Part shown: positions 1 to 64,000 of the stretch, in pieces
Numbering within the stretch: position 1 is the stretch's first letter
Layout of the letters: every line of letters starts with the position of its first letter
NCBI RefSeq assembly: GCF_039535475.1
Contig: NZ_BAAAXG010000026.1
Location: forward strand, 372,001 to 436,000
From: Streptomyces showdoensis
Lineage (GTDB): Bacteria > Actinomycetota > Actinomycetes > Streptomycetales > Streptomycetaceae
Length of the DNA: 64,000 nucleotides
Reading direction: 5' to 3'
Translations under genes and position numbers: made by a program
The notes under the pieces: generated by a model
Databases searched by the model: none
What the model saw: the letters and a program-made list of their open reading frames with translations, nothing else
Told to the model about the DNA's origin: nothing

Positions 1-305
1 AGCCGCGGCGTGCCGCCGCCCTGGGGCTGCCGCAGCGGGGTGCCCTCGGCGCGGTAGTGACCAAGCGCACGTCGCTCGTGTCCGGGCAGCAGGGCGCCGT
101 CCGCCCGCACCACGCGCCACCAGGGCACCGATCCGCCGTACAGCGCCATGATCCGGCCGACCTGGCGCGGGCCGCCCTCCCCCACGTACTCGGCGACGTC
201 CCCGTAGGTCATCACCCGGCCGGGCGGGATCTCCTCGGCGGCCTGAAGGACCCGTTCCGCATAATCGGGCAGCTCGGGCAGCTCCTGGTTCTCCATTCGG
301 CTCAT
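1..305 (-). CDS. MGMT/Ada-fold alkyltransferase-like protein (ATL), 3' end missing
   Basis: The reverse strand encodes the start of a small 6-O-alkylguanine-DNA alkyltransferase fold protein; its C-terminus lies beyond position 1. The visible part has the DNA-binding half (IPPGRVMTYGDVAEYVG, then GPRQVGRIM). At the usual active-site position it reads PWWRVVRADG instead of PCHRVV, so the alkyl-acceptor Cys is replaced by Trp. That is the hallmark of alkyltransferase-like proteins, which bind O6-alkylguanine without repairing it and pass the lesion to nucleotide excision repair. I placed the start at the ATG ending at 305 because GAGG lies 4 bases upstream; an in-frame ATG at 296 is the alternative. 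It is divergent from the flippase gene across a 78-bp gap. The family call is firm; the cellular role is inferred from the family. Confidence 0.85.
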   Translation of the reverse strand, partial: MSRMENQELPELPDYAERVLQAAEEIPPGRVMTYGDVAEYVGEGGPRQVGRIMALYGGSVPWWRVVRADGALLPGHERRALGHYRAEGTPLRQPQGGGTPR

Positions 306-383
306 CCTGCCTCACCGCACCGACAACCCCCTGATGCCTCCGTACGGCCCCGCTTCGTGCCACCATCGTGCGGGCGGTGACTG

Positions 384-3143
384 GTGATACGAGAACAAGA
401 ACAAGCGACGGCAGGGACTGCGGCGACAGCCGCGACGCCGCCGACGGACGATGAGGCGGCCCGGGCCGCCGCGACACGGCATGCAGAGACGGACATGGTG
501 ATGGGGCACGACATCCAGCCTCCGGGGCGGTCTCCCGGCGAGGCGCCGTCCAACCTGCCCGAGCGCGTCTCCGGCGACGAGCCGCTGCTCGCCGCCCGGG
601 TCCACCGCCCCTCGGACCTGATGCGCCTGCTCATCGGCGTCCTCGCCATCGCCGTCGTCCTCGCCATCGCCGCCTTCGCCCACGGCACGACCTCCGGTCT
701 GGAGCAGGACATCAACAAGGGCGCCGGCGGCGCCCCCGACGTCTTCGTCAAGATCGCGGGGCTGGTCTCCTCGATCGCCGTGCTGCTGGTGCCGGTCGCC
801 TTCGCCATCGAGCGGCTGATCAAACGGGACGGGCTGCGGATCGCGGACGGCGTGCTCGCGGCCGTCCTCGCGCACGGCGTCACCCTCGCCACCGACCTGT
901 GGGTGGCCAACGGCGCGCCCGGCACCATCCAGGACGCGCTGACCCAGCCGCAGTCCGGCGGCGGACTCACCGACCCGGTGCACAACTACCTCGCGCCGGT
1001 CATCGCGTACATGACCGCCGTCGGCATGGCCCGCAGGCCGCGCTGGCGGGTGGTGCTGTGGATGGTGCTGCTGCTCGACGCGTTCACCATGCTGGTCGCC
1101 GGGTACACCACCGCCCTGTCGATCATCCTGACGGTGCTGATCGGCTGGACCGTGGCGTACGGCACGCTGTACGCGGTCGGCTCGCCCAACGTCCGGCCGA
1201 CCGGGCAGACGCTCCTCGCGGGCCTGCGCCGGGTCGGCTTCCGGCCGGTGACCGCGCTGCGCGCCGAGGGCGTGCCGGACGCCGCGGACAGCGGGGACCG
1301 GGGCCGCCGCTACATCGTGACCCTGGAGGACGGGCCGCCGCTCGACGTCACGGTCGTCGACCGCGAGCAGCAGGCGCACGGCTTCTTCTACCGGGTCTGG
1401 CGGCGCATCACCCTGCGCACCATCACCACCCGCCGCTCGATCGTCTCGCTGCGCCAGGCCCTGGAACAGGAAGCGCTGCTCGCCTACGCGGCCATCGCCG
1501 CGGGTGCCAACGCGCCGAAGCTGATCGCCACCTCCGAGCTCGGCCCGGACGCGGTGATGCTCGTCTACGAGCACCTCGGCGGCCGGACGCTCGACTCGCT
1601 GGACGACGAGGAGATCACCGACGACCTGGTGCGCAGCGCCTGGCGTCAGGTGAAGGCCCTGCAGTCGCGCCGCATCGCGCACCGCAGGCTGGCCGGCGAC
1701 GCGATTCTGGTGGATCGTTCCGGCAAGGTGATCCTGACGGATCTGCGGGGCGGCGAGATCGCCGCCGGCGACCTGATCCTGCGGATGGACATCGCCCAGC
1801 TGCTCACCACCCTCGGACTGCGGGTGGGCGCCGAGCGGGCGGTCGCCGCGGCCGTCGAGGTGCTCGGCCCCGACGCCATCGCGGACTGTCTGCCGCTGCT
1901 GCAGCCGATCGCGCTGAGCCGCTCCACCCGCGCGGAGCTGCGCCGGCTGGCCCGGGAGCGCTCCGCCCGGGAGCGCGAGGCGGTGCTCGCCGCCTCCGAG
2001 GCCGCCCGGCAGGCCCGCGCGGAGGCCCGCGCCCAGGCGAACCTGGAGACCGACCGGAAGGTGGCCCGCGCGGAGAAGCAGGCCGACAAGAAGGCCGAGA
2101 AGCGGGCGCTCGACGAGGCCCTGGACGAGGCCCGCGAGGAGGACCTGCTCGCCCAGATCCGGCACCAGGTGCTGAAGATCCGGCCGCAGGCCCCGGTGGA
2201 GCCGGTGCGGCTGGAGCGGATCAAGCCGCGCACCCTGGTCAGTCTGATCGCCGGTGCCGTCGCCGCGTACTTCCTGCTCTCGCAGATCGCCCGCACCCCG
2301 CTGTCGACGGTCAGCGAGGCGGACTGGCGCTGGGTCGCGGCGGCCGTGGTGTTCTCGGCGCTCAGCTACGTGGCGGCGGCGATGAGCCTGCTCGGCTTCG
2401 TGCCCGAGCGGGTCGGCTTCTGGCGCACGGTGGTGGCGCAGGTCGCCGGCTCCTTCGTGAAGATCGTCGCCCCGGCGGCGGTCGGCGGGGTCGCCCTGAA
2501 CACCCGCTTCCTGCAGCGCGCGGGCGTGCGGCCGGGCCTCGCGGTCGCGAGCGTCGGCGCCTCGCAGCTGTTCGGGCTCGGGGCGCACATCCTGCTGCTG
2601 CTCTCCTTCGGCTACCTGACCGGTACGGAGAAGTCGCAGTCCTTCACGCCGTCGAGGACCGTCATCGCCGGCCTGCTGACGGTCGCCGTGCTCGTGCTGG
2701 TCGTGACCGCGATCCCGTTCATGCGCAAGTTCGTCTCGACCCGGCTGCGGTCGCTGTTCGCGGGCGTGGTGCCGCGCATGCTGGACGTGCTCCAGCGGCC
2801 CATGAAGCTGGTCACCGGCATCGGCGGCATGCTGCTGCTCACCGGCGCGTTCGTGTTCTGCCTGGACGCCTCGATCCGCGCCTTCGGGCACGGCGACGTG
2901 TCGGTCAGCTACGCGAGCGTCGCGGTCGTCTTCCTCGCGGGCAACGCGCTCGGCTCGGCGGCCCCGACCCCGGGCGGCGTCGGCGCCGTCGAGGGCGCGC
3001 TCACCTTCGGCCTGGTCGCGGTGGGGCTGCCGATCGAGGTCGCCACGCCCGCGGTGCTGCTGTACCGCCTGCTGACGCTGTGGCTGCCGGTGCTGCCGGG
3101 GTGGATCTGCTTCAACTGGCTGAGCAAGCGCGAGGCGCTGTAG
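384..3143 (+). CDS. Lysylphosphatidylglycerol-synthase-like (flippase) membrane protein with an internal pseudokinase domain
   Basis: A 919-residue membrane protein. The order is: a charged N-terminal tail, about five membrane helices (roughly residues 78-260), a soluble kinase-like domain (about 285-500), an Ala/Arg/Glu-rich probable coiled coil (about 515-600), and a C-terminal block of 6-8 helices (about 610-915) with the look of the LPG synthase membrane/UPF0104 family that flips lipids or lipid-linked precursors. The kinase-like part keeps the layout but not the chemistry: the catalytic loop reads HRRLAGDAIL (H433), with Arg for the catalytic Asp and Ala for the metal-binding Asn, and the beta3 Lys position carries Asp (about 326). 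A DFG-like Asp (D453 in DLRGG) remains. It is therefore probably a pseudokinase. The GTG start at 384 has only a weak ribosome site, so a start near codon 38-40 (MVMGHD) is possible. The lipid substrate is unknown. Confidence 0.85.
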   Translation: MIREQEQATAGTAATAATPPTDDEAARAAATRHAETDMVMGHDIQPPGRSPGEAPSNLPERVSGDEPLLAARVHRPSDLMRLLIGVLAIAVVLAIAAFAHGTTSGLEQDINKGAGGAPDVFVKIAGLVSSIAVLLVPVAFAIERLIKRDGLRIADGVLAAVLAHGVTLATDLWVANGAPGTIQDALTQPQSGGGLTDPVHNYLAPVIAYMTAVGMARRPRWRVVLWMVLLLDAFTMLVAGYTTALSIILTVLIGWTVAYGTLYAVGSPNVRPTGQTLLAGLRRVGFRPVTALRAEGVPDAADSGDRGRRYIVTLEDGPPLDVTVVDREQQAHGFFYRVWRRITLRTITTRRSIVSLRQALEQEALLAYAAIAAGANAPKLIATSELGPDAVMLVYEHLGGRTLDSLDDEEITDDLVRSAWRQVKALQSRRIAHRRLAGDAILVDRSGKVILTDLRGGEIAAGDLILRMDIAQLLTTLGLRVGAERAVAAAVEVLGPDAIADCLPLLQPIALSRSTRAELRRLARERSAREREAVLAASEAARQARAEARAQANLETDRKVARAEKQADKKAEKRALDEALDEAREEDLLAQIRHQVLKIRPQAPVEPVRLERIKPRTLVSLIAGAVAAYFLLSQIARTPLSTVSEADWRWVAAAVVFSALSYVAAAMSLLGFVPERVGFWRTVVAQVAGSFVKIVAPAAVGGVALNTRFLQRAGVRPGLAVASVGASQLFGLGAHILLLLSFGYLTGTEKSQSFTPSRTVIAGLLTVAVLVLVVTAIPFMRKFVSTRLRSLFAGVVPRMLDVLQRPMKLVTGIGGMLLLTGAFVFCLDASIRAFGHGDVSVSYASVAVVFLAGNALGSAAPTPGGVGAVEGALTFGLVAVGLPIEVATPAVLLYRLLTLWLPVLPGWICFNWLSKREAL

Positions 3144-3153
3144 TTCCGGGCGG

Positions 3154-3197
3154 TGCCGTGTCGACCGGGCCGGGCTCGCGGCGTGATCGACACGGCA
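3154..3197 (+). terminator. Hairpin terminator after the flippase gene
   Basis: Perfect 11-bp inverted repeat (TGCCGTGTCGA at 3154-3164, complement at 3187-3197) with a 22-base loop, 10 bases after the stop codon. There is no U-tract, as is common in Streptomyces. Confidence 0.6.
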
Positions 3198-3287
3198 TCC
3201 CCGGCCGTGCGGGGTGGCGCCCGGCGGGGACCACCCGCATGGCCCACCTCCCGCGCGGGGGGTGGGCGGGCGGCCCACGATGGGGGC

Positions 3288-4865
3288 ATGCCGATCTCCG
3301 CAGCCCAGCGTGCCGCCCTGCTCACCGCGTCCGCCGTGCTCCTCGCCGCCGGGTGCTCGGACGGCGGAGACTCCTCGGGCACCGCGACCCCCTCGACCGG
3401 CGGACCCTCGGGACTCGACCGGCTCGCCACGCAGAAGCTGGACTGGTCCGTGTGCCTGCCGCCGTCGCCGGCCGAGGGCGGCGGGCCCGCGCCGTCGCCG
3501 CTGCCGGACGGCGCCCGGTGGGAGTGCTCGTTCATGACCGCGCCCCTCGACTACGCCAAGCCCGACGGCGACACCGTGGACCTCGCGCTGATCCGGGCCA
3601 AGGCGCGGGACCAGGGGCGGCGGATCGGTTCGCTGGTGTTCAACTTCGGCGGGCCCGGCGGCTCCGGCATCACCGGACTGCCCAGTTTCGCCACCGACTT
3701 CGAGTCCCTGCGCTCCCGCTACGACCTGGTCTCCTTCGACCCGCGCGGGGTCGGCCGCAGCGAGCCGGTCCAGTGCCTCGGCGACAAGGAGCTCGACGCC
3801 TACTACGCCCTCGACTTCACCCCCGACGACGCGGCCGAGGAGCGCACGCTGTCCGACGCCCAGAAGAGGTACGCCGCCGGCTGCGAGGCGGACGCCGGCC
3901 GCGAACTCCCCTACGTCGGCACCGAGAACGCCGCCCGGGACATGGACCTGATGCGGCGGGTCCTGGGCGACGACCGGCTGCACTACTTCGGCATCTCGTA
4001 CGGCACCGAGCTCGGCGGCGTCTACGCGCACCTCTTCCCGAAGAACGTCGGGCGCGCCGTGTTCGACGCCGTCGTCGACCCGGCCGCCGGAGTGGAGGAG
4101 GGCGCGCTCGGGCAGGCCAAGGGCTTCCAGCTGGCGCTCGACAACTTCGCCCAGGACTGCGTGGCGCGCGGGGACGCGTGCGTGCTGCCCGGCGCGAGCG
4201 TCGCCGGGATCGAGGGGTTCATCCTCGACCTGCTGGAGCGGCTCGACAAGAAGCCGATCCCGGGCATCGGCGACCGGATGCTCACCCAGACCCAGGCCAC
4301 CAACGGCATCGCGCAGTCCCTGTACTCGAAGGAGTTCTGGCCCTATCTGGAGCAGGGGCTCGACGAGGCCGACGGCGGCAACGGCGCCCTGCTGCTCGCC
4401 CTGTCCGACTCCATGAACGGGCGCAACCAGACCGGCAGTTACAGCAACATCCAGGCCGCCAACGCCGCCATCAACTGCGTGGACTTCAAGCAGCGCTACA
4501 CGCTCGGCCAGGCCAGGGAGCGCGTCCCCGAGTTCCGCCGGGCCTCCGCCGTCTTCGGCGACTTCATGGCCTGGGGGCTCTCCAGCTGCGCCCAGTGGCC
4601 GGTGCCCGGCTCCTGGGACCACCCGGACGTCTCCGCCGCCGGCTCCGCCCCGATCCTGGTCATCGGCAACACCGGCGACCCGGCCACCCCGTACGCGGGC
4701 GCCCGCTCGATGGTGGACGCCCTCGGCCCGGGCGTCGGCGTGGAGCTGACGTACAAGGGGCAGGGCCACGGCGCCTACGGCAGCGGCGACACGTGCGTCA
4801 AGGGCGCCACCGACGCGTACCTCCTGGACGGCAAGGTGCCGGCCTCCGGGACCGTGTGCCCGTAG
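3288..4865 (+). CDS. Secreted tripeptidyl aminopeptidase-like lipoprotein (S33 alpha/beta hydrolase, SlpD/SlpE type)
   Basis: A 525-residue exported alpha/beta hydrolase of the Streptomyces Tap/SlpD/SlpE group, which removes N-terminal peptides from extracellular substrates. The N-terminus is a lipoprotein signal with lipobox LLAAGC, so it should be anchored to the outer face of the membrane. The catalytic set is intact: nucleophile S237 in GISYGTELGG, Asp464 in GNTGDPATPY and His494 in GQGHGAYG. An oxyanion-hole motif FNFGGPGGSG sits earlier. I chose the ATG at 3288 because it gives a clean signal peptide; longer in-frame starts add a basic, non-signal-like extension. A -10-like CACGAT lies 6 bases before the ATG, so the mRNA may be leaderless. 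The next gene is a paralogue in tandem. Confidence 0.9.
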   Translation: MPISAAQRAALLTASAVLLAAGCSDGGDSSGTATPSTGGPSGLDRLATQKLDWSVCLPPSPAEGGGPAPSPLPDGARWECSFMTAPLDYAKPDGDTVDLALIRAKARDQGRRIGSLVFNFGGPGGSGITGLPSFATDFESLRSRYDLVSFDPRGVGRSEPVQCLGDKELDAYYALDFTPDDAAEERTLSDAQKRYAAGCEADAGRELPYVGTENAARDMDLMRRVLGDDRLHYFGISYGTELGGVYAHLFPKNVGRAVFDAVVDPAAGVEEGALGQAKGFQLALDNFAQDCVARGDACVLPGASVAGIEGFILDLLERLDKKPIPGIGDRMLTQTQATNGIAQSLYSKEFWPYLEQGLDEADGGNGALLLALSDSMNGRNQTGSYSNIQAANAAINCVDFKQRYTLGQARERVPEFRRASAVFGDFMAWGLSSCAQWPVPGSWDHPDVSAAGSAPILVIGNTGDPATPYAGARSMVDALGPGVGVELTYKGQGHGAYGSGDTCVKGATDAYLLDGKVPASGTVCP

Positions 4866-4919
4866 CCGCGGGCCCGCCGCCTACGATGGCGGTCCGGTAC
4901 GGATCACGGGGGGTCGCAC

Positions 4920-6494
4920 ATGTCGGACGCGGGCAAACGCAAGGGCTTCACGGGCGCGGCGCTCGCACTCGTGGGGATCCTCGCGGCCGGGTGCACGAGC
5001 CCCGGCGGCAGCACCGGCCCCGGCGGCAGCGGGGCACCGGACCGTTCGGCCTCCGCCGCTCCCCCGGCGACCGGCGACGGCAAGCCGTCCGGCGGGCTGC
5101 CCGCCTCGCTCACCGGGCAGCGCCCCGACTGGAAGCGCTGCGCCGCCCCCGAGGGCGGCGAGGCGCCCGGCTCCGCCTGGCGGTGCGCGGACGTCCGGGT
5201 GCCGCTCGACTACGACAAGCCGGACGGCGAGACCATCCCGGTCGCGCTGATCCGCAGGGAGGCCGGGGACAAGGACCGGCGGCTCGGGTCGCTGCTCTTC
5301 AACTTCGGCGGCCCCGGGGCCTCGGGCGTCGACATCCTGCCCCGGGCGGCGAGCGGGTACGGCAGCCTCGGCCGCCGCTACGACCTGGTCGGCTTCGACC
5401 CGCGCGGGGTCCGGCGCAGCGCCGGCGTGGTCTGCCGGGACGACGCGGAACAGGACGCCGCCGAGCGCACGGTGGACGCGACCCCGGACACGGCCGCCGA
5501 GGAGAAGCGCTTCCTCGACGACGCCACCGCCTTCGGCGCCGGCTGCGCCCGCCGCTCCGGCAAGCTCCTCCCGCACACCACGACCGCCGACACGGCCCGC
5601 GACCTCGACCTGGTCCGCCAGGTCCTCGGCGACACCCGGCTGCACTACTTCGGCATGTCCTACGGGACGCAGCTCGGCGCCGCGTACGCGCACCTCTTCC
5701 CGAAGAACGTGGGGCGGTTCGTCCTGGACGCGGTCGTCGACCCGACCGCCGACAGCGTCGGGCACGCCCGCAACCAGACGATCGGCTTCCAGCGGGCCCT
5801 CGACAACTACCTGCGCTCCACCGGGCAGGACCCGAAGGCGGGCACGGAGCGGATCGTGCGGCTGCTGACGCGGCTCGACCGCGAGCCGCTGCCCGTCGGC
5901 GACCGGAAGCTGACCCAGTCGCTGGCGCTGACCGGCGTGGTCATGCCGCTCTACTCGCAGCAGAGCTGGCCGCTGCTCACCACCGCGCTGTCCAAGGCGG
6001 AGGGCGGCGACGGCAAGGACCTGCTGCGGCTCGCCGACTGGTACGACGACCGGGACGAGTCCGGCCACTACTCCACCCAGTCCCACTCCCAGCGGGCGAT
6101 CTCCTGCGCCGACTCGGCCGAGCGGCCCACGGCCGCCCAGGCCCGTGCGCTGCTGCCCGAGTTCCGCCGGATCTCCCCCGTCTTCGGCGAGTTCCTGGCC
6201 TGGGACACGGCCGGCTGGTGCGCGAACTGGCCGGTGAAGGGCGCCGACACGACCCTGGACGTGAGCGCGCCCGGCGCCGCCCCGGTCCTGGTCGTCGGCA
6301 CCACGGGCGACCCGGCCACCCCGTACGAGGGGGCCGAGCGGATGGCGAAGGCGCTGGGCCGCGGGGTCGGCGTGCTGGTCAGCAACAAGGGCGAGGGGCA
6401 CGGGGCGTACGGCTCCTCGGCGTGCGTGACGCGGACGGTCGACGCGTACTTCCTGGACGGCAAGGTGCCGGCGTACGGCACGGAGTGCTCCTGA
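4920..6494 (+). CDS. Second secreted tripeptidyl aminopeptidase-like lipoprotein (paralogue in tandem)
   Basis: A 524-residue paralogue of the preceding gene, 54 bp downstream. It has the same plan: signal peptide with lipobox ILAAGC, FNFGGPGASG oxyanion motif, nucleophile S247 in GMSYGTQLGA, D464 in GTTGDPATPY and H494 in GEGHGAYG. The acid and base residues fall at identical positions in the two proteins, which argues for a recent duplication. The ATG at 4920 follows a GGGGGG ribosome site. A separate -10-like TACGAT at 4882-4887 suggests it also has its own promoter. Role: cleavage of tri/tetrapeptides from secreted proteins at the cell surface, inferred from the family. The gene ends just before a strong bidirectional hairpin. 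Confidence 0.9.
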   Translation: MSDAGKRKGFTGAALALVGILAAGCTSPGGSTGPGGSGAPDRSASAAPPATGDGKPSGGLPASLTGQRPDWKRCAAPEGGEAPGSAWRCADVRVPLDYDKPDGETIPVALIRREAGDKDRRLGSLLFNFGGPGASGVDILPRAASGYGSLGRRYDLVGFDPRGVRRSAGVVCRDDAEQDAAERTVDATPDTAAEEKRFLDDATAFGAGCARRSGKLLPHTTTADTARDLDLVRQVLGDTRLHYFGMSYGTQLGAAYAHLFPKNVGRFVLDAVVDPTADSVGHARNQTIGFQRALDNYLRSTGQDPKAGTERIVRLLTRLDREPLPVGDRKLTQSLALTGVVMPLYSQQSWPLLTTALSKAEGGDGKDLLRLADWYDDRDESGHYSTQSHSQRAISCADSAERPTAAQARALLPEFRRISPVFGEFLAWDTAGWCANWPVKGADTTLDVSAPGAAPVLVVGTTGDPATPYEGAERMAKALGRGVGVLVSNKGEGHGAYGSSACVTRTVDAYFLDGKVPAYGTECS

Positions 6495-6510
6495 CGGGCT
6501 GACGGCACGC

Positions 6511-6548
6511 GGAAGGGCCCGGACCTCGTGCGAGGTCCGGGCCCTTCC
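6511..6548. terminator. Bidirectional intrinsic terminator
   Basis: Perfect 18-bp stem (arms 6511-6528 and 6531-6548) with a minimal loop, between convergent stops at 6494 and 6557. It can end both the peptidase transcript and the moeZ transcript. Confidence 0.85.
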
Positions 6549-6556
6549 GGGTGGTC

Positions 6557-7735
6557 CTAGTAGACCGGCTTCTCGGGCTCGATCTGGTTGACCCAGCCGA
6601 TCACGCCGCCGCCGACGTGCACGGCGTCCGCGAAGCCCGCGGCCTTGAGCACGGCGAGGACTTCCGCACTGCGGACACCCGTCTTGCAGTGCAGGACGAT
6701 CCGCTTGTCCTGCGGGAGGTCCTGGAGGGCGGTGCCCATCAGGAACTCGTTCTTCGGGATCAGGCGCGCACCGGGGATCGAGACGATCTCGTACTCGTTC
6801 GGCTCGCGGACGTCGATGATGTCGATGTTCTCGCCGTCGTCGATCCACTCCTTGAGCTGCTTGGGAGTGATCGTGGAGCCGAGCGCCGCCTCCTGGGCCT
6901 CCTCGGACACGACGCCGCAGAAGGCCTCGTAGTCGATGAGCTCGGTGACGGTCGGGTTCTCGCCGCAGACCGCGCAGTTCGGGTCCTTGCGGACCTTCAC
7001 CTGGCGGTACTGCATCTCCAGGGCGTCGTAGATCATCAGGCGGCCGACCAGCGGGTCGCCGACGCCGGCCAGGACCTTGATGGCCTCGGTGACCTGGATG
7101 GAGCCGATGGACGCGCAGAGCACGCCCAGGACGCCGCCCTCGGCGCAGGAGGGGACCATGCCCGGCGGCGGGGGCTCCGGGTAGAGGCAGCGGTAGCAGG
7201 GGCCGTACTCGGACCAGAAGACCGAGGCCTGGCCGTCGAAGCGGTAGATCGAGCCCCACACGTACGGCTTGTTGAGCAGCACGCACGCGTCGTTGACCAG
7301 GTACCGGGTCGCGAAGTTGTCGGTGCCGTCGACGATCAGGTCGTACTGGCTGAAGATGTCCATCACGTTCTCGGCTTCGAGCCGCTCTTCGTGGAGGATC
7401 ACGTTCACGTACGGGTTGATGCCGAGGACCGAGTCCTTCGCGGAGGCCGCCTTGGACCGGCCGATGTCCGCCTGGCTGTGGATGATCTGGCGCTGCAGGT
7501 TCGACTCGTCGACCTCGTCGAACTCCACGATGCCGAGCGTGCCGACACCGGCCGCGGCCAGGTACATGAGGGCGGGCGAGCCGAGGCCGCCCGCGCCCAC
7601 ACAGAGCACCTTCGCGTTCTTGAGCCGCTTCTGCCCGTCCATCCCGACGTCCGGGATGATCAGGTGGCGGGAGTACCTGCGGACCTCGTCAACGGTGAGC
7701 TCGGCAGCCGGCTCGACCAGGGGTGGCAGCGACAC
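6557..7735 (-). CDS. moeZ: Adenylyltransferase/sulfurtransferase MoeZ
   Basis: A 392-residue two-domain protein. Residues 1-270 form the E1-like ThiF/MoeB domain that adenylates the C-terminal Gly of sulfur-carrier proteins (MoaD, ThiS, CysO): nucleotide loop GAGGLG at 47-52, SNLQRQ Arg motif, zinc pairs CYRC and CAVC. Residues about 290-392 are a rhodanese domain with active Cys350 in HCKTGVRSAE, which supplies the sulfur. The product feeds molybdopterin and other sulfur-transfer pathways in the cytoplasm. The GTG start at 7735 follows GAGG by 6 bases. In mycobacteria the next upstream gene on this strand encodes a DUF3152 protease; here two operons (7.8-18.6 kb) intervene. The family call is very secure. 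Confidence 0.95.
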   Translation of the reverse strand: MSLPPLVEPAAELTVDEVRRYSRHLIIPDVGMDGQKRLKNAKVLCVGAGGLGSPALMYLAAAGVGTLGIVEFDEVDESNLQRQIIHSQADIGRSKAASAKDSVLGINPYVNVILHEERLEAENVMDIFSQYDLIVDGTDNFATRYLVNDACVLLNKPYVWGSIYRFDGQASVFWSEYGPCYRCLYPEPPPPGMVPSCAEGGVLGVLCASIGSIQVTEAIKVLAGVGDPLVGRLMIYDALEMQYRQVKVRKDPNCAVCGENPTVTELIDYEAFCGVVSEEAQEAALGSTITPKQLKEWIDDGENIDIIDVREPNEYEIVSIPGARLIPKNEFLMGTALQDLPQDKRIVLHCKTGVRSAEVLAVLKAAGFADAVHVGGGVIGWVNQIEPEKPVY

Positions 7736-7806
7736 GGAGACCTCATCAATACTCTGGTCGGTATTTCACTACGGTGGTTCTGTCGACAACACTGCCACGG
7801 CCCTTC

Positions 7807-8559
7807 TCATTCCGAGACACCCCGTCCGATACGCGAGACGATTTCGTCCCAGTAGCCGGGCAGCGTGTGGAATTGGTCGCTTTGTCCCGGCAGTCCGCGG
7901 CGGTCGGTGAAGAAGACCGTCGCCGCCCCCTGCCAGCGGGCGATCCGCAGCGCCTCCTCCAGATGGGTGCGGGGCACCCCGTGGACCAGGTGGACGAACT
8001 TCCCCGCCGGGTGGTCGGCCGTCCACTCCGCCACCTGCGACCAGCGGTAGTCCGCCCAGGCCCCGGAGAAGGTGACCAGCTGGTCGGCCACCTCCGCGTA
8101 GCCGGGGTACGGGTGGGTTCCGTGGCCCAGCACGAGATGGGCCGCCCGGTCGCCGCGCTCCCCGTCGAGGAGCGCCTCCAGCGTCGCCGAGATCCGCCGC
8201 ACCGCCGGCAGGTCGGCCCGGTCGGCGGGGGCCCGGTCCAGGTAGAAGCCGTCCGCCTTGTACCAGTCGAGGAAGCGCTGGGCGTCCGAGACGACCTCGC
8301 CGAACGGGCGCGAGCCGTGCCGCAGGTCGATGTGGCCGAGCACCCGGACGCCCGCGTTGCGCAGCTTCCCGGCGGCCTCAAGACAGTGCGGGTCGGGCCG
8401 GGCGCCGGGCCCCTCGGCGACGTTCAGGACGGCCCAGTGGACGGGGGTGCCGGGGCGGGTGAGCTCGGCCCACTCGACGGGGGCGAGCAGCGGGTGGGCG
8501 TAGCCGGGGACGCCCACGCCCATCGCCAGGGCCGTGCCGGTGGCGGCTAGATGCGGCAT
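7807..8559 (-). CDS. Spherulin-4 / GH135-like glycoside hydrolase family protein
   Basis: A 250-residue TIM-barrel protein of the spherulation-specific family 4 (PF12138), whose fungal member Sph3 (GH135) cleaves galactosaminogalactan. Visible strands are GVGVPGYAHPLL at the N-terminus, VLGHIDLRHG, and DGFYLDRAPAD where the family carries its catalytic acid; here Asp is followed by Arg rather than the acidic partner I recall from Sph3. There is no signal peptide, so it should be cytoplasmic unless the start is wrong. The start overlaps the epimerase stop by 13 bp, so the two are translationally coupled, and this is the last gene of the glycosyltransferase operon. It may trim or sense the polysaccharide or a lipid-linked precursor. 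Whether it is catalytic is uncertain. Confidence 0.8.
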   Translation of the reverse strand: MPHLAATGTALAMGVGVPGYAHPLLAPVEWAELTRPGTPVHWAVLNVAEGPGARPDPHCLEAAGKLRNAGVRVLGHIDLRHGSRPFGEVVSDAQRFLDWYKADGFYLDRAPADRADLPAVRRISATLEALLDGERGDRAAHLVLGHGTHPYPGYAEVADQLVTFSGAWADYRWSQVAEWTADHPAGKFVHLVHGVPRTHLEEALRIARWQGAATVFFTDRRGLPGQSDQFHTLPGYWDEIVSRIGRGVSE

Positions 8560-9506
8560 GCCGCCTCCATCCAGATGTCGGCCAGCGACTCCTCCAGGTT
8601 GATCCGCGGCCGCCAGCCGAGCCGGTCGCGGGCGGTGCGCACGTCGGCCTGCTGCCAGGGTCCGCAGCCGTCGGGGTACGGGAAGGGGGCGGCGGCCAGC
8701 TGCTCCGCGATGGTCTCGGTGCGCGGGGCGCCGATGACCGGGCGCGGCGGCGGCCCGTCCAGCTCGTGGAGGGTGCCGGCGAATCCGGCGACGCGGGCCA
8801 GCACGGCGGCGGCGTCGCGGAGCCGGACCGCCCGGCCGGTGCCGATGTTCACGACGCCCTGGGCGGCGGAGAGCGAGGCCGCGTGGACGGCGCGGGCGAC
8901 GTCCCGTACGTCCACGAAGTCGCGCTGCACGCCCAGGCCGCTGAGCTTGAGCTCGCCGTCGCCGGCCTGCATGGCGCGGCGCATGGCCTCGGCGAGCCGG
9001 CCGAGCGGGGAGCCGGCCGGGGTGCCGGGTCCGACCGGCGAGAACACCCGCAGGACGACCGCGTCGAGGCCGGAGCCCAGGACGAGTTCGGTCGCGGCCA
9101 GCTTGGACACGCCGTACGGGCCGCCGGGGCGGGGCACGGCGTCCTCGGCGGTGGACGAGCCGGGCTGGCTGGGCCCGTACTCGGAGGCGCAGCCGACCTG
9201 GACCAGGCGGGCGCCGCAGCCGCTGCGGCGCAGGGCCTCGCAGACGGTGGCGACGGCGACGGTGTTGTGCCGGGTCAGCTCCCGGGCGCCGCCGCGGGTG
9301 GCGCCCGCGCAGTTGACGACGACCCCGGGGTGGACGGCGTCGAGGAAGCGGGTCAGGGCGCCGGGGCTGCCGGTCGCGAGGTCGAACCGTACGTCGGCGT
9401 CGTCGCCGCGGCCGAGGGCGGTGAGGTGCACCGCCGGGTCGGCGAGCAGCCGGTCGGCGACGAAGCGGCCGATGAATCCGTTGGCTCCGAGCAGCAGCAC
9501 CCTCAT
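8547..9506 (-). CDS. NAD-dependent epimerase/dehydratase (extended SDR), sugar-nucleotide type
   Basis: A 319-residue extended short-chain dehydrogenase. The Rossmann loop GANGFIG is at residues 7-13, followed by a VNCAGATRGG strand; the active site is the Ser/Tyr/Lys set (CASEYGPS, then YGVSKLAATE), and the family motif for substrate binding continues as LRVFSPVGPG. Such enzymes interconvert UDP-sugars, for example C4 epimerisation of UDP-GlcNAc and UDP-GalNAc. The ATG at 9506 has GAAGGGG 7 bases upstream. Its stop overlaps the spherulin-4 start, and it lies downstream of a DUF3492 glycosyltransferase. It is therefore a good candidate to supply that enzyme's sugar donor, in the way PelX does in Pel systems (inference). 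The exact sugar cannot be read from sequence. Confidence 0.88.
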   Translation of the reverse strand: MRVLLLGANGFIGRFVADRLLADPAVHLTALGRGDDADVRFDLATGSPGALTRFLDAVHPGVVVNCAGATRGGARELTRHNTVAVATVCEALRRSGCGARLVQVGCASEYGPSQPGSSTAEDAVPRPGGPYGVSKLAATELVLGSGLDAVVLRVFSPVGPGTPAGSPLGRLAEAMRRAMQAGDGELKLSGLGVQRDFVDVRDVARAVHAASLSAAQGVVNIGTGRAVRLRDAAAVLARVAGFAGTLHELDGPPPRPVIGAPRTETIAEQLAAAPFPYPDGCGPWQQADVRTARDRLGWRPRINLEESLADIWMEAACRI

Positions 9507-9556
9507 CGTGCGGCCCCTTCGTGCCGACCGGCCGTGGTGTCGGGTTGGCGCGTCAT
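9503..9556 (-). CDS. Possible 17-residue upstream peptide coupled to the epimerase
   Basis: A short ORF (MTRQPDTTAGRHEGAAR) begins at the ATG ending at 9556, with AAGGAG 11 bases upstream, and its TGA overlaps the epimerase ATG (ATGA). The arrangement fits translational coupling in the gap between the membrane protein and the epimerase. The peptide resembles nothing I know, and the epimerase has its own ribosome site, so this may be chance. Confidence 0.3.
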   Translation of the reverse strand: MTRQPDTTAGRHEGAAR

Positions 9557-9637
9557 GTCTCTTGGGTCTCCTTGGGATGGTCCAGGTACGGGGGGCGCGC
9601 CCGCGGCGTCGGCTCCGCGGGTGCGCCGGGTGGGGGG

Positions 9638-10879
9638 TCAGCGGGCGGTGGCGTGCGCCGAGGCCCGGGAGAGGGCGGTGGTGGCGTGGGCCAGGAGGGC
9701 GAGGGCCGCGGCGCCGCACACGAGGGCGGGTACGGCGGCGGGTCCCCAGGTGTCGACGGCGGCGCGGACCGGGGCGTCGAGGAAGCCGCAGCCCGGGAGC
9801 CGGGCGGCGAGGACGAGGGCGAGGGCGAGGGCCTCGGCGGCACAGGCGGCGGCGAGGGCGTGGGCGGCTGCCTCGGGCGGGCCGTGCGCCGTGAGGAGCC
9901 GGGCGAGCAGCAGCAGGGCGCCGAGGGCGAGCGCGCCGGGGCTGAAGCCGGTGAGGGCGAGGAGCCCGGCGAGCAGGACGAGGGGCAGGGCGACGGTGGA
10001 GAGCAGCAGCGGGCGGACGCCGGCCGCGAAGTCGGCCAGGCCCCGGCTGGCGGCGAGCCGGCGGCGGGCCCGGACGGCGAAGAGCCGGGCGCACCAGGCG
10101 GCGGGGGCGACGGCCAGGGAGAGGGCGAGCAGCGGGCCGGTGTCGAGGATCCAGGCGCCGTCGGCCGGACCGGTGCGGGCGCCGGGGACGACGAGGGTCC
10201 ACGCGCCGTCGGGGCCGCCGGTCAGGAGCTGGTCGAGGAGGCCGTCGCCGGCCACCGCGTAGGCGAGCAGCCAGAGGGTCCACAGGCGGGCGGCGGGGGC
10301 GGTGCGGCCCTCGGCGTGCAGGGGGCCGCGGCGTACGGCGACGAGGAGGGCGGCGGCGAGGCCGAGGGCGCCGAGCGCGCCGACCGCGCCGCGCAGCGGC
10401 CCTTCGGTGAGGGCGAGGCCCGCGGTGGCGAGGGCGGCGACGGCGCCGGGGGCACAGGCGGCGAGCGCCCAGGCCGCCGTTCCGCCGGGGGCGGCCGGTG
10501 CGGGTGCGGGGCGGGCGGGTGGCGCCTCGCCGCGGGGCACCCGGGCGTAGAGCTCCTCGGCGAGCGAGAAGACGTCCCGGTGCCGGAAGCGGGCGGCGGT
10601 GCGGTCGGTGACGCCGTGGGCTTCGAGTCCGGCGGCGATCTCCAGGGGGTCGACCGCCCGTTCGCACAGCTCGCGGTGGCGGTGCATCAGGGCCTTGACG
10701 GGGTCGGCGGTGGCGCGCCGGGGGGCGCGGGGGCCTAGCGCGGGGGCGGGCTGCTGAATCGCTTCGGCGGGGGCGGCCGTGACCGGGAGGGCGAGGGCGG
10801 CCGGGACGGCGGCCTGGAGCAGGGCCTCGGAGCGGGGGTCCCAGGGGCCCGGGCTGGTGGGTGCGGCGGGGCCGCGCAT
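9638..10879 (-). CDS. Polytopic membrane protein of the polysaccharide operon, unrecognised family
   Basis: A 413-residue protein with a soluble N-terminus and about eight hydrophobic segments from residue 130 onward (for example LWTLWLLAYAVAG, LLLSTVALPLVLLAGLLAL). The N-terminal region has a helical motif rich in His and Arg (MHRHRELCERAVDPLEIAAG then FRHRDVFSLAEELYARVPR) that looks like a conserved functional element. I do not recognise a family. The ATG at 10879 is preceded by AAGGAGG 7 bases upstream, which decides it over the ATG at 10900. It sits 13 bp after the glycosyltransferase stop and shares its transcript. By position it is the only candidate in this operon for polymer export or membrane docking of the glycosyltransferase, as PelG/PelD/PelE are in Pel systems; that is inference. 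Confidence 0.8.
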   Translation of the reverse strand: MRGPAAPTSPGPWDPRSEALLQAAVPAALALPVTAAPAEAIQQPAPALGPRAPRRATADPVKALMHRHRELCERAVDPLEIAAGLEAHGVTDRTAARFRHRDVFSLAEELYARVPRGEAPPARPAPAPAAPGGTAAWALAACAPGAVAALATAGLALTEGPLRGAVGALGALGLAAALLVAVRRGPLHAEGRTAPAARLWTLWLLAYAVAGDGLLDQLLTGGPDGAWTLVVPGARTGPADGAWILDTGPLLALSLAVAPAAWCARLFAVRARRRLAASRGLADFAAGVRPLLLSTVALPLVLLAGLLALTGFSPGALALGALLLLARLLTAHGPPEAAAHALAAACAAEALALALVLAARLPGCGFLDAPVRAAVDTWGPAAVPALVCGAAALALLAHATTALSRASAHATAR

Positions 10880-10892
10880 GGGTGTGCCTCCT

Positions 10893-12605
10893 TCAGGCAT
10901 CGGGGTCTCCCGTACCGGCCGCGGCGGTGACCGGCTGGTCCGCCCAGCTGCCCGGCAGGTACGCCTCGGCGGGGTGCGCGAAGGGCACGGCCCGGGCGGT
11001 GCGGCGGCACACCGGTGCGCGGGAGAGGAGTTCGAGGTAGATGCCGCGGAACGCCGCCAGGTTCTGCTCGACGGTGAACAGCTCCAGGGCGCGGGCGCGG
11101 GCCGCGGCGCCGAGGCGGTGGCGGCGCTCGGGGTCGCGCAGCAGCGCGAGGCAGGCGTCGGCGAGGGCCTTGGGGTTGCGCGGGGGGACGACGAGTCCGG
11201 TGCCTCCGATGACCTCGACGACGGCGCCGACGTCGGTGGAGACGGTGGCCCGTGCGCAGAACATCGCCTCGACGAGGCTCACGGGGAAGCCCTCGACGAC
11301 GCTGGACAGGACGACGACGGCGCTGGAGGCGTAGGCCTCCTCCAGGGTGGGGGCCTCGGGGCCGCCCAGCTCCTCGAAGGAGACCGGGTTCTCGCCGACG
11401 GCGTGCCGGCCGGCGGCCTCGTCGGGGAAGAGCTGCTCGGCGAGGTTGCGGCAGTGCGCGAGGTACCCGGCGGCGCCGGGCTCGCGCGGCGGCGCGGCGA
11501 TGATCCGCAGCCGGGCGTCGGGCTGCCGGCGGCGCACGTCGGCGAAGGCGTGCAGCAGGGCGATGAGGTCCTTGGCGGGTTCGGCGCGGCCGATCCAGGA
11601 GAGGGTCGCCGGGTCGCCGCTCTCCTCGTCCTCGCCGACCTCGGCGAAGCGGTCGGCGGGCATGCCGGGGTGGACGGTGCGGAGCTTGGCGCGGTCGGCG
11701 CCGCACCGTTCCTGCCAGCGGCGGGCGTGGGCGTTGCCGGGGGTGAGGAGGTCGGCCCGGCGGTAGACCTCGGCGGCGAGCCGGCCGTGGAAGGCGGCGA
11801 GCAGGGCCCGGACCGGGGTGGCGAGCGGGGCCTCGGCGGCGGCGAGGTAGTGGGCGCGCAGCTGGACGCCGTACTCCGTGACGAGCAGCGGGGTGCCGAA
11901 GAAGCGTTTGGCCAGGAGGCCGGGGAGCGCCGCCGCCCCGGCGGAGGCGGCGTGGCAGAGGTCGGCCCGGCCGAGGCCCGCGCCCTCCTCGTCGTACCAG
12001 TCCAGGGAGAGCGGGCGCAGGGCGCGCTCCAGCCGGTCCAGGAAGGCGAGGTGGTCGGGGACGGTGGCGGCGGCCAGGCCGCGGCGGGCGCCGGGGGCCC
12101 GCCCGGCGGACTCCAGGACGCGGACGGCGGCCTCGGAGCGGAGCGCGGAGCGCAGTCCGCCGCGGGAGCGGGCGAGTTCGGCGAGCCCGTAGAGCCCGGC
12201 GGCGAAACGCTCGGCGGCGTCCCCCGCTTCCCCGGAGCCCCCGGCGCCCGCTGCTTCCCCGGCCCCGGGGCCCGCGGCGCCGGGCCCCGCGGCGCCGGGC
12301 CCGGTGGGCGGCTGCTCGGCGCAGATGCCGGCGGCGAGGTCGCGGAAGGCGGTCTCGAAGCCGCGGCGTTCGCGCCGCCCGTAGCCGCGGCCGTCGTCCT
12401 CGGGCGCCCAGAGCGAGGCGGTGCGGACCTCGCGGACGTTGGGCGGGAGGGGCAGCCGGGCGCCGGACTCCTGGCGGGCGTCGCGGCTGAGGGCGTAGAC
12501 GTCGAACTCGTGCGGGGCGAGACCGCGGACGAGCCGGTCGCACCAGAGCCCGGACTCACCCGAGGCATACGGATAGCCACTCTCCGTGAGCAGTCCGATC
12601 CGCAT
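10893..12605 (-). CDS. GT4 glycosyltransferase with N-terminal DUF3492 (PelF-like)
   Basis: A 570-residue cytoplasmic glycosyltransferase. The N-terminal half starts MRIGLLTESGYPY and carries the DUF3492 signature (ESGLWCDRLVRGL) found in PelF, the UDP-GalNAc-dependent enzyme of Pel polysaccharide. The C-terminal half is a GT4 Rossmann domain (LSWIGRAEPAKDLIALLHAF, then SSVVEGFPVSLVEAMFC with the E-x7-E donor motif, and GLVVPPRNPKALADA). An Ala/Gly/Pro-rich linker near residue 100-120 is an insertion. The ATG at 12605 follows GGGGG by 7 bases; longer ORF forms would extend through the upstream hairpin and are rejected. It is the first gene of a four-gene operon with the membrane protein, the epimerase and the spherulin-4 protein. 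The donor and product are unknown. Confidence 0.88.
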   Translation of the reverse strand: MRIGLLTESGYPYASGESGLWCDRLVRGLAPHEFDVYALSRDARQESGARLPLPPNVREVRTASLWAPEDDGRGYGRRERRGFETAFRDLAAGICAEQPPTGPGAAGPGAAGPGAGEAAGAGGSGEAGDAAERFAAGLYGLAELARSRGGLRSALRSEAAVRVLESAGRAPGARRGLAAATVPDHLAFLDRLERALRPLSLDWYDEEGAGLGRADLCHAASAGAAALPGLLAKRFFGTPLLVTEYGVQLRAHYLAAAEAPLATPVRALLAAFHGRLAAEVYRRADLLTPGNAHARRWQERCGADRAKLRTVHPGMPADRFAEVGEDEESGDPATLSWIGRAEPAKDLIALLHAFADVRRRQPDARLRIIAAPPREPGAAGYLAHCRNLAEQLFPDEAAGRHAVGENPVSFEELGGPEAPTLEEAYASSAVVVLSSVVEGFPVSLVEAMFCARATVSTDVGAVVEVIGGTGLVVPPRNPKALADACLALLRDPERRHRLGAAARARALELFTVEQNLAAFRGIYLELLSRAPVCRRTARAVPFAHPAEAYLPGSWADQPVTAAAGTGDPDA

Positions 12606-12683
12606 GAGCACACCCCCGATCTCCCGTGACGCGGCCACCTTTCGGTCCGGTGACCCGCAGCGGGAAGAACGTAAGCGGATATG

Positions 12684-12721
12684 CCGGTGGCGCGACGGAC
12701 GGTTGTCCGTCGCGCCACCGG
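12684..12721 (-). terminator. Strong terminator between the ABC operon and the glycosyltransferase operon
   Basis: Perfect 17-bp stem (12684-12700 with 12705-12721) and a GGTT loop, 75 bases after the ABC ATPase stop. Only about 80 bp remain before the glycosyltransferase start; that stretch holds the likely promoter, with TACGTT on the minus strand at 12668-12673. Confidence 0.85.
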
Positions 12722-12795
12722 AAGGGGTGAATGCGCGTGACTTTCCCACCTCGGTAGCGTTCCGTGGCGCTACGGAGTGGTCAGGTCACCCTGGG

Positions 12796-14568
12796 TCAGG
12801 CCGCGGCGGGCTCCCCGACGAGGTTCCGGCGCCGCTCCCGGCGCTCCGCCGCGAGCACCGGGTCGAGCGAGGGGACCGCCGCCAGCAGGCGCCGGGTGTA
12901 CGGGTCGCGGGGCGTGCCGTACACCTCCTCGACGGTGCCCTGTTCGACGACCCGGCCGCCGCGCATGACGGCGACCCGGTCGCTGACCTGCCGCACCACG
13001 GACAGGTCGTGGGCGATGAAGACGAGCGCCAGGCCGAGTTCGGCCTGGAGGTCGGCGAGCAGCGCGGTGACCTGGGCCTGGGTGGTGACGTCCAGGGCCG
13101 AGACGGGCTCGTCGCAGACGATCAGGCGCGGTTCGGCGGCGAGCGCGCGGGCGATGCCGACGCGCTGGCGCTGGCCGCCGCTGAACTCGTGCGGGTAGGC
13201 GTCGTAGCGGTCCGGGTCGAGCCCGACCCGGTCGAGGAGTCCACGCACCCGGGCCCGGATCCGCGTGTCGTCCAGGACGCCCGCCACGCGCAGCGGGTCG
13301 GCGATGGACTCGCCCACCGAGCGGCGCGGGTTGAGCGAGGAGACGGGGTCCTGGAACACCATCTGGAGCTCGCGCCGGTGCGGGCGCAGTTCCTTCTCGG
13401 ACAGGCCGCCGATCTCCGTACCCCCGTAACGGAGTCCGCCGGACGTCGGGTCGAGGAGCCGGACCAGCATCCGGCCCAGGGTGGTCTTGCCGCTGCCGGA
13501 CTCGCCGACGACGCCCAGCGTCTCCCCGGCGCGCACGGTCAGCGACACGCCGTCGACGGCGGTGAACCGGTCCTTCCCGCGCCCGAACTCCCGGCGCAGG
13601 CCGACGGCTTCGAGCAGCGGCTCGCCCGGAGCGACGGCGCCGGGGCCACCGGTCCCGCCGGTCCTGCCGGTCCTGCCGGGGCCACCGGTCCCGCCGGAGT
13701 CGGCGGAGTCGGCGGAGTCGGCGGGCGCCGCCGGGGCGGGGACCGTGACGGCGCGCGCCGGTCCGTCGAGCCGGGGCACGGCCGCGAGCAGTTCGCGGGT
13801 GTACGGCTGCGCGGGAGCGGCCAGCACCCGGGCCACCGGCCCGCGTTCGACCTCGCGCCCGCCGCGCATGACCAGGACCTCGTCGACGCTCTCGGCGGCC
13901 ACGCCCACGTCGTGGGTGACCAGCAGCAGGCCGGTGCCGGTCTCGCGGCGCAGCTCGTGCAGCAGGTCGAGGATCTGGGCCTGGACGGTGACGTCGAGGG
14001 CGGTGGTCGGTTCGTCGGCGACGAGGAGCTTCGGCGCGCAGGCGAGGGCCATCGCGATGAGGGCGCGCTGGCGCATGCCGCCGCTGAACTCGTGCGGGCG
14101 GGACCGGGCGCGGCGGGCGGCGTCCGGGATGCCGACCCGGTCGAGCACCTCCACGGCGCGGGCGCGGGCGGCCTTGCGGGATCCGGGGTGGTGGATCCGG
14201 TACACCTCGGCGATCTGGTCGCCGATCGCGTAGTACGGGTCGAGCGCGGAGAGCGGGTCCTGGAAGACCATCGCCGCCACGCCGCCGCGCAGCCGACGCA
14301 GTTCGTCCGGTCCGGCGGCGCCGACGTCGATGCCGTCGACGGTGACCCGGCCCCCGACGGTGGCGCCGGTGCCGTGGTGGAGCCCGAGGAGGGCGCCGGC
14401 CACGGTGGACTTCCCGCTGCCGGACTCGCCGACGAGGGCGAGCGCGCGGCCGGCCCCGAGGGTGAAGGACAGGTCGTCCACGGCCCGCACCCCGCCGTCG
14501 AACGCGACGGTGAGGCCCTCGACGGTCACCAGCGGAGCGTCGGGCGCGGGGGCGTCGGTGGGGCTCAT
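12796..14568 (-). CDS. Fused dipeptide/oligopeptide ABC transporter ATPase (DppD-DppF in one chain)
   Basis: A 590-residue protein with two complete ABC ATPase modules. The first has Walker A GESGSGKST, signature FSGGMRQR and the DEPTTALD Walker B; the second has GESGSGKTT, signature FSGGQRQR and DEPVSALD. Each ends in the oligopeptide-family tail. They are joined by a Gly/Thr/Ser-rich linker encoded by short DNA repeats (see 13648-13726). The protein energises uptake by the two permeases encoded just upstream; its ATG overlaps the preceding permease stop in ATGA. Fusion replaces the two separate subunits of typical Dpp/Opp systems. The substrate cannot be read from the ATPase. Confidence 0.93.
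   Translation of the reverse strand: MSPTDAPAPDAPLVTVEGLTVAFDGGVRAVDDLSFTLGAGRALALVGESGSGKSTVAGALLGLHHGTGATVGGRVTVDGIDVGAAGPDELRRLRGGVAAMVFQDPLSALDPYYAIGDQIAEVYRIHHPGSRKAARARAVEVLDRVGIPDAARRARSRPHEFSGGMRQRALIAMALACAPKLLVADEPTTALDVTVQAQILDLLHELRRETGTGLLLVTHDVGVAAESVDEVLVMRGGREVERGPVARVLAAPAQPYTRELLAAVPRLDGPARAVTVPAPAAPADSADSADSGGTGGPGRTGRTGGTGGPGAVAPGEPLLEAVGLRREFGRGKDRFTAVDGVSLTVRAGETLGVVGESGSGKTTLGRMLVRLLDPTSGGLRYGGTEIGGLSEKELRPHRRELQMVFQDPVSSLNPRRSVGESIADPLRVAGVLDDTRIRARVRGLLDRVGLDPDRYDAYPHEFSGGQRQRVGIARALAAEPRLIVCDEPVSALDVTTQAQVTALLADLQAELGLALVFIAHDLSVVRQVSDRVAVMRGGRVVEQGTVEEVYGTPRDPYTRRLLAAVPSLDPVLAAERRERRRNLVGEPAAA
13648..13726. repeat. Short tandem repeats encoding the linker between ABC modules
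   Basis: Imperfect repeats of CCGGTCC(T/C)GCCGG and about three copies of GGAGTCGGC run through 13648-13726. They encode a flexible Gly/Thr/Pro then Ser/Asp/Ala linker. Length variation between strains would be expected here. Confidence 0.6.
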
Positions 14569-15554
14569 GTCAGGACCACCCTTCGGTCGGCGACGGCGTA
14601 GAGGAGGTCGGCGACGACGTTCGCGACGACCACGGCGAGTCCCATGAGGAGCACGACGCCCACGACCACCGGCAGGTCGATGTGCCGGACGGAGTCGATG
14701 AGGGTCTTGCCGAGCCCGGGGATGCCGAACAGCGACTCGGTGAGCACGGCGCCGCCGAACATCGTGCCGAGGTCGAGGGCGCTGAGCGCGATCACGGGCG
14801 GCACGGCGCCGCGCAGGGCGTGCCGGGTGACGACGGCCCGCTCCCCCACGCCGTACGCGCGGAAGGTGCGGATGTGGTCCTCGGCGAGCGTCTCCAGGGT
14901 CGCGCTGCGGGTCATCCGGGCGTACTTCGCGGACTCGAAGAAGCCGAGGGTGAGCCAGGGCAGCAGCATGTTCCAGGCCCACTGCTCGGGGTCCTCGCCG
15001 AGCGGTACGTAGGTCGGGAAGGGCAGCCACTGGAGGTAGGCGCAGACCGCCATGAGCAGCAGCAGGCCCAGGATGAAGACGGGCGTGCCGGTGCCGGCGA
15101 GGGTGAGCACGGTCAGGGTGCGCTCGGTGAGCCCGCCGCGGCGCAGCGCGGAGAGCAGTCCGGTGCCGACTCCGACGACCAGCCAGATGACCATCGCGCC
15201 GAGCGCGAGGGAGGCGGTGGCCGGGAGCCGCTCCAGGAGGACCTGGGTGACCTGCTGGTCGTTCTGGTACGACAGACCGAGGCAGGGCGCGTCGCAGTGC
15301 AGGACGCCGGTGCCGGTGGAGTAGTCGCGGCCGGCCACGATGCCCTGGAGGAAGTGCAGGTACTGCACGAGGACGCCGTCGTTCAGGCCGAGCTGCTCGC
15401 GGACCTGGGCGACCTGCTGCGGGTTGCAGCGCTCGCCGCAGGCGAGCCGGGCGGGGTCGCCGGGCACGAGGTAGAACAGCCCGTAGACGAGGGCCGACAG
15501 GACGAGCAGGACGAGGGCGGCGCCCGCGAGCCGCTTCAGGATGTAGCGGGTCAT
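14565..15554 (-). CDS. ABC transporter permease, DppB/OppB type
   Basis: A 329-residue inner-membrane permease starting MTRYILKRLAGAALVLL, typical of the B subunit. It has about six membrane helices and the EAA-type cytoplasmic loop (GVGERAVVTRHALRGAVPPV) that contacts the ATPase. A periplasm-side insert contains several Cys residues (LACGERCNPQ, then HCDAPC), unusual for the family and possibly forming disulfides. The start overlaps the second permease's stop in ATGA, and the stop overlaps the ATPase start. It forms the channel with the next permease. Confidence 0.93.
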   Translation of the reverse strand: MTRYILKRLAGAALVLLVLSALVYGLFYLVPGDPARLACGERCNPQQVAQVREQLGLNDGVLVQYLHFLQGIVAGRDYSTGTGVLHCDAPCLGLSYQNDQQVTQVLLERLPATASLALGAMVIWLVVGVGTGLLSALRRGGLTERTLTVLTLAGTGTPVFILGLLLLMAVCAYLQWLPFPTYVPLGEDPEQWAWNMLLPWLTLGFFESAKYARMTRSATLETLAEDHIRTFRAYGVGERAVVTRHALRGAVPPVIALSALDLGTMFGGAVLTESLFGIPGLGKTLIDSVRHIDLPVVVGVVLLMGLAVVVANVVADLLYAVADRRVVLT

Positions 15555-16555
15555 GAGGTCTTCTCCTTGCGGGCCCGCTTGGCGCGGGCGGTGCCCACCG
15601 AGAGGCGGCTGGCCTCGCGCGGGTCCAGGGCCGTCCGGACGGCGTCGCCGAGCACGGTGAAGGCGAGCACGGTCACGAAGAGCAGTCCGGCGGGCAGCAG
15701 GACGTACGCCGGGTCGGCGCGGAACCAGGTCTGCGCGGTGGACAGCATCTGTCCCCAGGACGGGGTGGGCGGGGTGACGCCCACGCCGAGGAAGGAGAGC
15801 GAGGCCTCGACGACGATGTTGGTGGGGACGAGGATCGCCGCGTAGGTGATGACGGGCGCCGCGAGCGAGGGGATCAGTTCGCGCCGGGCGGTCCGCCCGC
15901 GTCCCGAGCCGGCCAGCCGGGAGGCGGCGACGAAGTCGAGGCTCTTGAGGGTGAGGGTCTGGGCGCGCACGATCCGGGAGGTGCCGGCCCAGCCGAGCAG
16001 GCCGATGACCAGGATCAGCAGCAGCGGGCGCGGGAAGTCGCGCGGTACGACCGCGGTGAGCGCGATGGCCAGGACGAGGAACGGCAGGGCGACGAACACG
16101 TCGGTGATCCGGCCCAGGACGGCGTCGACCCAGCGGCTGCCGAGACCGGCGGCGAGGCCGACGAGCAGTCCGATGAGGATCTGCACGGCGGTGGCGCCGA
16201 CGGCGACGAGCAGCGAGATCCGGGCGCCGTACAGGAGGCGGACGAACAGGTCGCGGCCGGTGCCGGGCTCGACGCCGAGCCAGTGGTCGGCGCTGATCCC
16301 GCCGAAGGAGCCGTACGGGACGCCGCCGCGGGCGGAGTCCACGAGCTCGTCGTGGTACGTGTGCGGGTCCTGGCCCGCGAGGGCCGCCAGCAACGGGGCG
16401 GCGAGGGCGAGCAGGACGAGCAGGGCGAGCACGGAGGCGGCGGCGAGGGCGGAGGGCCGGGTGCGCAGCCTCCGCCACACCTGCCGGGCGGCGCCCGTGG
16501 CGGGGGTGACCGCCACGGGCGCCGACACGTCGGACGGTGAGCTGAGCGAGGTCAC
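15551..16555 (-). CDS. ABC transporter permease, DppC/OppC type
   Basis: A 334-residue permease of the C-subunit type: an N-terminal cytoplasmic tail, helix 1 (ALAAASVLALLVLLALAAPL), the loop with HWLGVEPGTGRDLFVRLLYG characteristic of DppC, and five more helices with the conserved loop around ASRLAGSGRGRTARRELIPS. The GTG start at 16555 overlaps the binding-protein stop in GTGA, so all four genes are translationally coupled. It pairs with the B permease to import peptides or related solutes. Confidence 0.93.
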   Translation of the reverse strand: MTSLSSPSDVSAPVAVTPATGAARQVWRRLRTRPSALAAASVLALLVLLALAAPLLAALAGQDPHTYHDELVDSARGGVPYGSFGGISADHWLGVEPGTGRDLFVRLLYGARISLLVAVGATAVQILIGLLVGLAAGLGSRWVDAVLGRITDVFVALPFLVLAIALTAVVPRDFPRPLLLILVIGLLGWAGTSRIVRAQTLTLKSLDFVAASRLAGSGRGRTARRELIPSLAAPVITYAAILVPTNIVVEASLSFLGVGVTPPTPSWGQMLSTAQTWFRADPAYVLLPAGLLFVTVLAFTVLGDAVRTALDPREASRLSVGTARAKRARKEKTS

Positions 16556-18279
16556 TTGACCGCGACCTGCGAGATGTCGAGGACGCCGGTCCAGTCGCTG
16601 ATGACGACGTTCTTGATGTCCTTGCCGACGAGGCGCTTGTAGACAGGGTGGAAGAGCGGGACGTCGAGCGCCTGCTCGCCGATCTTCTTGTCCAGGGCGC
16701 CCCAGCGGACGGCGGCGGCCTGGAGGTCGGTCAGCTTGTTGATCTCGTCGATCTCCTTGTTGACCGCCGGGTCGTTCAGCTGCGCGTGGTTGTAGTTGGA
16801 GCCGTTGGTGACGATCTGGCGGCCGTCGAAGATCGGCGCCAGGAAGGGGCCGCCGGCCGGCCAGTCGGCGCCCCAGCGGGAGAGGAAGAAGCCGGGCGCG
16901 TCCTTGACGCTCCAGCGCTTCTCGTTGAAGGAGTTGGGCTCCTGGCCGTCCAGCTTGACGGTGATGCCGGCCTTGGCGAGGGCCTCCTGGACGGCGGTGG
17001 CGACCTCGGGGCTGGTGGCGCGGTTCTGGGCGGTGGAGTGCAGCAGGGTGACGGTCAGGCCGTTCGGGTAGCCGGCCTCCTTCAGGACCTGCCTGGCCTT
17101 CTCCGGGTCACCGGTCTTGCCGGCCGGGAAGTGGTCGTACGGCGTGAAGCCGAAGGACTTCTGCTCGGGCAGGAAGGTGGTGGCCGCCTCGGCGAGCGCG
17201 GAGCCGCCGGCCGCGTTGACGACGCTGGTGCGGTTGATGGCGTAGGAGATCGCCTGGCGCACCTTCGGGTTGTCGAAGGGCTTCACCTTCGGGTTGAAGG
17301 CGAGGTAGTTGGTGTAGCCGAAGTGGCCGGTGCCGACCCGGGCCGCGAGCTCCTTGTCGGAGCCGACCTGGGCGAGCTCGGCCGGGCCGAGGTTGGTGTC
17401 GGTGGTGACGGCGGCGGCGTCGGCGCCCGCGGAGGTGGAGAGCCGCTGGTTGATGACGGCCTCGTCCAGGCCCGACTTGACGTCGATCGTGTCGGGGTAG
17501 GCCTTGCGCTCCTCGTCGGTCTTGGGGTCCCAGTGCGGGTTGCGCTCCAGGACCAGGCGCTGGCCGTCGTTCTCGTTCTTCACGACCTTGTACGGGCCGG
17601 AGGAGACCGGGTGCTCCTCGTACTTGGCGCCGGTGTCCTTGGCCTTCGGGACGGGGGCGAACTGGGTCTGGGTGGCGACGAAGGGGAACTCGCCCTCGGG
17701 CTTCCTGAGCTTGAAGACGATGGTCTTCGCGTCGGGGGTGACGATCGACGCGAGGCCCTTCTTGTCCTTGTAGGGGCCCTGGTAGCTGTCGCCGCCGACG
17801 AGCCAGTCACGCAGGTAGGGGGCGCCGCCCGAGAGCTCGGCGGCGAAGGAGCGCTCGATGCCGTACTTGATGTCGGCGCTGGTGATGGGCGTGCCGTCCT
17901 CGAACTTCAGCCCGTCCTTGAGGGTGTACGTCCACTCGGTGGCGTCCTTGTTGGGGCGGCCCGTGTCGGTGGCGAGGTCGGGGACGACCTGGGTGCCGGC
18001 GGCGCCCGCCTCGCGGTTGCGGGTGGTGAGCGTACGGAAGACGAGGGAGGGGACGTTGCCGCCGCCGGAGGTGTAGAGGCGGGCCGGGTCGAAGTCCTCC
18101 TGCGCCTCGGCGTTCAGGACGGTGAGGGTGCCGCCCTTCCTCGGGCCGCCCTCGGCCTTGCCGGAGGCACCCTTTCCACCGGCGTCCTGCGGTCCGGCGC
18201 AGGCGACGGCGCCCGAGGCCAGGACGAGACTGACGGCGGCCGCTGCCGCGCGGCGCGAGATGACGGACGGTTGACGCAT
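16552..18279 (-). CDS. ABC transporter substrate-binding lipoprotein, family 5 (DppA/OppA-like)
   Basis: A 575-residue extracytoplasmic binding protein. A signal peptide ends in a lipobox-like AVAC, so it is membrane-anchored. The mature protein shows the family-5 fold: a GGTLTVLNAEAQEDFDPARL strand, KYGIERSFAAELSGGAPYL, and FDNPKVRQAISYAINR as the typical conserved motif. Family members bind di/oligopeptides, nickel, heme or glutathione. It is the first structural gene of the operon; about 200 nt of leader separates it from a Cys-ending peptide and a consensus promoter. That context suggests sulfur- or cysteine-responsive control and perhaps a sulfur-containing ligand (inference). Confidence 0.92.
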   Translation of the reverse strand: MRQPSVISRRAAAAAVSLVLASGAVACAGPQDAGGKGASGKAEGGPRKGGTLTVLNAEAQEDFDPARLYTSGGGNVPSLVFRTLTTRNREAGAAGTQVVPDLATDTGRPNKDATEWTYTLKDGLKFEDGTPITSADIKYGIERSFAAELSGGAPYLRDWLVGGDSYQGPYKDKKGLASIVTPDAKTIVFKLRKPEGEFPFVATQTQFAPVPKAKDTGAKYEEHPVSSGPYKVVKNENDGQRLVLERNPHWDPKTDEERKAYPDTIDVKSGLDEAVINQRLSTSAGADAAAVTTDTNLGPAELAQVGSDKELAARVGTGHFGYTNYLAFNPKVKPFDNPKVRQAISYAINRTSVVNAAGGSALAEAATTFLPEQKSFGFTPYDHFPAGKTGDPEKARQVLKEAGYPNGLTVTLLHSTAQNRATSPEVATAVQEALAKAGITVKLDGQEPNSFNEKRWSVKDAPGFFLSRWGADWPAGGPFLAPIFDGRQIVTNGSNYNHAQLNDPAVNKEIDEINKLTDLQAAAVRWGALDKKIGEQALDVPLFHPVYKRLVGKDIKNVVISDWTGVLDISQVAVK

Positions 18280-18298
18280 GGGAAGGAAGCCTCTCGGA

Positions 18299-18318
18299 GT
18301 GAACTGCGGTGAACTGCG
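18299..18318. repeat. Tandem 10-bp direct repeat upstream of the binding-protein gene
   Basis: GTGAACTGCG occurs twice in tandem (18299-18308 and 18309-18318), 20-40 bases upstream of the binding-protein start and just before its GAGAGG ribosome site. It could be a regulator site or a slippage duplication; I see no further copy nearby. Confidence 0.45.
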
Positions 18319-18404
18319 GGAAAGGGCAAGGGATTTCCGCAGGCACGGCAGAGCCGTTGCGAGAGTCCGGGAAAGGGCCCGGGAGAACTCGGAAAGGGGA
18401 AACG

Positions 18405-18436
18405 CGCGCCTGCGGGGCTGGGGCGGCCCGGGCGCG
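18405..18436 (-). terminator. Candidate attenuator hairpin in the ABC operon leader
   Basis: On the minus strand GCGCC pairs with GGCGC across 18405-18436, with an inner GGGC/GCCC pair, followed by a pyrimidine tract GTTTCCCCTTTCC. It lies between the leader peptide stop (18484) and the binding-protein start (18279), where an attenuator would be. The stem is short for this organism, so confidence is limited. Confidence 0.35.
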
Positions 18437-18483
18437 GGGAAAAGGACGGCGGCGAAAGAGGGCCGACGAGCGCGCGGGCTGCG

Positions 18484-18579
18484 TCAGCTACAGAGAATGT
18501 CGGCGACCGCGTGTCCGGTCACGCCGAAGAGCGCCAGCTCAAGGGCGGCGCGATCGGAAACGGCGTGGCGGGGCGACAT
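18484..18579 (-). CDS. Cys-containing leader peptide of the ABC uptake operon
   Basis: A 31-codon ORF with no Shine-Dalgarno site but placed exactly 7 bases after a near-perfect -10 box, so it should be read from a leaderless mRNA. It starts MSPRHAVSDRAALELALFG and ends DILCS, with a single Cys at position 30, next to the last codon. In form it resembles the actinobacterial Cys-containing leader peptides upstream of sulfur and uptake genes (such as the Ms4533A family). Ribosome stalling at the Cys codon when cysteine is scarce could relieve attenuation of the downstream transporter genes. The promoter match is directly visible; the family assignment and mechanism are inference. Confidence 0.6.
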   Translation of the reverse strand: MSPRHAVSDRAALELALFGVTGHAVADILCS

Positions 18580-18586
18580 GCCGAGA

Positions 18587-18615
18587 AATATGAATGAACG
18601 CCCGAACGATGTCAA
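18587..18615 (-). promoter_or_regulatory. Consensus housekeeping-sigma promoter of the leader/ABC operon
   Basis: Minus strand reads TTGACA (18610-18615), a 17-bp spacer, then CATATT (18587-18592), then 7 bases to the ATG at 18579. This is the best -35/-10 match I found in the window and predicts transcription starting on the leader peptide's A. Confidence 0.8.
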
Positions 18616-18680
18616 CGCGCATATCCGCATTTCCGAGACGCCCGTCTCACATTCCGGACGGACGCCCTCGTGAAGGAACA

Positions 18681-19886
18681 TCAACTCCCGGGGTGGACCC
18701 ACGGGTTGGGGCGGCACTTGATGCCGTCGATGTCCAGGGACTTCGTCTGCTGCTGCATCACGGGGGCGAGTGCTCCCGGAGTGCGGCAGCTCACATGGCT
18801 GTGCCCGAGCCGGTGCCCGACCTCGTGGTTGATGAGCATCTGGCGGTAGGCGTGCATCGCCTTCGGGCCGAAGGTCGCCGACCCCTGCGCCCAGCGGAAG
18901 GCGTTGATCATCACGCGCTCGGTGGAGGCGGAGTCGCAGGACACGTTGTCGATGGTGGTGTCCAGACCGGACTTCCGGCACCACTCGCCGGTGGTCCCCG
19001 GGCTGGCCAGGGTGATCACGAACTGCGGATCGCCGCTGGAGATCCGCTCGAAGGTCATCTCGCCGTTCCCGGCCCAGCTGCGCCGGTCGTTGAGGGTCTT
19101 CTGCACGGCCTGCGCGAAGAGCGCCCCGTCGAGGGGCAGGCCCTTCTCCACGTCGACCCGGTAACGGATCTTGCGGCCCTTGCCGGGCGCCCGGTCGAAG
19201 CCGGGGACGGCCGCGAACTCCACCGACCCCTTCAGATGCGGGTCGATCGGGAACTGCCGGGCCATCAGCTGCTCGTACGAGGGCGGCGCGGCCGGCGCCG
19301 GGGGCGGCTTCGCCGGCGTGTCCCGGTCGTCGGAGCGGGACGCCTGGTGCGCGGCGTCGGCCCGGTCCACGGCGTCGTCGGCCGGACGGGACTGCGGCGT
19401 CCCGTCCTTGCCGCGCTCGGCGACCTGGCCGGCCACGACGATCGCGAGGACGGTGGTGATGGCCGCCGCGGCGATGCCCGTGAGGGTGCGGCCGAGCCCT
19501 CCGGCCCGGACCGCCTGCCGTTTGCGCGCCCGCGTGACGGGCCCGGCCGGCACGGCCCGCTCCCCCGCGGCGGGGGCCTCACGGCGCGGCGCGGGGATGA
19601 ACGGGGCCGCGGGCGCGGCGGGCGGGTACGGGTAGCGCGCGGCCGGCGCGGCCTGCTCCTCGTGGACCGGGTGCCCCCCGCGGACGAAGGGGTCGCCGGG
19701 CGTGTCGTACGGGTCCTGGTAGCGCGGGGTGCCGTGCACCGGCGTGTCGTACGCACCGGGCGCCTGCGGGGGCTGCTGCCCCGCGCCCCTCCTGCGTCGC
19801 CCCGTCCCCGGCCCCGGCCCCGCGGCCTCCCCCTGCCCGGTGTCGGCCACCGGCGCGGCGGGCCCCTTGCGACTATGTCGTCCCAC
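18681..19886 (-). CDS. DUF3152 zinc-metalloprotease-like membrane protein
   Basis: A 401-residue protein. Residues 1-130 are a Pro/Ala-rich cytoplasmic tail, 135-154 a single membrane helix, and the rest an external domain with a metzincin-like zinc motif HEVGHRLGHSH (H354, E355, H358, G361, H364). Cys residues after it (SCRTPG, IKCRPN) and at EWCRKSG/NVSCDS could form disulfides. It is predicted to be a membrane-anchored zinc protease facing outward; the substrate is unknown. The GTG start at 19886 lies 8 bp after the upstream hydrolase stop. In mycobacteria the same family sits beside moeZ and the TetR/DUF3107 pair, and the same neighbours are found here on either side of the inserted operons. 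Confidence 0.88.
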   Translation of the reverse strand: MGRHSRKGPAAPVADTGQGEAAGPGPGTGRRRRGAGQQPPQAPGAYDTPVHGTPRYQDPYDTPGDPFVRGGHPVHEEQAAPAARYPYPPAAPAAPFIPAPRREAPAAGERAVPAGPVTRARKRQAVRAGGLGRTLTGIAAAAITTVLAIVVAGQVAERGKDGTPQSRPADDAVDRADAAHQASRSDDRDTPAKPPPAPAAPPSYEQLMARQFPIDPHLKGSVEFAAVPGFDRAPGKGRKIRYRVDVEKGLPLDGALFAQAVQKTLNDRRSWAGNGEMTFERISSGDPQFVITLASPGTTGEWCRKSGLDTTIDNVSCDSASTERVMINAFRWAQGSATFGPKAMHAYRQMLINHEVGHRLGHSHVSCRTPGALAPVMQQQTKSLDIDGIKCRPNPWVHPGS

Positions 19887-19894
19887 GGTCCGGC

Positions 19895-20878
19895 TCAGCT
19901 CCCGCCCTCGGCCGACGCCACTTCGCCGGCATCGGTGATCAGCTCCCGCACCGCGGCGGCGACCGTCTCCGGATACTCCATCATCGCCACGTGCCCGGCC
20001 TCCGGGAGCGTGAGCAGCCGCGAACCGCGGAACGTCGCGGCGGCCCGCCGCGCCATCCGGTACGAGACGAGCTGGTCGCGCCCGCCGTAGACGAGCAGCG
20101 TCGGGGCGAGCACCCGCTCCGCCTGCCGCCACAGACCGTGCTGGCCGCCCAGCGTGTAGGCGTCGACGATGCCGCGCGAGGAGCGGGCCATCGCGTCCCA
20201 GAAGTACGGCAGCTCCAGGCGCCGCTCCATCTCCTCGACGGCGTGCCGGAAGCCCTCGTCGCTGACCCGGCCGGGGTCCCCGTAACAGAGCGACAGCACT
20301 CCGCGGACCCGCTGCTCGGCCGTCCACCCCTGGGTGAGGCGGGCGAACAGCGGGGCGATGCCCGGCAGCGCGAGCAGCGCGGTCGGCCAGGCGGTCTTCT
20401 GGGCGCGCAGCTCGGGCAGCGCCGGGGAGACCAGGGTCAGGGTGCGGACCAGGTCGGGCCGGACCGCGGCGACCCGGGTGGCGACGGCGCCGCCCAGCGA
20501 GTTGCCGATCAGGTGCACGGGCCCGCGGCCGCCGGCGTCCAGGAGCCGGATGACCGCCCGGGCGTGTCCCGTCACGGAGTAGTTGCCGTCGTCCGGCGGC
20601 GGCGAGTCGCCGAAGCCCGGCAGGTCGAGCGCCTCGCCGTCGACGAGGTCGGCGAGCAGCGGCATCAGGGCCGACCAGTTCTGCGAGGAGCCGCCGAGGC
20701 CGTGCACGTACAGAGCGGGCGGCAGGCCGGGGCTCGTGCCGGGCCGGGCGCGCACGGTCAGCGTGAGTCCGGGCAGTGCGACGGAGCGCAGCTCCTCGCC
20801 GTCGGCGACCCGGACGGCGCGCGACCGGGTCGCGGGCGATGCGGCGGTCCGGGTTTCCGGCAGCTCGGTCGAGGACAT
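19895..20878 (-). CDS. Alpha/beta hydrolase
   Basis: A 327-residue alpha/beta hydrolase. The oxyanion motif is YVHGLGGSSQNW, the nucleophile elbow GNSLGG, the acid lies in LLVYGGRDQLV and the His in LPEAGHVAMMEYPE. This pattern is typical of C-C bond hydrolases, esterases and haloperoxidase-like enzymes, and the substrate cannot be fixed. There is no signal peptide. The gene is 8 bp upstream of the DUF3152 protease on the same strand and is probably co-transcribed with it; it is divergent from the small acidic gene at 21044. Confidence 0.88.
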   Translation of the reverse strand: MSSTELPETRTAASPATRSRAVRVADGEELRSVALPGLTLTVRARPGTSPGLPPALYVHGLGGSSQNWSALMPLLADLVDGEALDLPGFGDSPPPDDGNYSVTGHARAVIRLLDAGGRGPVHLIGNSLGGAVATRVAAVRPDLVRTLTLVSPALPELRAQKTAWPTALLALPGIAPLFARLTQGWTAEQRVRGVLSLCYGDPGRVSDEGFRHAVEEMERRLELPYFWDAMARSSRGIVDAYTLGGQHGLWRQAERVLAPTLLVYGGRDQLVSYRMARRAAATFRGSRLLTLPEAGHVAMMEYPETVAAAVRELITDAGEVASAEGGS

Positions 20879-21043
20879 GGCAGCGATATTACGAGACGAT
20901 CACGCCCGGGCGCGTGTGGGTGGCGTCACAGGATCGGGTGCGGCGGGCCCGGGGAGCTCCTACGCTCGAAGGAGAGGGCCTCGGACCGGACCCGTCAGGA
21001 CCCGTCAGGAGCCGCGGACCCCGCTTGTTCCGGAAGGAACCGC

Positions 21044-21259
21044 ATGACTGCCGACCCGACCGAGCCGGACACATTCGCCGAGGAAGAGGACGTCGTGCTC
21101 GACGAGGAGATCCCCGAGGCAGACGCCGCCGAACAGCACACCGAACTCCAGCAGCACGAGGACGAACCGCTCGACCACCTGGCGCACGAGTCGGCGAACG
21201 ACGCGGACGCCGTCGAGCAGGCCCGGGTGGTCACACTGGACGAGGACGACTACCGCTGA
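21044..21259 (+). CDS. Small highly acidic protein, unrecognised
   Basis: A 71-residue protein with very high Asp/Glu content (segments FAEEEDVVLDEEIPEADAAE and VTLDEDDYR) and almost no basic residues. There is no membrane helix or signal. The ATG at 21044 follows AAGGAA by 5 bases. A -10-like TACGCT lies about 80 bp upstream. The acidic character suggests a nucleic-acid mimic or a binder of a basic partner, but nothing proves it. It is a stand-alone gene between divergent alpha/beta hydrolase and TetR genes. Confidence 0.7.
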   Translation: MTADPTEPDTFAEEEDVVLDEEIPEADAAEQHTELQQHEDEPLDHLAHESANDADAVEQARVVTLDEDDYR

Positions 21260-21488
21260 CCACCGCCGGCCGGTGCCGACCGCGGCGGAGCACGGGGCCG
21301 GACGTCGCCCGAAAAGGCGTATCGACGGGCGGCTCCCCGCTGTTTTGTTCGCTTCGATGGTGAATCCGCTCTCGCCCTGGGCGTCCGGTCCGTGAAATTC
21401 TGCGTCCGCACCGCGCACAGCCGGGTTACCCAAAAGTACGATGGCGGCGCGACGCCAATGCGCGCATGGATCGATCTTTGGAGGCGGC

Positions 21489-22148
21489 GTGAGCGCCATC
21501 GAGCAGACAGAGGCAGCACGCCCTCGGGGCACGCGCCTGCCGCGCCGTGCCCGACGCAACCAGCTGCTCGGCGCGGCCCAGGAGGTGTTCGTCGCCCAGG
21601 GGTACCACTCGGCCGCCATGGACGACATCGCCGAGCGGGCCGGGGTCAGCAAGCCGGTCCTCTACCAGCACTTCCCGGGCAAGCTGGAGCTCTACCTCGC
21701 CCTGCTCGACCAGCACTGCGAGTCCCTGCTCCTGTCGGTGCGGACGGCCCTGGCCTCCACCTCGGACAACAAGCTCCGCGTGGCCGCCACCATGGACGCC
21801 TACTTCGCGTACGTGGAGGACGAGGGCGGCGCCTTCCGCCTCGTCTTCGAGTCCGACCTCACCAACGAGCCGGCCGTGCGCGAGCGCGTCGACCGGGTGA
21901 GCCTGCAGTGCGCCGAGGCGATCTCCGACGTCATCGCCGAGGACACCGGCCTGTCGAAGGACGAGTCCATGCTGCTGGCCGTCGCCCTCGGCGGCGTCTC
22001 CCAGGTCGTCGCCCGCTACTGGCTCTCCAGCGAGTCCCCGGTCCCCCGCGACAAGGCGGTGGCGCTGCTGACCTCGCTCGCCTGGCGCGGCATCGCCGGC
22101 TTCCCGCTGCACCCGGTGGACGGCCAGCTCACCGCCGAGGGCCACTGA
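21489..22148 (+). CDS. TetR-family transcriptional regulator
   Basis: A 219-residue TetR repressor: N-terminal helix-turn-helix (AQEVFVAQGYHSAAMDDIAE, then RAGVSKPVLYQHFPGK) and an all-helical ligand domain (YFAYVEDEGGAFRLVFESDL). I chose the GTG at 21489 because GGAGG sits 4 bases before it; longer forms reach into the promoter (TACGAT at 21437-21442). It is followed by the DUF3107 gene, the same pairing as Rv3208/Rv3208A in M. tuberculosis (from memory). The ligand and targets are unknown. Confidence 0.9.
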   Translation: MSAIEQTEAARPRGTRLPRRARRNQLLGAAQEVFVAQGYHSAAMDDIAERAGVSKPVLYQHFPGKLELYLALLDQHCESLLLSVRTALASTSDNKLRVAATMDAYFAYVEDEGGAFRLVFESDLTNEPAVRERVDRVSLQCAEAISDVIAEDTGLSKDESMLLAVALGGVSQVVARYWLSSESPVPRDKAVALLTSLAWRGIAGFPLHPVDGQLTAEGH

Positions 22149-22287
22149 CCCGGTCCGGCCCGCGGCGCGCCGTCTGTTCGCTCCTGGCGTGCGGCGGCTG
22201 AGCCGTACGCGTCGCCTCACCGGGCTAATGTGTGCAGCGTACGGCGCGGTACCACGCGCACAGCTGACCGTTCGGAGGGACATAGCC

Positions 22288-22515
22288 GTGGAGGTCAAGA
22301 TCGGCGTGCAGTACGCGCCCCGGGAGATCGTTCTGGAGAGCGGGCAGTCCGCCGAGGAGGTCGAGCGCGCGGTGGCCGACGCGCTGGCCGGCAAGGCGCA
22401 GCTGCTCAGCCTGACGGACGAGAAGGGCCGCAAGGTCCTCGTGCCGGCCGACAAGATCGCGTACGTCGAGCTCGGTGAGCCCGAGGTCCGCCGGGTGGGC
22501 TTCGGCGCGCTCTGA
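22288..22515 (+). CDS. DUF3107 family small protein
   Basis: A 75-residue actinobacterial protein (family of the mycobacterial antigen TB9.4) starting MEVKIGVQYAPREIVLES and ending RRVGFGAL. It is a compact alpha/beta protein with no signal or membrane segment; its function is not established. The GTG start follows GGAGGGA by 9 bases and a -10-like TAATGT lies at 22226-22231. It is closed by a strong hairpin, so it is probably a monocistronic message or ends the TetR transcript. Confidence 0.9.
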   Translation: MEVKIGVQYAPREIVLESGQSAEEVERAVADALAGKAQLLSLTDEKGRKVLVPADKIAYVELGEPEVRRVGFGAL

Positions 22516-22544
22516 GCGGCATGTGATCGGCACGTGAACGGCGG

Positions 22545-22575
22545 AAGGCCCGGTGGACCAGGTCCACCGGGCCTT
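22545..22575 (+). terminator. Intrinsic terminator after the DUF3107 gene
   Basis: Near-continuous 15-bp inverted repeat (22545-22559 with 22561-22575; about 13 bp once a loop is opened) followed by TTTCGT, 30 bases after the stop. Confidence 0.85.
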
Positions 22576-22681
22576 TCGTATGCCCACGTCAGGGGGTACG
22601 GGAGGATTGTCTTCCGGGTCCGCCGGGTAGGACGGCTGTGACCGAACTGCCCGCCCCGCACCGCACGCGAGGTGATCCGCC

Positions 22682-22954
22682 GTGTTCCTGGAAGCTCTCG
22701 GTTCCGCCCTGCTCGGCTTCGCCCTGGCCTGGGCCGCCGCGCTCCGGCTGCCCGACCGCCTCCCCGCGCGGGGCGGTGTCCTCGTCACGGGCACGCTCGG
22801 CGCCGTCTTCGGCGCCCTGGTGACCCACGGGGCCCTGGGCCCCGGCCACTTCCTGGCCACCCTGTTCGGCGCGGTCGCGGTGGCGGCGGTGCTGCTCTCG
22901 CTGCTGGTCCGCCCGGCCTCCCGGCGCCTGCGGCGATCAGCCGCGGCGGGCTGA
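22682..22954 (+). CDS. Small membrane protein, unrecognised
   Basis: A 90-residue protein with three hydrophobic segments (LLGFALAWAAAL, GVLVTGTLGAVFGALVTHGA, LFGAVAVAAVLLSLLV) and a basic C-terminal tail RRLRRS. The GTG start at 22682 has GAGG about 11 bases upstream. I recognise no family. It lies between the DUF3107 terminator and the convergent ferritin-like gene, whose stop is 43 bp away. Confidence 0.7.
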   Translation: MFLEALGSALLGFALAWAAALRLPDRLPARGGVLVTGTLGAVFGALVTHGALGPGHFLATLFGAVAVAAVLLSLLVRPASRRLRRSAAAG

Positions 22955-22997
22955 CCGGGGCGGCGGAGCGGCCCCGGTCCCGACCCGCCGGAGCGGC

Positions 22998-23729
22998 CTA
23001 GGCCGCCAGGCCCAGCGCGGCCATCCGCTTGGTGTGCGCCTCGGTGATCCGGGAGAACATCCGGCCGACCTCGGCCAGGTCGAAGCCCGCGGCCATCCCG
23101 TCCACGCCGCCGACCAGCATCGTCGACAGCGCGTCCCGCTCGGCCACCACGCGCTGGGCCTGCGAGAGCGCCTCGCCCATCAGCCGGCGGGCCCAGAGGG
23201 CGAGCCGGCCGCCGACGCGGGGGTCGGCCTCGATCGAGGCGCGGACCTTCTCGACGGCGAAGTTGCCGTGGCCGGTGTCGTCGAGCACGGACAGCACCAG
23301 GCCTCGGGTGTCGGAGTCGAGGCGGACCGCGACCTCGCGGTAGAAGTCGCTCGCGATCGAGTCGCCCACGTAGGCCTTGACCAGGCCCTCCAGCCAGTCC
23401 GACGGCGCGGTCAGGCGGTGGAAGTCGTCCAGCGCCTTGGCGAACGGCTCCATCGCGGAGGTCGGCTCGGCGTCCACGGCGGCGAGCCGGTCGCGCAGCC
23501 GCTCGAAGTGGTGGAACTCGGCGGAGGCCATCTTCGCCAGCTCCGCCTTGTCCGCGAGGGTCGGCGCCAGCTTGGCGTCCTCGGCGAGCCGCTCGAAGGC
23601 GGCCAGCTCGCCGTAGGCGAGGGCGCCGAGCAGGTCGATCACGGCGGCGCGGTACTGCGGCACGGCGGAGGCCGTGGCCCAGTCCTGGGCGGCGATACCG
23701 GTGGGTGTGGCGTTGTCGGGCGTCTCCAT
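22998..23729 (-). CDS. Ferritin-like fold protein (MiaE-like)
   Basis: A 243-residue all-helical protein of the ferritin-like superfamily, annotated in relatives as tRNA hydroxylase (MiaE)-like. Candidate di-iron ligands are Glu in YGELAAFERL, the EFHHFERL pair (E-x2-H) and the later DDTGHGNFAVE segment. The protein is cytoplasmic. The ATG at 23729 begins METPDNATPT; the in-frame upstream stretch is not coding-like. It is divergent from the helicase gene, as Rv3210c and rhlE are in M. tuberculosis (from memory). An iron- or redox-linked role is likely but no substrate is visible. Confidence 0.8.
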   Translation of the reverse strand: METPDNATPTGIAAQDWATASAVPQYRAAVIDLLGALAYGELAAFERLAEDAKLAPTLADKAELAKMASAEFHHFERLRDRLAAVDAEPTSAMEPFAKALDDFHRLTAPSDWLEGLVKAYVGDSIASDFYREVAVRLDSDTRGLVLSVLDDTGHGNFAVEKVRASIEADPRVGGRLALWARRLMGEALSQAQRVVAERDALSTMLVGGVDGMAAGFDLAEVGRMFSRITEAHTKRMAALGLAA

Positions 23730-23833
23730 GAAGCGCACAATAGCCCGCTCCCGTGTCCCGCCCGGGCGCTGGTCAGCGACTGTGACCGTGGCCTCGTCGG
23801 GAATTCTCCCGACACACATGCGCGATTCCGGGG

Positions 23834-23839
23834 TACAGT
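23834..23839 (+). promoter_or_regulatory. Candidate -10 box of the helicase gene; the 23730-24121 gap
   Basis: TACAGT at 23834-23839 would start transcription near 23847, giving a helicase 5' leader of about 275 nt. The rest of the 392-bp gap is open in the helicase frame but has ordinary third-position composition, unlike the genes around it, so I read it as untranslated leader rather than coding. Confidence 0.4.
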
Positions 23840-24121
23840 GGTAATGCGCCTGCTGAGTATGCGGACATGCTTTCGCACGTTCGGACGTACCCGGTGGGCC
23901 GACTCATGAATGAGGATGCCCGGTCGGTGGCCCGATCGGCTCCGGCCCGACAGCCCTTCCGGCGCACCCGCCGAGGGGTCCCTCAAGCGGCACGACGCTC
24001 GAGCGACGGCAGTGGTCCCGCGCCACCCGGTCATGGCCTTCGAGGCCTGACCGGAAGTGATCCGGCACGGTACGACCCCCAGCGTTCGCCTCGCGCCGCG
24101 TCTCACAGAAGAGGCAGTTCC

Positions 24122-27049
24122 CTGACTACGTTCCGAGAACTCGGGATCCTTCCCGAGACCGCCGAGGCCCTGGAAGCCGTCGGCATCGTTTCCCCCTTTC
24201 CGATCCAGGAGATGACCCTTCCGGTCGCCCTCTCGGGCACCGACGTCATCGGCCAGGCCAAGACCGGCACGGGCAAGACCCTCGGTTTCGGCCTCCCCAT
24301 CCTGGAGCGCGTGACGGTCCCCGCGGACGTCGAGGCCGGCCGGGCGACGCCCGAGCAGCTGACCGACGCCCCGCAGGCGCTCGTCGTCGTCCCCACCCGT
24401 GAGCTGTGCCAGCAGGTCACCAACGACCTGCTGACCGCCGGCAAGGTGCGCAACGTGCGCGTCCTCGCCATCTACGGCGGCCGCGCGTACGAGCCGCAGG
24501 TCGAGGCGCTGAAGAAGGGCGTCGACGTGATCGTCGGCACCCCCGGCCGCCTGCTCGACCTGGCCGGCCAGCGCAAGCTGGACCTCTCCCACGTCAGGGC
24601 CCTGGTCCTGGACGAGGCCGACGAGATGCTCGACCTGGGCTTCCTGCCCGACGTCGAGAAGATCATCAACATGCTTCCGGCGAAGCGCCAGACCATGCTG
24701 TTCTCGGCGACCATGCCGGGCGCGGTCATCGGCCTGGCCCGCCGCTACATGTCGAAGCCCACGCACATCCGCGCCACCGCGCCGGACGACCAGGGCGCGA
24801 CCCACGCGAACATCACGCAGCGCGTCTACCGCGCCCACTCCATGGACAAGCCGGAGATGGTCTCGCGCATCCTGCAGGCCCGTGGCCGCGGACTCGCGAT
24901 GATCTTCTGCCGCACCAAGCGCACGGCGGCCGACATCGCCGAGCAGCTGGAGCGCCGCGGCTTCGCCTCCGGCGCGGTCCACGGCGACCTCGGCCAGGGC
25001 GCCCGCGAGCAGGCGCTGCGCGCCTTCCGCAACGGCAAGGTCGACGTGCTCGTCGCCACCGACGTGGCCGCCCGCGGCATCGACGTCGAGGGCGTCACCC
25101 ACGTCATCAACTACCAGTCCCCCGAGGACGAGAAGACCTACCTGCACCGCATCGGCCGCACCGGCCGCGCGGGCGCGAGCGGTACGGCGATCACGCTGGT
25201 CGACTGGGACGACATCCCGCGCTGGCAGCTGATCAACAAGGCGCTCGAGCTGGACTTCAACGACCCGGTCGAGACCTACTCCAGCTCCCCGCACCTCTAC
25301 ACCGAGCTGGACATCCCCGAGGGCACCAAGGGCATCCTGCCGCGCGCCGAGCGGACCCGTGCGGGTCTGGACGCCGAGGAGCTCGAGGACCTGGGCGAGC
25401 CGGGTGGCCGCCGGGCCCGCGGCCCGCGCCAGGACCGCCAGGAGAAGACCGAGGAGCGCCCGGCGCGCACCCGGACCCCGCGCCAGCGCCGCCGTACCCG
25501 TGGCGGCTCGGACGCCCCGGCCGCCGAGGCGCAGGCCGTGACGCCGGCCGCCGCACCGGTCGAGGCCCCGTCCGCCGAGGCCGGCGCCGCCGCCGAGCCC
25601 GCCGGTCCGCGCACCCCGCGCCGCCGTCGCCGCACCCGCGCCACGGGCCAGACCGACGTGCCGGTCGCCGGTGCCGCCGCGGCGCCGCAGGCCCCTGCCG
25701 CCGAGCCGGAGGCCGCTCCGGCCGAGGCCCGGGTCGCCGAGGTCCGCACCGAGCCGGCCCCGGCCGCCAAGGCCCCGGTCACGACGGCCCCGGTCACGAC
25801 GGCCCCGGTCACGACGGCTCCGGTCACGACGGCCCCCGCCGCGACGGTTCCGGCCGCCGAGTTCAAGGCCGCCGAGGCTCCCGCCGAGGCGAAGCCGCGC
25901 CGCCGCCGTGGCCGTGGCGGGCGCACGGAGGCCGCCGCTCCGGTGGCCGCCGCTGCCGCCGCTCCGGTCGAGGCCCCGGCCACGGCCCCGCGTCGGCGCC
26001 GGGTCCGCCCGCGTCCGGTCGAGGACACGGTGACGTTCCAGACGGTCGAGACGGCCGCCGCGGAGCTCGCCGCCGGCCGCCGGACCGCCTCGGTCCCGGC
26101 CCAGACGGCCGAGGAGCCCAAGGCCCCGGTCGCCGAGGAGCCCAAGGCGCCCCGCCGCCGCGTGACCCGCAAGGCCACCGCCTCGGCGGAGACCGCGGTC
26201 CCGGCCCAGGCCGCCGAGCCCGTCGTCGCCGCTCCTGCGGCCCCGTCCGCCGAGCCGGTCGCCGCCGCCCCGGTGGCCGAGGCCGCCGTGCCGGCGCAGA
26301 CCTCGTCGTCCCCGGCCCCGCGGGCCCGTCGCCGTGCCACCCGGCCGGCCACGAGCACGGTCACGGCGACCACCGAGGCCCCCGTGGCCCCGGAGGCCCC
26401 CGCGGCTCCCGTCGAGGAGGCTGCCGCGCCCCGGCCGCGCCGTCGTGCGACCCGCAAGGCGTCCAGCCCGGTCACGTCCACCCCGGTGGTCGAGGCCGTC
26501 GTGGTGATCGGGACCCCGAAGACCACGGTCGCCCCGGTCGTCGAGGCCCCCGCCGTCGAGACCCCGGCGGCCCCGGCCGTCGAGGCCCCCGTCGTCGAGG
26601 CCGAGGCGCCGAAGGCCCCGCGCAAGCGCGCCGTCAGGAAGGCCGTCGCGACCGCGGAGACCGCGGAGACCGCCGAGGCCCCCAAGGCGCCGCGCAAGCG
26701 GGCCGCCAAGAAGGCCGTCGCCGAGCCGGCCGCGGAGGCGGTCGCCGTCGAGACGCCCGCCGAGGCCCCGAAGACGCCGCGCAAGCGGACCGTCAAGAAG
26801 GCCGTCGCCGAGCCGGCCGCCGAGAGCACCGCCGTCGAGGCGGCCGAGGCCCCGAAGGCCCCGCGCAAGCGGGCCGCCAAGAAGGCCGTCGCCGCCGTGG
26901 CGCCGGACGCCTCGGAGCCGAAGACGCCGGCCCGTCGGCGCACGACGAAGAAGGCGGCCGAGGCGGCCGTCGCCGAGCCGGCCGCAGAGGCCCCGAAGAC
27001 GCCGCGCAAGCGCGCCGTCAAGAAGGCCGTCGCCGCGCCGGAGGCGTAG
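24122..27049 (+). CDS. DEAD-box RNA helicase with a long basic low-complexity tail (RhlE type)
   Basis: A 975-residue cytoplasmic RNA helicase. Residues 1-390 carry the motifs in order: Q motif FPIQE, Walker A AKTGTGKT (46-53), PTRELCQQV, TPGRLLDLA, DEAD (164-167), SAT, ARGID and HRIGRTGRAG. Residues from about 400 to 975 are a disordered Ala/Pro/Lys/Arg tail, histone H1-like towards the end with repeats of the KAPRKRAAKKAVAE kind, likely binding RNA. Start choice: CTG at 24122 has GAGG 7 bases upstream and is where family similarity begins. The in-frame ATG at 23906 would add 72 codons whose third-position GC falls well below the rest of the gene. Expected roles are RNA unwinding in cold or ribosome assembly and mRNA decay. 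Confidence 0.9.
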   Translation: MTTFRELGILPETAEALEAVGIVSPFPIQEMTLPVALSGTDVIGQAKTGTGKTLGFGLPILERVTVPADVEAGRATPEQLTDAPQALVVVPTRELCQQVTNDLLTAGKVRNVRVLAIYGGRAYEPQVEALKKGVDVIVGTPGRLLDLAGQRKLDLSHVRALVLDEADEMLDLGFLPDVEKIINMLPAKRQTMLFSATMPGAVIGLARRYMSKPTHIRATAPDDQGATHANITQRVYRAHSMDKPEMVSRILQARGRGLAMIFCRTKRTAADIAEQLERRGFASGAVHGDLGQGAREQALRAFRNGKVDVLVATDVAARGIDVEGVTHVINYQSPEDEKTYLHRIGRTGRAGASGTAITLVDWDDIPRWQLINKALELDFNDPVETYSSSPHLYTELDIPEGTKGILPRAERTRAGLDAEELEDLGEPGGRRARGPRQDRQEKTEERPARTRTPRQRRRTRGGSDAPAAEAQAVTPAAAPVEAPSAEAGAAAEPAGPRTPRRRRRTRATGQTDVPVAGAAAAPQAPAAEPEAAPAEARVAEVRTEPAPAAKAPVTTAPVTTAPVTTAPVTTAPAATVPAAEFKAAEAPAEAKPRRRRGRGGRTEAAAPVAAAAAAPVEAPATAPRRRRVRPRPVEDTVTFQTVETAAAELAAGRRTASVPAQTAEEPKAPVAEEPKAPRRRVTRKATASAETAVPAQAAEPVVAAPAAPSAEPVAAAPVAEAAVPAQTSSSPAPRARRRATRPATSTVTATTEAPVAPEAPAAPVEEAAAPRPRRRATRKASSPVTSTPVVEAVVVIGTPKTTVAPVVEAPAVETPAAPAVEAPVVEAEAPKAPRKRAVRKAVATAETAETAEAPKAPRKRAAKKAVAEPAAEAVAVETPAEAPKTPRKRTVKKAVAEPAAESTAVEAAEAPKAPRKRAAKKAVAAVAPDASEPKTPARRRTTKKAAEAAVAEPAAEAPKTPRKRAVKKAVAAPEA
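25772..25831 (+). repeat. Four tandem 15-bp repeats (Ala-Pro-Val-Thr-Thr) in the helicase tail
   Basis: Four copies of GCCCCGGTCACGACG (the last with GCT for GCC) run in frame from 25772 to 25831. They are a clean coding minisatellite within the disordered C-terminus and should vary in copy number between strains. Confidence 0.9.
26598..27040 (+). repeat. Histone H1-like Lys/Ala/Pro repeats in the helicase tail
   Basis: About six imperfect copies of a module reading roughly EAPKAPRKRAAKKAVA, spaced 20-35 residues apart, encoded between 26598 and 27040. The modules differ at a few positions (APR/TPR, AAKK/AVRK/TVKK), so they are old enough to have diverged. Confidence 0.8.
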
Positions 27050-27058
27050 CAACGGGCA

Positions 27059-27104
27059 GCGCCGCGGCCCGGTCCCTCCTCGTCGAGGGGCCGGGCCGCG
27101 GCGC
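27059..27104 (+). terminator. Intrinsic terminator after the helicase gene
   Basis: 14-bp perfect stem (27059-27072 with 27091-27104), extended inward by CCCT/AGGG with a one-base bulge. It begins 9 bases after the helicase stop. Confidence 0.85.
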
Positions 27105-27129
27105 GTTCGGGGGCGGTTACAGTCCCTGT

Positions 27130-28074
27130 ATGAGCAAGCCCCGCTCCCTGGCGCTGCCGCCCCGCACCCGTGCGTACCGACTGACGACCGCGCGCGGCTC
27201 CTTCGCCGTCCTCGACACGGTCCCCGAAGGCGCGCCGCGCGGCACCGCCCTGCTGCTGCCCGGATTCACCGGCAGCAAGGAGGACTTCCTGGCCCTGCTG
27301 GGCCCGCTGAGCGAGGCCGGTTACCGCGCGGTGGCCGTCGACGGGCGCGGCCAGCACGAGACCCCGGGTCCGCGCGGCCGGGCCGCGTACCGGCGCAAGG
27401 CGCTGGCGCTGGACGCCGTGGCGCAGGCGGCGGCGCTCGGCGACGGTCCGGTGCACCTGCTGGGCCACTCGTTCGGCGGACTGGTGGCCCGCGCGGCGGC
27501 CGGACTCGCGCCGGACGCGTTCCGCTCGCTGACGCTGCTGTCCTCGGGGCCGGGCCGGGTAGCGCGCTCCCAGCGGGCGCGGGTCCGGGCGCTGCGCGCG
27601 GCGCTCGCGCTGCTGTCGAAGGAGCGGGTGTGGCGGGCGACCCGGTGGCTGGACAGCCGGGGCGAGGAGCCGGGCGCGTCCGATCCGCCGGAGATCGTGG
27701 GCTTCCTGCGGCGGCGCTGGATGCGCACCCGGATCGCCCAGCTGGCGGGCGCGGGCCGGCTGCTGACCGGCGATCCGGACGGTACGGCCGCGCTGGCGGC
27801 GCTGCCGTTGCCGCTGCACCTCGCGTACGGGGACGAGGAGACGGTCTGGCCGGTGCCGGAGCTGGCCGCCGCCGCGGCCCGCACGGGCGCGCACCACACG
27901 GTGGTGGCGGGCGCGGGCCACTCCCCCAACGTGTCGCACCCGCAGGAGCTCGCGGACCGGCTGACCGCCTTCTGGGACCGGGCGGCGCAGGTCAGTACTG
28001 CGTCTGGAGGTGCTGCCAGAAGCCGTCGCGCAGCGCGCGGCGCAGCGCGGCGTGGCCCCGCAGCGAGCGGCTGA
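27130..28074 (+). CDS. Alpha/beta hydrolase
   Basis: A 314-residue alpha/beta hydrolase. Oxyanion motif LLPGFTGSKED, nucleophile elbow GHSFGG, acid in LAYGDEETVWPV, base His in VAGAGHSPNVSHP. There is no signal peptide. A TACAGT -10 box (27118-27123) lies 6 bases before the ATG, so the mRNA is probably leaderless; there is no Shine-Dalgarno site. Its last 28 codons overlap the 3' end of the convergent NYN gene (83 bp), and the domain is already complete before the overlap. It is probably an esterase or lactonase; the substrate is unknown. Confidence 0.87.
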   Translation: MSKPRSLALPPRTRAYRLTTARGSFAVLDTVPEGAPRGTALLLPGFTGSKEDFLALLGPLSEAGYRAVAVDGRGQHETPGPRGRAAYRRKALALDAVAQAAALGDGPVHLLGHSFGGLVARAAAGLAPDAFRSLTLLSSGPGRVARSQRARVRALRAALALLSKERVWRATRWLDSRGEEPGASDPPEIVGFLRRRWMRTRIAQLAGAGRLLTGDPDGTAALAALPLPLHLAYGDEETVWPVPELAAAAARTGAHHTVVAGAGHSPNVSHPQELADRLTAFWDRAAQVSTASGGAARSRRAARGAARRGPAASG

Positions 28075-28909
28075 GCAGCCGTTCCGCCACGACCAGGAGT
28101 TCCTGGTCGACGGGGCCGGGCAGGTAGGGGTGTCCCGGGAGGAGTTCGGCGAGCTGGTCGCGGCCGCGTTCGGCGAGCCAGGTGGCCGCGATCTGGGCGC
28201 CGATGAAGCGCACCTCCTCGCGTGAGGGCGGCGGCTCGCCCTCGTTCTCGTACATCGTGACGGGCTTGCGCGTGACGTAGGGGCGGCAGAAGTCGAGCTC
28301 GAAGGTGCGCTGGCTGTCGACCTCCCAGAGCAGCGGTTCGGCCTGGTTGCGTCCCTCGGCGGCCTCGATGCCCCACAGGTGGACGCGGGCTCCGTAGCCC
28401 TGGGCGGCCTCGACGGCGGAGACCAGGTCCTCGTCGCCGCCGACCAGGGCGGCGTCGCTGATGGCGCGGTGGCGGGCGAGGGACTCCAGGTCGGAGCGGA
28501 TGAGGGAGTCGACGCCCTTCTGCTGGTTGTTGGCGTTGAGGTTGCCGAGGCGGACCTTGACGTCGGGGAGCTCGGCGATGGTCTGCTGCTCCGGGGTGTG
28601 GATGCGGCGGCGGGCGCCGTCGTACCAGTAGACGCGCAGCAGCCTGCTGTCCGCGAAGATCGTGCGGGCGGTGTCGATGAAGGCCTCGATCAGGCCCTCG
28701 GCGTCGAGGTCGAAGGAGCGCCGGTCCTCGGTTCCCGCCACCAGCAACCCGGCCGCAGCATAGACGTAACCTGCGTCGACGAAGATGGCGTGGGTGGAGG
28801 GGGTCTTCGCCACCTCGGCCAGCATCCGCTGCAGGAGCTCGTTGGTGCGCTCCAGGCGGGCTTCGAGCGCGTCCGTCCCGTCCCTCCCCACCGGCACGTA
28901 GTTAGTCAT
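27992..28909 (-). CDS. NYN-domain (PIN-like) ribonuclease
   Basis: A 305-residue protein with an N-terminal NYN nuclease domain: first acid in AIFVDAGYVY, central acid in GVDSLIRSDL and terminal acids in ALVGGDEDLVSAVEAAQGYG, the metal-binding set of PIN-like RNases. The C-terminal third (RPYVTRKPVTMYENEG to FWQHLQTQY) is an extra helical region. The protein is cytoplasmic; the role is RNA processing or decay by family inference. The ATG at 28909 follows AAGGA by about 10 bases. Its 3' end overlaps the convergent hydrolase gene. It is divergent from the 50-residue gene at 29017. Confidence 0.87.
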   Translation of the reverse strand: MTNYVPVGRDGTDALEARLERTNELLQRMLAEVAKTPSTHAIFVDAGYVYAAAGLLVAGTEDRRSFDLDAEGLIEAFIDTARTIFADSRLLRVYWYDGARRRIHTPEQQTIAELPDVKVRLGNLNANNQQKGVDSLIRSDLESLARHRAISDAALVGGDEDLVSAVEAAQGYGARVHLWGIEAAEGRNQAEPLLWEVDSQRTFELDFCRPYVTRKPVTMYENEGEPPPSREEVRFIGAQIAATWLAERGRDQLAELLPGHPYLPGPVDQELLVVAERLLSRSLRGHAALRRALRDGFWQHLQTQY

Positions 28910-28978
28910 CCGAAAAATTTCCTTAGCGTAGGGAATGTTTGCAGGATGCACATCGTTGGACCGTACGTAAGACAGTTC

Positions 28979-28991
28979 TCCTCCAGGAGGA
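28979..28991. promoter_or_regulatory. Short palindrome containing a GGAGG, upstream of the 50-residue gene
   Basis: TCCTCC-A-GGAGGA at 28979-28991 is a 6+1+6 inverted repeat whose right arm is a perfect ribosome-binding sequence. It lies 26 bases before the ATG at 29017, too far to serve it directly. It could be an operator in the divergent promoter region or a relic. Confidence 0.3.
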
Positions 28992-29016
28992 ACACCTCAG
29001 ACGAAGGGAGAAGCCC

Positions 29017-29169
29017 ATGCGCTTCGAAATCCTGCGACTCGACGACATCGACGGTACGCCCGTCGACCGGACCGTCGTGGACGCCGCCTCCGTCAACCGG
29101 ATCGTGCAGCAGGCCGCCGCAATCGGTCAGCGCATCTGGATCCGCCCGGCCGAGACCTCGGCCTCGTAA
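29017..29169 (+). CDS. 50-residue protein, unrecognised
   Basis: A 50-codon gene beginning MRFEILRLDDIDGTPVDRTV and ending RPAETSAS. It is preceded by AGGGAG at the right distance (7 bases) and followed at once by a strong hairpin, so it looks like a real, separately transcribed gene. It has an alpha/beta appearance, no signal and no Cys. I do not recognise a family; the sequence lacks the marks of a bacteriocin precursor. Confidence 0.7.
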   Translation: MRFEILRLDDIDGTPVDRTVVDAASVNRIVQQAAAIGQRIWIRPAETSAS

Positions 29170-29184
29170 CCCGTAGAGCGCACC

Positions 29185-29229
29185 GCGCCCCCGCATGGAC
29201 TCCGCAGAGCGGAATCCGTACGGGGGCGC
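29185..29229. terminator. Terminator between the 50-residue gene and marC
   Basis: Outer 9-bp stem GCGCCCCCG (29185-29193) with CGGGGGCGC (29221-29229), continued inward by CTCC/GGAA-type pairs. It lies between two convergent stops (29169 and 29248) and probably works in both directions. Confidence 0.75.
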
Positions 29230-29247
29230 AGTGGTGTCCGGGGGGCG

Positions 29248-29853
29248 TCAGGCGCCCTGGATGACCTGGGTGACGCCGTTGATGATCTGCTGCACGGCGA
29301 TGGCCGAGAGCATCATGCCGGCGAGCCGGGTCACCAGGACCACGCCGCCGTCCTTGATGACCCGGATGATCAGCAGCGAGTAGCGCATGGTCAGCCAGAG
29401 CACGACGTGCATGGCGGCGATGGCGGCCCAGACGGAGACCTGGGAGGCCACGGTGTCGGCGTGCTGCACCGCGAGGATGACCGACACGATGGCGCCGGGC
29501 CCGGCGAGCAGCGGCATGCCCAGCGGGACGAGCGCGACGTTGACGTCCTTGGTCTGCTTGGGCTCGTCGGTCTTGCCGGTGAGCAGGTCGAGCGCGATCA
29601 GCAGCAGGAGCAGACCGCCCGCGATCATCAGCGCGGGGACGGAGACGTGCAGATAGGCCAGGATCTGCTGGCCGAGGATGCCGAAGACGGTGATGACGCC
29701 GAAGGCGACGGCCACGGCCTGCCAGGCCATGCGCCGCTGGACCTTGGCGGCGCGGCCGGAGGTGAGGGCGAGGAAGATCGGGGTGATCCCGGGGGGATCC
29801 ATGATCACGAAGAGGGTGAGGAACAGCGAGCCGAAGACGGCGACGTCGAACAC
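29248..29853 (-). CDS. MarC/NAAT family integral membrane protein
   Basis: A 201-residue protein with six membrane helices and the family motif FVIMDPPGITPIFLALT, then GMPLLAGPGAIVSVILAV. MarC family proteins are widespread; their transport function is not established. The GTG start at 29853 gives the usual family length; the in-frame extension upstream is Pro-rich and not coding-like. AAGG lies 9 bases before it. The 229-bp gap upstream is unusual, very GC-rich repeated DNA. Confidence 0.88.
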   Translation of the reverse strand: MFDVAVFGSLFLTLFVIMDPPGITPIFLALTSGRAAKVQRRMAWQAVAVAFGVITVFGILGQQILAYLHVSVPALMIAGGLLLLLIALDLLTGKTDEPKQTKDVNVALVPLGMPLLAGPGAIVSVILAVQHADTVASQVSVWAAIAAMHVVLWLTMRYSLLIIRVIKDGGVVLVTRLAGMMLSAIAVQQIINGVTQVIQGA

Positions 29854-29959
29854 GGTGATGGGCCTTGCGGGAAAGGGGCGTACAAGAACATCCGGAACTG
29901 GGGGTTCCGGAGAGAGGGCAGGAGGATGCCCCACGGGGGCCGGGGCCCCGGGGAGGAAG

Positions 29960-30080
29960 GACCGGGCCCGGGAAGACCGGCCGCACGGGTCCGGACCCGC
30001 CCCGAAGGGCAGGACCGCCGCGGGACCGGAGGGGGCCGGGCCGGAGACGACCGGGCCCGGGAGGGCCGGGCCGGAGAAGA
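29960..30080. repeat. GC-rich direct repeats in the marC/PHP spacer
   Basis: GACCGGGCCCGGGA occurs at 29960-29973 and 30049-30062, each itself palindromic at CCGGGCCCGG. GGCCGGGCCGGAGA-type units occur near 30034 and 30064. The 229-bp spacer (29854-30082) holds no ORF with normal codon use. It lies downstream of the PHP gene (minus strand), so the palindromes may serve as its terminator. Confidence 0.55.
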
Positions 30081-30082
30081 AC

Positions 30083-30943
30083 CTAGGCGCGTCCGCCCGC
30101 GCCCGGGACCGGGAACGCTCCCGTGGCCCGGCGGGTGATCTCGCCGTAGATCTCGGGGTCGGTCGTACAGTCCCCGAGGCCGCAGGTCTTGCGGCTGCCG
30201 TGGTAGTCGCTGGAGCCGGTGGTCAGCAGACCGAGCTCGCCCGCCAGACCGCGCAGCCGGGCCCGGGTGGGCAGGTCGTGGTCCATGTGGTCGACCTCGA
30301 TGCCGTCGAGACCGGCCTCGGCGAGCTTGGCGATCGCGGACTCGGGCACGCACTCGCCGCGCTTGACGGCGAGCGGGTGGGCGAAGACGGTGACCCCGCC
30401 GGCCGCCTTGACCAGGCGTATCGCCTCGACCGGGTCCAGCTCGTGCTTCTCGACGTGGGCCCGGCCGCCGTCGGCCAGCCACTCGGACGTGAAGGCACCG
30501 GAGACGTCGGGCACGACACCGAGCTCGACCAGCGCCTCCGCGACGTGCGGGCGGCCCACGGAGCCGTCGCCGGCGATCCGGGCGACCTGCTCCCAGGTGA
30601 CGGGGACGCCGAGCTCCCGGAGCTTGCCGACCATCGCCCGCGCGCGCGGCACGCGGTCGTCGCGCACCAGCTCGCGCTCGGCGGCGAAGGCGGGCTCCTC
30701 GGGGTCGAAGAGGTAGGCCAGCATGTGCAGGCTCACGCCGTCCAGCCGGCAGGAGAGCTCGGCCCCGGTGACCAGGGTGAGCCCCTCGGGCAGCGCGGCG
30801 ACGGCCTCCGCGTACCCGCGCGTGGTGTCGTGGTCGGTCAGCGCGACCACGTCGAGCCCCGCGGCGGCGGCGTTGCGCACCAGCTCGGCCGGGGTGTCCG
30901 TACCGTCCGAAGCCGTGGAGTGGGTGTGCAGATCGATGCGCAC
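30083..30943 (-). CDS. PHP-domain phosphoesterase
   Basis: A 286-residue PHP phosphoesterase (the group that includes 3',5'-nucleoside bisphosphate phosphatase/RNase AM). Metal ligands lie in RIDLHTHSTASDG, VALTDHDTTRGY, GAELSC, VGRPHVAEAL, FAHPLA, EVDHMDHD and GSSDYHG. It is a cytoplasmic hydrolase of small phosphorylated nucleotides or RNA ends by family inference. The GTG at 30943 starts directly at the conserved domain. It is monocistronic in appearance; the next gene upstream on this strand (31042) is 98 bp away. Confidence 0.9.
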   Translation of the reverse strand: MRIDLHTHSTASDGTDTPAELVRNAAAAGLDVVALTDHDTTRGYAEAVAALPEGLTLVTGAELSCRLDGVSLHMLAYLFDPEEPAFAAERELVRDDRVPRARAMVGKLRELGVPVTWEQVARIAGDGSVGRPHVAEALVELGVVPDVSGAFTSEWLADGGRAHVEKHELDPVEAIRLVKAAGGVTVFAHPLAVKRGECVPESAIAKLAEAGLDGIEVDHMDHDLPTRARLRGLAGELGLLTTGSSDYHGSRKTCGLGDCTTDPEIYGEITRRATGAFPVPGAGGRA

Positions 30944-31041
30944 GACGCGTGACTCCAGGGACTCGGGGCGGACTGAGGGAACGCTCAAGGATAGCGGGCG
31001 ATTCGAACAATTCCGTACGGAGTCCGAAAAGTGGTCACCCC

Positions 31042-31680
31042 TTACGTGAGCAGCCTCGGCGTCAGCGCCCCGCAGGGCAGCAGCTCCACCTCCGAGCCCG
31101 CGTCCCGCAGATCGGTCAGGACCAGCTCGTCGTACATCAGCAGCCCGGACTGCTCGGGCCAGACGATGGCCCACAGCCACAGCCCGCGCGCCTCGCCCGC
31201 GAAGACCGCGCGGTCCTGCGGGGCGCCGGTGACGTGCCAGAGCGGGGTCGGCCGGCCGGCGGCGAGCACCTTCACCTGGGGTGGCTTGTCGATCGCCATC
31301 CCGGCGCCGGGGTCGGGTCCGTCGATGCCCGCGTACCGCGCGCCGAGCCCGACGCCGAGCTCCTCGGCCACGAGGAGCAGCTCCCCGATGCCGCCGAGCG
31401 GGCCGGGGCCGGAACAGGCGACGGCGGTGGCGCGTCCGCCGCTGCGGTCGTCACCGGCGTACGCGACCCCGGTGAACAGCCATCCGACGGGCAGGGGCCA
31501 CGGCATCCAGACCGGCACGTGGGCCCGGTGCACCACGACACCGAGGGCCTCGACGCTGGGCGGGATCACGGGCTGCAGCGGGTGCACCGAGCCATGCACG
31601 TCGCACTGCCAGGAGTCGGCAAAGAGACCGGGCGCCCTGACCCGGCCACCGCACTTCGGGCAACTGGGTTCGCCCCTCAT
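31042..31680 (-). CDS. Zinc-ribbon protein, DUF6758-like
   Basis: A 212-residue actinomycete protein with an N-terminal zinc ribbon (C7 and C10 in CPKCGG, further Cys in SWQCDVHG). A larger hydrophobic/Trp-rich domain follows (VPVWMPWPLPVGWLFTGVAY, then GLWLWAIVWPEQSGLLMYDE). It is probably a cytoplasmic or peripheral membrane protein; its function is unknown. The ATG at 31680 starts next to the ribbon. Upstream lies a tandem 10-bp repeat (31719-31738) that could be its operator. Confidence 0.75.
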   Translation of the reverse strand: MRGEPSCPKCGGRVRAPGLFADSWQCDVHGSVHPLQPVIPPSVEALGVVVHRAHVPVWMPWPLPVGWLFTGVAYAGDDRSGGRATAVACSGPGPLGGIGELLLVAEELGVGLGARYAGIDGPDPGAGMAIDKPPQVKVLAAGRPTPLWHVTGAPQDRAVFAGEARGLWLWAIVWPEQSGLLMYDELVLTDLRDAGSEVELLPCGALTPRLLT

Positions 31681-31718
31681 AGGGCTCAACGGTCCTACCA
31701 CCGGGGCCCCGCGTCAAG

Positions 31719-31738
31719 GACGATCACCGACGATCACC
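31719..31738. repeat. Tandem GACGATCACC repeat upstream of the zinc-ribbon gene
   Basis: GACGATCACC occurs twice back to back (31719-31728, 31729-31738), 40-60 bp upstream of the gene start at 31680, where a regulator or -35 region would lie. Confidence 0.45.
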
Positions 31739-31766
31739 CGTCCGGCCCGAGTCGTTCACCCTCGGT

Positions 31767-31791
31767 CGTGCTCGTGCGTCGCCCGAGCACG
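31767..31791 (-). terminator. Hairpin downstream of the suppressor-of-fused gene
   Basis: 8-bp stem CGTGCTCG (31767-31774) with CGAGCACG (31784-31791), about 110 bases after that gene's stop. It is a moderate candidate terminator. Confidence 0.4.
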
Positions 31792-31897
31792 TTCGGCCAC
31801 CGCATCACGGCCGTCGAGCCCGCCCCCGCGGTCGGCGACGGGAGCGGCCACGGCGCGCGGAAGCGGTTCGCCGGGCACCGGACCCGGCGCCCGGGAC

Positions 31898-32488
31898 TCA
31901 GTCCAGCGTGACCGACCTGCGCAGCGGATCGCGCAGATCCGTTCCGTTGGCCAGCCACCGCTCCTCCAGGGCCTGCGCCCCGTGCACCCGCTTCCAGGCC
32001 GCCTCGTTCGCGGTCATCGGCAACAGTGGCAGGAAGCGGACCGGGTCCATCGGCTCGTCGAGGTCCAGGTCCTCCACGAGGCCGCCCGACTCGGCGACCA
32101 GGACCGAGCCGAAGGGGGCGCCCGGCCACAGCGGCTCGCCCACGTCGAGCGAGGCGCCGGGGGCCACGACCACGCCCTCGACCTGCGGGGTGGCGGCCAG
32201 CACCGCGAGCGGGCGGAGCACCTTGTCGGTGTCGGCGAGCCCGAGCCGTACCGAGAGGACCAGTTCGGCGCGCGGGCCCTTCACCGGGTCGGCGAGCACG
32301 GCGGTCGGATCGGCCATCGGCTGGGCGGACATGCCCAGGGTCGCGTAGCGCACCAGACCGGCGCCGGCGTCGACGAAGCGCAGGACCTCGATGCGATCGG
32401 TGCCGAGGAAGGTGACCGCCGCCCGCGCGTCCGGCTCACCGAGGGCCGTGCGGAGCCGGGCCTCGACCAGAGCAAGAATTTCTCCCAT
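31898..32488 (-). CDS. Suppressor-of-fused domain protein
   Basis: A 196-residue protein with the bacterial suppressor-of-fused (SUFU/SUKH superfamily) layout: helix (EILALVEARLRTAL), beta strands (DRIEVLRFVDAGAGLVRYAT), and the late motif VEDLDLDEPMDPVRFLPLLP. Many such proteins act as immunity factors or adaptors, but this one stands alone among housekeeping genes with no toxin gene nearby. The ATG at 32488 gives a normal family length; the upstream in-frame part is not coding-like. Confidence 0.8.
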   Translation of the reverse strand: MGEILALVEARLRTALGEPDARAAVTFLGTDRIEVLRFVDAGAGLVRYATLGMSAQPMADPTAVLADPVKGPRAELVLSVRLGLADTDKVLRPLAVLAATPQVEGVVVAPGASLDVGEPLWPGAPFGSVLVAESGGLVEDLDLDEPMDPVRFLPLLPMTANEAAWKRVHGAQALEERWLANGTDLRDPLRRSVTLD

Positions 32489-32901
32489 GCGGCGAGCATA
32501 AAGCGCGTATGGAACGGGCAAAGTAAGGGATTGACCCTCAGTCGGCTGATAGTCTTGGCCACTGGTCGGGATTCCCGACTGCTCGTCACACGTCATCCCT
32601 CACGAGGGACCGGCCGGAGGAGGTGGGACTGCGGTGGATCGAAGTCGATCGGGCAGTACCAAGCGCTCTTCCGCCCCGCACCCCAGCCCGGTGCGTTCCT
32701 CCCTCCGGTGACGCGGGCCCCGTTCGGGCCCCTCCTCTCCGGCATCTCGCACGACGGAAGAGCACCTCTCTTTGCCTGTCTGTAGCGAACGCCGTCATCG
32801 CGACCGTTCGGTGCCGCCCGCTTTGTGGACGACGTAGCACCACGTCCCCATTCCGGGCTGCGCCATGCTCGCCGACGGCCTCTCCGTGAAGGAGCATGCC
32901 C
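32489..32901 (+). promoter_or_regulatory. Long structured leader region of corA
   Basis: This 413-bp gap separates divergent genes. Near its left end a -10-like TAGTCT (32550-32555) points toward corA and would give a leader of about 340 nt. The leader can form several small hairpins: GTCGGG/CCCGAC at 32565-32579, TCCCTC/GAGGGA at 32596-32609 and GC-rich ones near 32710-32735. A Mg-responsive leader is a reasonable idea for a Mg channel gene. An 88-codon open frame (32623-32889) inside it is poorly supported. Confidence 0.35.
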
Positions 32902-34035
32902 ATGTCGATGATCCGTGACCTGCGCGCCGCCGTCCGCCCCTCCCTGCGGCACCCCCTCCGCAAGACCGACACCGCCTCCCCGTACGCCAACTACGACGCC
33001 ACCCGCGACCCCACGGCCGCCACCGCCGTCGTCGACTGCGCCGTCTACCGCGACGGGCGCCGGGTGGACGACCACGCGTGCCTCACGCCGCGCGGCGCGA
33101 TGCGCCAGGTACGGGACAGCGGCGGCTTCGCCTGGATCGGCCTGCACGAGCCGACCGAGTCCGAATTCGCCGGTATCGCCGCCGAGTTCGGGCTCCACCC
33201 GCTCGCCGTCGAGGACGCCGTCCACGCCCACCAGCGGCCGAAGCTGGAGCGGTACGACGACACCCTCTTCACCGTCTTCAAGACGATCCACTACGTCGAG
33301 CACGCCGAACTCACGGCCACCAGCGAGGTCGTCGAGACCGGCGAGGTCATGTGCTTCACCGGCCCCGACTTCGTCATCACCGTCCGGCACGGCGGCCAGG
33401 GCTCGCTGCGCAACCTCCGGCACCGCCTCCAGGGCGAGCCCGAGCTGCTCGCCAAGGGCCCCTCGGCCGTGCTGCACGCCATCGCGGACCACGTCGTCGA
33501 CGGCTACATCGCGGTCGCCGACGCCGTCGAACTCGACATCGACCAGATCGAGATCGACGTCTTCTCACCGCCCGCCAAGGGCTCCACCCGCGGCACCGAC
33601 ACCGGCCGGATCTACCAGCTCAAGCGCGAGGTACTGGAGTTCAAGCGGGCCGTCACGCCGCTGCTGCGCCCGATGCAGCTGCTCAGCGAGCGCCCGATGC
33701 GGCTGGTCGACCCCGACATCCAGAAGTACTTCCGGGACGTCGCCGACCACCTCGCGCGCGTCCAGGAGCAGGTCGTCGGCTTCGACGAGCTGCTGAACTC
33801 GATCCTCCAGGCCAACCTGGCGCAGGCGACCGTCGCGCAGAACGAGGACATGCGCAAGATCACCTCGTGGGCGGCGATCGTCGCCGTCCCGACGGCGGTC
33901 TGCGGCGTGTACGGCATGAACTTCGACCACATGCCGGAGCTGCACTGGAAGTACGGCTACCCGATGGTGCTGGTGGGCATCGCCGCCATCTGTTTCACCA
34001 TCCACCGCACCCTCAAGCGCAACGGCTGGCTGTAG
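32902..34035 (+). CDS. corA: CorA family Mg/Co transport protein
   Basis: A 377-residue pentameric divalent-cation channel. It has a cytoplasmic alpha/beta N-domain, a long stalk helix (EVLEFKRAVTPLLRPMQLLS, QYFRD-like segment, then NSILQANLAQATVAQNEDMR), helix 1 with the essential GMN motif (VYGMNFDHMPEL) and a second helix ending in the basic tail RTLKRNGWL. The ATG at 32902 is 7 bases after GAAGGAG; the ATGs at 32896 and 32908 are worse spaced. It imports Mg at the cell membrane. An unusually long leader precedes it. Confidence 0.95.
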   Translation: MSMIRDLRAAVRPSLRHPLRKTDTASPYANYDATRDPTAATAVVDCAVYRDGRRVDDHACLTPRGAMRQVRDSGGFAWIGLHEPTESEFAGIAAEFGLHPLAVEDAVHAHQRPKLERYDDTLFTVFKTIHYVEHAELTATSEVVETGEVMCFTGPDFVITVRHGGQGSLRNLRHRLQGEPELLAKGPSAVLHAIADHVVDGYIAVADAVELDIDQIEIDVFSPPAKGSTRGTDTGRIYQLKREVLEFKRAVTPLLRPMQLLSERPMRLVDPDIQKYFRDVADHLARVQEQVVGFDELLNSILQANLAQATVAQNEDMRKITSWAAIVAVPTAVCGVYGMNFDHMPELHWKYGYPMVLVGIAAICFTIHRTLKRNGWL

Positions 34036-34051
34036 CGCCGGCCGCGCTCGG

Positions 34052-34057
34052 TAGGCT
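34052..34057 (+). promoter_or_regulatory. -10 box for a leaderless message
   Basis: TAGGCT at 34052-34057, then 7 bases to the ATG at 34065, with no ribosome site. This pattern predicts a leaderless mRNA. Confidence 0.5.
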
Positions 34058-34064
34058 GCGGGGC

Positions 34065-34580
34065 ATGACAGACGCGCTGCTCGGGTCCGCCCTCGTCGAG
34101 GAGGCCACCAAGAAGTCCGGCCTCATCTGGGTACGGGGCGAGGCCGCGGCCGCCCGTGCGCTCTGGCACATCTGGCTCGACGGCGCCGCGCTGGTCGTCG
34201 GCGACGGGCCCGGCGAGCAGCCGCTGCCCGGCCTGGTGGACGGCGGCACGGCCGAGGTCACCGTCCGCAGCAAGGACAAGGGCGGCCGGATCGTCGCCTG
34301 GACCGCCGCGGTGAGCGAGCTCGCCCCGCGCGGCGAGGCCTGGGAGGCGGCGGTCGCCGAACTGAAGGGCAAGCGGCTGAACGCGCACGACGGCGAGGCG
34401 ATGCCCGAGCGCTGGGCGCGCGAGTGCCGGGTGGTGCGCCTGGAGCCCCGCTCCTCGACCACGGACCTGCCGGACGGCTCCCTGGCCACCGCCCCGCTGC
34501 CGTCCCCGGTGCTCACCCGCCGCCCGATCCCGGCGGGCCTGCCGAAGCTGCTCCTGAAGCGCCGCAAGCGCAAGGGCTAG
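34065..34580 (+). CDS. Conserved hypothetical protein
   Basis: A 171-residue soluble protein beginning MTDALLGSALVEEATKKSG, with strands around GLIWVRGEAAAARALWHIW and DGAALVVGDGPGEQPLPGLV, and a strongly basic C-terminus KLLLKRRKRKG. The composition suggests a small beta-barrel (split-barrel-like) domain, but this is not secure. It lies 29 bp after corA on the same strand with its own -10 box; the stop is 8 bp from the convergent lipoprotein gene. Confidence 0.75.
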   Translation: MTDALLGSALVEEATKKSGLIWVRGEAAAARALWHIWLDGAALVVGDGPGEQPLPGLVDGGTAEVTVRSKDKGGRIVAWTAAVSELAPRGEAWEAAVAELKGKRLNAHDGEAMPERWARECRVVRLEPRSSTTDLPDGSLATAPLPSPVLTRRPIPAGLPKLLLKRRKRKG

Positions 34581-34588
34581 GTCGCGCC

Positions 34589-35347
34589 TCAGGTGCGCGG
34601 CAGCTGCTTGCCGTAGTCCAGGGTCTGGTTCTTCGACGGGGCGGCGAGCGGGAAGTCCTTGTCCCACTCGGAGAGCATCACCACGCCCGCGCCGCCGCCG
34701 CGCGCGAAGCGCAGCGGGAACGGGGTGCCCTCCAGGGACACGTCGAGCGAGCCGCCCTCGGCGTCCTCGCCGCCCCTGACGTTGACGGTGCGGATGCCGC
34801 CGATCTTGTCGCGGTCGCCCTTGAGGACGTCGCCGTGCAGCCCGATCAGCCCGTCGAGCAGCAGGTCCATGTCGGTGAAGCCGCGCAGCTGCTTGTAGGC
34901 GGGGTCGTCCTGCGGGACCTTCACGTACATGTCGTCGAGCTTGTCGGCCGCCTCGGAACCGGCGTCCGAGGGCGGTTCGGTGGAGGCGTCGTCGTGCGTC
35001 CAGAAGCCCGCGTCGGCCTTCATGTAGAGCGCGTCGCCGACCCGCAGCAGCTCGAAGGTGCTGTTCTTCGTGGTCACGGAGCCGCTCGCGCCGTCCTGCT
35101 TGAGCCGCATGTTCAGCTTGTACGTGCCGCCCTTGCTGACCAGCGTGCCCGCGAGGCGCACCGCCCTGGCGCCGTCGGCGGCCGACTGGGCCTTCTCCTC
35201 GATGGCGGTCGCGGACAGCTTGCCCACGCCGTTGGTCCCCTCGTCCGGGTCGGCGGCGCAGGCGCCCAGCGAGGCCGCCAGGCCGGCGCAGAGCGCCAGG
35301 GGCAGGGCGGCCGTGCGGATGCGCGAGGACGGGGGGCGAACGGTCAC
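34589..35347 (-). CDS. LolA/LppX-like lipoprotein
   Basis: A 252-residue lipoprotein: signal peptide with lipobox SLGAC, then a domain built of antiparallel strands (SKGGTYKLNMRLKQDGASGS, NSTFELLRVGDALYMKADAG) like the LppX_LprAFG/LolA fold that shields lipid chains in a half-barrel. It sits on the outer face of the membrane and may carry a lipid or lipoprotein. The GTG at 35347 follows GAGAGG by 8 bases; longer forms add a non-signal Arg/Pro segment. Confidence 0.82.
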   Translation of the reverse strand: MTVRPPSSRIRTAALPLALCAGLAASLGACAADPDEGTNGVGKLSATAIEEKAQSAADGARAVRLAGTLVSKGGTYKLNMRLKQDGASGSVTTKNSTFELLRVGDALYMKADAGFWTHDDASTEPPSDAGSEAADKLDDMYVKVPQDDPAYKQLRGFTDMDLLLDGLIGLHGDVLKGDRDKIGGIRTVNVRGGEDAEGGSLDVSLEGTPFPLRFARGGGAGVVMLSEWDKDFPLAAPSKNQTLDYGKQLPRT

Positions 35348-35558
35348 CGAGGCTGCCTCTCGTGTCGGTGGGGGGACGCGCCCGGGGGCGCCGGTTGCCG
35401 GTGGGGACGGCAGACCGCAGCGTACCCGGGCCGGGTGAAGACGCCGCAGGCAGCCGGACGGGCGCTCTGCCGGAGCGCCTCGCAACGGCACGGGCTAGCC
35501 TGAACCAGGCAAAGCTGGAAATCGACCCGAATCGTGCGGCACCCAGGAGGCGCGTGGC

Positions 35559-36839
35559 ATGGCGGCAGGCGCCCCCCGGATCTTCGTCTCGCACCTCGCC
35601 GGGGTCCCGGTGTTCGACCCCGTGGGCGACCAGGTCGGCCGGGTCAGCGACTTGGTGGCCATGCTGCGGGTGGGCCGCCGCCCGCCGCGGCTGCTCGGCA
35701 TGGTCGTGGAGGTGCTCTCCCGGCGCCGGGTGTTCGTGCCGATGACCCGGATCACCGGGGTCGAGTCCGGCCAGGTCATCACCACCGGCGTGGTCAACAT
35801 GCGCCGCTTCGAGCAGCGCCCGACCGAGCGCCTGGTCCTCGGCGAGCTCCTGGACCGGCGGGTGCGGCTGGTCGGGCCGCAGGGCGAGGAGGGCGAGGAG
35901 GTCACCGTCCTCGACGTGGCCATCCAGCAGCTGCCGGCCCGCCGCGACTGGGAGATCGACAAGGTCTTCGTCCGGCGCGGCAAGGGCGGGGCGCTGCGCC
36001 GCAAGGGCGAGACGCTGACCGTGGAGTGGTCCGCCGTCACCGGCTTCTCCCTGGAGGAGCACGGCCAGGGCGCCGAGAACCTGGTGGCCACCTTCGAGAA
36101 GCTGCGCCCCGCCGACCTCGCCAACGTGCTCCACCACCTCTCCCCCAAGCGCCGCGCGGAGGTCGCCGCGGCCCTCGACGACGACCGGCTCGCCGACGTC
36201 CTGGAGGAGCTGCCGGAGGACGACCAGATCGAGATCCTGGGCAAGCTGAAGGAGGAGCGGGCCGCCGACGTCCTGGAGGCGATGGACCCGGACGACGCGG
36301 CCGACCTGCTCTCCGAGCTCCCGGAGGAGGACAAGGAGCGGCTGCTGACGCTGATGCAGCCGGACGACGCGGCGGACGTGCGCCGGCTCATGTCGTACGA
36401 GGAGCGGACCGCGGGCGGTCTGATGACCACCGAGCCGATCGTGCTGCGTCCGGACGCCACGGTCGCGGACGCCCTGGCCCGGGTGCGCCAGCAGGACCTG
36501 TCCCCCGCGCTGGCGGCGCAGGTGTACGTGTGCCGGCCGCCGGACGAGACGCCGACGGGCAAGTACCTGGGCACGGTGCACTTCCAGCGGCTGCTGCGGG
36601 ACCCGCCGTTCACGCTGGTCTCCTCGCTCGTCGACAGCGATCTGCCGCCGCTCGGCCCGGACACCCCGCTGCCGGCCGTGACCAGCTACTTCGCCGCGTA
36701 CAACCTGGTCGCGGCGCCGGTGGTGGACGAGAGCGGTTCGCTGCTGGGGGCGGTGACCGTGGACGACGTGCTCGACCACCTGCTGCCGGACGACTGGCGG
36801 GAGACGGAGTTCCACGAGGAGGGGGTGCACGGTGGCTGA
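35559..36839 (+). CDS. MgtE N-terminal/CBS domain protein without a channel domain
   Basis: A 426-residue soluble protein. It has PRC-barrel-like strands at the N-terminus (PRIFVSHLAGVPVFDPVGDQ, later DWEIDKVFVRRGKGG), the MgtE intracellular N-domain of short helical repeats (LRPADLANVLHHLSPKRRAE, DDDRLADVLEELPEDDQIE), then two CBS motifs ending VTVDDVLDHLLPDDW. It lacks the transmembrane domain of MgtE, so it is more likely a Mg or nucleotide sensor than a transporter. It overlaps the DUF1003 gene start by 8 bp, so the two are coupled. The Mrp gene follows. The M. tuberculosis counterpart is near mrp and corA (from memory). Confidence 0.85.
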   Translation: MAAGAPRIFVSHLAGVPVFDPVGDQVGRVSDLVAMLRVGRRPPRLLGMVVEVLSRRRVFVPMTRITGVESGQVITTGVVNMRRFEQRPTERLVLGELLDRRVRLVGPQGEEGEEVTVLDVAIQQLPARRDWEIDKVFVRRGKGGALRRKGETLTVEWSAVTGFSLEEHGQGAENLVATFEKLRPADLANVLHHLSPKRRAEVAAALDDDRLADVLEELPEDDQIEILGKLKEERAADVLEAMDPDDAADLLSELPEEDKERLLTLMQPDDAADVRRLMSYEERTAGGLMTTEPIVLRPDATVADALARVRQQDLSPALAAQVYVCRPPDETPTGKYLGTVHFQRLLRDPPFTLVSSLVDSDLPPLGPDTPLPAVTSYFAAYNLVAAPVVDESGSLLGAVTVDDVLDHLLPDDWRETEFHEEGVHGG

Positions 36840-37410
36840 GCGCACACAGGAGCGGGAGCGGGATCGCGAGCGGGAGCGGCCGCTGCCCCGGATCCGGCTG
36901 GACCAGCCGCGGGTGCGGCGGCCCCGGTTCCTGCCCGAGTACGACCCGGAGGCCTTCGGGCGCATGTCGGAGCGGATCGCGCGCTTCCTGGGGACGGGGC
37001 GGTTCATCGTCTGGATGACGGTGATCATCATCGCCTGGGTGGTGTGGAACGTCTCCGCGCCGGACTCGCTGCGCTTCGACAACTACCCGTTCATCTTCCT
37101 GACCCTGATGCTGTCGCTCCAGGCCTCCTACGCGGCCCCGCTGATCCTGCTCGCGCAGAACCGGCAGGACGACCGGGACCGGGTCAACCTCGAACAGGAC
37201 CGGAAGCAGAACGAGCGCTCGATCGCGGACACCGAGTACCTGACCCGGGAGATCGCCGCGCTGCGGATGGGCCTGGGCGAGGTGGCGACCCGCGACTGGA
37301 TGCGTTCGGAGCTCCAGGACCTGCTGAAGGAGCTGGAGGAGCGGCGGGAGGAGCGCGACGGTCTATTCCCGTCGGAGGGCGCGCGCGGGAGTGACGTACC
37401 CGACCGTTGA
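36832..37410 (+). CDS. DUF1003 membrane protein
   Basis: A 192-residue protein with two membrane helices (FIVWMTVIIIAWVVWNV and FIFLTLMLSLQASYAAPLIL) flanked by the DUF1003 motif RIARFLGTGRF and LLAQNRQDDRDRVNLEQDR. N- and C-terminal cytoplasmic tails are charged; the C-terminal part is a probable coiled coil. The GTG at 36832 lies within the last codons of the MgtE-N/CBS gene, so translation is coupled. A shared role with that sensor protein in divalent-cation homeostasis is plausible but not shown. Confidence 0.88.
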   Translation: MAERTQERERDRERERPLPRIRLDQPRVRRPRFLPEYDPEAFGRMSERIARFLGTGRFIVWMTVIIIAWVVWNVSAPDSLRFDNYPFIFLTLMLSLQASYAAPLILLAQNRQDDRDRVNLEQDRKQNERSIADTEYLTREIAALRMGLGEVATRDWMRSELQDLLKELEERREERDGLFPSEGARGSDVPDR

Positions 37411-37453
37411 CAGGGCTTTCATGAGCCGGTGGTCGTCGCCGTACCATCTCCCT

Positions 37454-38587
37454 ATGGCTACGGAAGACGCGGTGCGCGAAGCACTGGCGACGGTGAACGA
37501 CCCCGAGATCAACAAACCGATCACCGAGCTCGGCATGGTGAAGTCGGTGGAGATCGGATCCGACGGCAGGGTCGCCGTCACGGTCTATCTCACGGTCTCC
37601 GGCTGCCCGATGCGCGACACCATCACCCAGCGCGTGACGGACGCCGTCTCCCGCGTCGAGGGCGTCACGGGCGTCGACGTCACGCTGGACGTGATGAGCG
37701 ACGAGCAGCGCAAGGAGCTCGCCTCCGCGCTGCGCGGCACCACCGCCGAGCGCGAGGTCCCCTTCGCCAAGCCCGGCTCGCTGACCCGCGTGTACGCGGT
37801 GGCCTCCGGCAAGGGCGGTGTCGGCAAGTCCTCGGTGACGGTCAACCTGGCGGCGGCGATGGCGGCCGACGGGCTGAAGGTCGGTGTCGTGGACGCCGAC
37901 ATCTACGGTCACAGCGTGCCGCGCATGCTGGGTGCGGACGGGCGTCCGACCCAGGTCGAGAACATGATCATGCCGCCGTCGGCGAACGGCGTGAAGGTCA
38001 TCTCCATCGGCATGTTCACCCCGGGCAACGCCCCGGTCGTGTGGCGCGGCCCGATGCTCCACCGCGCGCTCCAGCAGTTCCTCGCCGACGTGTACTGGGG
38101 CGACCTGGACGTCCTGCTGCTCGACCTGCCGCCGGGCACCGGCGACATCGCCATCTCCGTCGCGCAGCTGGTGCCGAACGCGGAGATCCTGGTCGTCACC
38201 ACCCCGCAGCAGGCCGCGGCCGAGGTCGCGGAGCGGGCCGGCTCGATCGCCGTGCAGACCCACCAGAAGATCGTCGGCGTCGTCGAGAACATGTCGGGCC
38301 TGCCGTGTCCGCACTGCGACGAGATGGTCGACGTGTTCGGCACGGGCGGTGGCCAGAAGGTCGCCGACGGGCTGACCAAGACCACCGGCGCGACGGTCCC
38401 GGTGCTGGGCTCGATCCCGATCGACGTGCGGCTGCGCGAGGGCGGCGACGAGGGCAGGCCGGTCGTCCTGTCCGACCCGGACTCCCCGGCCGGCGCGGCC
38501 CTGCGCGCGATCGCCGGCAAGCTGGGCGGACGGGCCCGCGGCCTGTCGGGCATGAGCCTGGGCATCACGCCGCGCAACAAGTTCTGA
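37454..38587 (+). CDS. mrp: Mrp/ApbC iron-sulfur carrier ATPase
   Basis: A 377-residue cytoplasmic Mrp/NBP35 ATPase. N-terminal MIP18/DUF59 domain (VNDPEINKPITELGMVKSVE), deviant Walker A SGKGGVGKSS, DADIYGHSVPRMLG, DLPPGTGD, and the cluster-binding CPHC pair in MSGLPCPHCDE. It carries and transfers Fe-S clusters to apoproteins. The ATG at 37454 has a TACCAT -10 box 6 bases upstream and no ribosome site, so it is probably leaderless. It is closed by a clear terminator. Confidence 0.93.
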   Translation: MATEDAVREALATVNDPEINKPITELGMVKSVEIGSDGRVAVTVYLTVSGCPMRDTITQRVTDAVSRVEGVTGVDVTLDVMSDEQRKELASALRGTTAEREVPFAKPGSLTRVYAVASGKGGVGKSSVTVNLAAAMAADGLKVGVVDADIYGHSVPRMLGADGRPTQVENMIMPPSANGVKVISIGMFTPGNAPVVWRGPMLHRALQQFLADVYWGDLDVLLLDLPPGTGDIAISVAQLVPNAEILVVTTPQQAAAEVAERAGSIAVQTHQKIVGVVENMSGLPCPHCDEMVDVFGTGGGQKVADGLTKTTGATVPVLGSIPIDVRLREGGDEGRPVVLSDPDSPAGAALRAIAGKLGGRARGLSGMSLGITPRNKF

Positions 38588-38602
38588 GACGTCCAGGACA
38601 GG

Positions 38603-38630
38603 GAAAGGGCGCCCTCCGGGGCGCCCTTTC
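38603..38630. terminator. Terminator after mrp
   Basis: Perfect 12-bp stem GAAAGGGCGCCC (38603-38614) with its complement (38619-38630) and a TCCG loop; 15 bases after the mrp stop and facing a convergent gene. Confidence 0.9.
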
Positions 38631-38654
38631 GCGTTCCAGCGGGTCCTGCCGCCG

Positions 38655-39257
38655 TCAGGCGTACTGGCCCAGGTCCTTCACCGCGGAGAAGCCGAGCCCG
38701 TACGCGCTCATCCCCCGCCCGTACGCGCCGATGTGCACGCCGGTCGCCGAACCGGCCAGCACCCAGCCGAACTCGGACTCGCGGTAGTGGAACGGCACCG
38801 GCACGCCGTCCACCGGCAGCGAGAGCGTCGACCAGGCCGGGCCTTCGAGGTCGTCGGCGAGCTCGAACGCGGTCTCCGTCTGCTGGTCCAGCCAGTCGTC
38901 CCGCCGCGTGTGGTCGAGGTTGGCGGGCCAGGTGTGGGCCAGCAGGCCCGAGCCGGCCAGCCAGGCCGCGGAGGAGACCGTGGTGGCCTCCAGGACGCCC
39001 GTGCCGTCGCCGGTGCGGCGCACCGGGTTCGCGGCGACGGTCACGACGACGGCGAACCGCTCCTTCTCCACGGCCACGGCCTCGGACTTTATCGACGGCT
39101 CGTCACCGTGGCCCATCGAGCCGTACTGGACGGTGCCGTCCGCGGCCGTGCCGATCTGCATCAGCCGGCGCGGGCCGGTGAACGCCTCGTCGAGCCCGTA
39201 CCAGGCGAAGGGCGCGCGCAGGAACCCCTCGGCTTCCACCCGACTCGTCGTCTTCAT
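38655..39257 (-). CDS. Conserved hypothetical protein
   Basis: A 200-residue soluble protein beginning MKTTSRVEAEGFLRAPFAWY, rich in Trp and Gly, with SLPVDGVPVPFHYRESEFGW near the end. There is no signal or membrane helix. I recognise no family. The ATG at 39257 has GAGCGGCC upstream but no strong ribosome site. Downstream it faces mrp across a terminator; upstream is tatB on the same strand, 73 bp away. Confidence 0.75.
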   Translation of the reverse strand: MKTTSRVEAEGFLRAPFAWYGLDEAFTGPRRLMQIGTAADGTVQYGSMGHGDEPSIKSEAVAVEKERFAVVVTVAANPVRRTGDGTGVLEATTVSSAAWLAGSGLLAHTWPANLDHTRRDDWLDQQTETAFELADDLEGPAWSTLSLPVDGVPVPFHYRESEFGWVLAGSATGVHIGAYGRGMSAYGLGFSAVKDLGQYA

Positions 39258-39330
39258 CTCGGCCGCTCCTCTTCATGTCGACAGAGGGAGGATAGCCACC
39301 GTGCCGCAGTGGGTCGGTGACAGGCCGTCG

Positions 39331-39774
39331 TCAGGTGGCGTCGGAGTCGTACGGCGGACGCTCGCCGGCGTCCGGCTTGTCCTGCTTCTTGAGGAGGTCC
39401 GGGGTGGCGGAGCCGTTCACCGCGGCGGGCGCGGCGGGCGCGGTCTCGCGGCCGTGGACGGCGTCGGCGACCTCGTTCATCTCCTTCTTCAGGTCGAAGC
39501 TGGAGCGGAGCTCGTTGAGCTCCTTGAGGTCCTCGTTCTCCGCGAGCTGCTTGCGGATGAAGTTCTTGGGGTTGAGGTCCTCGAACTCGAAGTCCTTGAA
39601 CTCCGGGCCGAGCTCGCTGCGGATGTCCGCCTTGGCGCTGTCGGAGAACTCCCGGATCTTGCGGACGAAGCGGGAGACGTCCTGGATCATCTTCGGCAGC
39701 TTGTCCGGACCGAAGATGAGCACGGCGAGCACCACGAGCGTCACCAGCTCGAGTGCGCCTATGTCGCTGAACAC
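39331..39774 (-). CDS. tatB: Twin-arginine translocase subunit TatB
   Basis: A 147-residue protein with a single N-terminal membrane helix (LVTLVVLAVLIFGPDKLPKM, containing the FGPxKLP hinge), an amphipathic helix (DVSRFVRKIREFSDSAKADI) and a charged C-terminal tail. TatB receives folded twin-arginine precursors at the membrane. The GTG start at 39774 begins MFSDIGALE, the usual family N-terminus. It is the last gene of the sigE-antisigma-htrA-tatB operon, the same order as in mycobacteria. Confidence 0.93.
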   Translation of the reverse strand: MFSDIGALELVTLVVLAVLIFGPDKLPKMIQDVSRFVRKIREFSDSAKADIRSELGPEFKDFEFEDLNPKNFIRKQLAENEDLKELNELRSSFDLKKEMNEVADAVHGRETAPAAPAAVNGSATPDLLKKQDKPDAGERPPYDSDAT

Positions 39775-39865
39775 CCTGTAGCTCCTTCACGCCGGTCCCG
39801 GGCCCGGTCCACCGTACCCGCCGAAACTGCCTGGCGGGTACCTCGTGGTGTCCTCCACATGGCGC

Positions 39866-41764
39866 CTAGGCGCCCGTGGAGGAGCCGAGCGTCAACGTCT
39901 TTGTCTGCTCTTTGCCGTCGCGGGTCAGCGTGAGCTTCAACCGGTCTCCGGGGCGGTGGGCGCGGATCTTCACGATCAGCTCCTCACCGCTGTGGACGCG
40001 CTGTCCGTCGACCTTGGTGATGACGTCGCCGGGCTTGATGCCGGCGCGGGCGGCGGGGCCGTCGGGGGTGACGGAGGAGGCGCCGTCCTTGCCCTTCGCG
40101 CCGACCCGGGCGCCGTCGCCGGTGTACTGCATGTCGAGGCTCACGCCGATGACCGGGTGGGTGGCCTTGCCGCTGTTGATGAGCTCCTCGGCGACCCGCT
40201 TGCCCTGGTTGACCGGGATGGCGAAGCCGAGGCCGATGGAGCCGGACTGGCCGCCGCTCTCGGAACCGTTGCTCGCGGCGCGGATGGCGCTGTTGATGCC
40301 GATGACCCGGCCCTGGGAGTCGAGCAGCGGGCCGCCGGAGTTGCCGGGGTTTATCGGGGCGTCGGTCTGGAGGGCGTCGACGTAGCTGATGTCGGTGCCG
40401 TCGCCCTTCTCGCCGCCGGCGGTGATCGGGCGCTCCTTGGCGCTGATGATGCCGGAGGTGACCGTGTTGGAGAGGTCGAAGGGGGCGCCGATGGCGACCA
40501 CGGGGTCGCCGACGCGGACGGTGTCGGAGTTGCCCAGCGGCAGCGGCTTGAGGCCCGAGACGCCGGAGACCCGGATGACGGCGAGGTCGTAGCCGGTGTC
40601 GCGGCCGATGAGCTTGGCGCGGGCGGACTCGCCGTTGCTGAAGGTGACGGAGATCTCGCCGGATGCGGCGGCGGCGTCCACGACGTGGTTGTTGGTGAGG
40701 ATGTTGCCGCGGGTGTCGAGCACGAAGCCGGTGCCGGTGCCCGAGGAGCCGCTGCCGCTGACGTGGATGGTGACGACGCCCGGCAGGGCCCCGGCGGCGA
40801 TGCCGGCGACGCTGTCGGGGGCGCGGCCCGAGGACTCCGGTCCGGCCTGCGGCAGCTCGACGGTGGTGAGGCCGCCGTTGCGCTCGATGTACGCGCCGAC
40901 GCCGCCGCCGACGACTCCGGTGACCAGCGCGAAGGCCAGGGCGCCGACGAGCGCGAGGCCGCGCCGCGGCTTCTTCTGCTTCACGGTGACCGGCGGGACG
41001 ATCGGCCCGGCCGCGAGCGGCGCGGCGGCCGCCCACGGGTCGTACGCCGGCGCCACGGCCATCGGCCGCTGCACGGGCGGCGCGGGCGCCCACGGCCCCG
41101 GCTCGCCGTAGGGCGGCGTGCGGTAGGGATCGGGGGCGTGCAGCGGCTGGGCCTGGGGCTGCGGTTCCGGCTGTGCCGGTACGGGGGCGGGCGCGGGCGC
41201 CGCGGGGGCGGCGGGTTCCGCCGAAGTCGCCGGGGCCGCGGCGGCGTCGGAGCCCGTCGGGGCGGCCGGGGTGGTCTCGGCGGCCGGGGTCGCCGGGAGA
41301 GGCCCGGTGGGGTCGGGTCCGGCGGGGACCTGGTCCGGCCGGCCGGGCACGGCCCGGCGCGGGTCGACGGACTCGGGTCCGGGCTCCGGGTCGAGCCAGG
41401 AGGCGGGCGCGTCGGCCTGCTCGGCCGCCGGAGCGGGCACGGGCGAGGGCTCGGCCGCCGGAGCGGGGGCCTTCGACAGTACGGGCGCGTCGGGCGCGGC
41501 CTCGGGTCGCCCGGTCCCGGCCTCGGCAGGGGCCGGCCGCGCGTCCTCGGGCCCGGCCGGGGGCGACCCCGCGTCCCGGGCCTCGGCCGCGTCCGGGGAC
41601 GGCTGCGGTGCGGGTGCCGGGGTCGGTGCGGGTGCGGCCAGGGTGAAGTCCGCGTCCCCGTCCCGGGCCCCCGCCGCGTCCGGGGACGGGGCCGGGGGCT
41701 GCTCAGGCGGCGGGATGGGTGTCGTCGACGGACGGCTCCACCAGGTCGGCTTCCCGTTCTTCAT
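39866..41764 (-). CDS. htrA: HtrA/DegP-type membrane-anchored serine protease with PDZ domain
   Basis: A 632-residue protease. A Pro/Ala-rich cytoplasmic tail of about 290 residues precedes one membrane helix (GLALVGALAFALVTGVVGGG). Outside lies a trypsin-like domain with the triad His in ILTNNHVVDA, Asp in GYDLAVIRV and Ser in NPGNSGGPLL, and a C-terminal PDZ domain (GPAARAGIKPGDVITKVDGQ). It degrades misfolded exported proteins. The ATG at 41764 follows GGGGAG closely. It lies between the anti-sigma gene and tatB; in M. tuberculosis the equivalent HtrA is linked to SigE/RseA control. Confidence 0.92.
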   Translation of the reverse strand: MKNGKPTWWSRPSTTPIPPPEQPPAPSPDAAGARDGDADFTLAAPAPTPAPAPQPSPDAAEARDAGSPPAGPEDARPAPAEAGTGRPEAAPDAPVLSKAPAPAAEPSPVPAPAAEQADAPASWLDPEPGPESVDPRRAVPGRPDQVPAGPDPTGPLPATPAAETTPAAPTGSDAAAAPATSAEPAAPAAPAPAPVPAQPEPQPQAQPLHAPDPYRTPPYGEPGPWAPAPPVQRPMAVAPAYDPWAAAAPLAAGPIVPPVTVKQKKPRRGLALVGALAFALVTGVVGGGVGAYIERNGGLTTVELPQAGPESSGRAPDSVAGIAAGALPGVVTIHVSGSGSSGTGTGFVLDTRGNILTNNHVVDAAAASGEISVTFSNGESARAKLIGRDTGYDLAVIRVSGVSGLKPLPLGNSDTVRVGDPVVAIGAPFDLSNTVTSGIISAKERPITAGGEKGDGTDISYVDALQTDAPINPGNSGGPLLDSQGRVIGINSAIRAASNGSESGGQSGSIGLGFAIPVNQGKRVAEELINSGKATHPVIGVSLDMQYTGDGARVGAKGKDGASSVTPDGPAARAGIKPGDVITKVDGQRVHSGEELIVKIRAHRPGDRLKLTLTRDGKEQTKTLTLGSSTGA

Positions 41765-41845
41765 GCTCTCCCCGCAACAGATGACCTGTCCGCGCCCACC
41801 GGTCGTCGGGCGCGCCCCTGCCCCTGGATTCAACCAGGTCGCCGG

Positions 41846-42565
41846 TCAGCGGTGGGAGGGGCTGGGGGCGGGGGTGGCGGTCGGGGCGGTCCCGGGCGCG
41901 TAGGAGAGCCGGAGCGCGGGGGCCGCCGGGCGTATGAACGGGGACAGTTCCAGGCGGGCCGGCACCACGGTGGGCGCCGCCTCCTCCTGCGGCTGCTCGC
42001 GGCGGGAGCCCGAGGCGAAGGTCGCCGGGGCCCGCAGCGGGGTCACGTTGCTGCCGGAGCCCTGGCCGCGCGCCGCGTCGAGGGGCAGCGTGCCGCCCAG
42101 CGCGATCGCGGCGAAGGAGACCGCGCTCGCCGCCGCGAAGGCGAACCGGCGGCCGCGCCCGGAGCCGCGGTCGCCGACCTCGTGGATCCGGAAGCCGGAG
42201 TGCGGGGTGACCGGAGCGGCCGTGGCGAAGCCGTCGGACCGCAGTCCGCCGCCGCGCAGGAGGTCGTCGAAAGGACCCCCCTGGTCATTCGGTCCCCCCG
42301 GCAGCCCCTGGAGGCGGGCCAGCAGCCCCTCCGAGGGCGGCGGGGGCGCGCTGGTGGCGAAGACGCTCTTCAGGCTGCGCTGGGCGTCCGCCTCGGCCTT
42401 GCACTTGGGGCAGGTGGCGAGGTGGGCGAGGACCCGTTCGCGGGCGTCATGGCCGAGCTCGCCGTCGACGAGCGCGGCGAGCCGGTCCCCGAGGTGCTGG
42501 TCCGCGAGGTTCTGGCCCGCGAGGTGCCGCTCCGCTGGGGTCGCTGACGGACGGGTGCCGCTCAC
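41846..42565 (-). CDS. Zinc-binding anti-sigma factor (RseA type)
   Basis: A 239-residue protein with an N-terminal ZAS domain ([20 protein letters not shown], then [13 protein letters not shown] with the H-x3-C-x2-C zinc set) that binds ECF sigma factors, a linker, one membrane helix ([20 protein letters not shown]) and a low-complexity outer tail ending in PAPSPSHR. The GTG start overlaps the sigma stop in GTGA, the classic coupling of a sigma factor and its antagonist. It is expected to hold SigE inactive until envelope or redox stress. Confidence 0.88.
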
Positions 42566-43320
42566 GCCGTTCCGCCCTCCCAGCCGACTGCGGCGAGCGC
42601 CCGCTCCGCGCGCGCCTCGGGCGAGCGGTGCTTGAGCGCCTTGCGCAGGTGGGAGCGGCCGCGGTGGATGCGGCTGCGGACGGTGCCCAGCTTCACGCCG
42701 AGGGTCGCGGCGATCTCCTCGTAGGAGAGGCCCTCGATGTCGCAGAGGACGACCGCGGCGCGGAACTCGGGCGCGAGGGTGTCCAGGGCCTGCTGCACGT
42801 CGGCGTCGAAGTGGGTGTCGTTGAACGCCTGCTGCGGGGACGGCTCGCGGCTGGGCAGCCGCTCGGCGGCGTCGTCGGCGAGCGCGTCGAAGCGGATGCG
42901 CTGCTTGCGGCGGACCATGTCGAGGAACAGGTTGGTCGTGATGCGGTGCAGCCAGCCCTCGAAGGTGCCGGGCGTGTAGGACGACAGCGAACGGAAGACC
43001 CGGACGAAGACCTCCTGGGTCAGGTCCTCGGCGTCGTGCTGGTTGCCCGTCAGGCGGTAGGCGAGCCGGTAGACCCGGCCGCTGTGCGTGCTGACGATCT
43101 CCTCCCAGCTGGGCGGAGTCCACGCCTGCGATTCCGCATCCGATGCGAAGGTCGCGGTGGTGGGTGCGGAGTCGGCGGTGCGGGAACGGTCAGCGGTGTC
43201 GGTCACGGATTTCGGCTCACCCGTCGATCCGAGAAGGCGCCTAAGCACGCGTCTCCGACCTGCAGGCGCAGCCGCACCTCCCCTGTCGGCTCTGGTGGTG
43301 TCCAGTGGAGCCCCTACCAT
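42562..43320 (-). CDS. sigE: ECF RNA polymerase sigma factor, SigE type
   Basis: A 252-residue group-4 sigma factor. Region 2 is [20 protein letters not shown] then [18 protein letters not shown]; region 4 is [20 protein letters not shown] then [13 protein letters not shown] basic N-terminal extension of about 75 residues precedes region 2. The ATG at 43320 has GAGG 5 bases upstream; the GTG at 43326 is the alternative. By order and neighbours (anti-sigma, HtrA, TatB, divergent O-methyltransferase) it is the orthologue of mycobacterial SigE. It is not the CseABC-linked sigma-E of Streptomyces cell-wall stress, because no CseA/B/C genes adjoin it. Confidence 0.9.
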
Positions 43321-43409
43321 AGCCACCTCGCCCGTTAGCTCCGGATAAGAATCTTTACGCGAATTTGGGGCCGGCTCGTTCCGCCGTCCCGACTCGCTTC
43401 CTGTCTGTA

Positions 43410-43435
43410 GGAACGCGCGGTCCCATCTGCGGGTT
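43410..43435 (+). promoter_or_regulatory. ECF-type promoter (GGAAC-N18-GTT) before the O-methyltransferase
   Basis: GGAAC at 43410-43414, exactly 18 bases, then GTT at 43433-43435. This matches the actinobacterial sigma-R/SigH/SigE style of promoter and would give a start about 50 bases before the O-methyltransferase gene. The minus strand also has GGAAC (43378-43382) with GTA 19 bases on, a weaker candidate for sigE autoregulation. Confidence 0.5.
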
Positions 43436-43492
43436 CCCGCGCGCAGCGGATACAGTCGACGCCTGCGTCAACTACGGGGACAGGAGAGGGCC

Positions 43493-44131
43493 ATTACCGC
43501 CAACCGGCAGACGAGCTGGGCGTTCGCCGACGCCTTTGTCGCCGAGGACGAAGCGCTGCGCTGGGCCCGTGACCGGGCCCGGGAGGCAGGGCTGCCCTCG
43601 GTGTCGCCGGGCACCGGTGCGGCCCTCCGCCTGCTGGCCGCCACGGCGGACGCCAAGGCGGTGGCGGAGATCGGTACGGGCACGGGCGTGTCGGGGATCT
43701 ACCTGCTGCTCGGGATGCGCCCGGACGGGGTGCTGACCACGGTGGACATGGAGCCGGAGCGGCAGGCGCACGCGAAGGCGGCGTTCCGCGCGGCGGGCTT
43801 CGCGGGCAACCGCGCGCGGTTCATCCCGGGCCGCGCCCTGGACGTGCTGCCCCGGCTCGCGGACGGCGGCTACGACCTCGTGTTCTGCGACGGCGACCGC
43901 ACGGAGTCCCTGGACTACCTCGCTGAATCGTTGCGCCTGCTGCGCCCCGGCGGTCTGGTCTGCTTCGAGGGCGTCTTCGCGGACGGCCGTACGGTGGACT
44001 CGGCGGCCCAGCCGGCCGAGGTGCTGCGGATACGCGAGCTGCTGCGCACGGTGCGGGAGAGCCCGGCGCTGCTGCCGACCCTGCTGCCGGTCGGCGACGG
44101 CCTGCTGTGCGCGGTCCGCAGGGGCGGCTGA
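43493..44131 (+). CDS. SAM-dependent O-methyltransferase (Rv1220c-like), likely ATT start
   Basis: A 212-residue class-I methyltransferase of the catechol-OMT family: SAM loop AEIGTGTGVSGIYLLLGM, acidic strand TTVDMEPERQ, metal-type DLVFCDGDRTESLDYL and LLRPGGLVCFEGVFADGRTV. The family N-terminus (TANRQTSWAFADAFVAEDEA) runs past the first GTG (43601) into upstream DNA and begins at an ATT (43493) with AGGAG 6 bases before it. No ATG, GTG or TTG exists in frame between; a CTG at 43463 is the only other candidate. It is divergent from sigE. The substrate is unknown. Confidence 0.85.
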   Translation: MTANRQTSWAFADAFVAEDEALRWARDRAREAGLPSVSPGTGAALRLLAATADAKAVAEIGTGTGVSGIYLLLGMRPDGVLTTVDMEPERQAHAKAAFRAAGFAGNRARFIPGRALDVLPRLADGGYDLVFCDGDRTESLDYLAESLRLLRPGGLVCFEGVFADGRTVDSAAQPAEVLRIRELLRTVRESPALLPTLLPVGDGLLCAVRRGG

Positions 44132-44177
44132 CGCGCCTGCGGGACGGATCGGGGCCCGGACCGGGCCCGGTACACCT

Positions 44178-44211
44178 CTGCCCCGGCGCGGTGGGTACCG
44201 TACCGGGGCAG
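44178..44211. terminator. Bidirectional terminator, O-methyltransferase/DUF3117
   Basis: 9-bp stem CTGCCCCGG (44178-44186) with CCGGGGCAG (44203-44211) and an inner CGGT/ACCG pair, between convergent stops at 44131 and 44238. Confidence 0.75.
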
Positions 44212-44237
44212 AAGCGGAAAATCGTGACAGGGGGGCG

Positions 44238-44405
44238 TCAGCCGACGACGTCCTTCAGGGCGTCGCCGAGGGCCTTCGCCTCGTCCGGGGTCAGCTCGAC
44301 GACGAGCCGGCCGCCGCCTTCGAGCGGAACGCGCATGACAATGCCCCGCCCCTCCTTTGTCACCTCGAGCGGGCCGTCACCCGTCCGCGGCTTCATGGCC
44401 GCCAT
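44238..44405 (-). CDS. DUF3117 family protein
   Basis: A 55-residue protein, very highly conserved in actinobacteria (MAAMKPRTGDGPLEVTKEG, then GRLVVELTPDEAKALGDALK). It is a small alpha/beta protein; relatives have been described as calmodulin-like or HicB-like but the function is unclear. The ATG at 44405 follows AAGGGGA. In M. tuberculosis it is near tagA and folP2 (Rv1207-Rv1211, from memory), as here. Confidence 0.9.
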   Translation of the reverse strand: MAAMKPRTGDGPLEVTKEGRGIVMRVPLEGGGRLVVELTPDEAKALGDALKDVVG

Positions 44406-44686
44406 GCTCGTTCCCCTTCCTGAAACCAGCTCAACGTCAGCATCGAACACGATTGCTTCCTGGTCATTATCCCGCATCACAGGACCCGATGACCAACATC
44501 AGGTGGCATCGCTTCCGCAACGCGCTTTCACAAAACCGCATATTTCGCCGATCCACCTGCGATACTTCGCCGCCATCGCACCGCTGTCGGGCGCCGATTC
44601 TTTGACGCAGGTCACATGCGGCGGGCCGGAGATCTCCGCCATGCTGGGCAGGTCAATCGACGCAATGAGGCGAAGGGACCCCCGCG
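44406..44686. promoter_or_regulatory. Divergent promoter region, no gene seen
   Basis: A 281-bp gap between the divergent DUF3117 and enoyl-CoA hydratase genes, relatively AT-rich for this genome (GCATATTTCGCC near 44540). It should hold both promoters. I found no convincing -35/-10 pair and no ORF with normal codon use. Confidence 0.4.
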
Positions 44687-45490
44687 ATGGCCGACACGGT
44701 GCTGTACGAGGTGAGCGACGGGCTCGCCACCATCACCCTCAACCGCCCCGAGGCCATGAACGCGATGAACGTGGCCGCGAAGGTCGCCCTGCGCGAGGCG
44801 GTGGAGACGGCCGCGGCCGACCCGGCGGTCCGCGCGGTGCTGCTGACCGCCGCCGGCGACCGGGCGTTCTGCGTGGGCCAGGACCTGAAGGAGCACGTCG
44901 GGCTGCTGCTCCAGGACAAGGAGTCCGGCACGCAGGCCACCATGAACACGGTCCGCGACCACTACAACCCGATCGTCCGGGCGCTCACCGGCATGGCGAA
45001 GCCCGTGGTGGCGGCGGTGAACGGGGTCGCGGCCGGAGCCGGCTTCGGCTTCGCGCTCGCGGCGGACTACCGGGTGGTGGCGGAGACGGCCGCCTTCAAC
45101 ACCTCCTTCGCCGGGGTCGCCCTCACCGCCGACTCGGGCATGTCCTGGACGCTCCCCCGGCTGATCGGCCACAGCCGCGCGGCCGACCTGCTGCTCTTCC
45201 CCCGCTCGATCGGCGCGCGGGAGGCGTACGAGCTGGGCATCGTGAACCGTCTCGTACCGGCCGAGGCGCTCGCCGAGGAGGCCGCGAAGGTGGCCCGCGC
45301 GCTGGCCGAGGGCCCGACCGTCGCCTACGCGGCGCTGAAGGAGTCCCTCGCGTACGGCGCGGACCACTCGCTCGCCGAGGCGCTGGAGAAGGAGGACGAG
45401 CTCCAGACGAAGGCGGGTGCGTCCGAGGACCACACGATCGCCGTGCAGGCCTTCATCGCCAAGGAGAGGCCGAGGTACCTGGGCCGCTGA
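44687..45490 (+). CDS. Enoyl-CoA hydratase/isomerase
   Basis: A 267-residue crotonase-family enzyme. Oxyanion-hole motifs are FCVGQDLKEH and VNGVAAGAGFGFALAADYRV; the segment FAGVALTADSGMSWTLPRLI holds Ala and Asp-Ser in the region where crotonases carry their second catalytic Glu, so it is closer to PaaG-type isomerases than to classic hydratases. It acts on acyl-CoA esters in beta-oxidation or aromatic degradation. The start at 44687 has GAAGGGA about 9 bases upstream. Confidence 0.88.
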   Translation: MADTVLYEVSDGLATITLNRPEAMNAMNVAAKVALREAVETAAADPAVRAVLLTAAGDRAFCVGQDLKEHVGLLLQDKESGTQATMNTVRDHYNPIVRALTGMAKPVVAAVNGVAAGAGFGFALAADYRVVAETAAFNTSFAGVALTADSGMSWTLPRLIGHSRAADLLLFPRSIGAREAYELGIVNRLVPAEALAEEAAKVARALAEGPTVAYAALKESLAYGADHSLAEALEKEDELQTKAGASEDHTIAVQAFIAKERPRYLGR

Positions 45491-45508
45491 GCGGCCCGCC
45501 GGAGTGCC

Positions 45509-45532
45509 GGCGCCGCCTCAGCGGGCGGCGCC
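45509..45532. terminator. Terminator overlapping the 3' end of tag
   Basis: 9-bp perfect stem GGCGCCGCC (45509-45517) with GGCGGCGCC (45524-45532); it includes the last codons of tag and follows the enoyl-CoA hydratase stop by 18 bases. Confidence 0.6.
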
Positions 45533-46108
45533 GCGCGCCACGCACCCGGCGACGTGGTCGTCGACCAGACCGCAGGCCTGCATCAGCGCGTACGCCGTGG
45601 TCGGGCCGATGAACCGCAGTCCGCGCTTCTTCAGGGCCTTGGACAGGGCCGTCGACTCGTCCGTGACGGCCGGGACGTCGCCGGTGCCGGCCGGGACCGG
45701 GCGGCCCTCCGGGTCCGGCGCGTACGACCAGATCAGCTCGTCCAGCTCGCCGGGGGCCCAGTCCACGAGCACCTGGGCGTTGGCGATCGTCGCGTCGATC
45801 TTGGCGCGGTTGCGGATGATCCCCTCGTCGCCCAGCAGCCGCTCCCGGTCGGCGTCGGTGAACCGGGCCACCTCGGCGATCCGGAAGCCGGAGAAGGCCG
45901 TACGGAAGCCCTCGCGGCGGCGCAGGATCGTGATCCACGACAGGCCGGACTGGAAGGCCTCCAGGCACAGGCGCTCGAACAGGGCGTCGTCGCCGTGGAC
46001 CGGGCGGCCCCACTCCTCGTCGTGGTACGCCACGTAGTCCTCGGCCGACAGGCCCCACGGGCAGCGCAGCAGTCCGTCGGGCCCCGCGACGGCCCCGCCG
46101 TCGCTCAC
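45518..46108 (-). CDS. tag: DNA-3-methyladenine glycosylase I
   Basis: A 196-residue Tag-family glycosylase that removes 3-methyladenine from alkylated DNA. Motifs: RCPWG, YHDEEWGRPVHGDDALFERL, EAFQSGLSWITILRRREGFR, and KKRGLRFIGPTTAYALMQAC with the zinc/His region near the end (DDHVAGC). The GTG start overlaps the stop of the DivIVA-like gene in GTGA. A DNA-repair link also exists at the left edge of the window (the ATL gene), but the two are 45 kb apart. Confidence 0.92.
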   Translation of the reverse strand: MSDGGAVAGPDGLLRCPWGLSAEDYVAYHDEEWGRPVHGDDALFERLCLEAFQSGLSWITILRRREGFRTAFSGFRIAEVARFTDADRERLLGDEGIIRNRAKIDATIANAQVLVDWAPGELDELIWSYAPDPEGRPVPAGTGDVPAVTDESTALSKALKKRGLRFIGPTTAYALMQACGLVDDHVAGCVARGAAR

Positions 46109-46440
46109 GCGCCCTCCTCCTCGTCCCGGGGCGCGGCGGCCCGCGGTCCGGCGCCCGCCAGGGCGGTCTCCAGCTCCGCGATCCGGGCGTCGCGCTCGGC
46201 GAGCTCGGCGCCGAGGCGGCCGAGGACGTCGTCCACGTCCGCCATCCGGTACCCCCGGACGGCGACGGGCAGGCGCAGCGCCTCGACGTCGGCCTGGCCG
46301 ACCGGGCGGGCCTCGGGGAGCGGGTCGATCAGTTGCTCGGGCGCCGCTTCGGGCAGCACCTCGCTGTCGCCGCCGCCGACCACCGCCAGGGTGACCGCCG
46401 CGACGACCACGACCATCGTGATCAGCAGAAACCAGAACAC
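46105..46440 (-). CDS. Small DivIVA-domain membrane protein
   Basis: A 111-residue protein: N-terminal membrane helix (VFWFLLITMVVVVAAVTLAV), a DivIVA-like motif (LRLPVAVRGYRMADVDDVLG), and a short coiled coil (AELAERDARIAELETAL). It is probably a membrane-tethered partner of polar-growth proteins. The GTG at 46440 follows GAGAGG by 9 bases. It is coupled to tag, and divergent from folP; M. tuberculosis Rv1209 occupies the same place (from memory). Confidence 0.8.
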   Translation of the reverse strand: MFWFLLITMVVVVAAVTLAVVGGGDSEVLPEAAPEQLIDPLPEARPVGQADVEALRLPVAVRGYRMADVDDVLGRLGAELAERDARIAELETALAGAGPRAAAPRDEEEGA

Positions 46441-46554
46441 CAGCGCGCGCCTCTCCCCGTCCGTGGAAAACGTCCGGTGCCGATCGTGCCATGCGGCACC
46501 GACAGTTAGGGTCGCAGACGATGCGGCGACCGGTCGCAAGGGAGGACAAAACGG

Positions 46555-47415
46555 ATGCTGCGCTTGGGACCGCGTGAATTCGGGCCGCACGAGCCGGTGA
46601 TCATGGCGATCGTGAACCGGACCCCGGACTCCTTCTACGACCAGGGGGCGACCTTCCGCGACGAGCCGGCCCTCGCCCGGGTGGAGCAGGCCGTGGCCGA
46701 GGGTGCCGCGATCATCGACATCGGCGGGGTGAAGGCGGGTCCCGGCGAGGAGGTCACGGCCGAGGAGGAGGCGCGGCGCACGGTCGGCTTCGTGGCCGAG
46801 GTCCGACGGCGCCACCCGGACGTCGTGATCAGCGTGGACACCTGGCGGGCGGACGTCGGCGAGGCGGTGTGCGAGGCCGGCGCGGACGTCCTCAACGACG
46901 CGTGGGGCGGCTTCGACCCGCGGCTCGCGGAGGTCGCCGCGAAGTACGGCGCGGGGCTCGTCTGCACCCACGCGGGCGGGGTGGAGCCGCGGACCCGGCC
47001 GCACCGGACGGAGTACGAGGACGTCATGGCCGACATCCTGCGCGTGACGGTCGGGCTGGCCGAGCGGGCGGTCGCGCTGGGCGTGCGGCGCGACGGGATC
47101 ATGATCGACCCGGGGCACGACTTCGGGAAGAACACCCGGCACAGCCTGGAGGCGACGCGACGGCTCGGGGAGATGGCGTCGACCGGGTGGCCGGTGCTGG
47201 TGTCCCTGTCCAACAAGGACTTCGTCGGGGAGACGCTGGACCGGCCGGTGAAGGAGCGGGTCCTGGGGACGCTGGCCACGACGGCGGTGTCCGCGTGGCT
47301 GGGCGCCCAGGTGTACCGGGTGCACGAGGTCGCCGAGACGCGGCAGGTGCTGGACATGGTGGCGTCCATCGCGGGGCATCGGGCGCCCGCCGTCGCCCGG
47401 CGCGGGCTGGCGTAG
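46555..47415 (+). CDS. folP: Dihydropteroate synthase family protein FolP2
   Basis: A 286-residue TIM-barrel pterin-binding protein: VIMAIVNRTPDSFYDQGATF, IIDIGGVKAGPGEEVTAEEE, ISVDTWRADV, VLNDAWGG, MIDPGHDFGKN and a C-terminal RVHEV. It resembles the second actinobacterial copy (FolP2), which sits next to this locus in mycobacteria and is not the main sulfonamide target there. A TAGGGT -10 box lies at 46507-46512, and AGGGAGGA precedes the ATG by about 9 bases. Confidence 0.9.
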   Translation: MLRLGPREFGPHEPVIMAIVNRTPDSFYDQGATFRDEPALARVEQAVAEGAAIIDIGGVKAGPGEEVTAEEEARRTVGFVAEVRRRHPDVVISVDTWRADVGEAVCEAGADVLNDAWGGFDPRLAEVAAKYGAGLVCTHAGGVEPRTRPHRTEYEDVMADILRVTVGLAERAVALGVRRDGIMIDPGHDFGKNTRHSLEATRRLGEMASTGWPVLVSLSNKDFVGETLDRPVKERVLGTLATTAVSAWLGAQVYRVHEVAETRQVLDMVASIAGHRAPAVARRGLA

Positions 47416-47497
47416 CCGGAGCGGGTGCGGGAGGAACGGGCGCGGGGAGGAGCGGGCGCCTGCGGCGGGCTTCTCCCCCACCCCGCCCTCCCGAGAC

Positions 47498-47540
47498 CGG
47501 GGCTCCGCCCCGCACCGCGGTCCTCGAACGCCGGACGACC
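47498..47540. repeat. Copy of a dispersed Streptomyces intergenic hairpin element
   Basis: CGGGGC-TCC-GCCCCG (47498-47512) followed by CTCGAACGCCGGACG (near 47523-47537). From memory, this combination recurs between genes throughout Streptomyces chromosomes. It fills the 161-bp gap between convergent folP and LOG-family genes and may act as a terminator or mRNA stabiliser. Confidence 0.5.
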
Positions 47541-47576
47541 TGGGTCGTGTCCGGAGAGTCCCGCCTGGCTCGCGAC

Positions 47577-48326
47577 CTAGCGCCCGACCTCCTTGGTCAC
47601 CAGCGCGACCGCCTCGTCCACGTCGTCCGTGACGTGGAAGAGGAGGAGGTCGTGCTCGGAGGCCTTGCCGCCGGCGACGACCGAGTCGCGGAGCCAGTCG
47701 ACCAGGCCCTTCCAGTACTCCGAGCCGAAGAGCACGATCGGGAAGCGGGTGACCTTGCGGGTCTGGACGAGGGTCAGGGCCTCGAAGAGCTCGTCGAGGG
47801 TGCCGAGACCGCCCGGCAGCACGACGAAGCCCTGCGCGTACTTCACGAACATCGTCTTGCGGACGAAGAAGTAGCGGAAGTTCACGCCGATGTCGACGTG
47901 CGGGTTGAGGCCCTGCTCGAAGGGGAGCTCGATGCCGAGGCCCACGGAGACGCCCTCGGCCTCCCGGGCGCCCTTGTTGGCCGCCTCCATGGCGCCCGGT
48001 CCGCCGCCGGTGATGACGGCGAAGCCCGCCTCGACGAGGGCGCGGCCGATGCGGACGCCGGCCTCGTACTCGGGCGAGTCGGGCTTGGTGCGGGCCGAGC
48101 CGAAGACGCTGATCGCGCTCGGGAGTTCGGCCAGGGCGCCGAAGCCCTCCACGAACTCGGACTGGATGCGCATGACCCGCCAGGGGTCGGTGTGCACCCA
48201 CTCCGAGTCGCCCTCGGTGTCGAGCAGGCGCTGGTCCGTGGTGCCGGGCTGGACCTGGTCGCGGCGCCTGAGCACCGGTCCCAGCCTCTGCTCCTCCGGC
48301 TTCTTCGGCTCCTCGGGGACACCCAT
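47577..48326 (-). CDS. LOG-family protein (TIGR00730, nucleotide phosphoribohydrolase-like)
   Basis: A 249-residue Rossmann protein: SVFGSARTKPDS, VITGGGPGAMEAANKGARE, and the family signature VVLPGGLGTLDELFEALTLV. LOG proteins cleave cytokinin-type nucleoside monophosphates to the free base and ribose phosphate; bacterial members often serve purine nucleotide turnover. The protein is cytoplasmic. It starts MGVPEEPKKPEEQ, just upstream of which is a GGAGCAGG ribosome site. Rv1205 in M. tuberculosis lies in the same region (from memory). Confidence 0.9.
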   Translation of the reverse strand: MGVPEEPKKPEEQRLGPVLRRRDQVQPGTTDQRLLDTEGDSEWVHTDPWRVMRIQSEFVEGFGALAELPSAISVFGSARTKPDSPEYEAGVRIGRALVEAGFAVITGGGPGAMEAANKGAREAEGVSVGLGIELPFEQGLNPHVDIGVNFRYFFVRKTMFVKYAQGFVVLPGGLGTLDELFEALTLVQTRKVTRFPIVLFGSEYWKGLVDWLRDSVVAGGKASEHDLLLFHVTDDVDEAVALVTKEVGR

Positions 48327-48410
48327 GGCCTGCTCCTTTCACCGTTCCACTGATCTTCCGGTCCGGTCAGGGTAGGTCCACGGAGGTGACGAAAAGCGAA
48401 ATTCCGGGAA

Positions 48411-49505
48411 TCAGTCGGTCAGCCAGTCGCGAAGCCTTGCCTCGCAGTGGTGGATCTTCTCGACGTGCACGTGCTCGTCGCGCTTGTGCGCGTAGATGGG
48501 GTCGCCGGGCCCGTAGTTGACGGCGGGGACGCCCAGCGCGCTGAAGCGGGCGACGTCGGTCCAGCCGAACTTGGGGTGGGCGCTGCCGCCGACCGCCTTC
48601 ATGAAGGCCGCGGCGGCGGGGTGGGAGAGGCCGGGCAGGGCGCCGCCGCTCTCGTCGTCGATCTCGAACTCGGCGACGCCGCAGTCCGCGAAGACCTCGC
48701 GGACGTGGGCCACGGCCTGCTCCGGGGAGAGGTCGGGGGCGTAGCGGTAGTTGACGGTGACCACGCACGCGTCGGGGATGACGTTGGTGGCGACGCCGCC
48801 CTCGATGCCGACGGCGTTGAGGCCCTCGTGGAACTCCAGGCCGTCGATGACCGGCTTGCGCGGCTCGTAGGCGGCGAGGCGGGCGAGGATGGGGGCGGCG
48901 GCGTGGATGGCGTTGGAGCCCATCCAGGAGCGCGCGGAGTGGGCCCGCTCGCCCGCCGTGTGCAGCTTGACCCGCAGGGTTCCCTGGCAGCCGCCCTCGA
49001 CCTCGCCGAAGGAGGGCTCCAGCAGGACGGCGAAGTCGCCCGCGAGCCAGTCCGGGTGGGCGTCGGCGATCTTGCCGAGGCCGTTGAGGTGCGCGGCGAC
49101 CTCCTCGTTGTCGTAGAACACGAAGGTGAGGTCGCGGTTGGGCGCGGGGACGGTGGCGGCGATCCGCAGCTGGACGGCGACGCCCGACTTCATGTCGGAG
49201 GTGCCGCAGCCCCACAGGATGCCGTCCTCGTCGAGCCGGGAGGGCACGTTGTCGGCGATGGGGACGGTGTCGATGTGTCCGGCGAGGACGACCCGCTCGT
49301 CGCGGCCGAGGTCCGTGCGGGCGACGACGTTGTTGCCGTGCCGGTCGACGGTGAGGTGCGGGAGCCCGCGCAGGGCGGCCTCGATCGCGTCGGCGAGCGG
49401 CTTCTCGGTTCCGCTGACGGACGGGAAGTCGACCAGGGCGGCGGTCAGCGCGGCGCCGTCGAGCGTGAGGTCCAGCGAGGTCTCTCCAGGAGCGGTGTCA
49501 GCCAT
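48411..49505 (-). CDS. dapE: Succinyl-diaminopimelate desuccinylase
   Basis: A 364-residue M20 metallo-hydrolase. First metal His in LAGHIDTVP, bridging Asp in GTSDMKSGVAVQL, Glu pair in YDNEEVAAHLNG, and the dimerisation-domain motif ARSWMGSNAIHAAAPIL. It removes succinate from N-succinyl-LL-diaminopimelate in lysine and peptidoglycan synthesis. The ATG at 49505 begins MADTAPGETSLD. It is divergent from the lytic-transglycosylase-like gene. DapC, two steps earlier, is encoded 2 kb to the right. Confidence 0.92.
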   Translation of the reverse strand: MADTAPGETSLDLTLDGAALTAALVDFPSVSGTEKPLADAIEAALRGLPHLTVDRHGNNVVARTDLGRDERVVLAGHIDTVPIADNVPSRLDEDGILWGCGTSDMKSGVAVQLRIAATVPAPNRDLTFVFYDNEEVAAHLNGLGKIADAHPDWLAGDFAVLLEPSFGEVEGGCQGTLRVKLHTAGERAHSARSWMGSNAIHAAAPILARLAAYEPRKPVIDGLEFHEGLNAVGIEGGVATNVIPDACVVTVNYRYAPDLSPEQAVAHVREVFADCGVAEFEIDDESGGALPGLSHPAAAAFMKAVGGSAHPKFGWTDVARFSALGVPAVNYGPGDPIYAHKRDEHVHVEKIHHCEARLRDWLTD

Positions 49506-49530
49506 GTGCCGACCCTAACGCGGCCTCCAG

Positions 49531-49536
49531 TACGGT
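49531..49536 (+). promoter_or_regulatory. -10 box for a leaderless message
   Basis: TACGGT at 49531-49536 and 7 bases later a GTG at 49544, in the 38-bp divergent gap with dapE. It decides the start of the next gene in favour of 49544 over the GTG at 49535. Confidence 0.55.
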
Positions 49537-49543
49537 GGGGCCC

Positions 49544-50497
49544 GTGTCCGAGCCCACCCGTCCCCCCAGCCCCGTCCGTCGCGGGCGCCGCGCCCGGTTC
49601 ACGGCGGCGTTCGCCGTCCTCCTCGGCCTGGTCGCCTATGTGGCCGTGCACTACGTCACGGGGAGCAAGGGCGCGCCGCGGTGCAGCATCGGAAGCGGGG
49701 CGAACCAGTACGAGTTCACCCCGGAGCAGGCGTCCAACGCGGCGACGATCGCGGCCGTGGGCACCAGCCGGAGGATGCCGGAGCGGGCGGTGACGATCGC
49801 GCTGGCGACGGCGCTGCAGGAGTCGGCTCTGTACAACATCGAGCACGGCGACCGGGACTCGCTCGGCCTGTTCCAGCAGCGTCCCTCACAGGGCTGGGGG
49901 ACGCCGGAGCAGATCCTCGACCCGGTCTACTCGTCGGGGAAGTTCTACGAGGGCCTGGAGAAGGTCCCGGGCTATTCGCGGCTGCCGCTGACGGTGGCGG
50001 CGCAGAAGGTGCAGCGCAGCGGCTTCCCCCAGGCGTACGCGAAGCACGAGCCGGACGCCGCGCTGCTGTCGGCGGCGCTGACCGGCCGGGCGCCGGCCTC
50101 GCTGGAGTGCACGGCGGACGTCTCGGAGGGCCGGCCGGGCGATCCGGCGCGGGTGCGGGACGAGGTGGTGCGGGCCTTCGGCGAGCGGACCGCGCCGAAG
50201 CGGGCGCCCCAGGACGCCAAGGGCGCGCCCGCGGCCGGGTCGGGGGCGGCGGCCGTCGTCGAGCTCTCCGTACCGGTGCGGGCGTCCGCGGGGACGCGGG
50301 AGCAGCGCGGCTGGGAACTGGCGCAGTGGGCGGTGGCCCGGGCGGACGAGCTGCGGGTCGCCGAGGTGGGGTACGGGGACCGGGTCTGGCGGGCGGACGA
50401 CTCGTCGGGCGGCTGGGAGAAGGCGAAGGGCACGGGCGCCGACGGCACCGACGGCACCGACGGCACCTGGGTGCGGCTCCGGCTCGTGCCGCGCTGA
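49544..50497 (+). CDS. Membrane-anchored protein with a lysozyme-like segment, function uncertain
   Basis: A 317-residue protein: basic N-terminus, one membrane anchor (FTAAFAVLLGLVAYVAVHYV), then an external domain containing RAVTIALATALQESALYNIE followed by GDRDSLGLFQQRPSQGWGTP, which has the look of a transglycosylase-like fold (catalytic Glu then GLFQ). Relatives have been labelled heavy-metal transporters without support in the sequence. The C-terminal 90 residues are low complexity, ending in GTDGTDGT repeats. It may act on the peptidoglycan. Expression is likely leaderless. Confidence 0.75.
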   Translation: MSEPTRPPSPVRRGRRARFTAAFAVLLGLVAYVAVHYVTGSKGAPRCSIGSGANQYEFTPEQASNAATIAAVGTSRRMPERAVTIALATALQESALYNIEHGDRDSLGLFQQRPSQGWGTPEQILDPVYSSGKFYEGLEKVPGYSRLPLTVAAQKVQRSGFPQAYAKHEPDAALLSAALTGRAPASLECTADVSEGRPGDPARVRDEVVRAFGERTAPKRAPQDAKGAPAAGSGAAAVVELSVPVRASAGTREQRGWELAQWAVARADELRVAEVGYGDRVWRADDSSGGWEKAKGTGADGTDGTDGTWVRLRLVPR

Positions 50498-50600
50498 GCC
50501 CCGGAAGAGCGCACGGGCAGCCGTACGGACCGTCCCCCGGACGTGTCATACGGCGCGCGCGTCGCAGAGCTCTCCGGACAGCTTTCCCGATGCGTGTCAT

Positions 50601-50636
50601 GTCACGGCAATCCCCTTGTGGCACAAGGGAAGTGAC
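50601..50636. promoter_or_regulatory. Nested palindrome in the 304-bp gap before the secreted protein gene
   Basis: CCCTTGTG-G-CACAAGGG (50613-50629) is a perfect 8+1+8 inverted repeat, framed by GTCAC (50601-50605) and GTGAC (50632-50636). In DNA it looks like an operator; in RNA it makes a stable hairpin. The rest of the 50498-50801 gap is comparatively AT-rich near 50690-50730 and probably carries the promoter of the gene at 50802. Confidence 0.5.
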
Positions 50637-50801
50637 GGTTCGGCGACGGGCGGCGCATTGACGCGTTCGTCCGCTTTCCTCCCCACCCGACAATACGACG
50701 CATTGCCCATTCTTTACCTTCGGCGTCCGCAACCTCCCCCGCCCCGGGGCCGGTTGTCACTGCGTCCAACCGCACACACCCCCGCTCGTCGAAGGAGCAC
50801 C

Positions 50802-51272
50802 ATGTCCCTCCCCCTGACCCGTCGGATCGCCCGCGCCGCCCTGCTCGTCGCGGCCGGAGCGGCCCCGGTGGTCGTCGCGGCCGGCTCCGCGAGCGCCGCG
50901 GACCAGTCCCTCGCCCCCACCGGCGCCCTGTCGGGTCTGACCCAGCTCGACGGCGCCGCCACGGGCGCCACGCTGGACACCGCCTCGCAGACCGCGACCG
51001 GCGTCGTCGGCGAGACCGGCAGCACGGCCGTCGGCACGGCCGTCCCGGCGGCCGGCAAGACCCTGGGCACGGCGGGCAAGACCGCCACCCCGGCCGCCCA
51101 GCACGTCGCCGGCGACGCCGCGGGCAGCGCGGGCGAGGTCGTCGGCCGGACCGCGGGCGCGGCCGCCGAGAGCGCCGAGGGCCCGACCGGCGGCTCCCTG
51201 GGCGGTCTGCCCACCCAGGGCGTGCCGGCGCCCACCCTGCCGCTCGGCGGCGGGCTGCCGATCGGCGGCTGA
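50802..51272 (+). CDS. Secreted low-complexity protein
   Basis: A 156-residue exported protein: signal peptide with an AxA site (GSASAAD), then an Ala/Gly/Thr-rich mature part with quasi-repeats (ATGVVGETGSTAVGTAVPAA, KTLGTAGKTATPAAQHVAGD) and a Pro/Gly/Leu tail. Relatives are often labelled ATP-binding, for which I see no motif. The ATG at 50802 follows AAGGAG by 6 bases. It is probably a structural or surface protein of the cell envelope. It is monocistronic, with a terminator behind. Confidence 0.8.
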   Translation: MSLPLTRRIARAALLVAAGAAPVVVAAGSASAADQSLAPTGALSGLTQLDGAATGATLDTASQTATGVVGETGSTAVGTAVPAAGKTLGTAGKTATPAAQHVAGDAAGSAGEVVGRTAGAAAESAEGPTGGSLGGLPTQGVPAPTLPLGGGLPIGG

Positions 51273-51288
51273 CCTCCGCCACGCACAC

Positions 51289-51325
51289 GTGAGGGCCCGG
51301 GGAGCACCGTCCCCCGGGCCCTCAC
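51289..51325. terminator. Bidirectional terminator
   Basis: Perfect 14-bp stem (51289-51302 with 51312-51325), 9-base loop, between convergent stops at 51272 and 51335. Confidence 0.9.
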
Positions 51326-51334
51326 CCGTGTCCG

Positions 51335-52429
51335 TCAGCCCAGGCGCTTGACCGCGGCCTCGACCCGCTCGTCGGTCGCCGTGAAGGCCACCCGCACGAA
51401 GCGCTCGCCCGCCTCGCCGTAGAAGTCGCCGGGCGCCACCAGGATGCCCTTGTCGGCGAGGTAGGCCACCGTGTCCCAGCACGGCTCGTCGCGGGTCGCC
51501 CACAGGTAGAGGCTGGCCTCGCTGTGCTCGATGCGGAAGCCGTGCGCCTCCAGGGCCGCGCGCAGGGCGGCGCGCCGGGCCGCGTACCGCTCGCGCTGCT
51601 CGGCCACGTGCGCGTCGTCGCCGAGCGCCGCGACCGTGGCCGCCTGGACCGGGGCGGCGGTCATCATGCCGCCGTGCTTGCGGATCTGGAGCAGCTCGCC
51701 CAGGACGGCCGCGTCGCCCGCGATGAACGCGGCCCGGTAGCCGGCCAGGTTGGAGCGCTTGGACAGCGAGTGGACGGCGACGATCCCCTCGTACGAACCG
51801 CCGGAGACGTCCGGGTGCAGCACGGAGACCGGGTCGGCCTCCCAGCCCAGCTCCAGGTAGCACTCGTCGGAGAAGACGAGGACGCCGTGCTCGCGCGCCC
51901 AGGCGACGATCCGGGTCAGCTCGTCCTTGCCGAGGACCTTGCCGGTCGGGTTGGACGGGGAGTTGAGCCACAGCAGCTTCAGACCGGCCGGGTCCAGCTC
52001 GGTGGGGTCGTCGTAGACGACGGCCTCGGCGCCGCACAGCCGCGCGCCCACCTCGTACGTCGGGTAGGCGAGCCGCGGGTAGGCGACCCGGTCGCCGGCG
52101 CCCAGGCCGAGCTGGGTCGGCAGCCAGGCCACCAGCTCCTTGGAGCCGACCACCGGGAGCACGTTCTCGTGGGCGAAGCCGGTGGCGCCCAGGCGCCGCT
52201 CGCACCAGCCGGTGAGCGCGTCCCGCAGCTCCTTCGTGCCCCACACCGTGGGATAGCCCGGCGAGTCCGCCGCCGCGACCAGGGCGTCCTGGATCAGCGC
52301 GGGCACCGGGTCGACCGGGGTGCCCACGGAGAGGTCCACGATCCCGTCCGGGTGGGCCGTCGCCGTCTTCTTGTACGGCTCCAGCTTGTCCCAGGGGAAG
52401 ACGGGCAGGCGCGAAGAGACTGCGCTCAC
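51335..52429 (-). CDS. dapC: Succinyldiaminopimelate transaminase DapC
   Basis: A 364-residue class-I PLP aminotransferase: substrate loop SVGTPVDPVP, LWLNSPSNPTGKVL, PLP phosphate/Asp region VLVFSDECYLELGWE, PLP Lys in VHSLSKRSNLAGYRAAFI and the Arg near HGGMMTAAPVQ. It makes N-succinyl-LL-diaminopimelate in the lysine pathway, two steps before DapE. Start: GTG at 52429 (SAVSSRLPVFPWD) is the usual family N-terminus; GTG at 52441 sits too close to its GAGG and an ATG at 52486 adds unrelated residues. fdxA lies just upstream, as in mycobacteria (Rv1177-Rv1178). Confidence 0.92.
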   Translation of the reverse strand: MSAVSSRLPVFPWDKLEPYKKTATAHPDGIVDLSVGTPVDPVPALIQDALVAAADSPGYPTVWGTKELRDALTGWCERRLGATGFAHENVLPVVGSKELVAWLPTQLGLGAGDRVAYPRLAYPTYEVGARLCGAEAVVYDDPTELDPAGLKLLWLNSPSNPTGKVLGKDELTRIVAWAREHGVLVFSDECYLELGWEADPVSVLHPDVSGGSYEGIVAVHSLSKRSNLAGYRAAFIAGDAAVLGELLQIRKHGGMMTAAPVQAATVAALGDDAHVAEQRERYAARRAALRAALEAHGFRIEHSEASLYLWATRDEPCWDTVAYLADKGILVAPGDFYGEAGERFVRVAFTATDERVEAAVKRLG

Positions 52430-52538
52430 GGGTTGGCTCACTTCCTCGTTCGTACGCGGGAGATGCGTCGGCCGCCGCCTCGGCAAACGCGTCGGCCCCG
52501 TACAGCGGACGATGCCGTACGGGACCGAGGGCGGTTGA

Positions 52539-52859
52539 TCAGCCGTTCTGCGGCGGCAGGGCGGCGATGAAGGGGTGGTCGCGCTCGATCAGGCCGAGCT
52601 TGGAGGCGCCACCGGGCGAACCGAGCTCGTCGAAGAACTCGACGTTCGCCTTGTAGTAGTCCTTCCACTCGTCCGGGGTGTCGTCCTCGTAGAAGATCGC
52701 CTCGACCGGGCAGACCGGCTCACAGGCCCCGCAGTCGACGCATTCGTCCGGGTGGATGTACAAGGACCGCTGGCCCTCGTAGATGCAGTCGACGGGGCAC
52801 TCCTCGATGCACGCCTTGTCCTTGACGTCGACACAAGGCTGCGCGATGACGTAGGTCAC
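52539..52859 (-). CDS. fdxA: 7Fe ferredoxin [3Fe-4S][4Fe-4S]
   Basis: A 106-residue ferredoxin beginning MTYVIAQPCVDVKDKACIEE, with cluster sites CVDVKDKACIEECPVDC and CVDCGACEPVCPVEAI and the typical acidic 7Fe C-terminal extension (EWKDYYKANVEFFDELGSPG). It is a soluble electron carrier, likely for cytochromes P450 and other reductases. The GTG at 52859 follows GAGGAAC. It is divergent from the GNAT gene. Confidence 0.95.
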   Translation of the reverse strand: MTYVIAQPCVDVKDKACIEECPVDCIYEGQRSLYIHPDECVDCGACEPVCPVEAIFYEDDTPDEWKDYYKANVEFFDELGSPGGASKLGLIERDHPFIAALPPQNG

Positions 52860-52971
52860 GCTGTCGTTCCTCCTCGATAGGGCTGGTCTGCGCGGGAGCG
52901 CGGCGTCGTCGATGCCCGCCCCTAGTATCTCCGTTCTCGGGGGCGATCCGAACAGGAGGGGCTAAGAAGCT

Positions 52972-53973
52972 GTGGAATTCGCCGGTGGAGGACGACTCGA
53001 AGTCCGTATTACCGCCTCTGACGTGGGAAAACGCGTCTCTGTTCGGTACGTGACGGACTCGGGTGCGCCGGGTGAGAAGTTCACCGACGCGGTCGGCGTT
53101 CTCACATCGTGGGAGGACGGTGTGCTGCTGATCACACGCAGGACGGGGGAAACCGTCCGGATCGCGGGATCCTCCCTGGTCGCCGGCAAGACCGTCCCCG
53201 CCGCCCCGGCCCGCCGCCGCGGCCCCGCCGCGACCTTCCCCGAGCTCGCCCGCGCCACCGCCCGGGCCTGGCAGCCGCTGGAGAGCGAGCCGCTCGGCGA
53301 GTGGACCCTGCGGGCCGCCGGCGGATTCACCCGGCGGGCCAACTCGGCGCTGCCGCTGGGCGATCCCGGCATGCCCGTCGCGGCCGCCCTCGACCGGGTG
53401 CGGGAGTGGTACGCGGCCCGGGAGCTGCCCGCCTACGTGCAGGCCGCCACCGGCGGCGCGGGCACCCAGGAGCTGCTCTGCGCCGAGCTGGAGCGGCGGG
53501 ACTGGCGGCGGGAGGTCTCCGCCGAGGTGCGGATCGCGGCGCTCGCCCCGATCGGCGACACCGGCGCGGACGTCGACGCCGTCCGGCTCGGCCGCTCCTT
53601 CGACGAGGGCTGGCTGGGCCGCTACCAGCGCTTCGGCGAGCCCGGCCCGCAGGTCCTGAAGGTGCTCGGCAGCGGCCCGAGTGTGTGGTTCGCCTCCGTA
53701 CCGGGAACGGGAGGGATACCGGCGGCGATCGGACGCTGTGTGGTGGACGGGCGCTGGGCCGGGTTCATGGCGGTGGAGGTCGACCCCGCCCACCGGCGCC
53801 GCGGCCTGGCCACGGCCGTCATGACGGCGCTCGCCCGCCGCGCGCTCGACGAGGGCGCGTCGGCCGCCTGGCTCCAGGTGGAGGCGGACAACGACGGCGC
53901 CCGGGCGCTGTACGACGGGATGGGCTTCGCGGTCCACCACCACTACCACCACTACCGATGGACGGGCGCATGA
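52972..53973 (+). CDS. GNAT N-acetyltransferase with an N-terminal SH3-like domain
   Basis: A 333-residue two-part protein. Residues 1-75 form a small beta domain (RLEVRITASDVGKRVSVRYV, VGVLTSWEDGVLLITRRTGE), and residues about 90-333 a double GNAT region whose CoA loop is HRRRGLATAVM and whose last strands are AAWLQVEADNDGARALYDGM. The C-terminus has the natural His-rich run GFAVHHHYHHYRWTG. The acceptor is unknown. The GTG at 52972 is preceded by GGAGGGG about 12 bases upstream. Its stop overlaps the SirB1-like gene start (ATGA), so the two are coupled. Confidence 0.85.
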   Translation: MEFAGGGRLEVRITASDVGKRVSVRYVTDSGAPGEKFTDAVGVLTSWEDGVLLITRRTGETVRIAGSSLVAGKTVPAAPARRRGPAATFPELARATARAWQPLESEPLGEWTLRAAGGFTRRANSALPLGDPGMPVAAALDRVREWYAARELPAYVQAATGGAGTQELLCAELERRDWRREVSAEVRIAALAPIGDTGADVDAVRLGRSFDEGWLGRYQRFGEPGPQVLKVLGSGPSVWFASVPGTGGIPAAIGRCVVDGRWAGFMAVEVDPAHRRRGLATAVMTALARRALDEGASAAWLQVEADNDGARALYDGMGFAVHHHYHHYRWTGA

Positions 53974-54788
53974 CCGACTGGCGGCGGGAGTTCGCGGAGG
54001 AGGCCAGGGCCGAGCAGCCCGACCTCGCCCGCCTCTGCCTGCTGGTCGGCGCGGTGGCCGACCCCTCGGTGACCCAGGCCGACCTGGACGCGGCCGAGAT
54101 CGAGCTTGACCGGCTCGCCGGGCTCGTGCCGTACGGGACGCGCGGCGCCGACGCGTGGGTGGCGGCGCTCTCCGAGCTGCTCGGCCGCCGCGAGGGCTTC
54201 CAGGGCGTGCCCGCCGACTACCAGCGGCTGGAGTCCTCCCTCCTGCACGAGGTGCTGCTGCGCCGCCGCGGGCTGCCGATCCTGCTGTCGGTGGTGTGGA
54301 TGGAGGTCGCCCGCCGGGCCGGGGCCCACGTCTACGGCCTCGGCCTGCCCGGCCACTTCGTGGTCGGCTTCGGCGACCCGGGCGACCTCCACCTGGCCGA
54401 CCCCTTCGCCGGCGGCCGCGCCATGACCGGCGCCGACGCCGAGCTGCTGGTCGCGGGCGCCACGGGCGAGGCGCTCGACCCCTCGATGCTGCGGCCCGCC
54501 TCGCCCACCGCGATCGTGCTGCGGGTCCTGAACAACATCCGCGCCTGGGCCACCGCCCGGCCCGAGCGCTCGGACGTCGCCCTGTGGGCGGTCGACCTCT
54601 CCCTGATGCTGCCCTCGCACCCGGCCCGGCTGCGCTACGAGCGCGCGGAGCTGCTCGTCCAGCGCGGCGACTTCCTCACCGGGGCGCTGGAGATGGAGGC
54701 GTACGCGACGGTCATGGACGCGGTGGAGCCGAGCGCCGCCGAGACCATCCGGCAGCGGGCGAAGGCGGCGCGGGCGCTGCTCAACTGA
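53970..54788 (+). CDS. SirB1/transglutaminase-like protein
   Basis: A 272-residue protein of the SirB1 group (transglutaminase-like fold with C-terminal helical repeats): LESSLLHEVLLRRRGLPILL, VYGLGLPGHFVVGFGDPGDL and HLADPFAGGRAMTGADAE hold the conserved His/Asp. The Cys of active transglutaminases is not present in this stretch, as is usual for this family. It starts at the ATG overlapping the GNAT stop. The function is unknown; coupling suggests a shared job with the acetyltransferase. Confidence 0.83.
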   Translation: MTDWRREFAEEARAEQPDLARLCLLVGAVADPSVTQADLDAAEIELDRLAGLVPYGTRGADAWVAALSELLGRREGFQGVPADYQRLESSLLHEVLLRRRGLPILLSVVWMEVARRAGAHVYGLGLPGHFVVGFGDPGDLHLADPFAGGRAMTGADAELLVAGATGEALDPSMLRPASPTAIVLRVLNNIRAWATARPERSDVALWAVDLSLMLPSHPARLRYERAELLVQRGDFLTGALEMEAYATVMDAVEPSAAETIRQRAKAARALLN

Positions 54789-54955
54789 CCCGTCCCGCGG
54801 AGCCCCCTCGCCGACGGGGCCTTCCCGAGCGCGCCGGGCGACGAGCGGACCGCCTGCACGCGGTGCCTTAGGGCGTGTACGGCCTCGGGGCGGGGCGATC
54901 CGCGCCACTGTGGGGGCGGACGTCGCACAGGAACGTCCCGAGCGGAAGGAGCGCG

Positions 54956-55180
54956 ATGGAAACCCCCCACGGTCCCGGCAGCTACGTCGCCCACACGGGC
55001 ACCGACGTGTACGGCCCCGGCAAGGTCATCGGCGTGGACGGACGGCACCGGCGGGTGCGGTTCGTCCACTACGTGGCGACGGTGCGGGCCGAGGACCTGC
55101 GGGCGGCGTCCGCGGGCGAGGCCCGGGAGGTCCAGGCCTGGCTGCGGGCCAGGAAGGCGCGGTACGGGGGCGAGTGGTAG
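54956..55180 (+). CDS. Small soluble protein, unrecognised
   Basis: A 74-residue protein (METPHGPGSYVAHTGTDVYG, VIGVDGRHRRVRFVHYVATV) with an SH3-like or Tudor-like beta pattern and a basic C-terminus (RARKARYGGEW). The ATG at 54956 follows AAGGAG by 6 bases. It is preceded by 167 bp of non-coding DNA and ends 28 bp from the convergent gene. Confidence 0.7.
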   Translation: METPHGPGSYVAHTGTDVYGPGKVIGVDGRHRRVRFVHYVATVRAEDLRAASAGEAREVQAWLRARKARYGGEW

Positions 55181-55208
55181 CCCCCCGTACCGCGGCCCTC
55201 CGGGAGGG

Positions 55209-57320
55209 TCAGCCCTCGCCGCTGAGGTCGATGGTCCGGACGCGCTCGGACGGGGTCTTGCCGCGCAGGGCGTCGCGCATCACGAAGGCCACGTCGTCGG
55301 CGGAGACCTCGTGCTTGCTGCCGTCGCCCTTGGTGATCATGATCCCGGCGAAGACGCCGTCGAGGAGGTCGTCGATCGCCTGCTTGTCGTAGACCTCGAC
55401 CAGCTTCCCGTCGACGGCCTTCATGGACAGGATCTTCGGCAGCGAGCGGGCCGGACCGAAGTCGATCTTCTTCGAGCCCGCCTTGATCGTGATCAGGCCG
55501 GACATCGCGGGCTCCGCGAACTCCTTCATCGCCCGGTCGAGCTCGGCCTTGGTGACGGAGGGCTGGCGGGTGACGACCGGGAGGGCCACGGTCTTCGCCG
55601 CGCCCGTCTCGACCTGGGCGCGGTAGGCGTCCTTCACGGCGATCATCGACCGCTGGACGTCCAGGCCCTTGCCCGGCTTCCCCTCGACCGCGGTGACCTT
55701 GCCGGGCGAGAAGACGATCGTGCCCTCGGTGGCCGAGCCGGAGCTGCCGGCCAGGTCGGTGAGGGCGACGCCCAGCTTCTCCTCGTCGACCGGGAAGACC
55801 GGCTGGGCGACCCGCTCGCCGCCGAAGAGCGAGCCGATGACCGACACCGGGTTGTAGTCGCTGCCGGCCGCGCCGCGCACGGTCGCCTGCGCGTCCAGGG
55901 CGAGGCCCGCCTTGTCGGGGGCCAGTTCGGTCCTGGTGCCGCCGACGTCGAGCCGGAGCGGGGCGTGGGCGCGCTTGCCCAGGGCCGCCTCCAGCTTGCC
56001 GACCGCCTCCTCCTTCGTCCCGCCGCCGATGTCCACGCCGAGCACGGTGGTGCCCTTGGGGACGTCGGAGTGGTTCAGGAGCAGTCCGGCGCCGTACGCG
56101 ACGCCGACGAGGCCGACGACGCCGGCACCGACGAGGACCAGCTTGGAGCGGCCCTTCTTGGCGGGCGCCGGGGCGGGCTTGCGGGCCGGGGCGGGCGCGG
56201 GCTCGTCGTAGTCGCCGGGCCGCTCGTAGCCGCCGGACCCGTCGGGGGCGTCGGGGGCGTCGGACCAGTCGGGGGTGGCGTACCCGCCGTCGAAGGCCGC
56301 CTCGGGCCGCTCGGGGATACGGGGGGTCAGGTCCGGGCCCGGCGGGACGGCCGGGATGCCGCTGGTCAGCGTGGAACCCGAGACGTGCCCGCCGTCCAGC
56401 GGTCCGCCGGGCCCGGCGCTCTGCGGCGTCAGGATCGCGGTGTCGTCCGACATGCGGAGCGCGTCCGTCATCCCGGGCATCCCGGGCGTCCCGGGGGTCC
56501 CCGTGGTCCGCGGCGTCCCGGGCAGGCCCGCCGGGGCGGCGCCGCCCTGCGGGTGGCCGGGGCCGACGACCGGGCTGCCGCCGGTGACCGGGCCGGTGGT
56601 CGGGCCGGTCGGCGGGGTCACGACGGGGGTGCCCGCGGCGGGCGTGTGGCCCGGGCCGCTGTCGTAGAGCGGATTGCCGGCACCGGGGTCGAACACCGGC
56701 GTGCCGCCCGCGGGCGTGTGGCCGGGGCCGCCCGTCAGCGGCGTGACGATCGGCATGCTCTGGGTGGTGCTGGCGGCCGACGGGACGCCGTCGGAGGCGG
56801 AGCCGCCGGCGAAGCCGGGCGCGGCGGCGGCCGGCGCGGGCGTCGGGGCCGTGACCGGGCCCGGCGCGGGGGCCGGGGCGGCGGCGGGCTTCGGCGCGGG
56901 GGCGGACGGCTTGCGCGGGGCGAACCAGTCGCTGGTGGGCTTCTCCTCCGCCCGGTGCGGCTCGGCCGGGGCGACCGGCTCGGGCTCGGGCACCGGCTCC
57001 GGGCGCGGCGGCTCGGGCTCGGCCACCGGGGCCTGGGCCACGACCTGGGCCTGGACGTCGGGGGCCGCCTCGGCGACCGGCTTGCGGACGACCACGGGCG
57101 GGATCGGACGCGAACCCGGGATGTTGATCCGGATGCGGGTCGTCAGCGTGGTCTCGGTCTTGGGCTCCTCCGGCGGCGCGGAGGCCGCGGGGGCCTCCTC
57201 CATCGCCTCCTGGCCCGGGCGGAGCCCGTACGGAGGGGTGCCCGAGGGGTACGCGGCCCCGCCGCGCGCCTGGGCGCCGGAGGACGAACTGTCAGTCTCT
57301 CGACCAGTTTCACGACTCAA
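55209..57320 (-). CDS. Membrane protein with peptidoglycan-binding YoaR-like domains and a repetitive cytoplasmic tail
   Basis: A 703-residue protein. Residues 1-430 are Pro/Ala/Gly-rich and repetitive (GHTPAGGTPV repeats, TGTPGTPGMPGM); one membrane helix follows (KLVLVGAGVVGLVGVAYGAG), then external domains resembling the YoaR/VanW-associated peptidoglycan-binding family (TTVLGVDIGGGTKEEAVGKL; GKVTAVEGKPGKGLDVQ). There is no VanW domain. The start is TTG at 57320, supported by GGGAG 9 bases upstream; no ATG or GTG is better placed. Probably a cell-wall-anchored scaffold. Confidence 0.8.
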   Translation of the reverse strand: MSRETGRETDSSSSGAQARGGAAYPSGTPPYGLRPGQEAMEEAPAASAPPEEPKTETTLTTRIRINIPGSRPIPPVVVRKPVAEAAPDVQAQVVAQAPVAEPEPPRPEPVPEPEPVAPAEPHRAEEKPTSDWFAPRKPSAPAPKPAAAPAPAPGPVTAPTPAPAAAAPGFAGGSASDGVPSAASTTQSMPIVTPLTGGPGHTPAGGTPVFDPGAGNPLYDSGPGHTPAAGTPVVTPPTGPTTGPVTGGSPVVGPGHPQGGAAPAGLPGTPRTTGTPGTPGMPGMTDALRMSDDTAILTPQSAGPGGPLDGGHVSGSTLTSGIPAVPPGPDLTPRIPERPEAAFDGGYATPDWSDAPDAPDGSGGYERPGDYDEPAPAPARKPAPAPAKKGRSKLVLVGAGVVGLVGVAYGAGLLLNHSDVPKGTTVLGVDIGGGTKEEAVGKLEAALGKRAHAPLRLDVGGTRTELAPDKAGLALDAQATVRGAAGSDYNPVSVIGSLFGGERVAQPVFPVDEEKLGVALTDLAGSSGSATEGTIVFSPGKVTAVEGKPGKGLDVQRSMIAVKDAYRAQVETGAAKTVALPVVTRQPSVTKAELDRAMKEFAEPAMSGLITIKAGSKKIDFGPARSLPKILSMKAVDGKLVEVYDKQAIDDLLDGVFAGIMITKGDGSKHEVSADDVAFVMRDALRGKTPSERVRTIDLSGEG

Positions 57321-57469
57321 AGCAGGATCTCCCGGTTGGCTCCGCCGCCCGCGCTCTTGCTGACGCACATGGTGATCGGGGCGGTCGACGGCGCGCACCA
57401 CCATACTGGCCGCCGCCGCCCTGTACCCGACCCGGCGTGGATCGGCCATGGGCAATCCGGCCGAAGTCA

Positions 57470-57493
57470 GGCCGGACCGGCGGAGGTCCGGCC
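57470..57493 (-). terminator. Terminator after the mshB operon
   Basis: 9-bp stem GGCCGGACC (57470-57478) with GGTCCGGCC (57485-57493), 6-base loop; 36 bases after the DUF6113-like gene's stop. Confidence 0.7.
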
Positions 57494-57529
57494 CGGCCTT
57501 CGGGGCGGGGCCGGGTCAAGTGGGCCTGT

Positions 57530-57874
57530 TCACGGGGCCGGTCGCGACAGCCGGTTCATCGTGGCGCACATCACAGCGACGGCCATGCCGCCGAGCAGGA
57601 AGACCATCTCCCCGAGTCCGCCGCCGAACAGGCCGTCGCCCTCGGGGCGCCCGAAGCTGAGCACCACGATGGCGACCAGCCACCCGCCGCCGGAGGCCGC
57701 GACGCCCAGCTGGGTGCCGGTGGCGATCCGGCCGCCGTAGAAGACGGCCGCTGAGGCGAGCAGGGCCAGCAGCAACCCGGCCGGGAACCAGGCCGCTTGG
57801 ACCAGGGAGCCGGCCGCCCCGACGAGGGCGCCGAGGACGACGAGCACCGCGTACCAGACGTAACGCCCCTTCAC
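57530..57874 (-). CDS. Small membrane protein linked to mshB (DUF6113-like)
   Basis: A 114-residue protein with about four membrane helices ([75 protein letters not shown]). The GTG start overlaps the mshB stop in GTGA, so it is translationally coupled to mycothiol synthesis. M. tuberculosis Rv1171 lies next to mshB in the same way (from memory). The function is unknown. Confidence 0.85.
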
Positions 57875-58761
57875 GAGGCGACTCCGGCGAAGAGATCGGT
57901 CTCGCGTTCGCCCGCGGGCGCGCCGGACGCGCCGTGGACCAACTCGTAGTACTCGGTGGTGAAGATCGGCTGGCCCAGGTTGTTGGAGAGGGCGAAGAAG
58001 GGGCCGTCGACGGCGATCTGGGTGACGTGGGCGCGCATGGCGGCGGTCTTGCGGGCCGCGTGGGCGCCGGCGCCGTCGATCTCGGCGGTGATCCGGGCGT
58101 CGTCGACGACTCCGGGCAGGTCGCCGACCTCGGCGGCGGCGGGGAAGACGGAGCCCTCGGCGCGCAGCCGGTCGAAGCCGGCCTCGACGACCGGGCGCGG
58201 GAGCCGGTTCCAGTAGATCTTGGCGATCGCGTGGGCGGGACCGAGCTCGGGCCGGTAGGCGGGGTCGGCGGCCAGTTCGGCGGCGCGGGTGGCGACCCGG
58301 TGGGCCTGGATGTGGTCCGGGTGGCCGTAGCCGCCGTCGGGGTCGTAGGTGACCAGGACCTGCGGCCGGGTCTCGCGGATCACCTCCACGAGGTACGGCG
58401 CGGCGGTGTCGACGTCCGTGTTCCAGAAGGCGTTCGGACGCCCGTTCTGCTCGGCGCCCATCATCCCGGAGTCGCGGAAGCGCCCCGGGCCGCCGAGGAA
58501 GCGGTGGTCGGTGACCCCCAGCTCCTTCATCGCGGCGTCGAGTTCGCCGACCCGGTGCTCGCCGAGCCGGTCCTCCCGGTCGGGCGCCAGGTGGGCGAGC
58601 TCGGGCGGGATGACCTCGCCCTCCTCGCCCAGGGTGCAGGTCACCAGGGTGACCTGGGCGCCCTCGGCCGCGTACCTGGCCATGGTGGCGCCGTTGTTGA
58701 TCGACTCGTCGTCCGGGTGGGCGTGCACCAGGAGCAGACGACGGGCGGGAAGAACCGTCAT
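57871..58761 (-). CDS. mshB: GlcNAc-inositol deacetylase MshB (mycothiol biosynthesis)
   Basis: A 296-residue zinc deacetylase of the LmbE/PIG-L fold: [20 protein letters not shown] (zinc His and Asp), [20 protein letters not shown] (second zinc His), and the C-terminal [15 protein letters not shown]. It removes acetyl from GlcNAc-Ins, the second step of mycothiol synthesis, in the cytoplasm. The ATG at 58761 starts [12 protein letters not shown]. This is a strong marker of an actinomycete. It is 42 bp downstream of a small membrane protein gene on the same strand. Confidence 0.94.
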
Positions 58762-58802
58762 GGCCCCACCCTACGAGGCGGGACCACCGGCGGAGCGGCA
58801 GG

Positions 58803-58997
58803 TCAGAACTTCAGTCCGCCGATCATGCTCGCCACGTTCGTGGTGAGCGTGCTGATGGACGGGGCGATGGACGAGCTCGCGAGGTAGAACCCGAGGAGCG
58901 CGCAGATCGCCGCGTGCCCGGCCTTGAGCCCGGATTTCCGGATGAGCAGGAAGACGACGATCGCCAGCAGCACAACCACCGAAATCGAGAGTGCCAC
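58803..58997 (-). CDS. Small two-helix membrane protein
   Basis: A 64-residue protein: helix MALSISVVVLLAIVVFLLIR, a short KSGLKAGHAA loop, second segment ICALLGFYLASSSIAPSIS. The GTG at 58997 is preceded by GGAGGTGA, the strongest ribosome site in the window. High translation is likely. No family known to me; it may be part of the mshB transcript. Confidence 0.8.
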   Translation of the reverse strand: MALSISVVVLLAIVVFLLIRKSGLKAGHAAICALLGFYLASSSIAPSISTLTTNVASMIGGLKF

Positions 58998-59073
58998 GGC
59001 GGTTCACCTCCATACTTCTTCGGGTCGGACGTTCGATCGGCATGTGCCAGGGGATGCATACCCACCTAGCGCT

Positions 59074-59101
59074 ACGGATCATAACTATCCGTGCGATCGC
59101 A
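59074..59101. promoter_or_regulatory. Palindromic sites in the AT-rich divergent promoter
   Basis: ACGGAT-N7-ATCCGT (59074-59092), then TGCGATCGCA (59092-59101). Both lie in the 156-bp gap between the divergent small membrane protein and S9 peptidase genes, in the most AT-rich stretch nearby. They are candidate operators. Confidence 0.4.
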
Positions 59102-59140
59102 TCGATCGGTGTACGGGGGCATGAGGGGGCGCACGGCCGC

Positions 59141-59146
59141 TAGTTT
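59141..59146 (+). promoter_or_regulatory. -10 box for a leaderless S9 peptidase message
   Basis: TAGTTT at 59141-59146, 7 bases before the ATG at 59154, with no ribosome site. It favours this start over the ATG at 59121. Confidence 0.55.
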
Positions 59147-59153
59147 CGGTCAC

Positions 59154-61301
59154 ATGACTTCGTCACGAGACTCCCTTTCGTTCCCCCGTCGCTCCGCGCG
59201 GACGCAGCGGTTCACGCTCGGCGCGCCGCGCGCGTTCAGCGTGTCGCCGGACGGCGGGCGGGTGGTGTTCGTCCGGTCCGGCTCGGGGACGGACCGGTCC
59301 CACGGGCTGTGGGTGCTGGACCTCGACGGGCCCGACGGCCCGGTCGAGCGCCTGGCGGCCGATCCGCGGGCGCTGCTCGCCGGCGCGGAGGAGGAGTTGC
59401 CCGCGGAGGAGCGGGCGCGCCGGGAGCGGAGCCGGGAGGGCTCGGGCGGGATCGTGGGCTACGCCGCGGACGGGGCCGTGGAGTTGGCGGCCTTCGCCCT
59501 GTCCGGGCGCCTGTTCACGGCGGAGCTGCGGGCCGGCACGGCCCGCGAACTGCCGGTGCCGGGGCCGGTGGTCGACCCGCGCCCCTCGCCGGACGGGCGG
59601 TACGTCGCCTACGCGGCGGGCGGGGCGCTGCGGGTGACGGGCACCGACCCGGGCTCCGGGACGGGCGGGGACCGGGCGCTGGCCGAGCCGGAGGCGGAGG
59701 GCGTGACGTACGGCCTGGCGGAGTTCGCGGCCTCGGAGGAGATGGGCCGCAGCCGGGGCTTCTGGTGGGCGCCGTCCTCGGACCGGCTGCTCGTGGCGCG
59801 GGTGGACGAGCGGCCGGTGCGGCGCTGGTGGATCGCGGATCCGGCGCACCCGGACCGCGCACCGCACCCGGTGGCCTACCCGGCGGCGGGCACGCCCAAC
59901 GCGGAGGTGGGGCTGGTCCTGGTGGGCCTCGACGGGGCCCGCACGGAGGTGGTGTGGGACCGGGAGGCGTACCCGTACCTGGCCCGGGTCCACTGGTCGG
60001 GCGACGGGGCGCCGCTGCTCCTGGTGCAGGCCCGGGACCAGCGCTCCCAGGCGCATCTGGAGGTCGATCCGGGGTCGGGGGCGACGCGGCCGGTGCTCCG
60101 GGAGGAGGACCCGGTGTGGCTGGAGCTGTTCACGGGCGTCCCGGCCCGGACACCGGACGGGCGGCTGGTGCGGATCGCCGACCTCGGCGGCGCCCGGGTG
60201 CTCGCGGTCGGGGACCGGGTGCTGACGGACGGCTCGCTGCACGTGCGGGCGGTGCTCGACGTGGGAGCGGAAGATGTCCTGATCTCGGCGTCGGCGGGTG
60301 AGGCGGCGGAGGCTCCCGAGATCGGTGAGATCCATGTGTACCGGGTAGGCCCCCGGGGTGCGGAGCGGGTCTCGGAGGGTGCCGGGGTGCACGGAGCGGT
60401 GCGTTCCGGTGCGGTGACGGTGCTGTCCTCGGCGCGGCCGGAGGTCCCGGGGAGCACGGTGCGGGTGCTGCGGGACGGGAAGGCGGTCGCCGAGGTCGCC
60501 TCGTACGCGCAGACTCCCCCGCTCGCCGCCGACGCGCGGCTGGTCGAGGCGGGCGCACGGCGGATCCCGTGCGCCGTGCTGCTTCCCTCGTCCTGGTCGG
60601 AGGGCGACGGTCCGCTGCCGGTGCTCCTGGACCCGTACGGGGGCCCGCACGGGCAGCGGGTGCTCGCCGCGCACAACCCGTATCTGACCTCCCGCTGGTT
60701 CGCCGAGCAGGGCTTCGCCGTGATCGTCGCGGACGGGCGCGGCATGCCGGGCCGCTCGCCCGCCTGGGAGAAGGCGGTCAGCCGTGACCTCGCCCTCACC
60801 CTCGACGACCAGATCGAGGCGCTGCACGGGCTCGCCGGCCGCTTCCCGCTCGACCTCGGGCGGGTGGCGATCCGCGGCTGGTCGTACGGCGGTTACCTCG
60901 CCGCCCTGGCGGCGCTGCGGCGGCCGGACGTCTTCCACGCGGCCGTGGTGGGCGCCCCGGTCACGGACTGGCGGCTCTACGACACCCACTACACCGAGCG
61001 CTATCTGGGCCGCCCGGACGAGGAGCCCGCCGTCTACGCGGCGAACTCCCTGGTGACGGACGAGGGGCTGGGCGAGGCGGCCGAGCCGGCCCGGCCGATG
61101 ATGATCGTCCACGGGCTCGCCGACGACAACGTGGTGGCGGCGCACACCCTGCGGCTCTCCTCCGCGCTCCTCGCGGCCGGACGGCCGCACGAGGTGCTGC
61201 CGCTCTCGGGCGTCACGCACATGACGCCGCAGGAACAGGTGGCGGAGAACCTGCTGCTGCTCCAGGTGGAGTTCCTGAAGCGGTCGCTGGGACCGGCCTG
61301 A
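59154..61301 (+). CDS. S9 family prolyl oligopeptidase/dipeptidyl peptidase
   Basis: A 715-residue cytoplasmic serine peptidase: N-terminal beta-propeller with repeats (FSVSPDGGRVVFVRSGSG, PRPSPDGRYVAYAAGGALRV), then a C-terminal alpha/beta hydrolase with catalytic S577 in GWSYGGYLAA, acid among D657/D658 in GLADDNVVAAH and His689 in GVTHMTPQE. The EE of dipeptidyl peptidases appears as FAASEEMGRSRGFWWAPSSD, so DPP IV-like cleavage of N-terminal dipeptides is likely. It is adjacent with no gap to the convergent membrane protein gene. Confidence 0.9.
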   Translation: MTSSRDSLSFPRRSARTQRFTLGAPRAFSVSPDGGRVVFVRSGSGTDRSHGLWVLDLDGPDGPVERLAADPRALLAGAEEELPAEERARRERSREGSGGIVGYAADGAVELAAFALSGRLFTAELRAGTARELPVPGPVVDPRPSPDGRYVAYAAGGALRVTGTDPGSGTGGDRALAEPEAEGVTYGLAEFAASEEMGRSRGFWWAPSSDRLLVARVDERPVRRWWIADPAHPDRAPHPVAYPAAGTPNAEVGLVLVGLDGARTEVVWDREAYPYLARVHWSGDGAPLLLVQARDQRSQAHLEVDPGSGATRPVLREEDPVWLELFTGVPARTPDGRLVRIADLGGARVLAVGDRVLTDGSLHVRAVLDVGAEDVLISASAGEAAEAPEIGEIHVYRVGPRGAERVSEGAGVHGAVRSGAVTVLSSARPEVPGSTVRVLRDGKAVAEVASYAQTPPLAADARLVEAGARRIPCAVLLPSSWSEGDGPLPVLLDPYGGPHGQRVLAAHNPYLTSRWFAEQGFAVIVADGRGMPGRSPAWEKAVSRDLALTLDDQIEALHGLAGRFPLDLGRVAIRGWSYGGYLAALAALRRPDVFHAAVVGAPVTDWRLYDTHYTERYLGRPDEEPAVYAANSLVTDEGLGEAAEPARPMMIVHGLADDNVVAAHTLRLSSALLAAGRPHEVLPLSGVTHMTPQEQVAENLLLLQVEFLKRSLGPA

Positions 61302-62246
61302 TCACCAGCCGGGCGGCCGCCGCGCGGGCGGGGCAGGGGGCAGGGCGGCGACGGGCCGGTACGGTGACCGGCGCCGCGCCCCCGGCCGCGCGAGCAGCAC
61401 CATGACGGCGGCCCCGGCGAGCACCGCGAAGACGGAGGTGAGGACCGCGAGGAGGGTGTCGGCCTCCAGGTCCGCGAGGCCGCCGAACCAGCCGGCGCGC
61501 AGCGCGGTGGCCACGCCGCCGGTGCCCCAGCCGGTGAGCAGCAGCCCGGCGAGCAGGCCGACCGGCCGGGCGTGCCGGGCGCGGGTGAGGGCGCTGAGGG
61601 CGGCGGCGAGCAGCAGCAGGGTCAGCACGACGTCCAGCCAGCCGGGCGGGACGGCGAGGGCGGGCAGCAGCAGGGAGCGTCCGCCGGTGAACCGGTCGAC
61701 GGTGAACTCGACCGGCAGCGCGGTCGCCCAGTGCACCTCCCAGGCCGCCCAGACCAGCGCGGCGAGCCCGCACAGCGCCCCGGCGGCGACGGCGGGCCCG
61801 GTGCGCGGGCGGGTCGGGCCGCCGGGCTCCCCCTCGCGCTCCTGCTCGTGCTCGTCGCGGCGGCCGGCGGAGGCGGTGACGACCAGGCCGGCGGCGAGGG
61901 CGAGCGTGAGCAGGGTGGTGACCAGGGCGTCGACGCCGGCGGCCCACAGGCCGGGCAGCCGCAGCGCGAGGGTGGTGAGCCCGGTGACGGCCAGCGCGGG
62001 TCCGGCGAGCGAGGAGCGCAGGGCGGCGAACGCGGTGGCCAGGTAGGCGACGAGCAGCACCGGGTCGACGAGCGAGGTGGCGGCCCGGCGCCTCAGCAGG
62101 AAGGCGCGGTCCCCCGCCCAGTACCAGAGCAGTTCGACGGGCGACCGGAAGGTGGCCAGGTCGCTCAGCAGCCAGACGACGATGACGAGGGCGAGCGCGG
62201 CGCACAGGGCGGCGCCGGTGAGACGTGCCGTTCGTGTCACAGTCAC
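61302..62246 (-). CDS. Polytopic membrane protein, unrecognised
   Basis: A 314-residue protein with 8 to 9 hydrophobic segments (for example LTGAALCAALALVIVVWLLS, VDALVTTLLTLALAAGLVVT, WLDVVLTLLLLAAALSAL) and an acidic/Arg loop (GRRDEHEQEREGEPGG). It has no family I know. The GTG at 62246 is the first codon of the segment with normal codon use; a GTG at 62240 is also possible. Its stop abuts the S9 peptidase stop. A 14-bp palindrome lies 42 bp upstream. Confidence 0.78.
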   Translation of the reverse strand: MTVTRTARLTGAALCAALALVIVVWLLSDLATFRSPVELLWYWAGDRAFLLRRRAATSLVDPVLLVAYLATAFAALRSSLAGPALAVTGLTTLALRLPGLWAAGVDALVTTLLTLALAAGLVVTASAGRRDEHEQEREGEPGGPTRPRTGPAVAAGALCGLAALVWAAWEVHWATALPVEFTVDRFTGGRSLLLPALAVPPGWLDVVLTLLLLAAALSALTRARHARPVGLLAGLLLTGWGTGGVATALRAGWFGGLADLEADTLLAVLTSVFAVLAGAAVMVLLARPGARRRSPYRPVAALPPAPPARRPPGW

Positions 62247-62287
62247 GGGGCCGATACTCACGGTCGCGATGGGCCGGGACAAGCGGT

Positions 62288-62301
62288 TCCGCATATGCGG
62301 A
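62288..62301. promoter_or_regulatory. Perfect 14-bp palindrome
   Basis: TCCGCATATGCGGA at 62288-62301, upstream of the membrane protein gene and within the 201-bp gap after the peptide-transporter operon. The symmetry and position fit a dimeric repressor site. Confidence 0.5.
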
Positions 62302-62331
62302 GGGATTGTGCGTCAAGTCGGTTCGCGGAGT

Positions 62332-62367
62332 GACCGGTCGGGGCGACATGGCGCGCCCCGACCGGTC
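62332..62367 (-). terminator. Terminator of the peptide-transporter operon
   Basis: 14-bp perfect stem (62332-62345 with 62354-62367), 8-base loop, about 80 bases beyond the stop of the ATPase gene at 62448. Confidence 0.85.
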
Positions 62368-62447
62368 CAACGGCACCCGCACGGCCGTACGCTGTCGAGC
62401 GTCCCGCGTCCGTATATCGGATCCAATTCGGTGAAGTTGCCCGGACG

Positions 62448-63521
62448 TTAAGCCTCCGGAGGCGGGTCGGGGGTGCCGGGGGTCTCCGTGCCGTTCTCCG
62501 GCGGCACCACCTGCTTCTCCTCCGCGAAGTGGCAGGCCGAGTCGTGCTTGGCCGGGGTGTCGGTCAGCCGGAAGACCGCCGGGACGGCGAGCAGCGGGAC
62601 CTCCAGGGTGCAGCGCTCCTGGGCCTTCCAGCAGCGGGTGCGGAAGCGGCAGCCGGAGGGGACGTTCGCCGGGGAGGGCACGTCGCCGGTGAGGATGATC
62701 CGCTCCCGGTGCTCGCGCGCCTCGGGGTCGGGCACCGGCACCGCGGAGAGCAGCGCCTGGGTGTAGGGGTGGGTGGGGTGGTCGTAGATCTGCGCGTCGG
62801 TGCCGATCTCCACGATCCGGCCCAGGTACATCACCCCGACCCGGTCGGAGATGTGCCGGACGATCGACAGGTCGTGCGCGATGAACACGTACGAGAGGCT
62901 GAACTCGTTCTGCAGCCGCTCCAGCAGGTTCACCACCTGGGCCTGGACGGAGACGTCCAGCGCGGAGACCGGCTCGTCGGCCACGATGATCTCGGGCTGG
63001 AGGGCGAGGCCGCGGGCGATGCCGATGCGCTGGCGCTGGCCGCCGGAGAACTGGTGCGGGTACCGGTTGATGTACTCCGGGTTGAGGCCGACGACGTCGA
63101 GCAGGTCCTGGACCTTGCGGCGCCGGTCGCCCTTGGGCGCGACCTCGGGGTGGATCTCGTACGGCTCGCCGATGATGTCGCCGACCGTCATGCGCGGGTT
63201 CAGCGAGGTGTACGGGTCCTGGAACACCATCTGGATGTTCCGGCGCACGGCCTTGAGGGCGCGCGGGGACATCGTGGTGAGGTCCTCGCCCTTGTACGAG
63301 ATGGAGCCGGCGGTCGGCCGCTCCAGGTTGACCAGCATCTTCGCCACGGTCGACTTGCCGCAGCCGGACTCGCCGACGATGCCGAGGGTCTCGCCCGCCG
63401 CGAGGTCGAAGTCGACGCCGTCCACCGCCTTGACCGCGCCGACCTGCTTCTTGAAGAGGATGCCCTGGGTCAGCGGATAGTGCTTGACCAGGTCGCGGAC
63501 CTGGAGAATCGCCTCAGCCAT
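62448..63521 (-). CDS. Oligopeptide ABC transporter ATPase, DppF/OppF type
   Basis: A 357-residue ABC ATPase: Walker A GESGCGKST, Q-loop MVFQDPYTSLNPRMTV, signature FSGGQRQRIG, Walker B IIVADEPVSALD, H-loop IAHDLS, and the Opp-family tail with Cys pairs (GCRFRTRCWKAQERCTL, then HDSACHF) that in relatives bind an Fe-S or metal centre. It couples ATP to peptide uptake. The ATG overlaps the upstream ATPase stop by 8 bp. It is the last gene of the operon, followed by a terminator. Confidence 0.94.
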   Translation of the reverse strand: MAEAILQVRDLVKHYPLTQGILFKKQVGAVKAVDGVDFDLAAGETLGIVGESGCGKSTVAKMLVNLERPTAGSISYKGEDLTTMSPRALKAVRRNIQMVFQDPYTSLNPRMTVGDIIGEPYEIHPEVAPKGDRRRKVQDLLDVVGLNPEYINRYPHQFSGGQRQRIGIARGLALQPEIIVADEPVSALDVSVQAQVVNLLERLQNEFSLSYVFIAHDLSIVRHISDRVGVMYLGRIVEIGTDAQIYDHPTHPYTQALLSAVPVPDPEAREHRERIILTGDVPSPANVPSGCRFRTRCWKAQERCTLEVPLLAVPAVFRLTDTPAKHDSACHFAEEKQVVPPENGTETPGTPDPPPEA

Positions 63522-64000
63522 GGAGGCACTCCTTCCAGAAGTGGCAGGCGCTCGACCGCGGTACGGGCGATTCGGTGACGTCGTACAGCGGCGGCACGTC
63601 CGTGCGGCACACGTCCTGGGCCAGCGGGCAGCGCGGGTTGAAGGCGCAGCCCGAGGGGATGGCGAGCAGGTTGGGCGGCAGGCCCTTGATCGCGTAGAGC
63701 TCCTGGCCCTTCTGGTCCAGCCGCGGGATCGAGTCGAGCAGCCCGCGCGTGTACGGGTGGGCGGGGGCCTTGTAGATCTCGTGGACCGGGGCATGCTCGA
63801 CGATCCGGCCCGCGTACATGACGGCGATCTTGTCGGCGACGTCGGCGACCACGCCGAGGTCGTGGGTGATCAGGATGAGCCCCATGTTGAGCTCGCGCTG
63901 GAGCTCCGCGAGCAGGTCCATGACCTGGGCCTGGACGGTGACGTCGAGGGCGGTGGTCGGCTCGTCGGCGATGATCAGCTCGGGTTCGAGGGCGAGCGCC
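63514..64000 (-). CDS. Oligopeptide ABC transporter ATPase, DppD/OppD type, N-terminal part missing
   Basis: C-terminal portion of an OppD/DppD ATPase; the Walker A and signature lie beyond the right edge. Visible are Walker B ELIIADEPTTALD, the H-loop ILITHDLGVVADV and the Opp-family tail with four Cys (SGCAFNPRCPLAQDVCRTDV, then SACHFWKECLHG). It partners with the DppF-like subunit encoded immediately downstream. This is a second, separate-subunit peptide transporter; the ABC operon at 12.8-18.3 kb has both ATPases fused. Confidence 0.92.
   Translation of the reverse strand, partial: ALALEPELIIADEPTTALDVTVQAQVMDLLAELQRELNMGLILITHDLGVVADVADKIAVMYAGRIVEHAPVHEIYKAPAHPYTRGLLDSIPRLDQKGQELYAIKGLPPNLLAIPSGCAFNPRCPLAQDVCRTDVPPLYDVTESPVPRSSACHFWKECLHG

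Follow-up and report, generated by a model that had tools for sequence, protein, structure and literature searches.

The window analysed here, a 64,000-nucleotide stretch of Streptomyces showdoensis DNA, contains a four-gene cassette that is probably a GAG-type exopolysaccharide operon reduced in place beside a moeZ-like gene in the Streptomyces family. GAG, galactosaminogalactan, is a sticky amino-sugar polymer of Aspergillus. The cassette has a conserved gene order, residue losses, an SDR gene found family-wide and protein-level constraint, and one sister-genus genome carries an intact operon on the moeZ side.

All four genes lie on the minus strand. They encode a 570-residue glycosyltransferase (GT; 10893..12605), a 413-residue membrane protein (MP; 9638..10879), a 319-residue SDR (8547..9506; Epimerase, PF01370) and a 250-residue spherulin-4/GH135-fold protein (SPH; 7807..8559; PF12138). 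The moeZ-like gene (ThiF and rhodanese; 6557..7735, minus strand) is a constant downstream neighbour outside the proposed glycan set. An earlier sequence-only reading took the four genes as one tightly spaced unit. The unit holds, and the spacing is tight except for 131 bp between MP and SDR (9507..9637, minus strand). Gene order and strand, moeZ included, are the same in 20/20 fetched Streptomyces loci, selected by MP match. Both are also kept in 73 of the 80 named loci of this genus that were reached via the SDR (the best 80 of at least 478). Five of the other seven are short records (5.7–8.0 kb) without a detected GT, one of them also without MP; in the remaining two the script detected no GH135 gene at its threshold, yet a GH135-like protein tail precedes moeZ. 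The two sets (L053–L072 and L107–L186) are partly the same loci and therefore not independent samples. The cassette is real and conserved, not a chance arrangement. The unit is flanked by moeZ and an oligopeptide ABC transporter and includes no carbohydrate gene beyond the four. A link to this upstream transporter was dropped, as it was undetected in part of the 20 loci. A literature search, for which subscription journals were mostly out of reach, returned no paper on the moeZ-side cassette by title or abstract.

The GT has DUF3492 and GT4 domains and is of the PelF/Gtb3 type, in a divergent 'B' clade. Its earlier description as the PelF hallmark is borne out, with a score of 100.5 bits against NF038011 PelF that passes the cut-off of 100 by half a bit and may mislead readers into expecting Pel. 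The GT paralogue at another locus of the same genome (L034) scores 173.7 bits, and GTs of the A-type operons described below are labelled 'PelF' in their source records. Residues R340, K345, E438 and E446 are retained in 75, 76, 76 and 76 of 76 Streptomyces rows, so that the R/K and Ex7E residues of PelF-type GTs are kept in this genus. The catalytic Lys and Glu are lost in four other genera (27/27 loci). Among the 120 proteins listed, none has a fungal name and five are GT–MP fusions of 968–994 aa, three of which align over 94% of the joined GT and MP query. Such natural fusions support a partnership of GT and MP.

The MP was rightly called unrecognised, with no Pfam or NCBIfam family at E ≤ 1, but the eight helices first assigned to it do not stand: its AlphaFold2 model has an N-terminal five-helix domain followed by nine helices that are each at least 14 residues long. 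The full-length membrane paralogue in L034 likewise has no fitting Pfam family. The structure search proposed in the sequence-only reading succeeded for this relative and gave no convincing match for the window's own model. With Foldseek neither model had a match at E ≤ 0.001; the top rows for the L034 model were MATE and WzxE, at a probability close to 1, and a second structural aligner found the L034 model convincing as a MOP fold and the window model not. The modelled fold of the L034 protein is that of MOP transporters, with the two six-helix bundles of the superfamily. The MOP fold is common to polysaccharide flippases and drug exporters (MATE, Wzx, MurJ). Relative to the 12-helix form, the window MP is shortened by about three helices. 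For the MP alignment, a motif script found 31 frames in 40 loci, with script-chosen start codons; 27 were aligned with the window and L034.

The SDR is the most conserved gene of the cassette, detected (E ≤ 1e-60) in 112 of 121 Streptomyces-family genomes (15/17 genera). It is of the epimerase/4-ketoreductase type, and the nearest solved structures are GDP-4-keto-6-deoxyhexose reductases, which argues against the PelX-type UDP-GlcNAc/GalNAc epimerase first proposed. A role as UDP-hexose 4-epimerase was not supported: the protein scores 33.4 bits against the GalE family (cut-off 262.3), and the Ser-Tyr-Lys triad is broken. Cys106 occupies the Ser position, as does Cys in 81/81 Streptomyces rows, with YxxxK retained; in the four genera with catalytically depleted GTs the SDR has the usual Ser. 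The locus could exist chiefly for the SDR, which would then be a core nucleotide-sugar enzyme (4-keto reductase or epimerase) that supplies another pathway, with the rest accessory. Its family-wide presence, its nearest structures and a rate of evolution about as slow as that of moeZ fit this idea. We consider it somewhat unlikely, given the intact GT active site in Streptomyces and the detection of GT as well as MP, in one locus or more, for 11 of the 14 further genera read, 7 of the 14 keeping the GT residues.

SPH belongs to the spherulin-4/GH135 fold family by profile (80.8 bits to PF12138) and by its alignment to Sph3 (5c5g). Asp108 is kept at the Sph3 Asp166 position, and the acid/base Glu222 is replaced by Ser165. 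The Glu is present in 0/21 and 0/78 Streptomyces cassette copies read (the 78 from the best 80 of at least 478 loci) and in 20/20 rows of 19 GAG-type (A-type, Agd3-like) loci; the Asp166 equivalent is retained in only 61 of the 78 readable Streptomyces rows. The cassette protein is thus predicted not to be an active hydrolase, despite Asp108. By eye, it has no signal peptide. The Sph3 nucleophile is printed as Asp196 in PMC12054363 and as Asp-166 in PMC10485009; our alignment supports 166.

These changes bear on whether the four proteins form a working compact Pel/GAG-like operon that makes, exports and trims a secreted amino-sugar polymer. The intact R/K and Ex7E residues, a PelF score barely above the NCBI cut-off, the MOP fold modelled for the full-length relative of MP and the co-occurrence of relatives of the four parts elsewhere would fit. 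The absence of the GH135 Glu from every Streptomyces copy read, the shorter MP, the lack of an adjacent deacetylase and the lack of a PelG match in the genome make it quite improbable.

Across the SPH stop codon lies a motif match, GGAAT-N18-GTT (7788..7813, minus strand), which we take to resemble the sigma-R consensus. This element sits on the GH135 stop codon in 80/80 named Streptomyces loci (the best 80 of at least 478). It also occurs in other-genus loci without a detected GH135, so it does not need that gene, and it most likely serves moeZ as a promoter. Such an overlap could preserve a decaying relic in which only the SDR, moeZ and the promoter are useful and GT, MP and GH135 are carried along. 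Median dN/dS in Streptomyces is 0.12 for the SDR, 0.14 for moeZ, 0.31 for the dead GH135, 0.36 for the GT and 0.56 for MP; since very high GC content compresses dN/dS and makes open frames easy to keep, constraint is only weakly shown for MP. The ratios of divergence at codon positions 2 and 3 are 0.13, 0.16, 0.41, 0.45 and 0.63 in the same order. The fast evolution of MP and the loss of parts genus by genus would suit a relic. We find it unlikely because the GT catalytic residues are retained, the promoter element is independent of GH135, and the position-2/position-3 ratios of the dead GH135 and of GTs that have lost their catalytic residues (0.52–0.53) are not near 1.

The preferred reading, reduction in place, draws on comparison with A-type operons. 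One of these, L034, with Agd3-like, GH135 and GH114 genes, is found at another site of the genome from which the window comes. One sister-genus genome (L204/L227) has a full A-type operon within 2.5 kb of moeZ, in the order Agd3-like gene, GT, MP, dehydratase, NTP transferase, SDR, GH135 (with both catalytic residues) and GH114; with the missing genes omitted, this is the window order. Because of this operon, we read the cassette as the same operon reduced in place, and infer the direction of change as reduction and not separate assembly. Where the window has its MP–SDR gap, A-type operons L083 and L204 have 4,6-dehydratase and NTP-transferase genes (the L083 NTP transferase identified by eye). 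GH114, which scores 294 bits in L034 and 276 bits in L204, is absent next to the window cassette, as is an Agd3/CE18 deacetylase. For A-type genes the 'Agd3' label denotes a distant predicted relation only. The L034 protein scores 21.7 bits against PF25115 (cut-off 27.6); the L227 protein matches the L034 protein at 663 bits and has no Pfam match at E ≤ 0.01. Of the 22 stretches with such a gene, 14 are represented in the alignment, and the Pfam Agd3 domain matches nine of these 14 proteins at E ≤ 0.01. Solved Agd3 (6nwz) is reached by a profile built from all 14 (E 0.0014) and not by single sequences.

The related DUF3492 genes elsewhere do not regularly stand apart from the other three, the outcome that would have counted against the sequence-only reading: of 21 A-type loci with such genes, all have an MP relative, 19 have a GH135 gene and 12 have a related SDR ('not found' meaning below 25 bits). 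A DUF3492 GT without GH135 occurs only beside moeZ in other genera. Among 20 other-genus loci, picked through the SDR so that its presence there is not evidence ('not found' meaning below 30 bits), one has an intact operon near moeZ, and cassette pieces are absent genus by genus. Half-way GH135 states occur: L196 retains the Glu, and L197 has Asp in its place.

Alternatively, an early A-like duplicate may have given rise to the cassette, with the intact moeZ-side operon inserted later. Reduction in place is weakened by the distance of the Agd3 label and by L204 being the single intact locus of 20. Other observations also count against it and favour independent histories. A bioB-like gene sits between the GH114 gene of L204 and moeZ. 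In the GT tree (midpoint root only) the L204 GT branches basally in the A-type group (100/99) and not among window-type GTs, while its placement is not settled by the SDR tree. The gene order and neighbour are identical, however, the active sites have intermediate states, and moeZ was found in 0/21 other A-type stretches (10–20 kb), so that adjacency of an A-type operon and moeZ is not usual. We regard independent histories as distinctly unlikely.

Under reduction in place, the ancestral set would have been an Agd3-like deacetylase, GT4, MOP-fold MP, 4,6-dehydratase, nucleotidyltransferase, SDR, GH135 and GH114. Losses would have removed the first gene (deacetylase), the middle pair (dehydratase and nucleotidyltransferase) and the last gene (GH114), about three MP helices, the acid/base Glu of the GH135 barrel and, in Streptomyces, the SDR Ser in favour of Cys. 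We tentatively suggest for Streptomyces that the GT docks on MP at the inner membrane face and moves sugar from an SDR-finished nucleotide sugar to a lipid or short glycan, which the dead, cytosolic GH135 barrel would bind rather than cut. With no deacetylase or secreted hydrolase beside the cassette, the product would be expected to remain neutral and attached to the cell, unlike a cationic matrix polymer. A GAG-type operon proper would be expected to make partly deacetylated poly-GalNAc. Taken as a whole, this mechanism is rather doubtful. It is plausible, though short of even, that in this family an operon for exopolysaccharide synthesis has become a conserved complex built in part of dead enzymes. 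Instead of making polymer, such a complex would have a new task at the membrane, for instance to bind or sense a glycan or a nucleotide sugar. Dead parts are present: in Streptomyces the GH135 barrel has no catalytic Glu, and in four sister genera the GTs lack the catalytic Lys and Glu, with the unusually conserved SDR kept alongside. The fate of such an operon becomes directly testable through the range of forms next to this constant neighbour, from intact through half-reduced to those with dead enzymes.

Of the compact Pel-like operon first proposed, the PelF-like GT and the conserved unit stand. It is not a standard Pel system, and its closer relatives are GAG-type operons, which the sequences suggest are the better comparison. 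Nor do the parts correspond one to one with Pel: GH135 lacks its catalytic Glu, the SDR is nearest to a GDP-4-keto-6-deoxyhexose reductase, and PelG, a MOP-type protein, has no match in the genome (PF16933; Thermotoga maritima control positive). PelD (PF16963) has no match there or in control genomes. The Gram-positive Pel operon pelDEADAFG (PMC7112168) shares a PelF-family GT and membrane partner with the window; it differs in PelG and in the PelA-type deacetylase, absent from the window operon. Actinobacterial Agd3-containing operons, reported in 2020 with a cytoplasmic GT, a multi-spanning membrane protein and in some a spherulin-4 gene (PMC7229062), share these parts, as L034 and L204/L227 exemplify. 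The window differs from them in lacking Agd3-like and GH114 genes and in its dead GH135, shortened membrane protein and fixed moeZ-side site. Like the Aspergillus GAG cluster uge3/sph3/gtb3/agd3/ega3 (PMC4817252), the cassette has an SDR, GH135 and a GT coupled in function to a membrane part; it differs in lacking the deacetylase, GH114 and the GH135 Glu, in an SDR nearer 4-keto reductases and in separate genes for GT and membrane part. The fungal link is drawn from these papers, which propose a bacterial origin of the fungal cluster (PMC4817252, PMC7229062). The bacterial GT–MP fusions may represent the source form of the one-piece fungal synthase Gtb3. The cassette connects three subjects that are usually treated apart: Pel in bacteria, the GAG genes of fungi and a locus of the Streptomyces core.

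The cassette consists of four minus-strand genes, encoding a glycosyltransferase with DUF3492 and GT4 domains (GT, 12605-10893), a membrane protein (MP, 10879-9638), an SDR (9506-8547, PF01370) and a spherulin-4/GH135-like protein (SPH, 8559-7807, PF12138, 80.8 bits). It is flanked by an oligopeptide ABC transporter upstream and a ThiF-rhodanese (moeZ-like) gene, here moeZ, downstream. MP has no match in Pfam or NCBIfam at E<=1. The four-gene unit proposed in the sequence-only reading is present, and the order GT-MP-SDR-SPH-moeZ is kept in 20/20 Streptomyces loci selected by MP match and in 73/80 named Streptomyces loci retrieved via the SDR, these being the best 80 of 478. Five of the seven exceptions are 5.7-8.0 kb records with GT undetected (in one, MP too); in the other two, SPH fell below our script's threshold. 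Mean pairwise identity among these best 80 of 478 is 0.926 for SDR, 0.749 for SPH, 0.706 for GT and 0.569 for MP. MP was matched in 36/37 same-genus genomes, with some matches fragmented and one (G001) weak. DUF3492 matches, present in 96/101 same-genus genomes, fall into two classes, strong and weak, and that of the window belongs to the weak one. Across the family, 112/121 genomes, from 15/17 genera, have the SDR at E<=1e-60.

The cassette, which that reading had called Pel-like, does not look like a Pel system. PelG was not found in the whole genome by a search whose control gave a match, and no deacetylase adjoins the cassette. In the PelD search no control genome matched. The window GT scores 100.5 bits as PelF, where the NCBI cut-off is 100. 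The label 'epimerase' is unsafe, because the closest solved relative of the SDR is GDP-6-deoxy-D-lyxo-4-hexulose reductase (E 3e-20).

Elsewhere in this genome, locus L034 (C26:3.48 Mb) begins its gene series with a secreted Agd3-like protein, followed by a PelF-type GT (173.7 bits), a 472-aa MP relative, a spherulin-4 protein and finally GH114 (294 bits). We regard this A type as already known, since a 2020 paper, in the text available, reports Agd3-type operons of Actinobacteria with a GT, a membrane protein, GH114 and sometimes spherulin-4 (PMC7229062). Across 21 A-type loci, GT and MP relative are present in 21, a GH135 gene in 19, an SDR related to the window's in 12 and GH114 within the fetched stretch in 9. 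In the A-type locus L083, a 4,6-dehydratase and a nucleotidyltransferase (the latter by eye) lie between MP and SDR. A-type operons with their own dehydratase, nucleotidyltransferase and SDR (L083, 8934-11614; L204, 3912-6891) suggest a polymer containing a 4-keto or 6-deoxy derived sugar, not galactosamine alone.

The A-type Agd3-like proteins are distant relatives of Agd3 by sequence comparison. The Pfam Agd3 domain matches 9/14 aligned proteins at E<=0.01 (best 1.1e-6), and the L034 protein scores 21.7 bits, below the cut-off of 27.6. Single sequences had no significant match to solved Agd3; a profile of the 14 aligned to it with E 0.0014 over 238 positions, ending at the catalytic-domain HVDD motif (identified by eye). 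The available text of the 2020 paper also calls the bacterial homologues distant (PMC7229062).

GH135 sequences were aligned to Sph3 (5c5g), and its catalytic Asp166 and Glu222 (numbering as in the accessible text of PMC10485009) were mapped with a single constant offset. Both are kept in 20/20 rows from 19 A-type loci. Window-type proteins keep Asp in 18/21 and Glu in 0/21 rows of a first set, and Asp in 61/78 and Glu in 0/78 readable rows of the named Streptomyces set (best 80 of 478). The catalytic Ser of the SDR is Cys in 81/81 rows (named loci being the best 80 of 478), with YxxxK retained; all 12 aligned A-type SDRs have Ser. The window set lacks key parts of a GAG-type operon. GT residues R340, K345, E438 and E446 are retained in 75, 76, 76 and 76 of 76 rows (best 80 of 478). 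One Streptomyces genome of the 21-row set (L068) has this Lys changed to Arg and the first Glu of Ex7E (E438) to Asp, so GT decay may be starting within Streptomyces as well.

Other genera also carry moeZ-side loci, of which we sampled 20 from 14 genera, selected via the SDR. One, L204 with its upstream stretch L227, holds an Agd3-like gene, GT, MP, dehydratase, NTP transferase, SDR, GH135 with both catalytic residues, and GH114. An opposite-strand bioB-like gene follows, then moeZ, 2.5 kb past GH114; moeZ was found in 0/21 other A-type stretches. The L227 Agd3-like protein matches that of L034 at 663 bits, but nothing in Pfam at E<=0.01. A GH135 gene was detected in 9 of the 20 loci, with Glu retained in two (L196, L204). 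In L197 (genus g103), GH135 has Asp for this Glu and the SDR has Phe for the catalytic Tyr (GAFATAKL); GT and MP were searched for there and not found. Among 27 loci from genera g96, g97, g104 and g107, no GH135 was found and GT K345 and E438 are lost in all (one a gap at 438); K345 is mildly changed to Arg in 9, and R340 is left in 1 and E446 in 7. L200, a single locus from a fifth genus, shows the K345 and E438 losses too.

Mainly because of this gradient from intact L204 to moeZ-side loci in which GH135 was not detected and GT has lost catalytic residues, the window cassette is probably an operon reduced in place beside moeZ. Possibly, the L204 operon was instead a later insertion near moeZ in that genome: in a midpoint-rooted tree its GT is basal to the A-type group (100/99), apart from moeZ-side GTs; the SDR tree leaves the position of L204 unresolved.

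The proteins seem to remain under selection, MP least clearly, since all ratios are below 1. For the Streptomyces genes SDR, moeZ, SPH, GT and MP, dN/dS has medians of 0.12, 0.14, 0.31, 0.36 and 0.56, and the codon position 2/3 divergence ratios are 0.13, 0.16, 0.41, 0.45 and 0.63. The pseudo-GTs of the other genera g107 and g96 have dN/dS of 0.40 and 0.46 and position ratios of 0.52-0.53. Open frames by themselves are weak evidence of selection at such high G+C. Upstream of moeZ, a sigma-R-like promoter element, GGAAT-N18-GTT (7813-7788, minus strand), crosses the GH135 stop codon. It occurs once per locus on the gene strand, always at this stop, in 80/80 named Streptomyces loci (best 80 of 478), with 4 opposite-strand matches in 989 kb, and is matched in 38/40 moeZ-side loci of other genera. 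This overlap would account for the almost invariant Ser/Thr-Glu-stop with which the protein ends.

We infer the GT activity, the GT-MP pairing in Streptomyces showdoensis and the sugar identity. In the leading working model, which we hold tentatively, the SDR would complete a sugar that the GT-MP pair would then add, on the inner side of the membrane, to a lipid or a short glycan, and the dead GH135 barrel would serve in the cytosol as a binding part. The cytosolic placement is proposed because no signal peptide is visible by eye, as in GH135 of both types (L034, 13489-14175; window, 8559-7807). The Agd3-like and GH114 proteins adjoining the L034 GH135 have signal peptides by eye. Fungal Sph3 is described, in the text available, as membrane-bound and acting outside (PMC12054363).

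No description of the moeZ-side cassette was found in the literature searched. It is a real, widely conserved variant of an already known kind of operon. Five of the proteins listed are natural GT-MP fusions of 968-994 aa (P0182, P0186, P0187, P0188, P0189), the same arrangement as described for fungal Gtb3. The Aspergillus GAG cluster, given in the accessible text as uge3, sph3, gtb3, agd3 and ega3, has a parts list matched by the L034 genes plus an SDR (PMC4817252).
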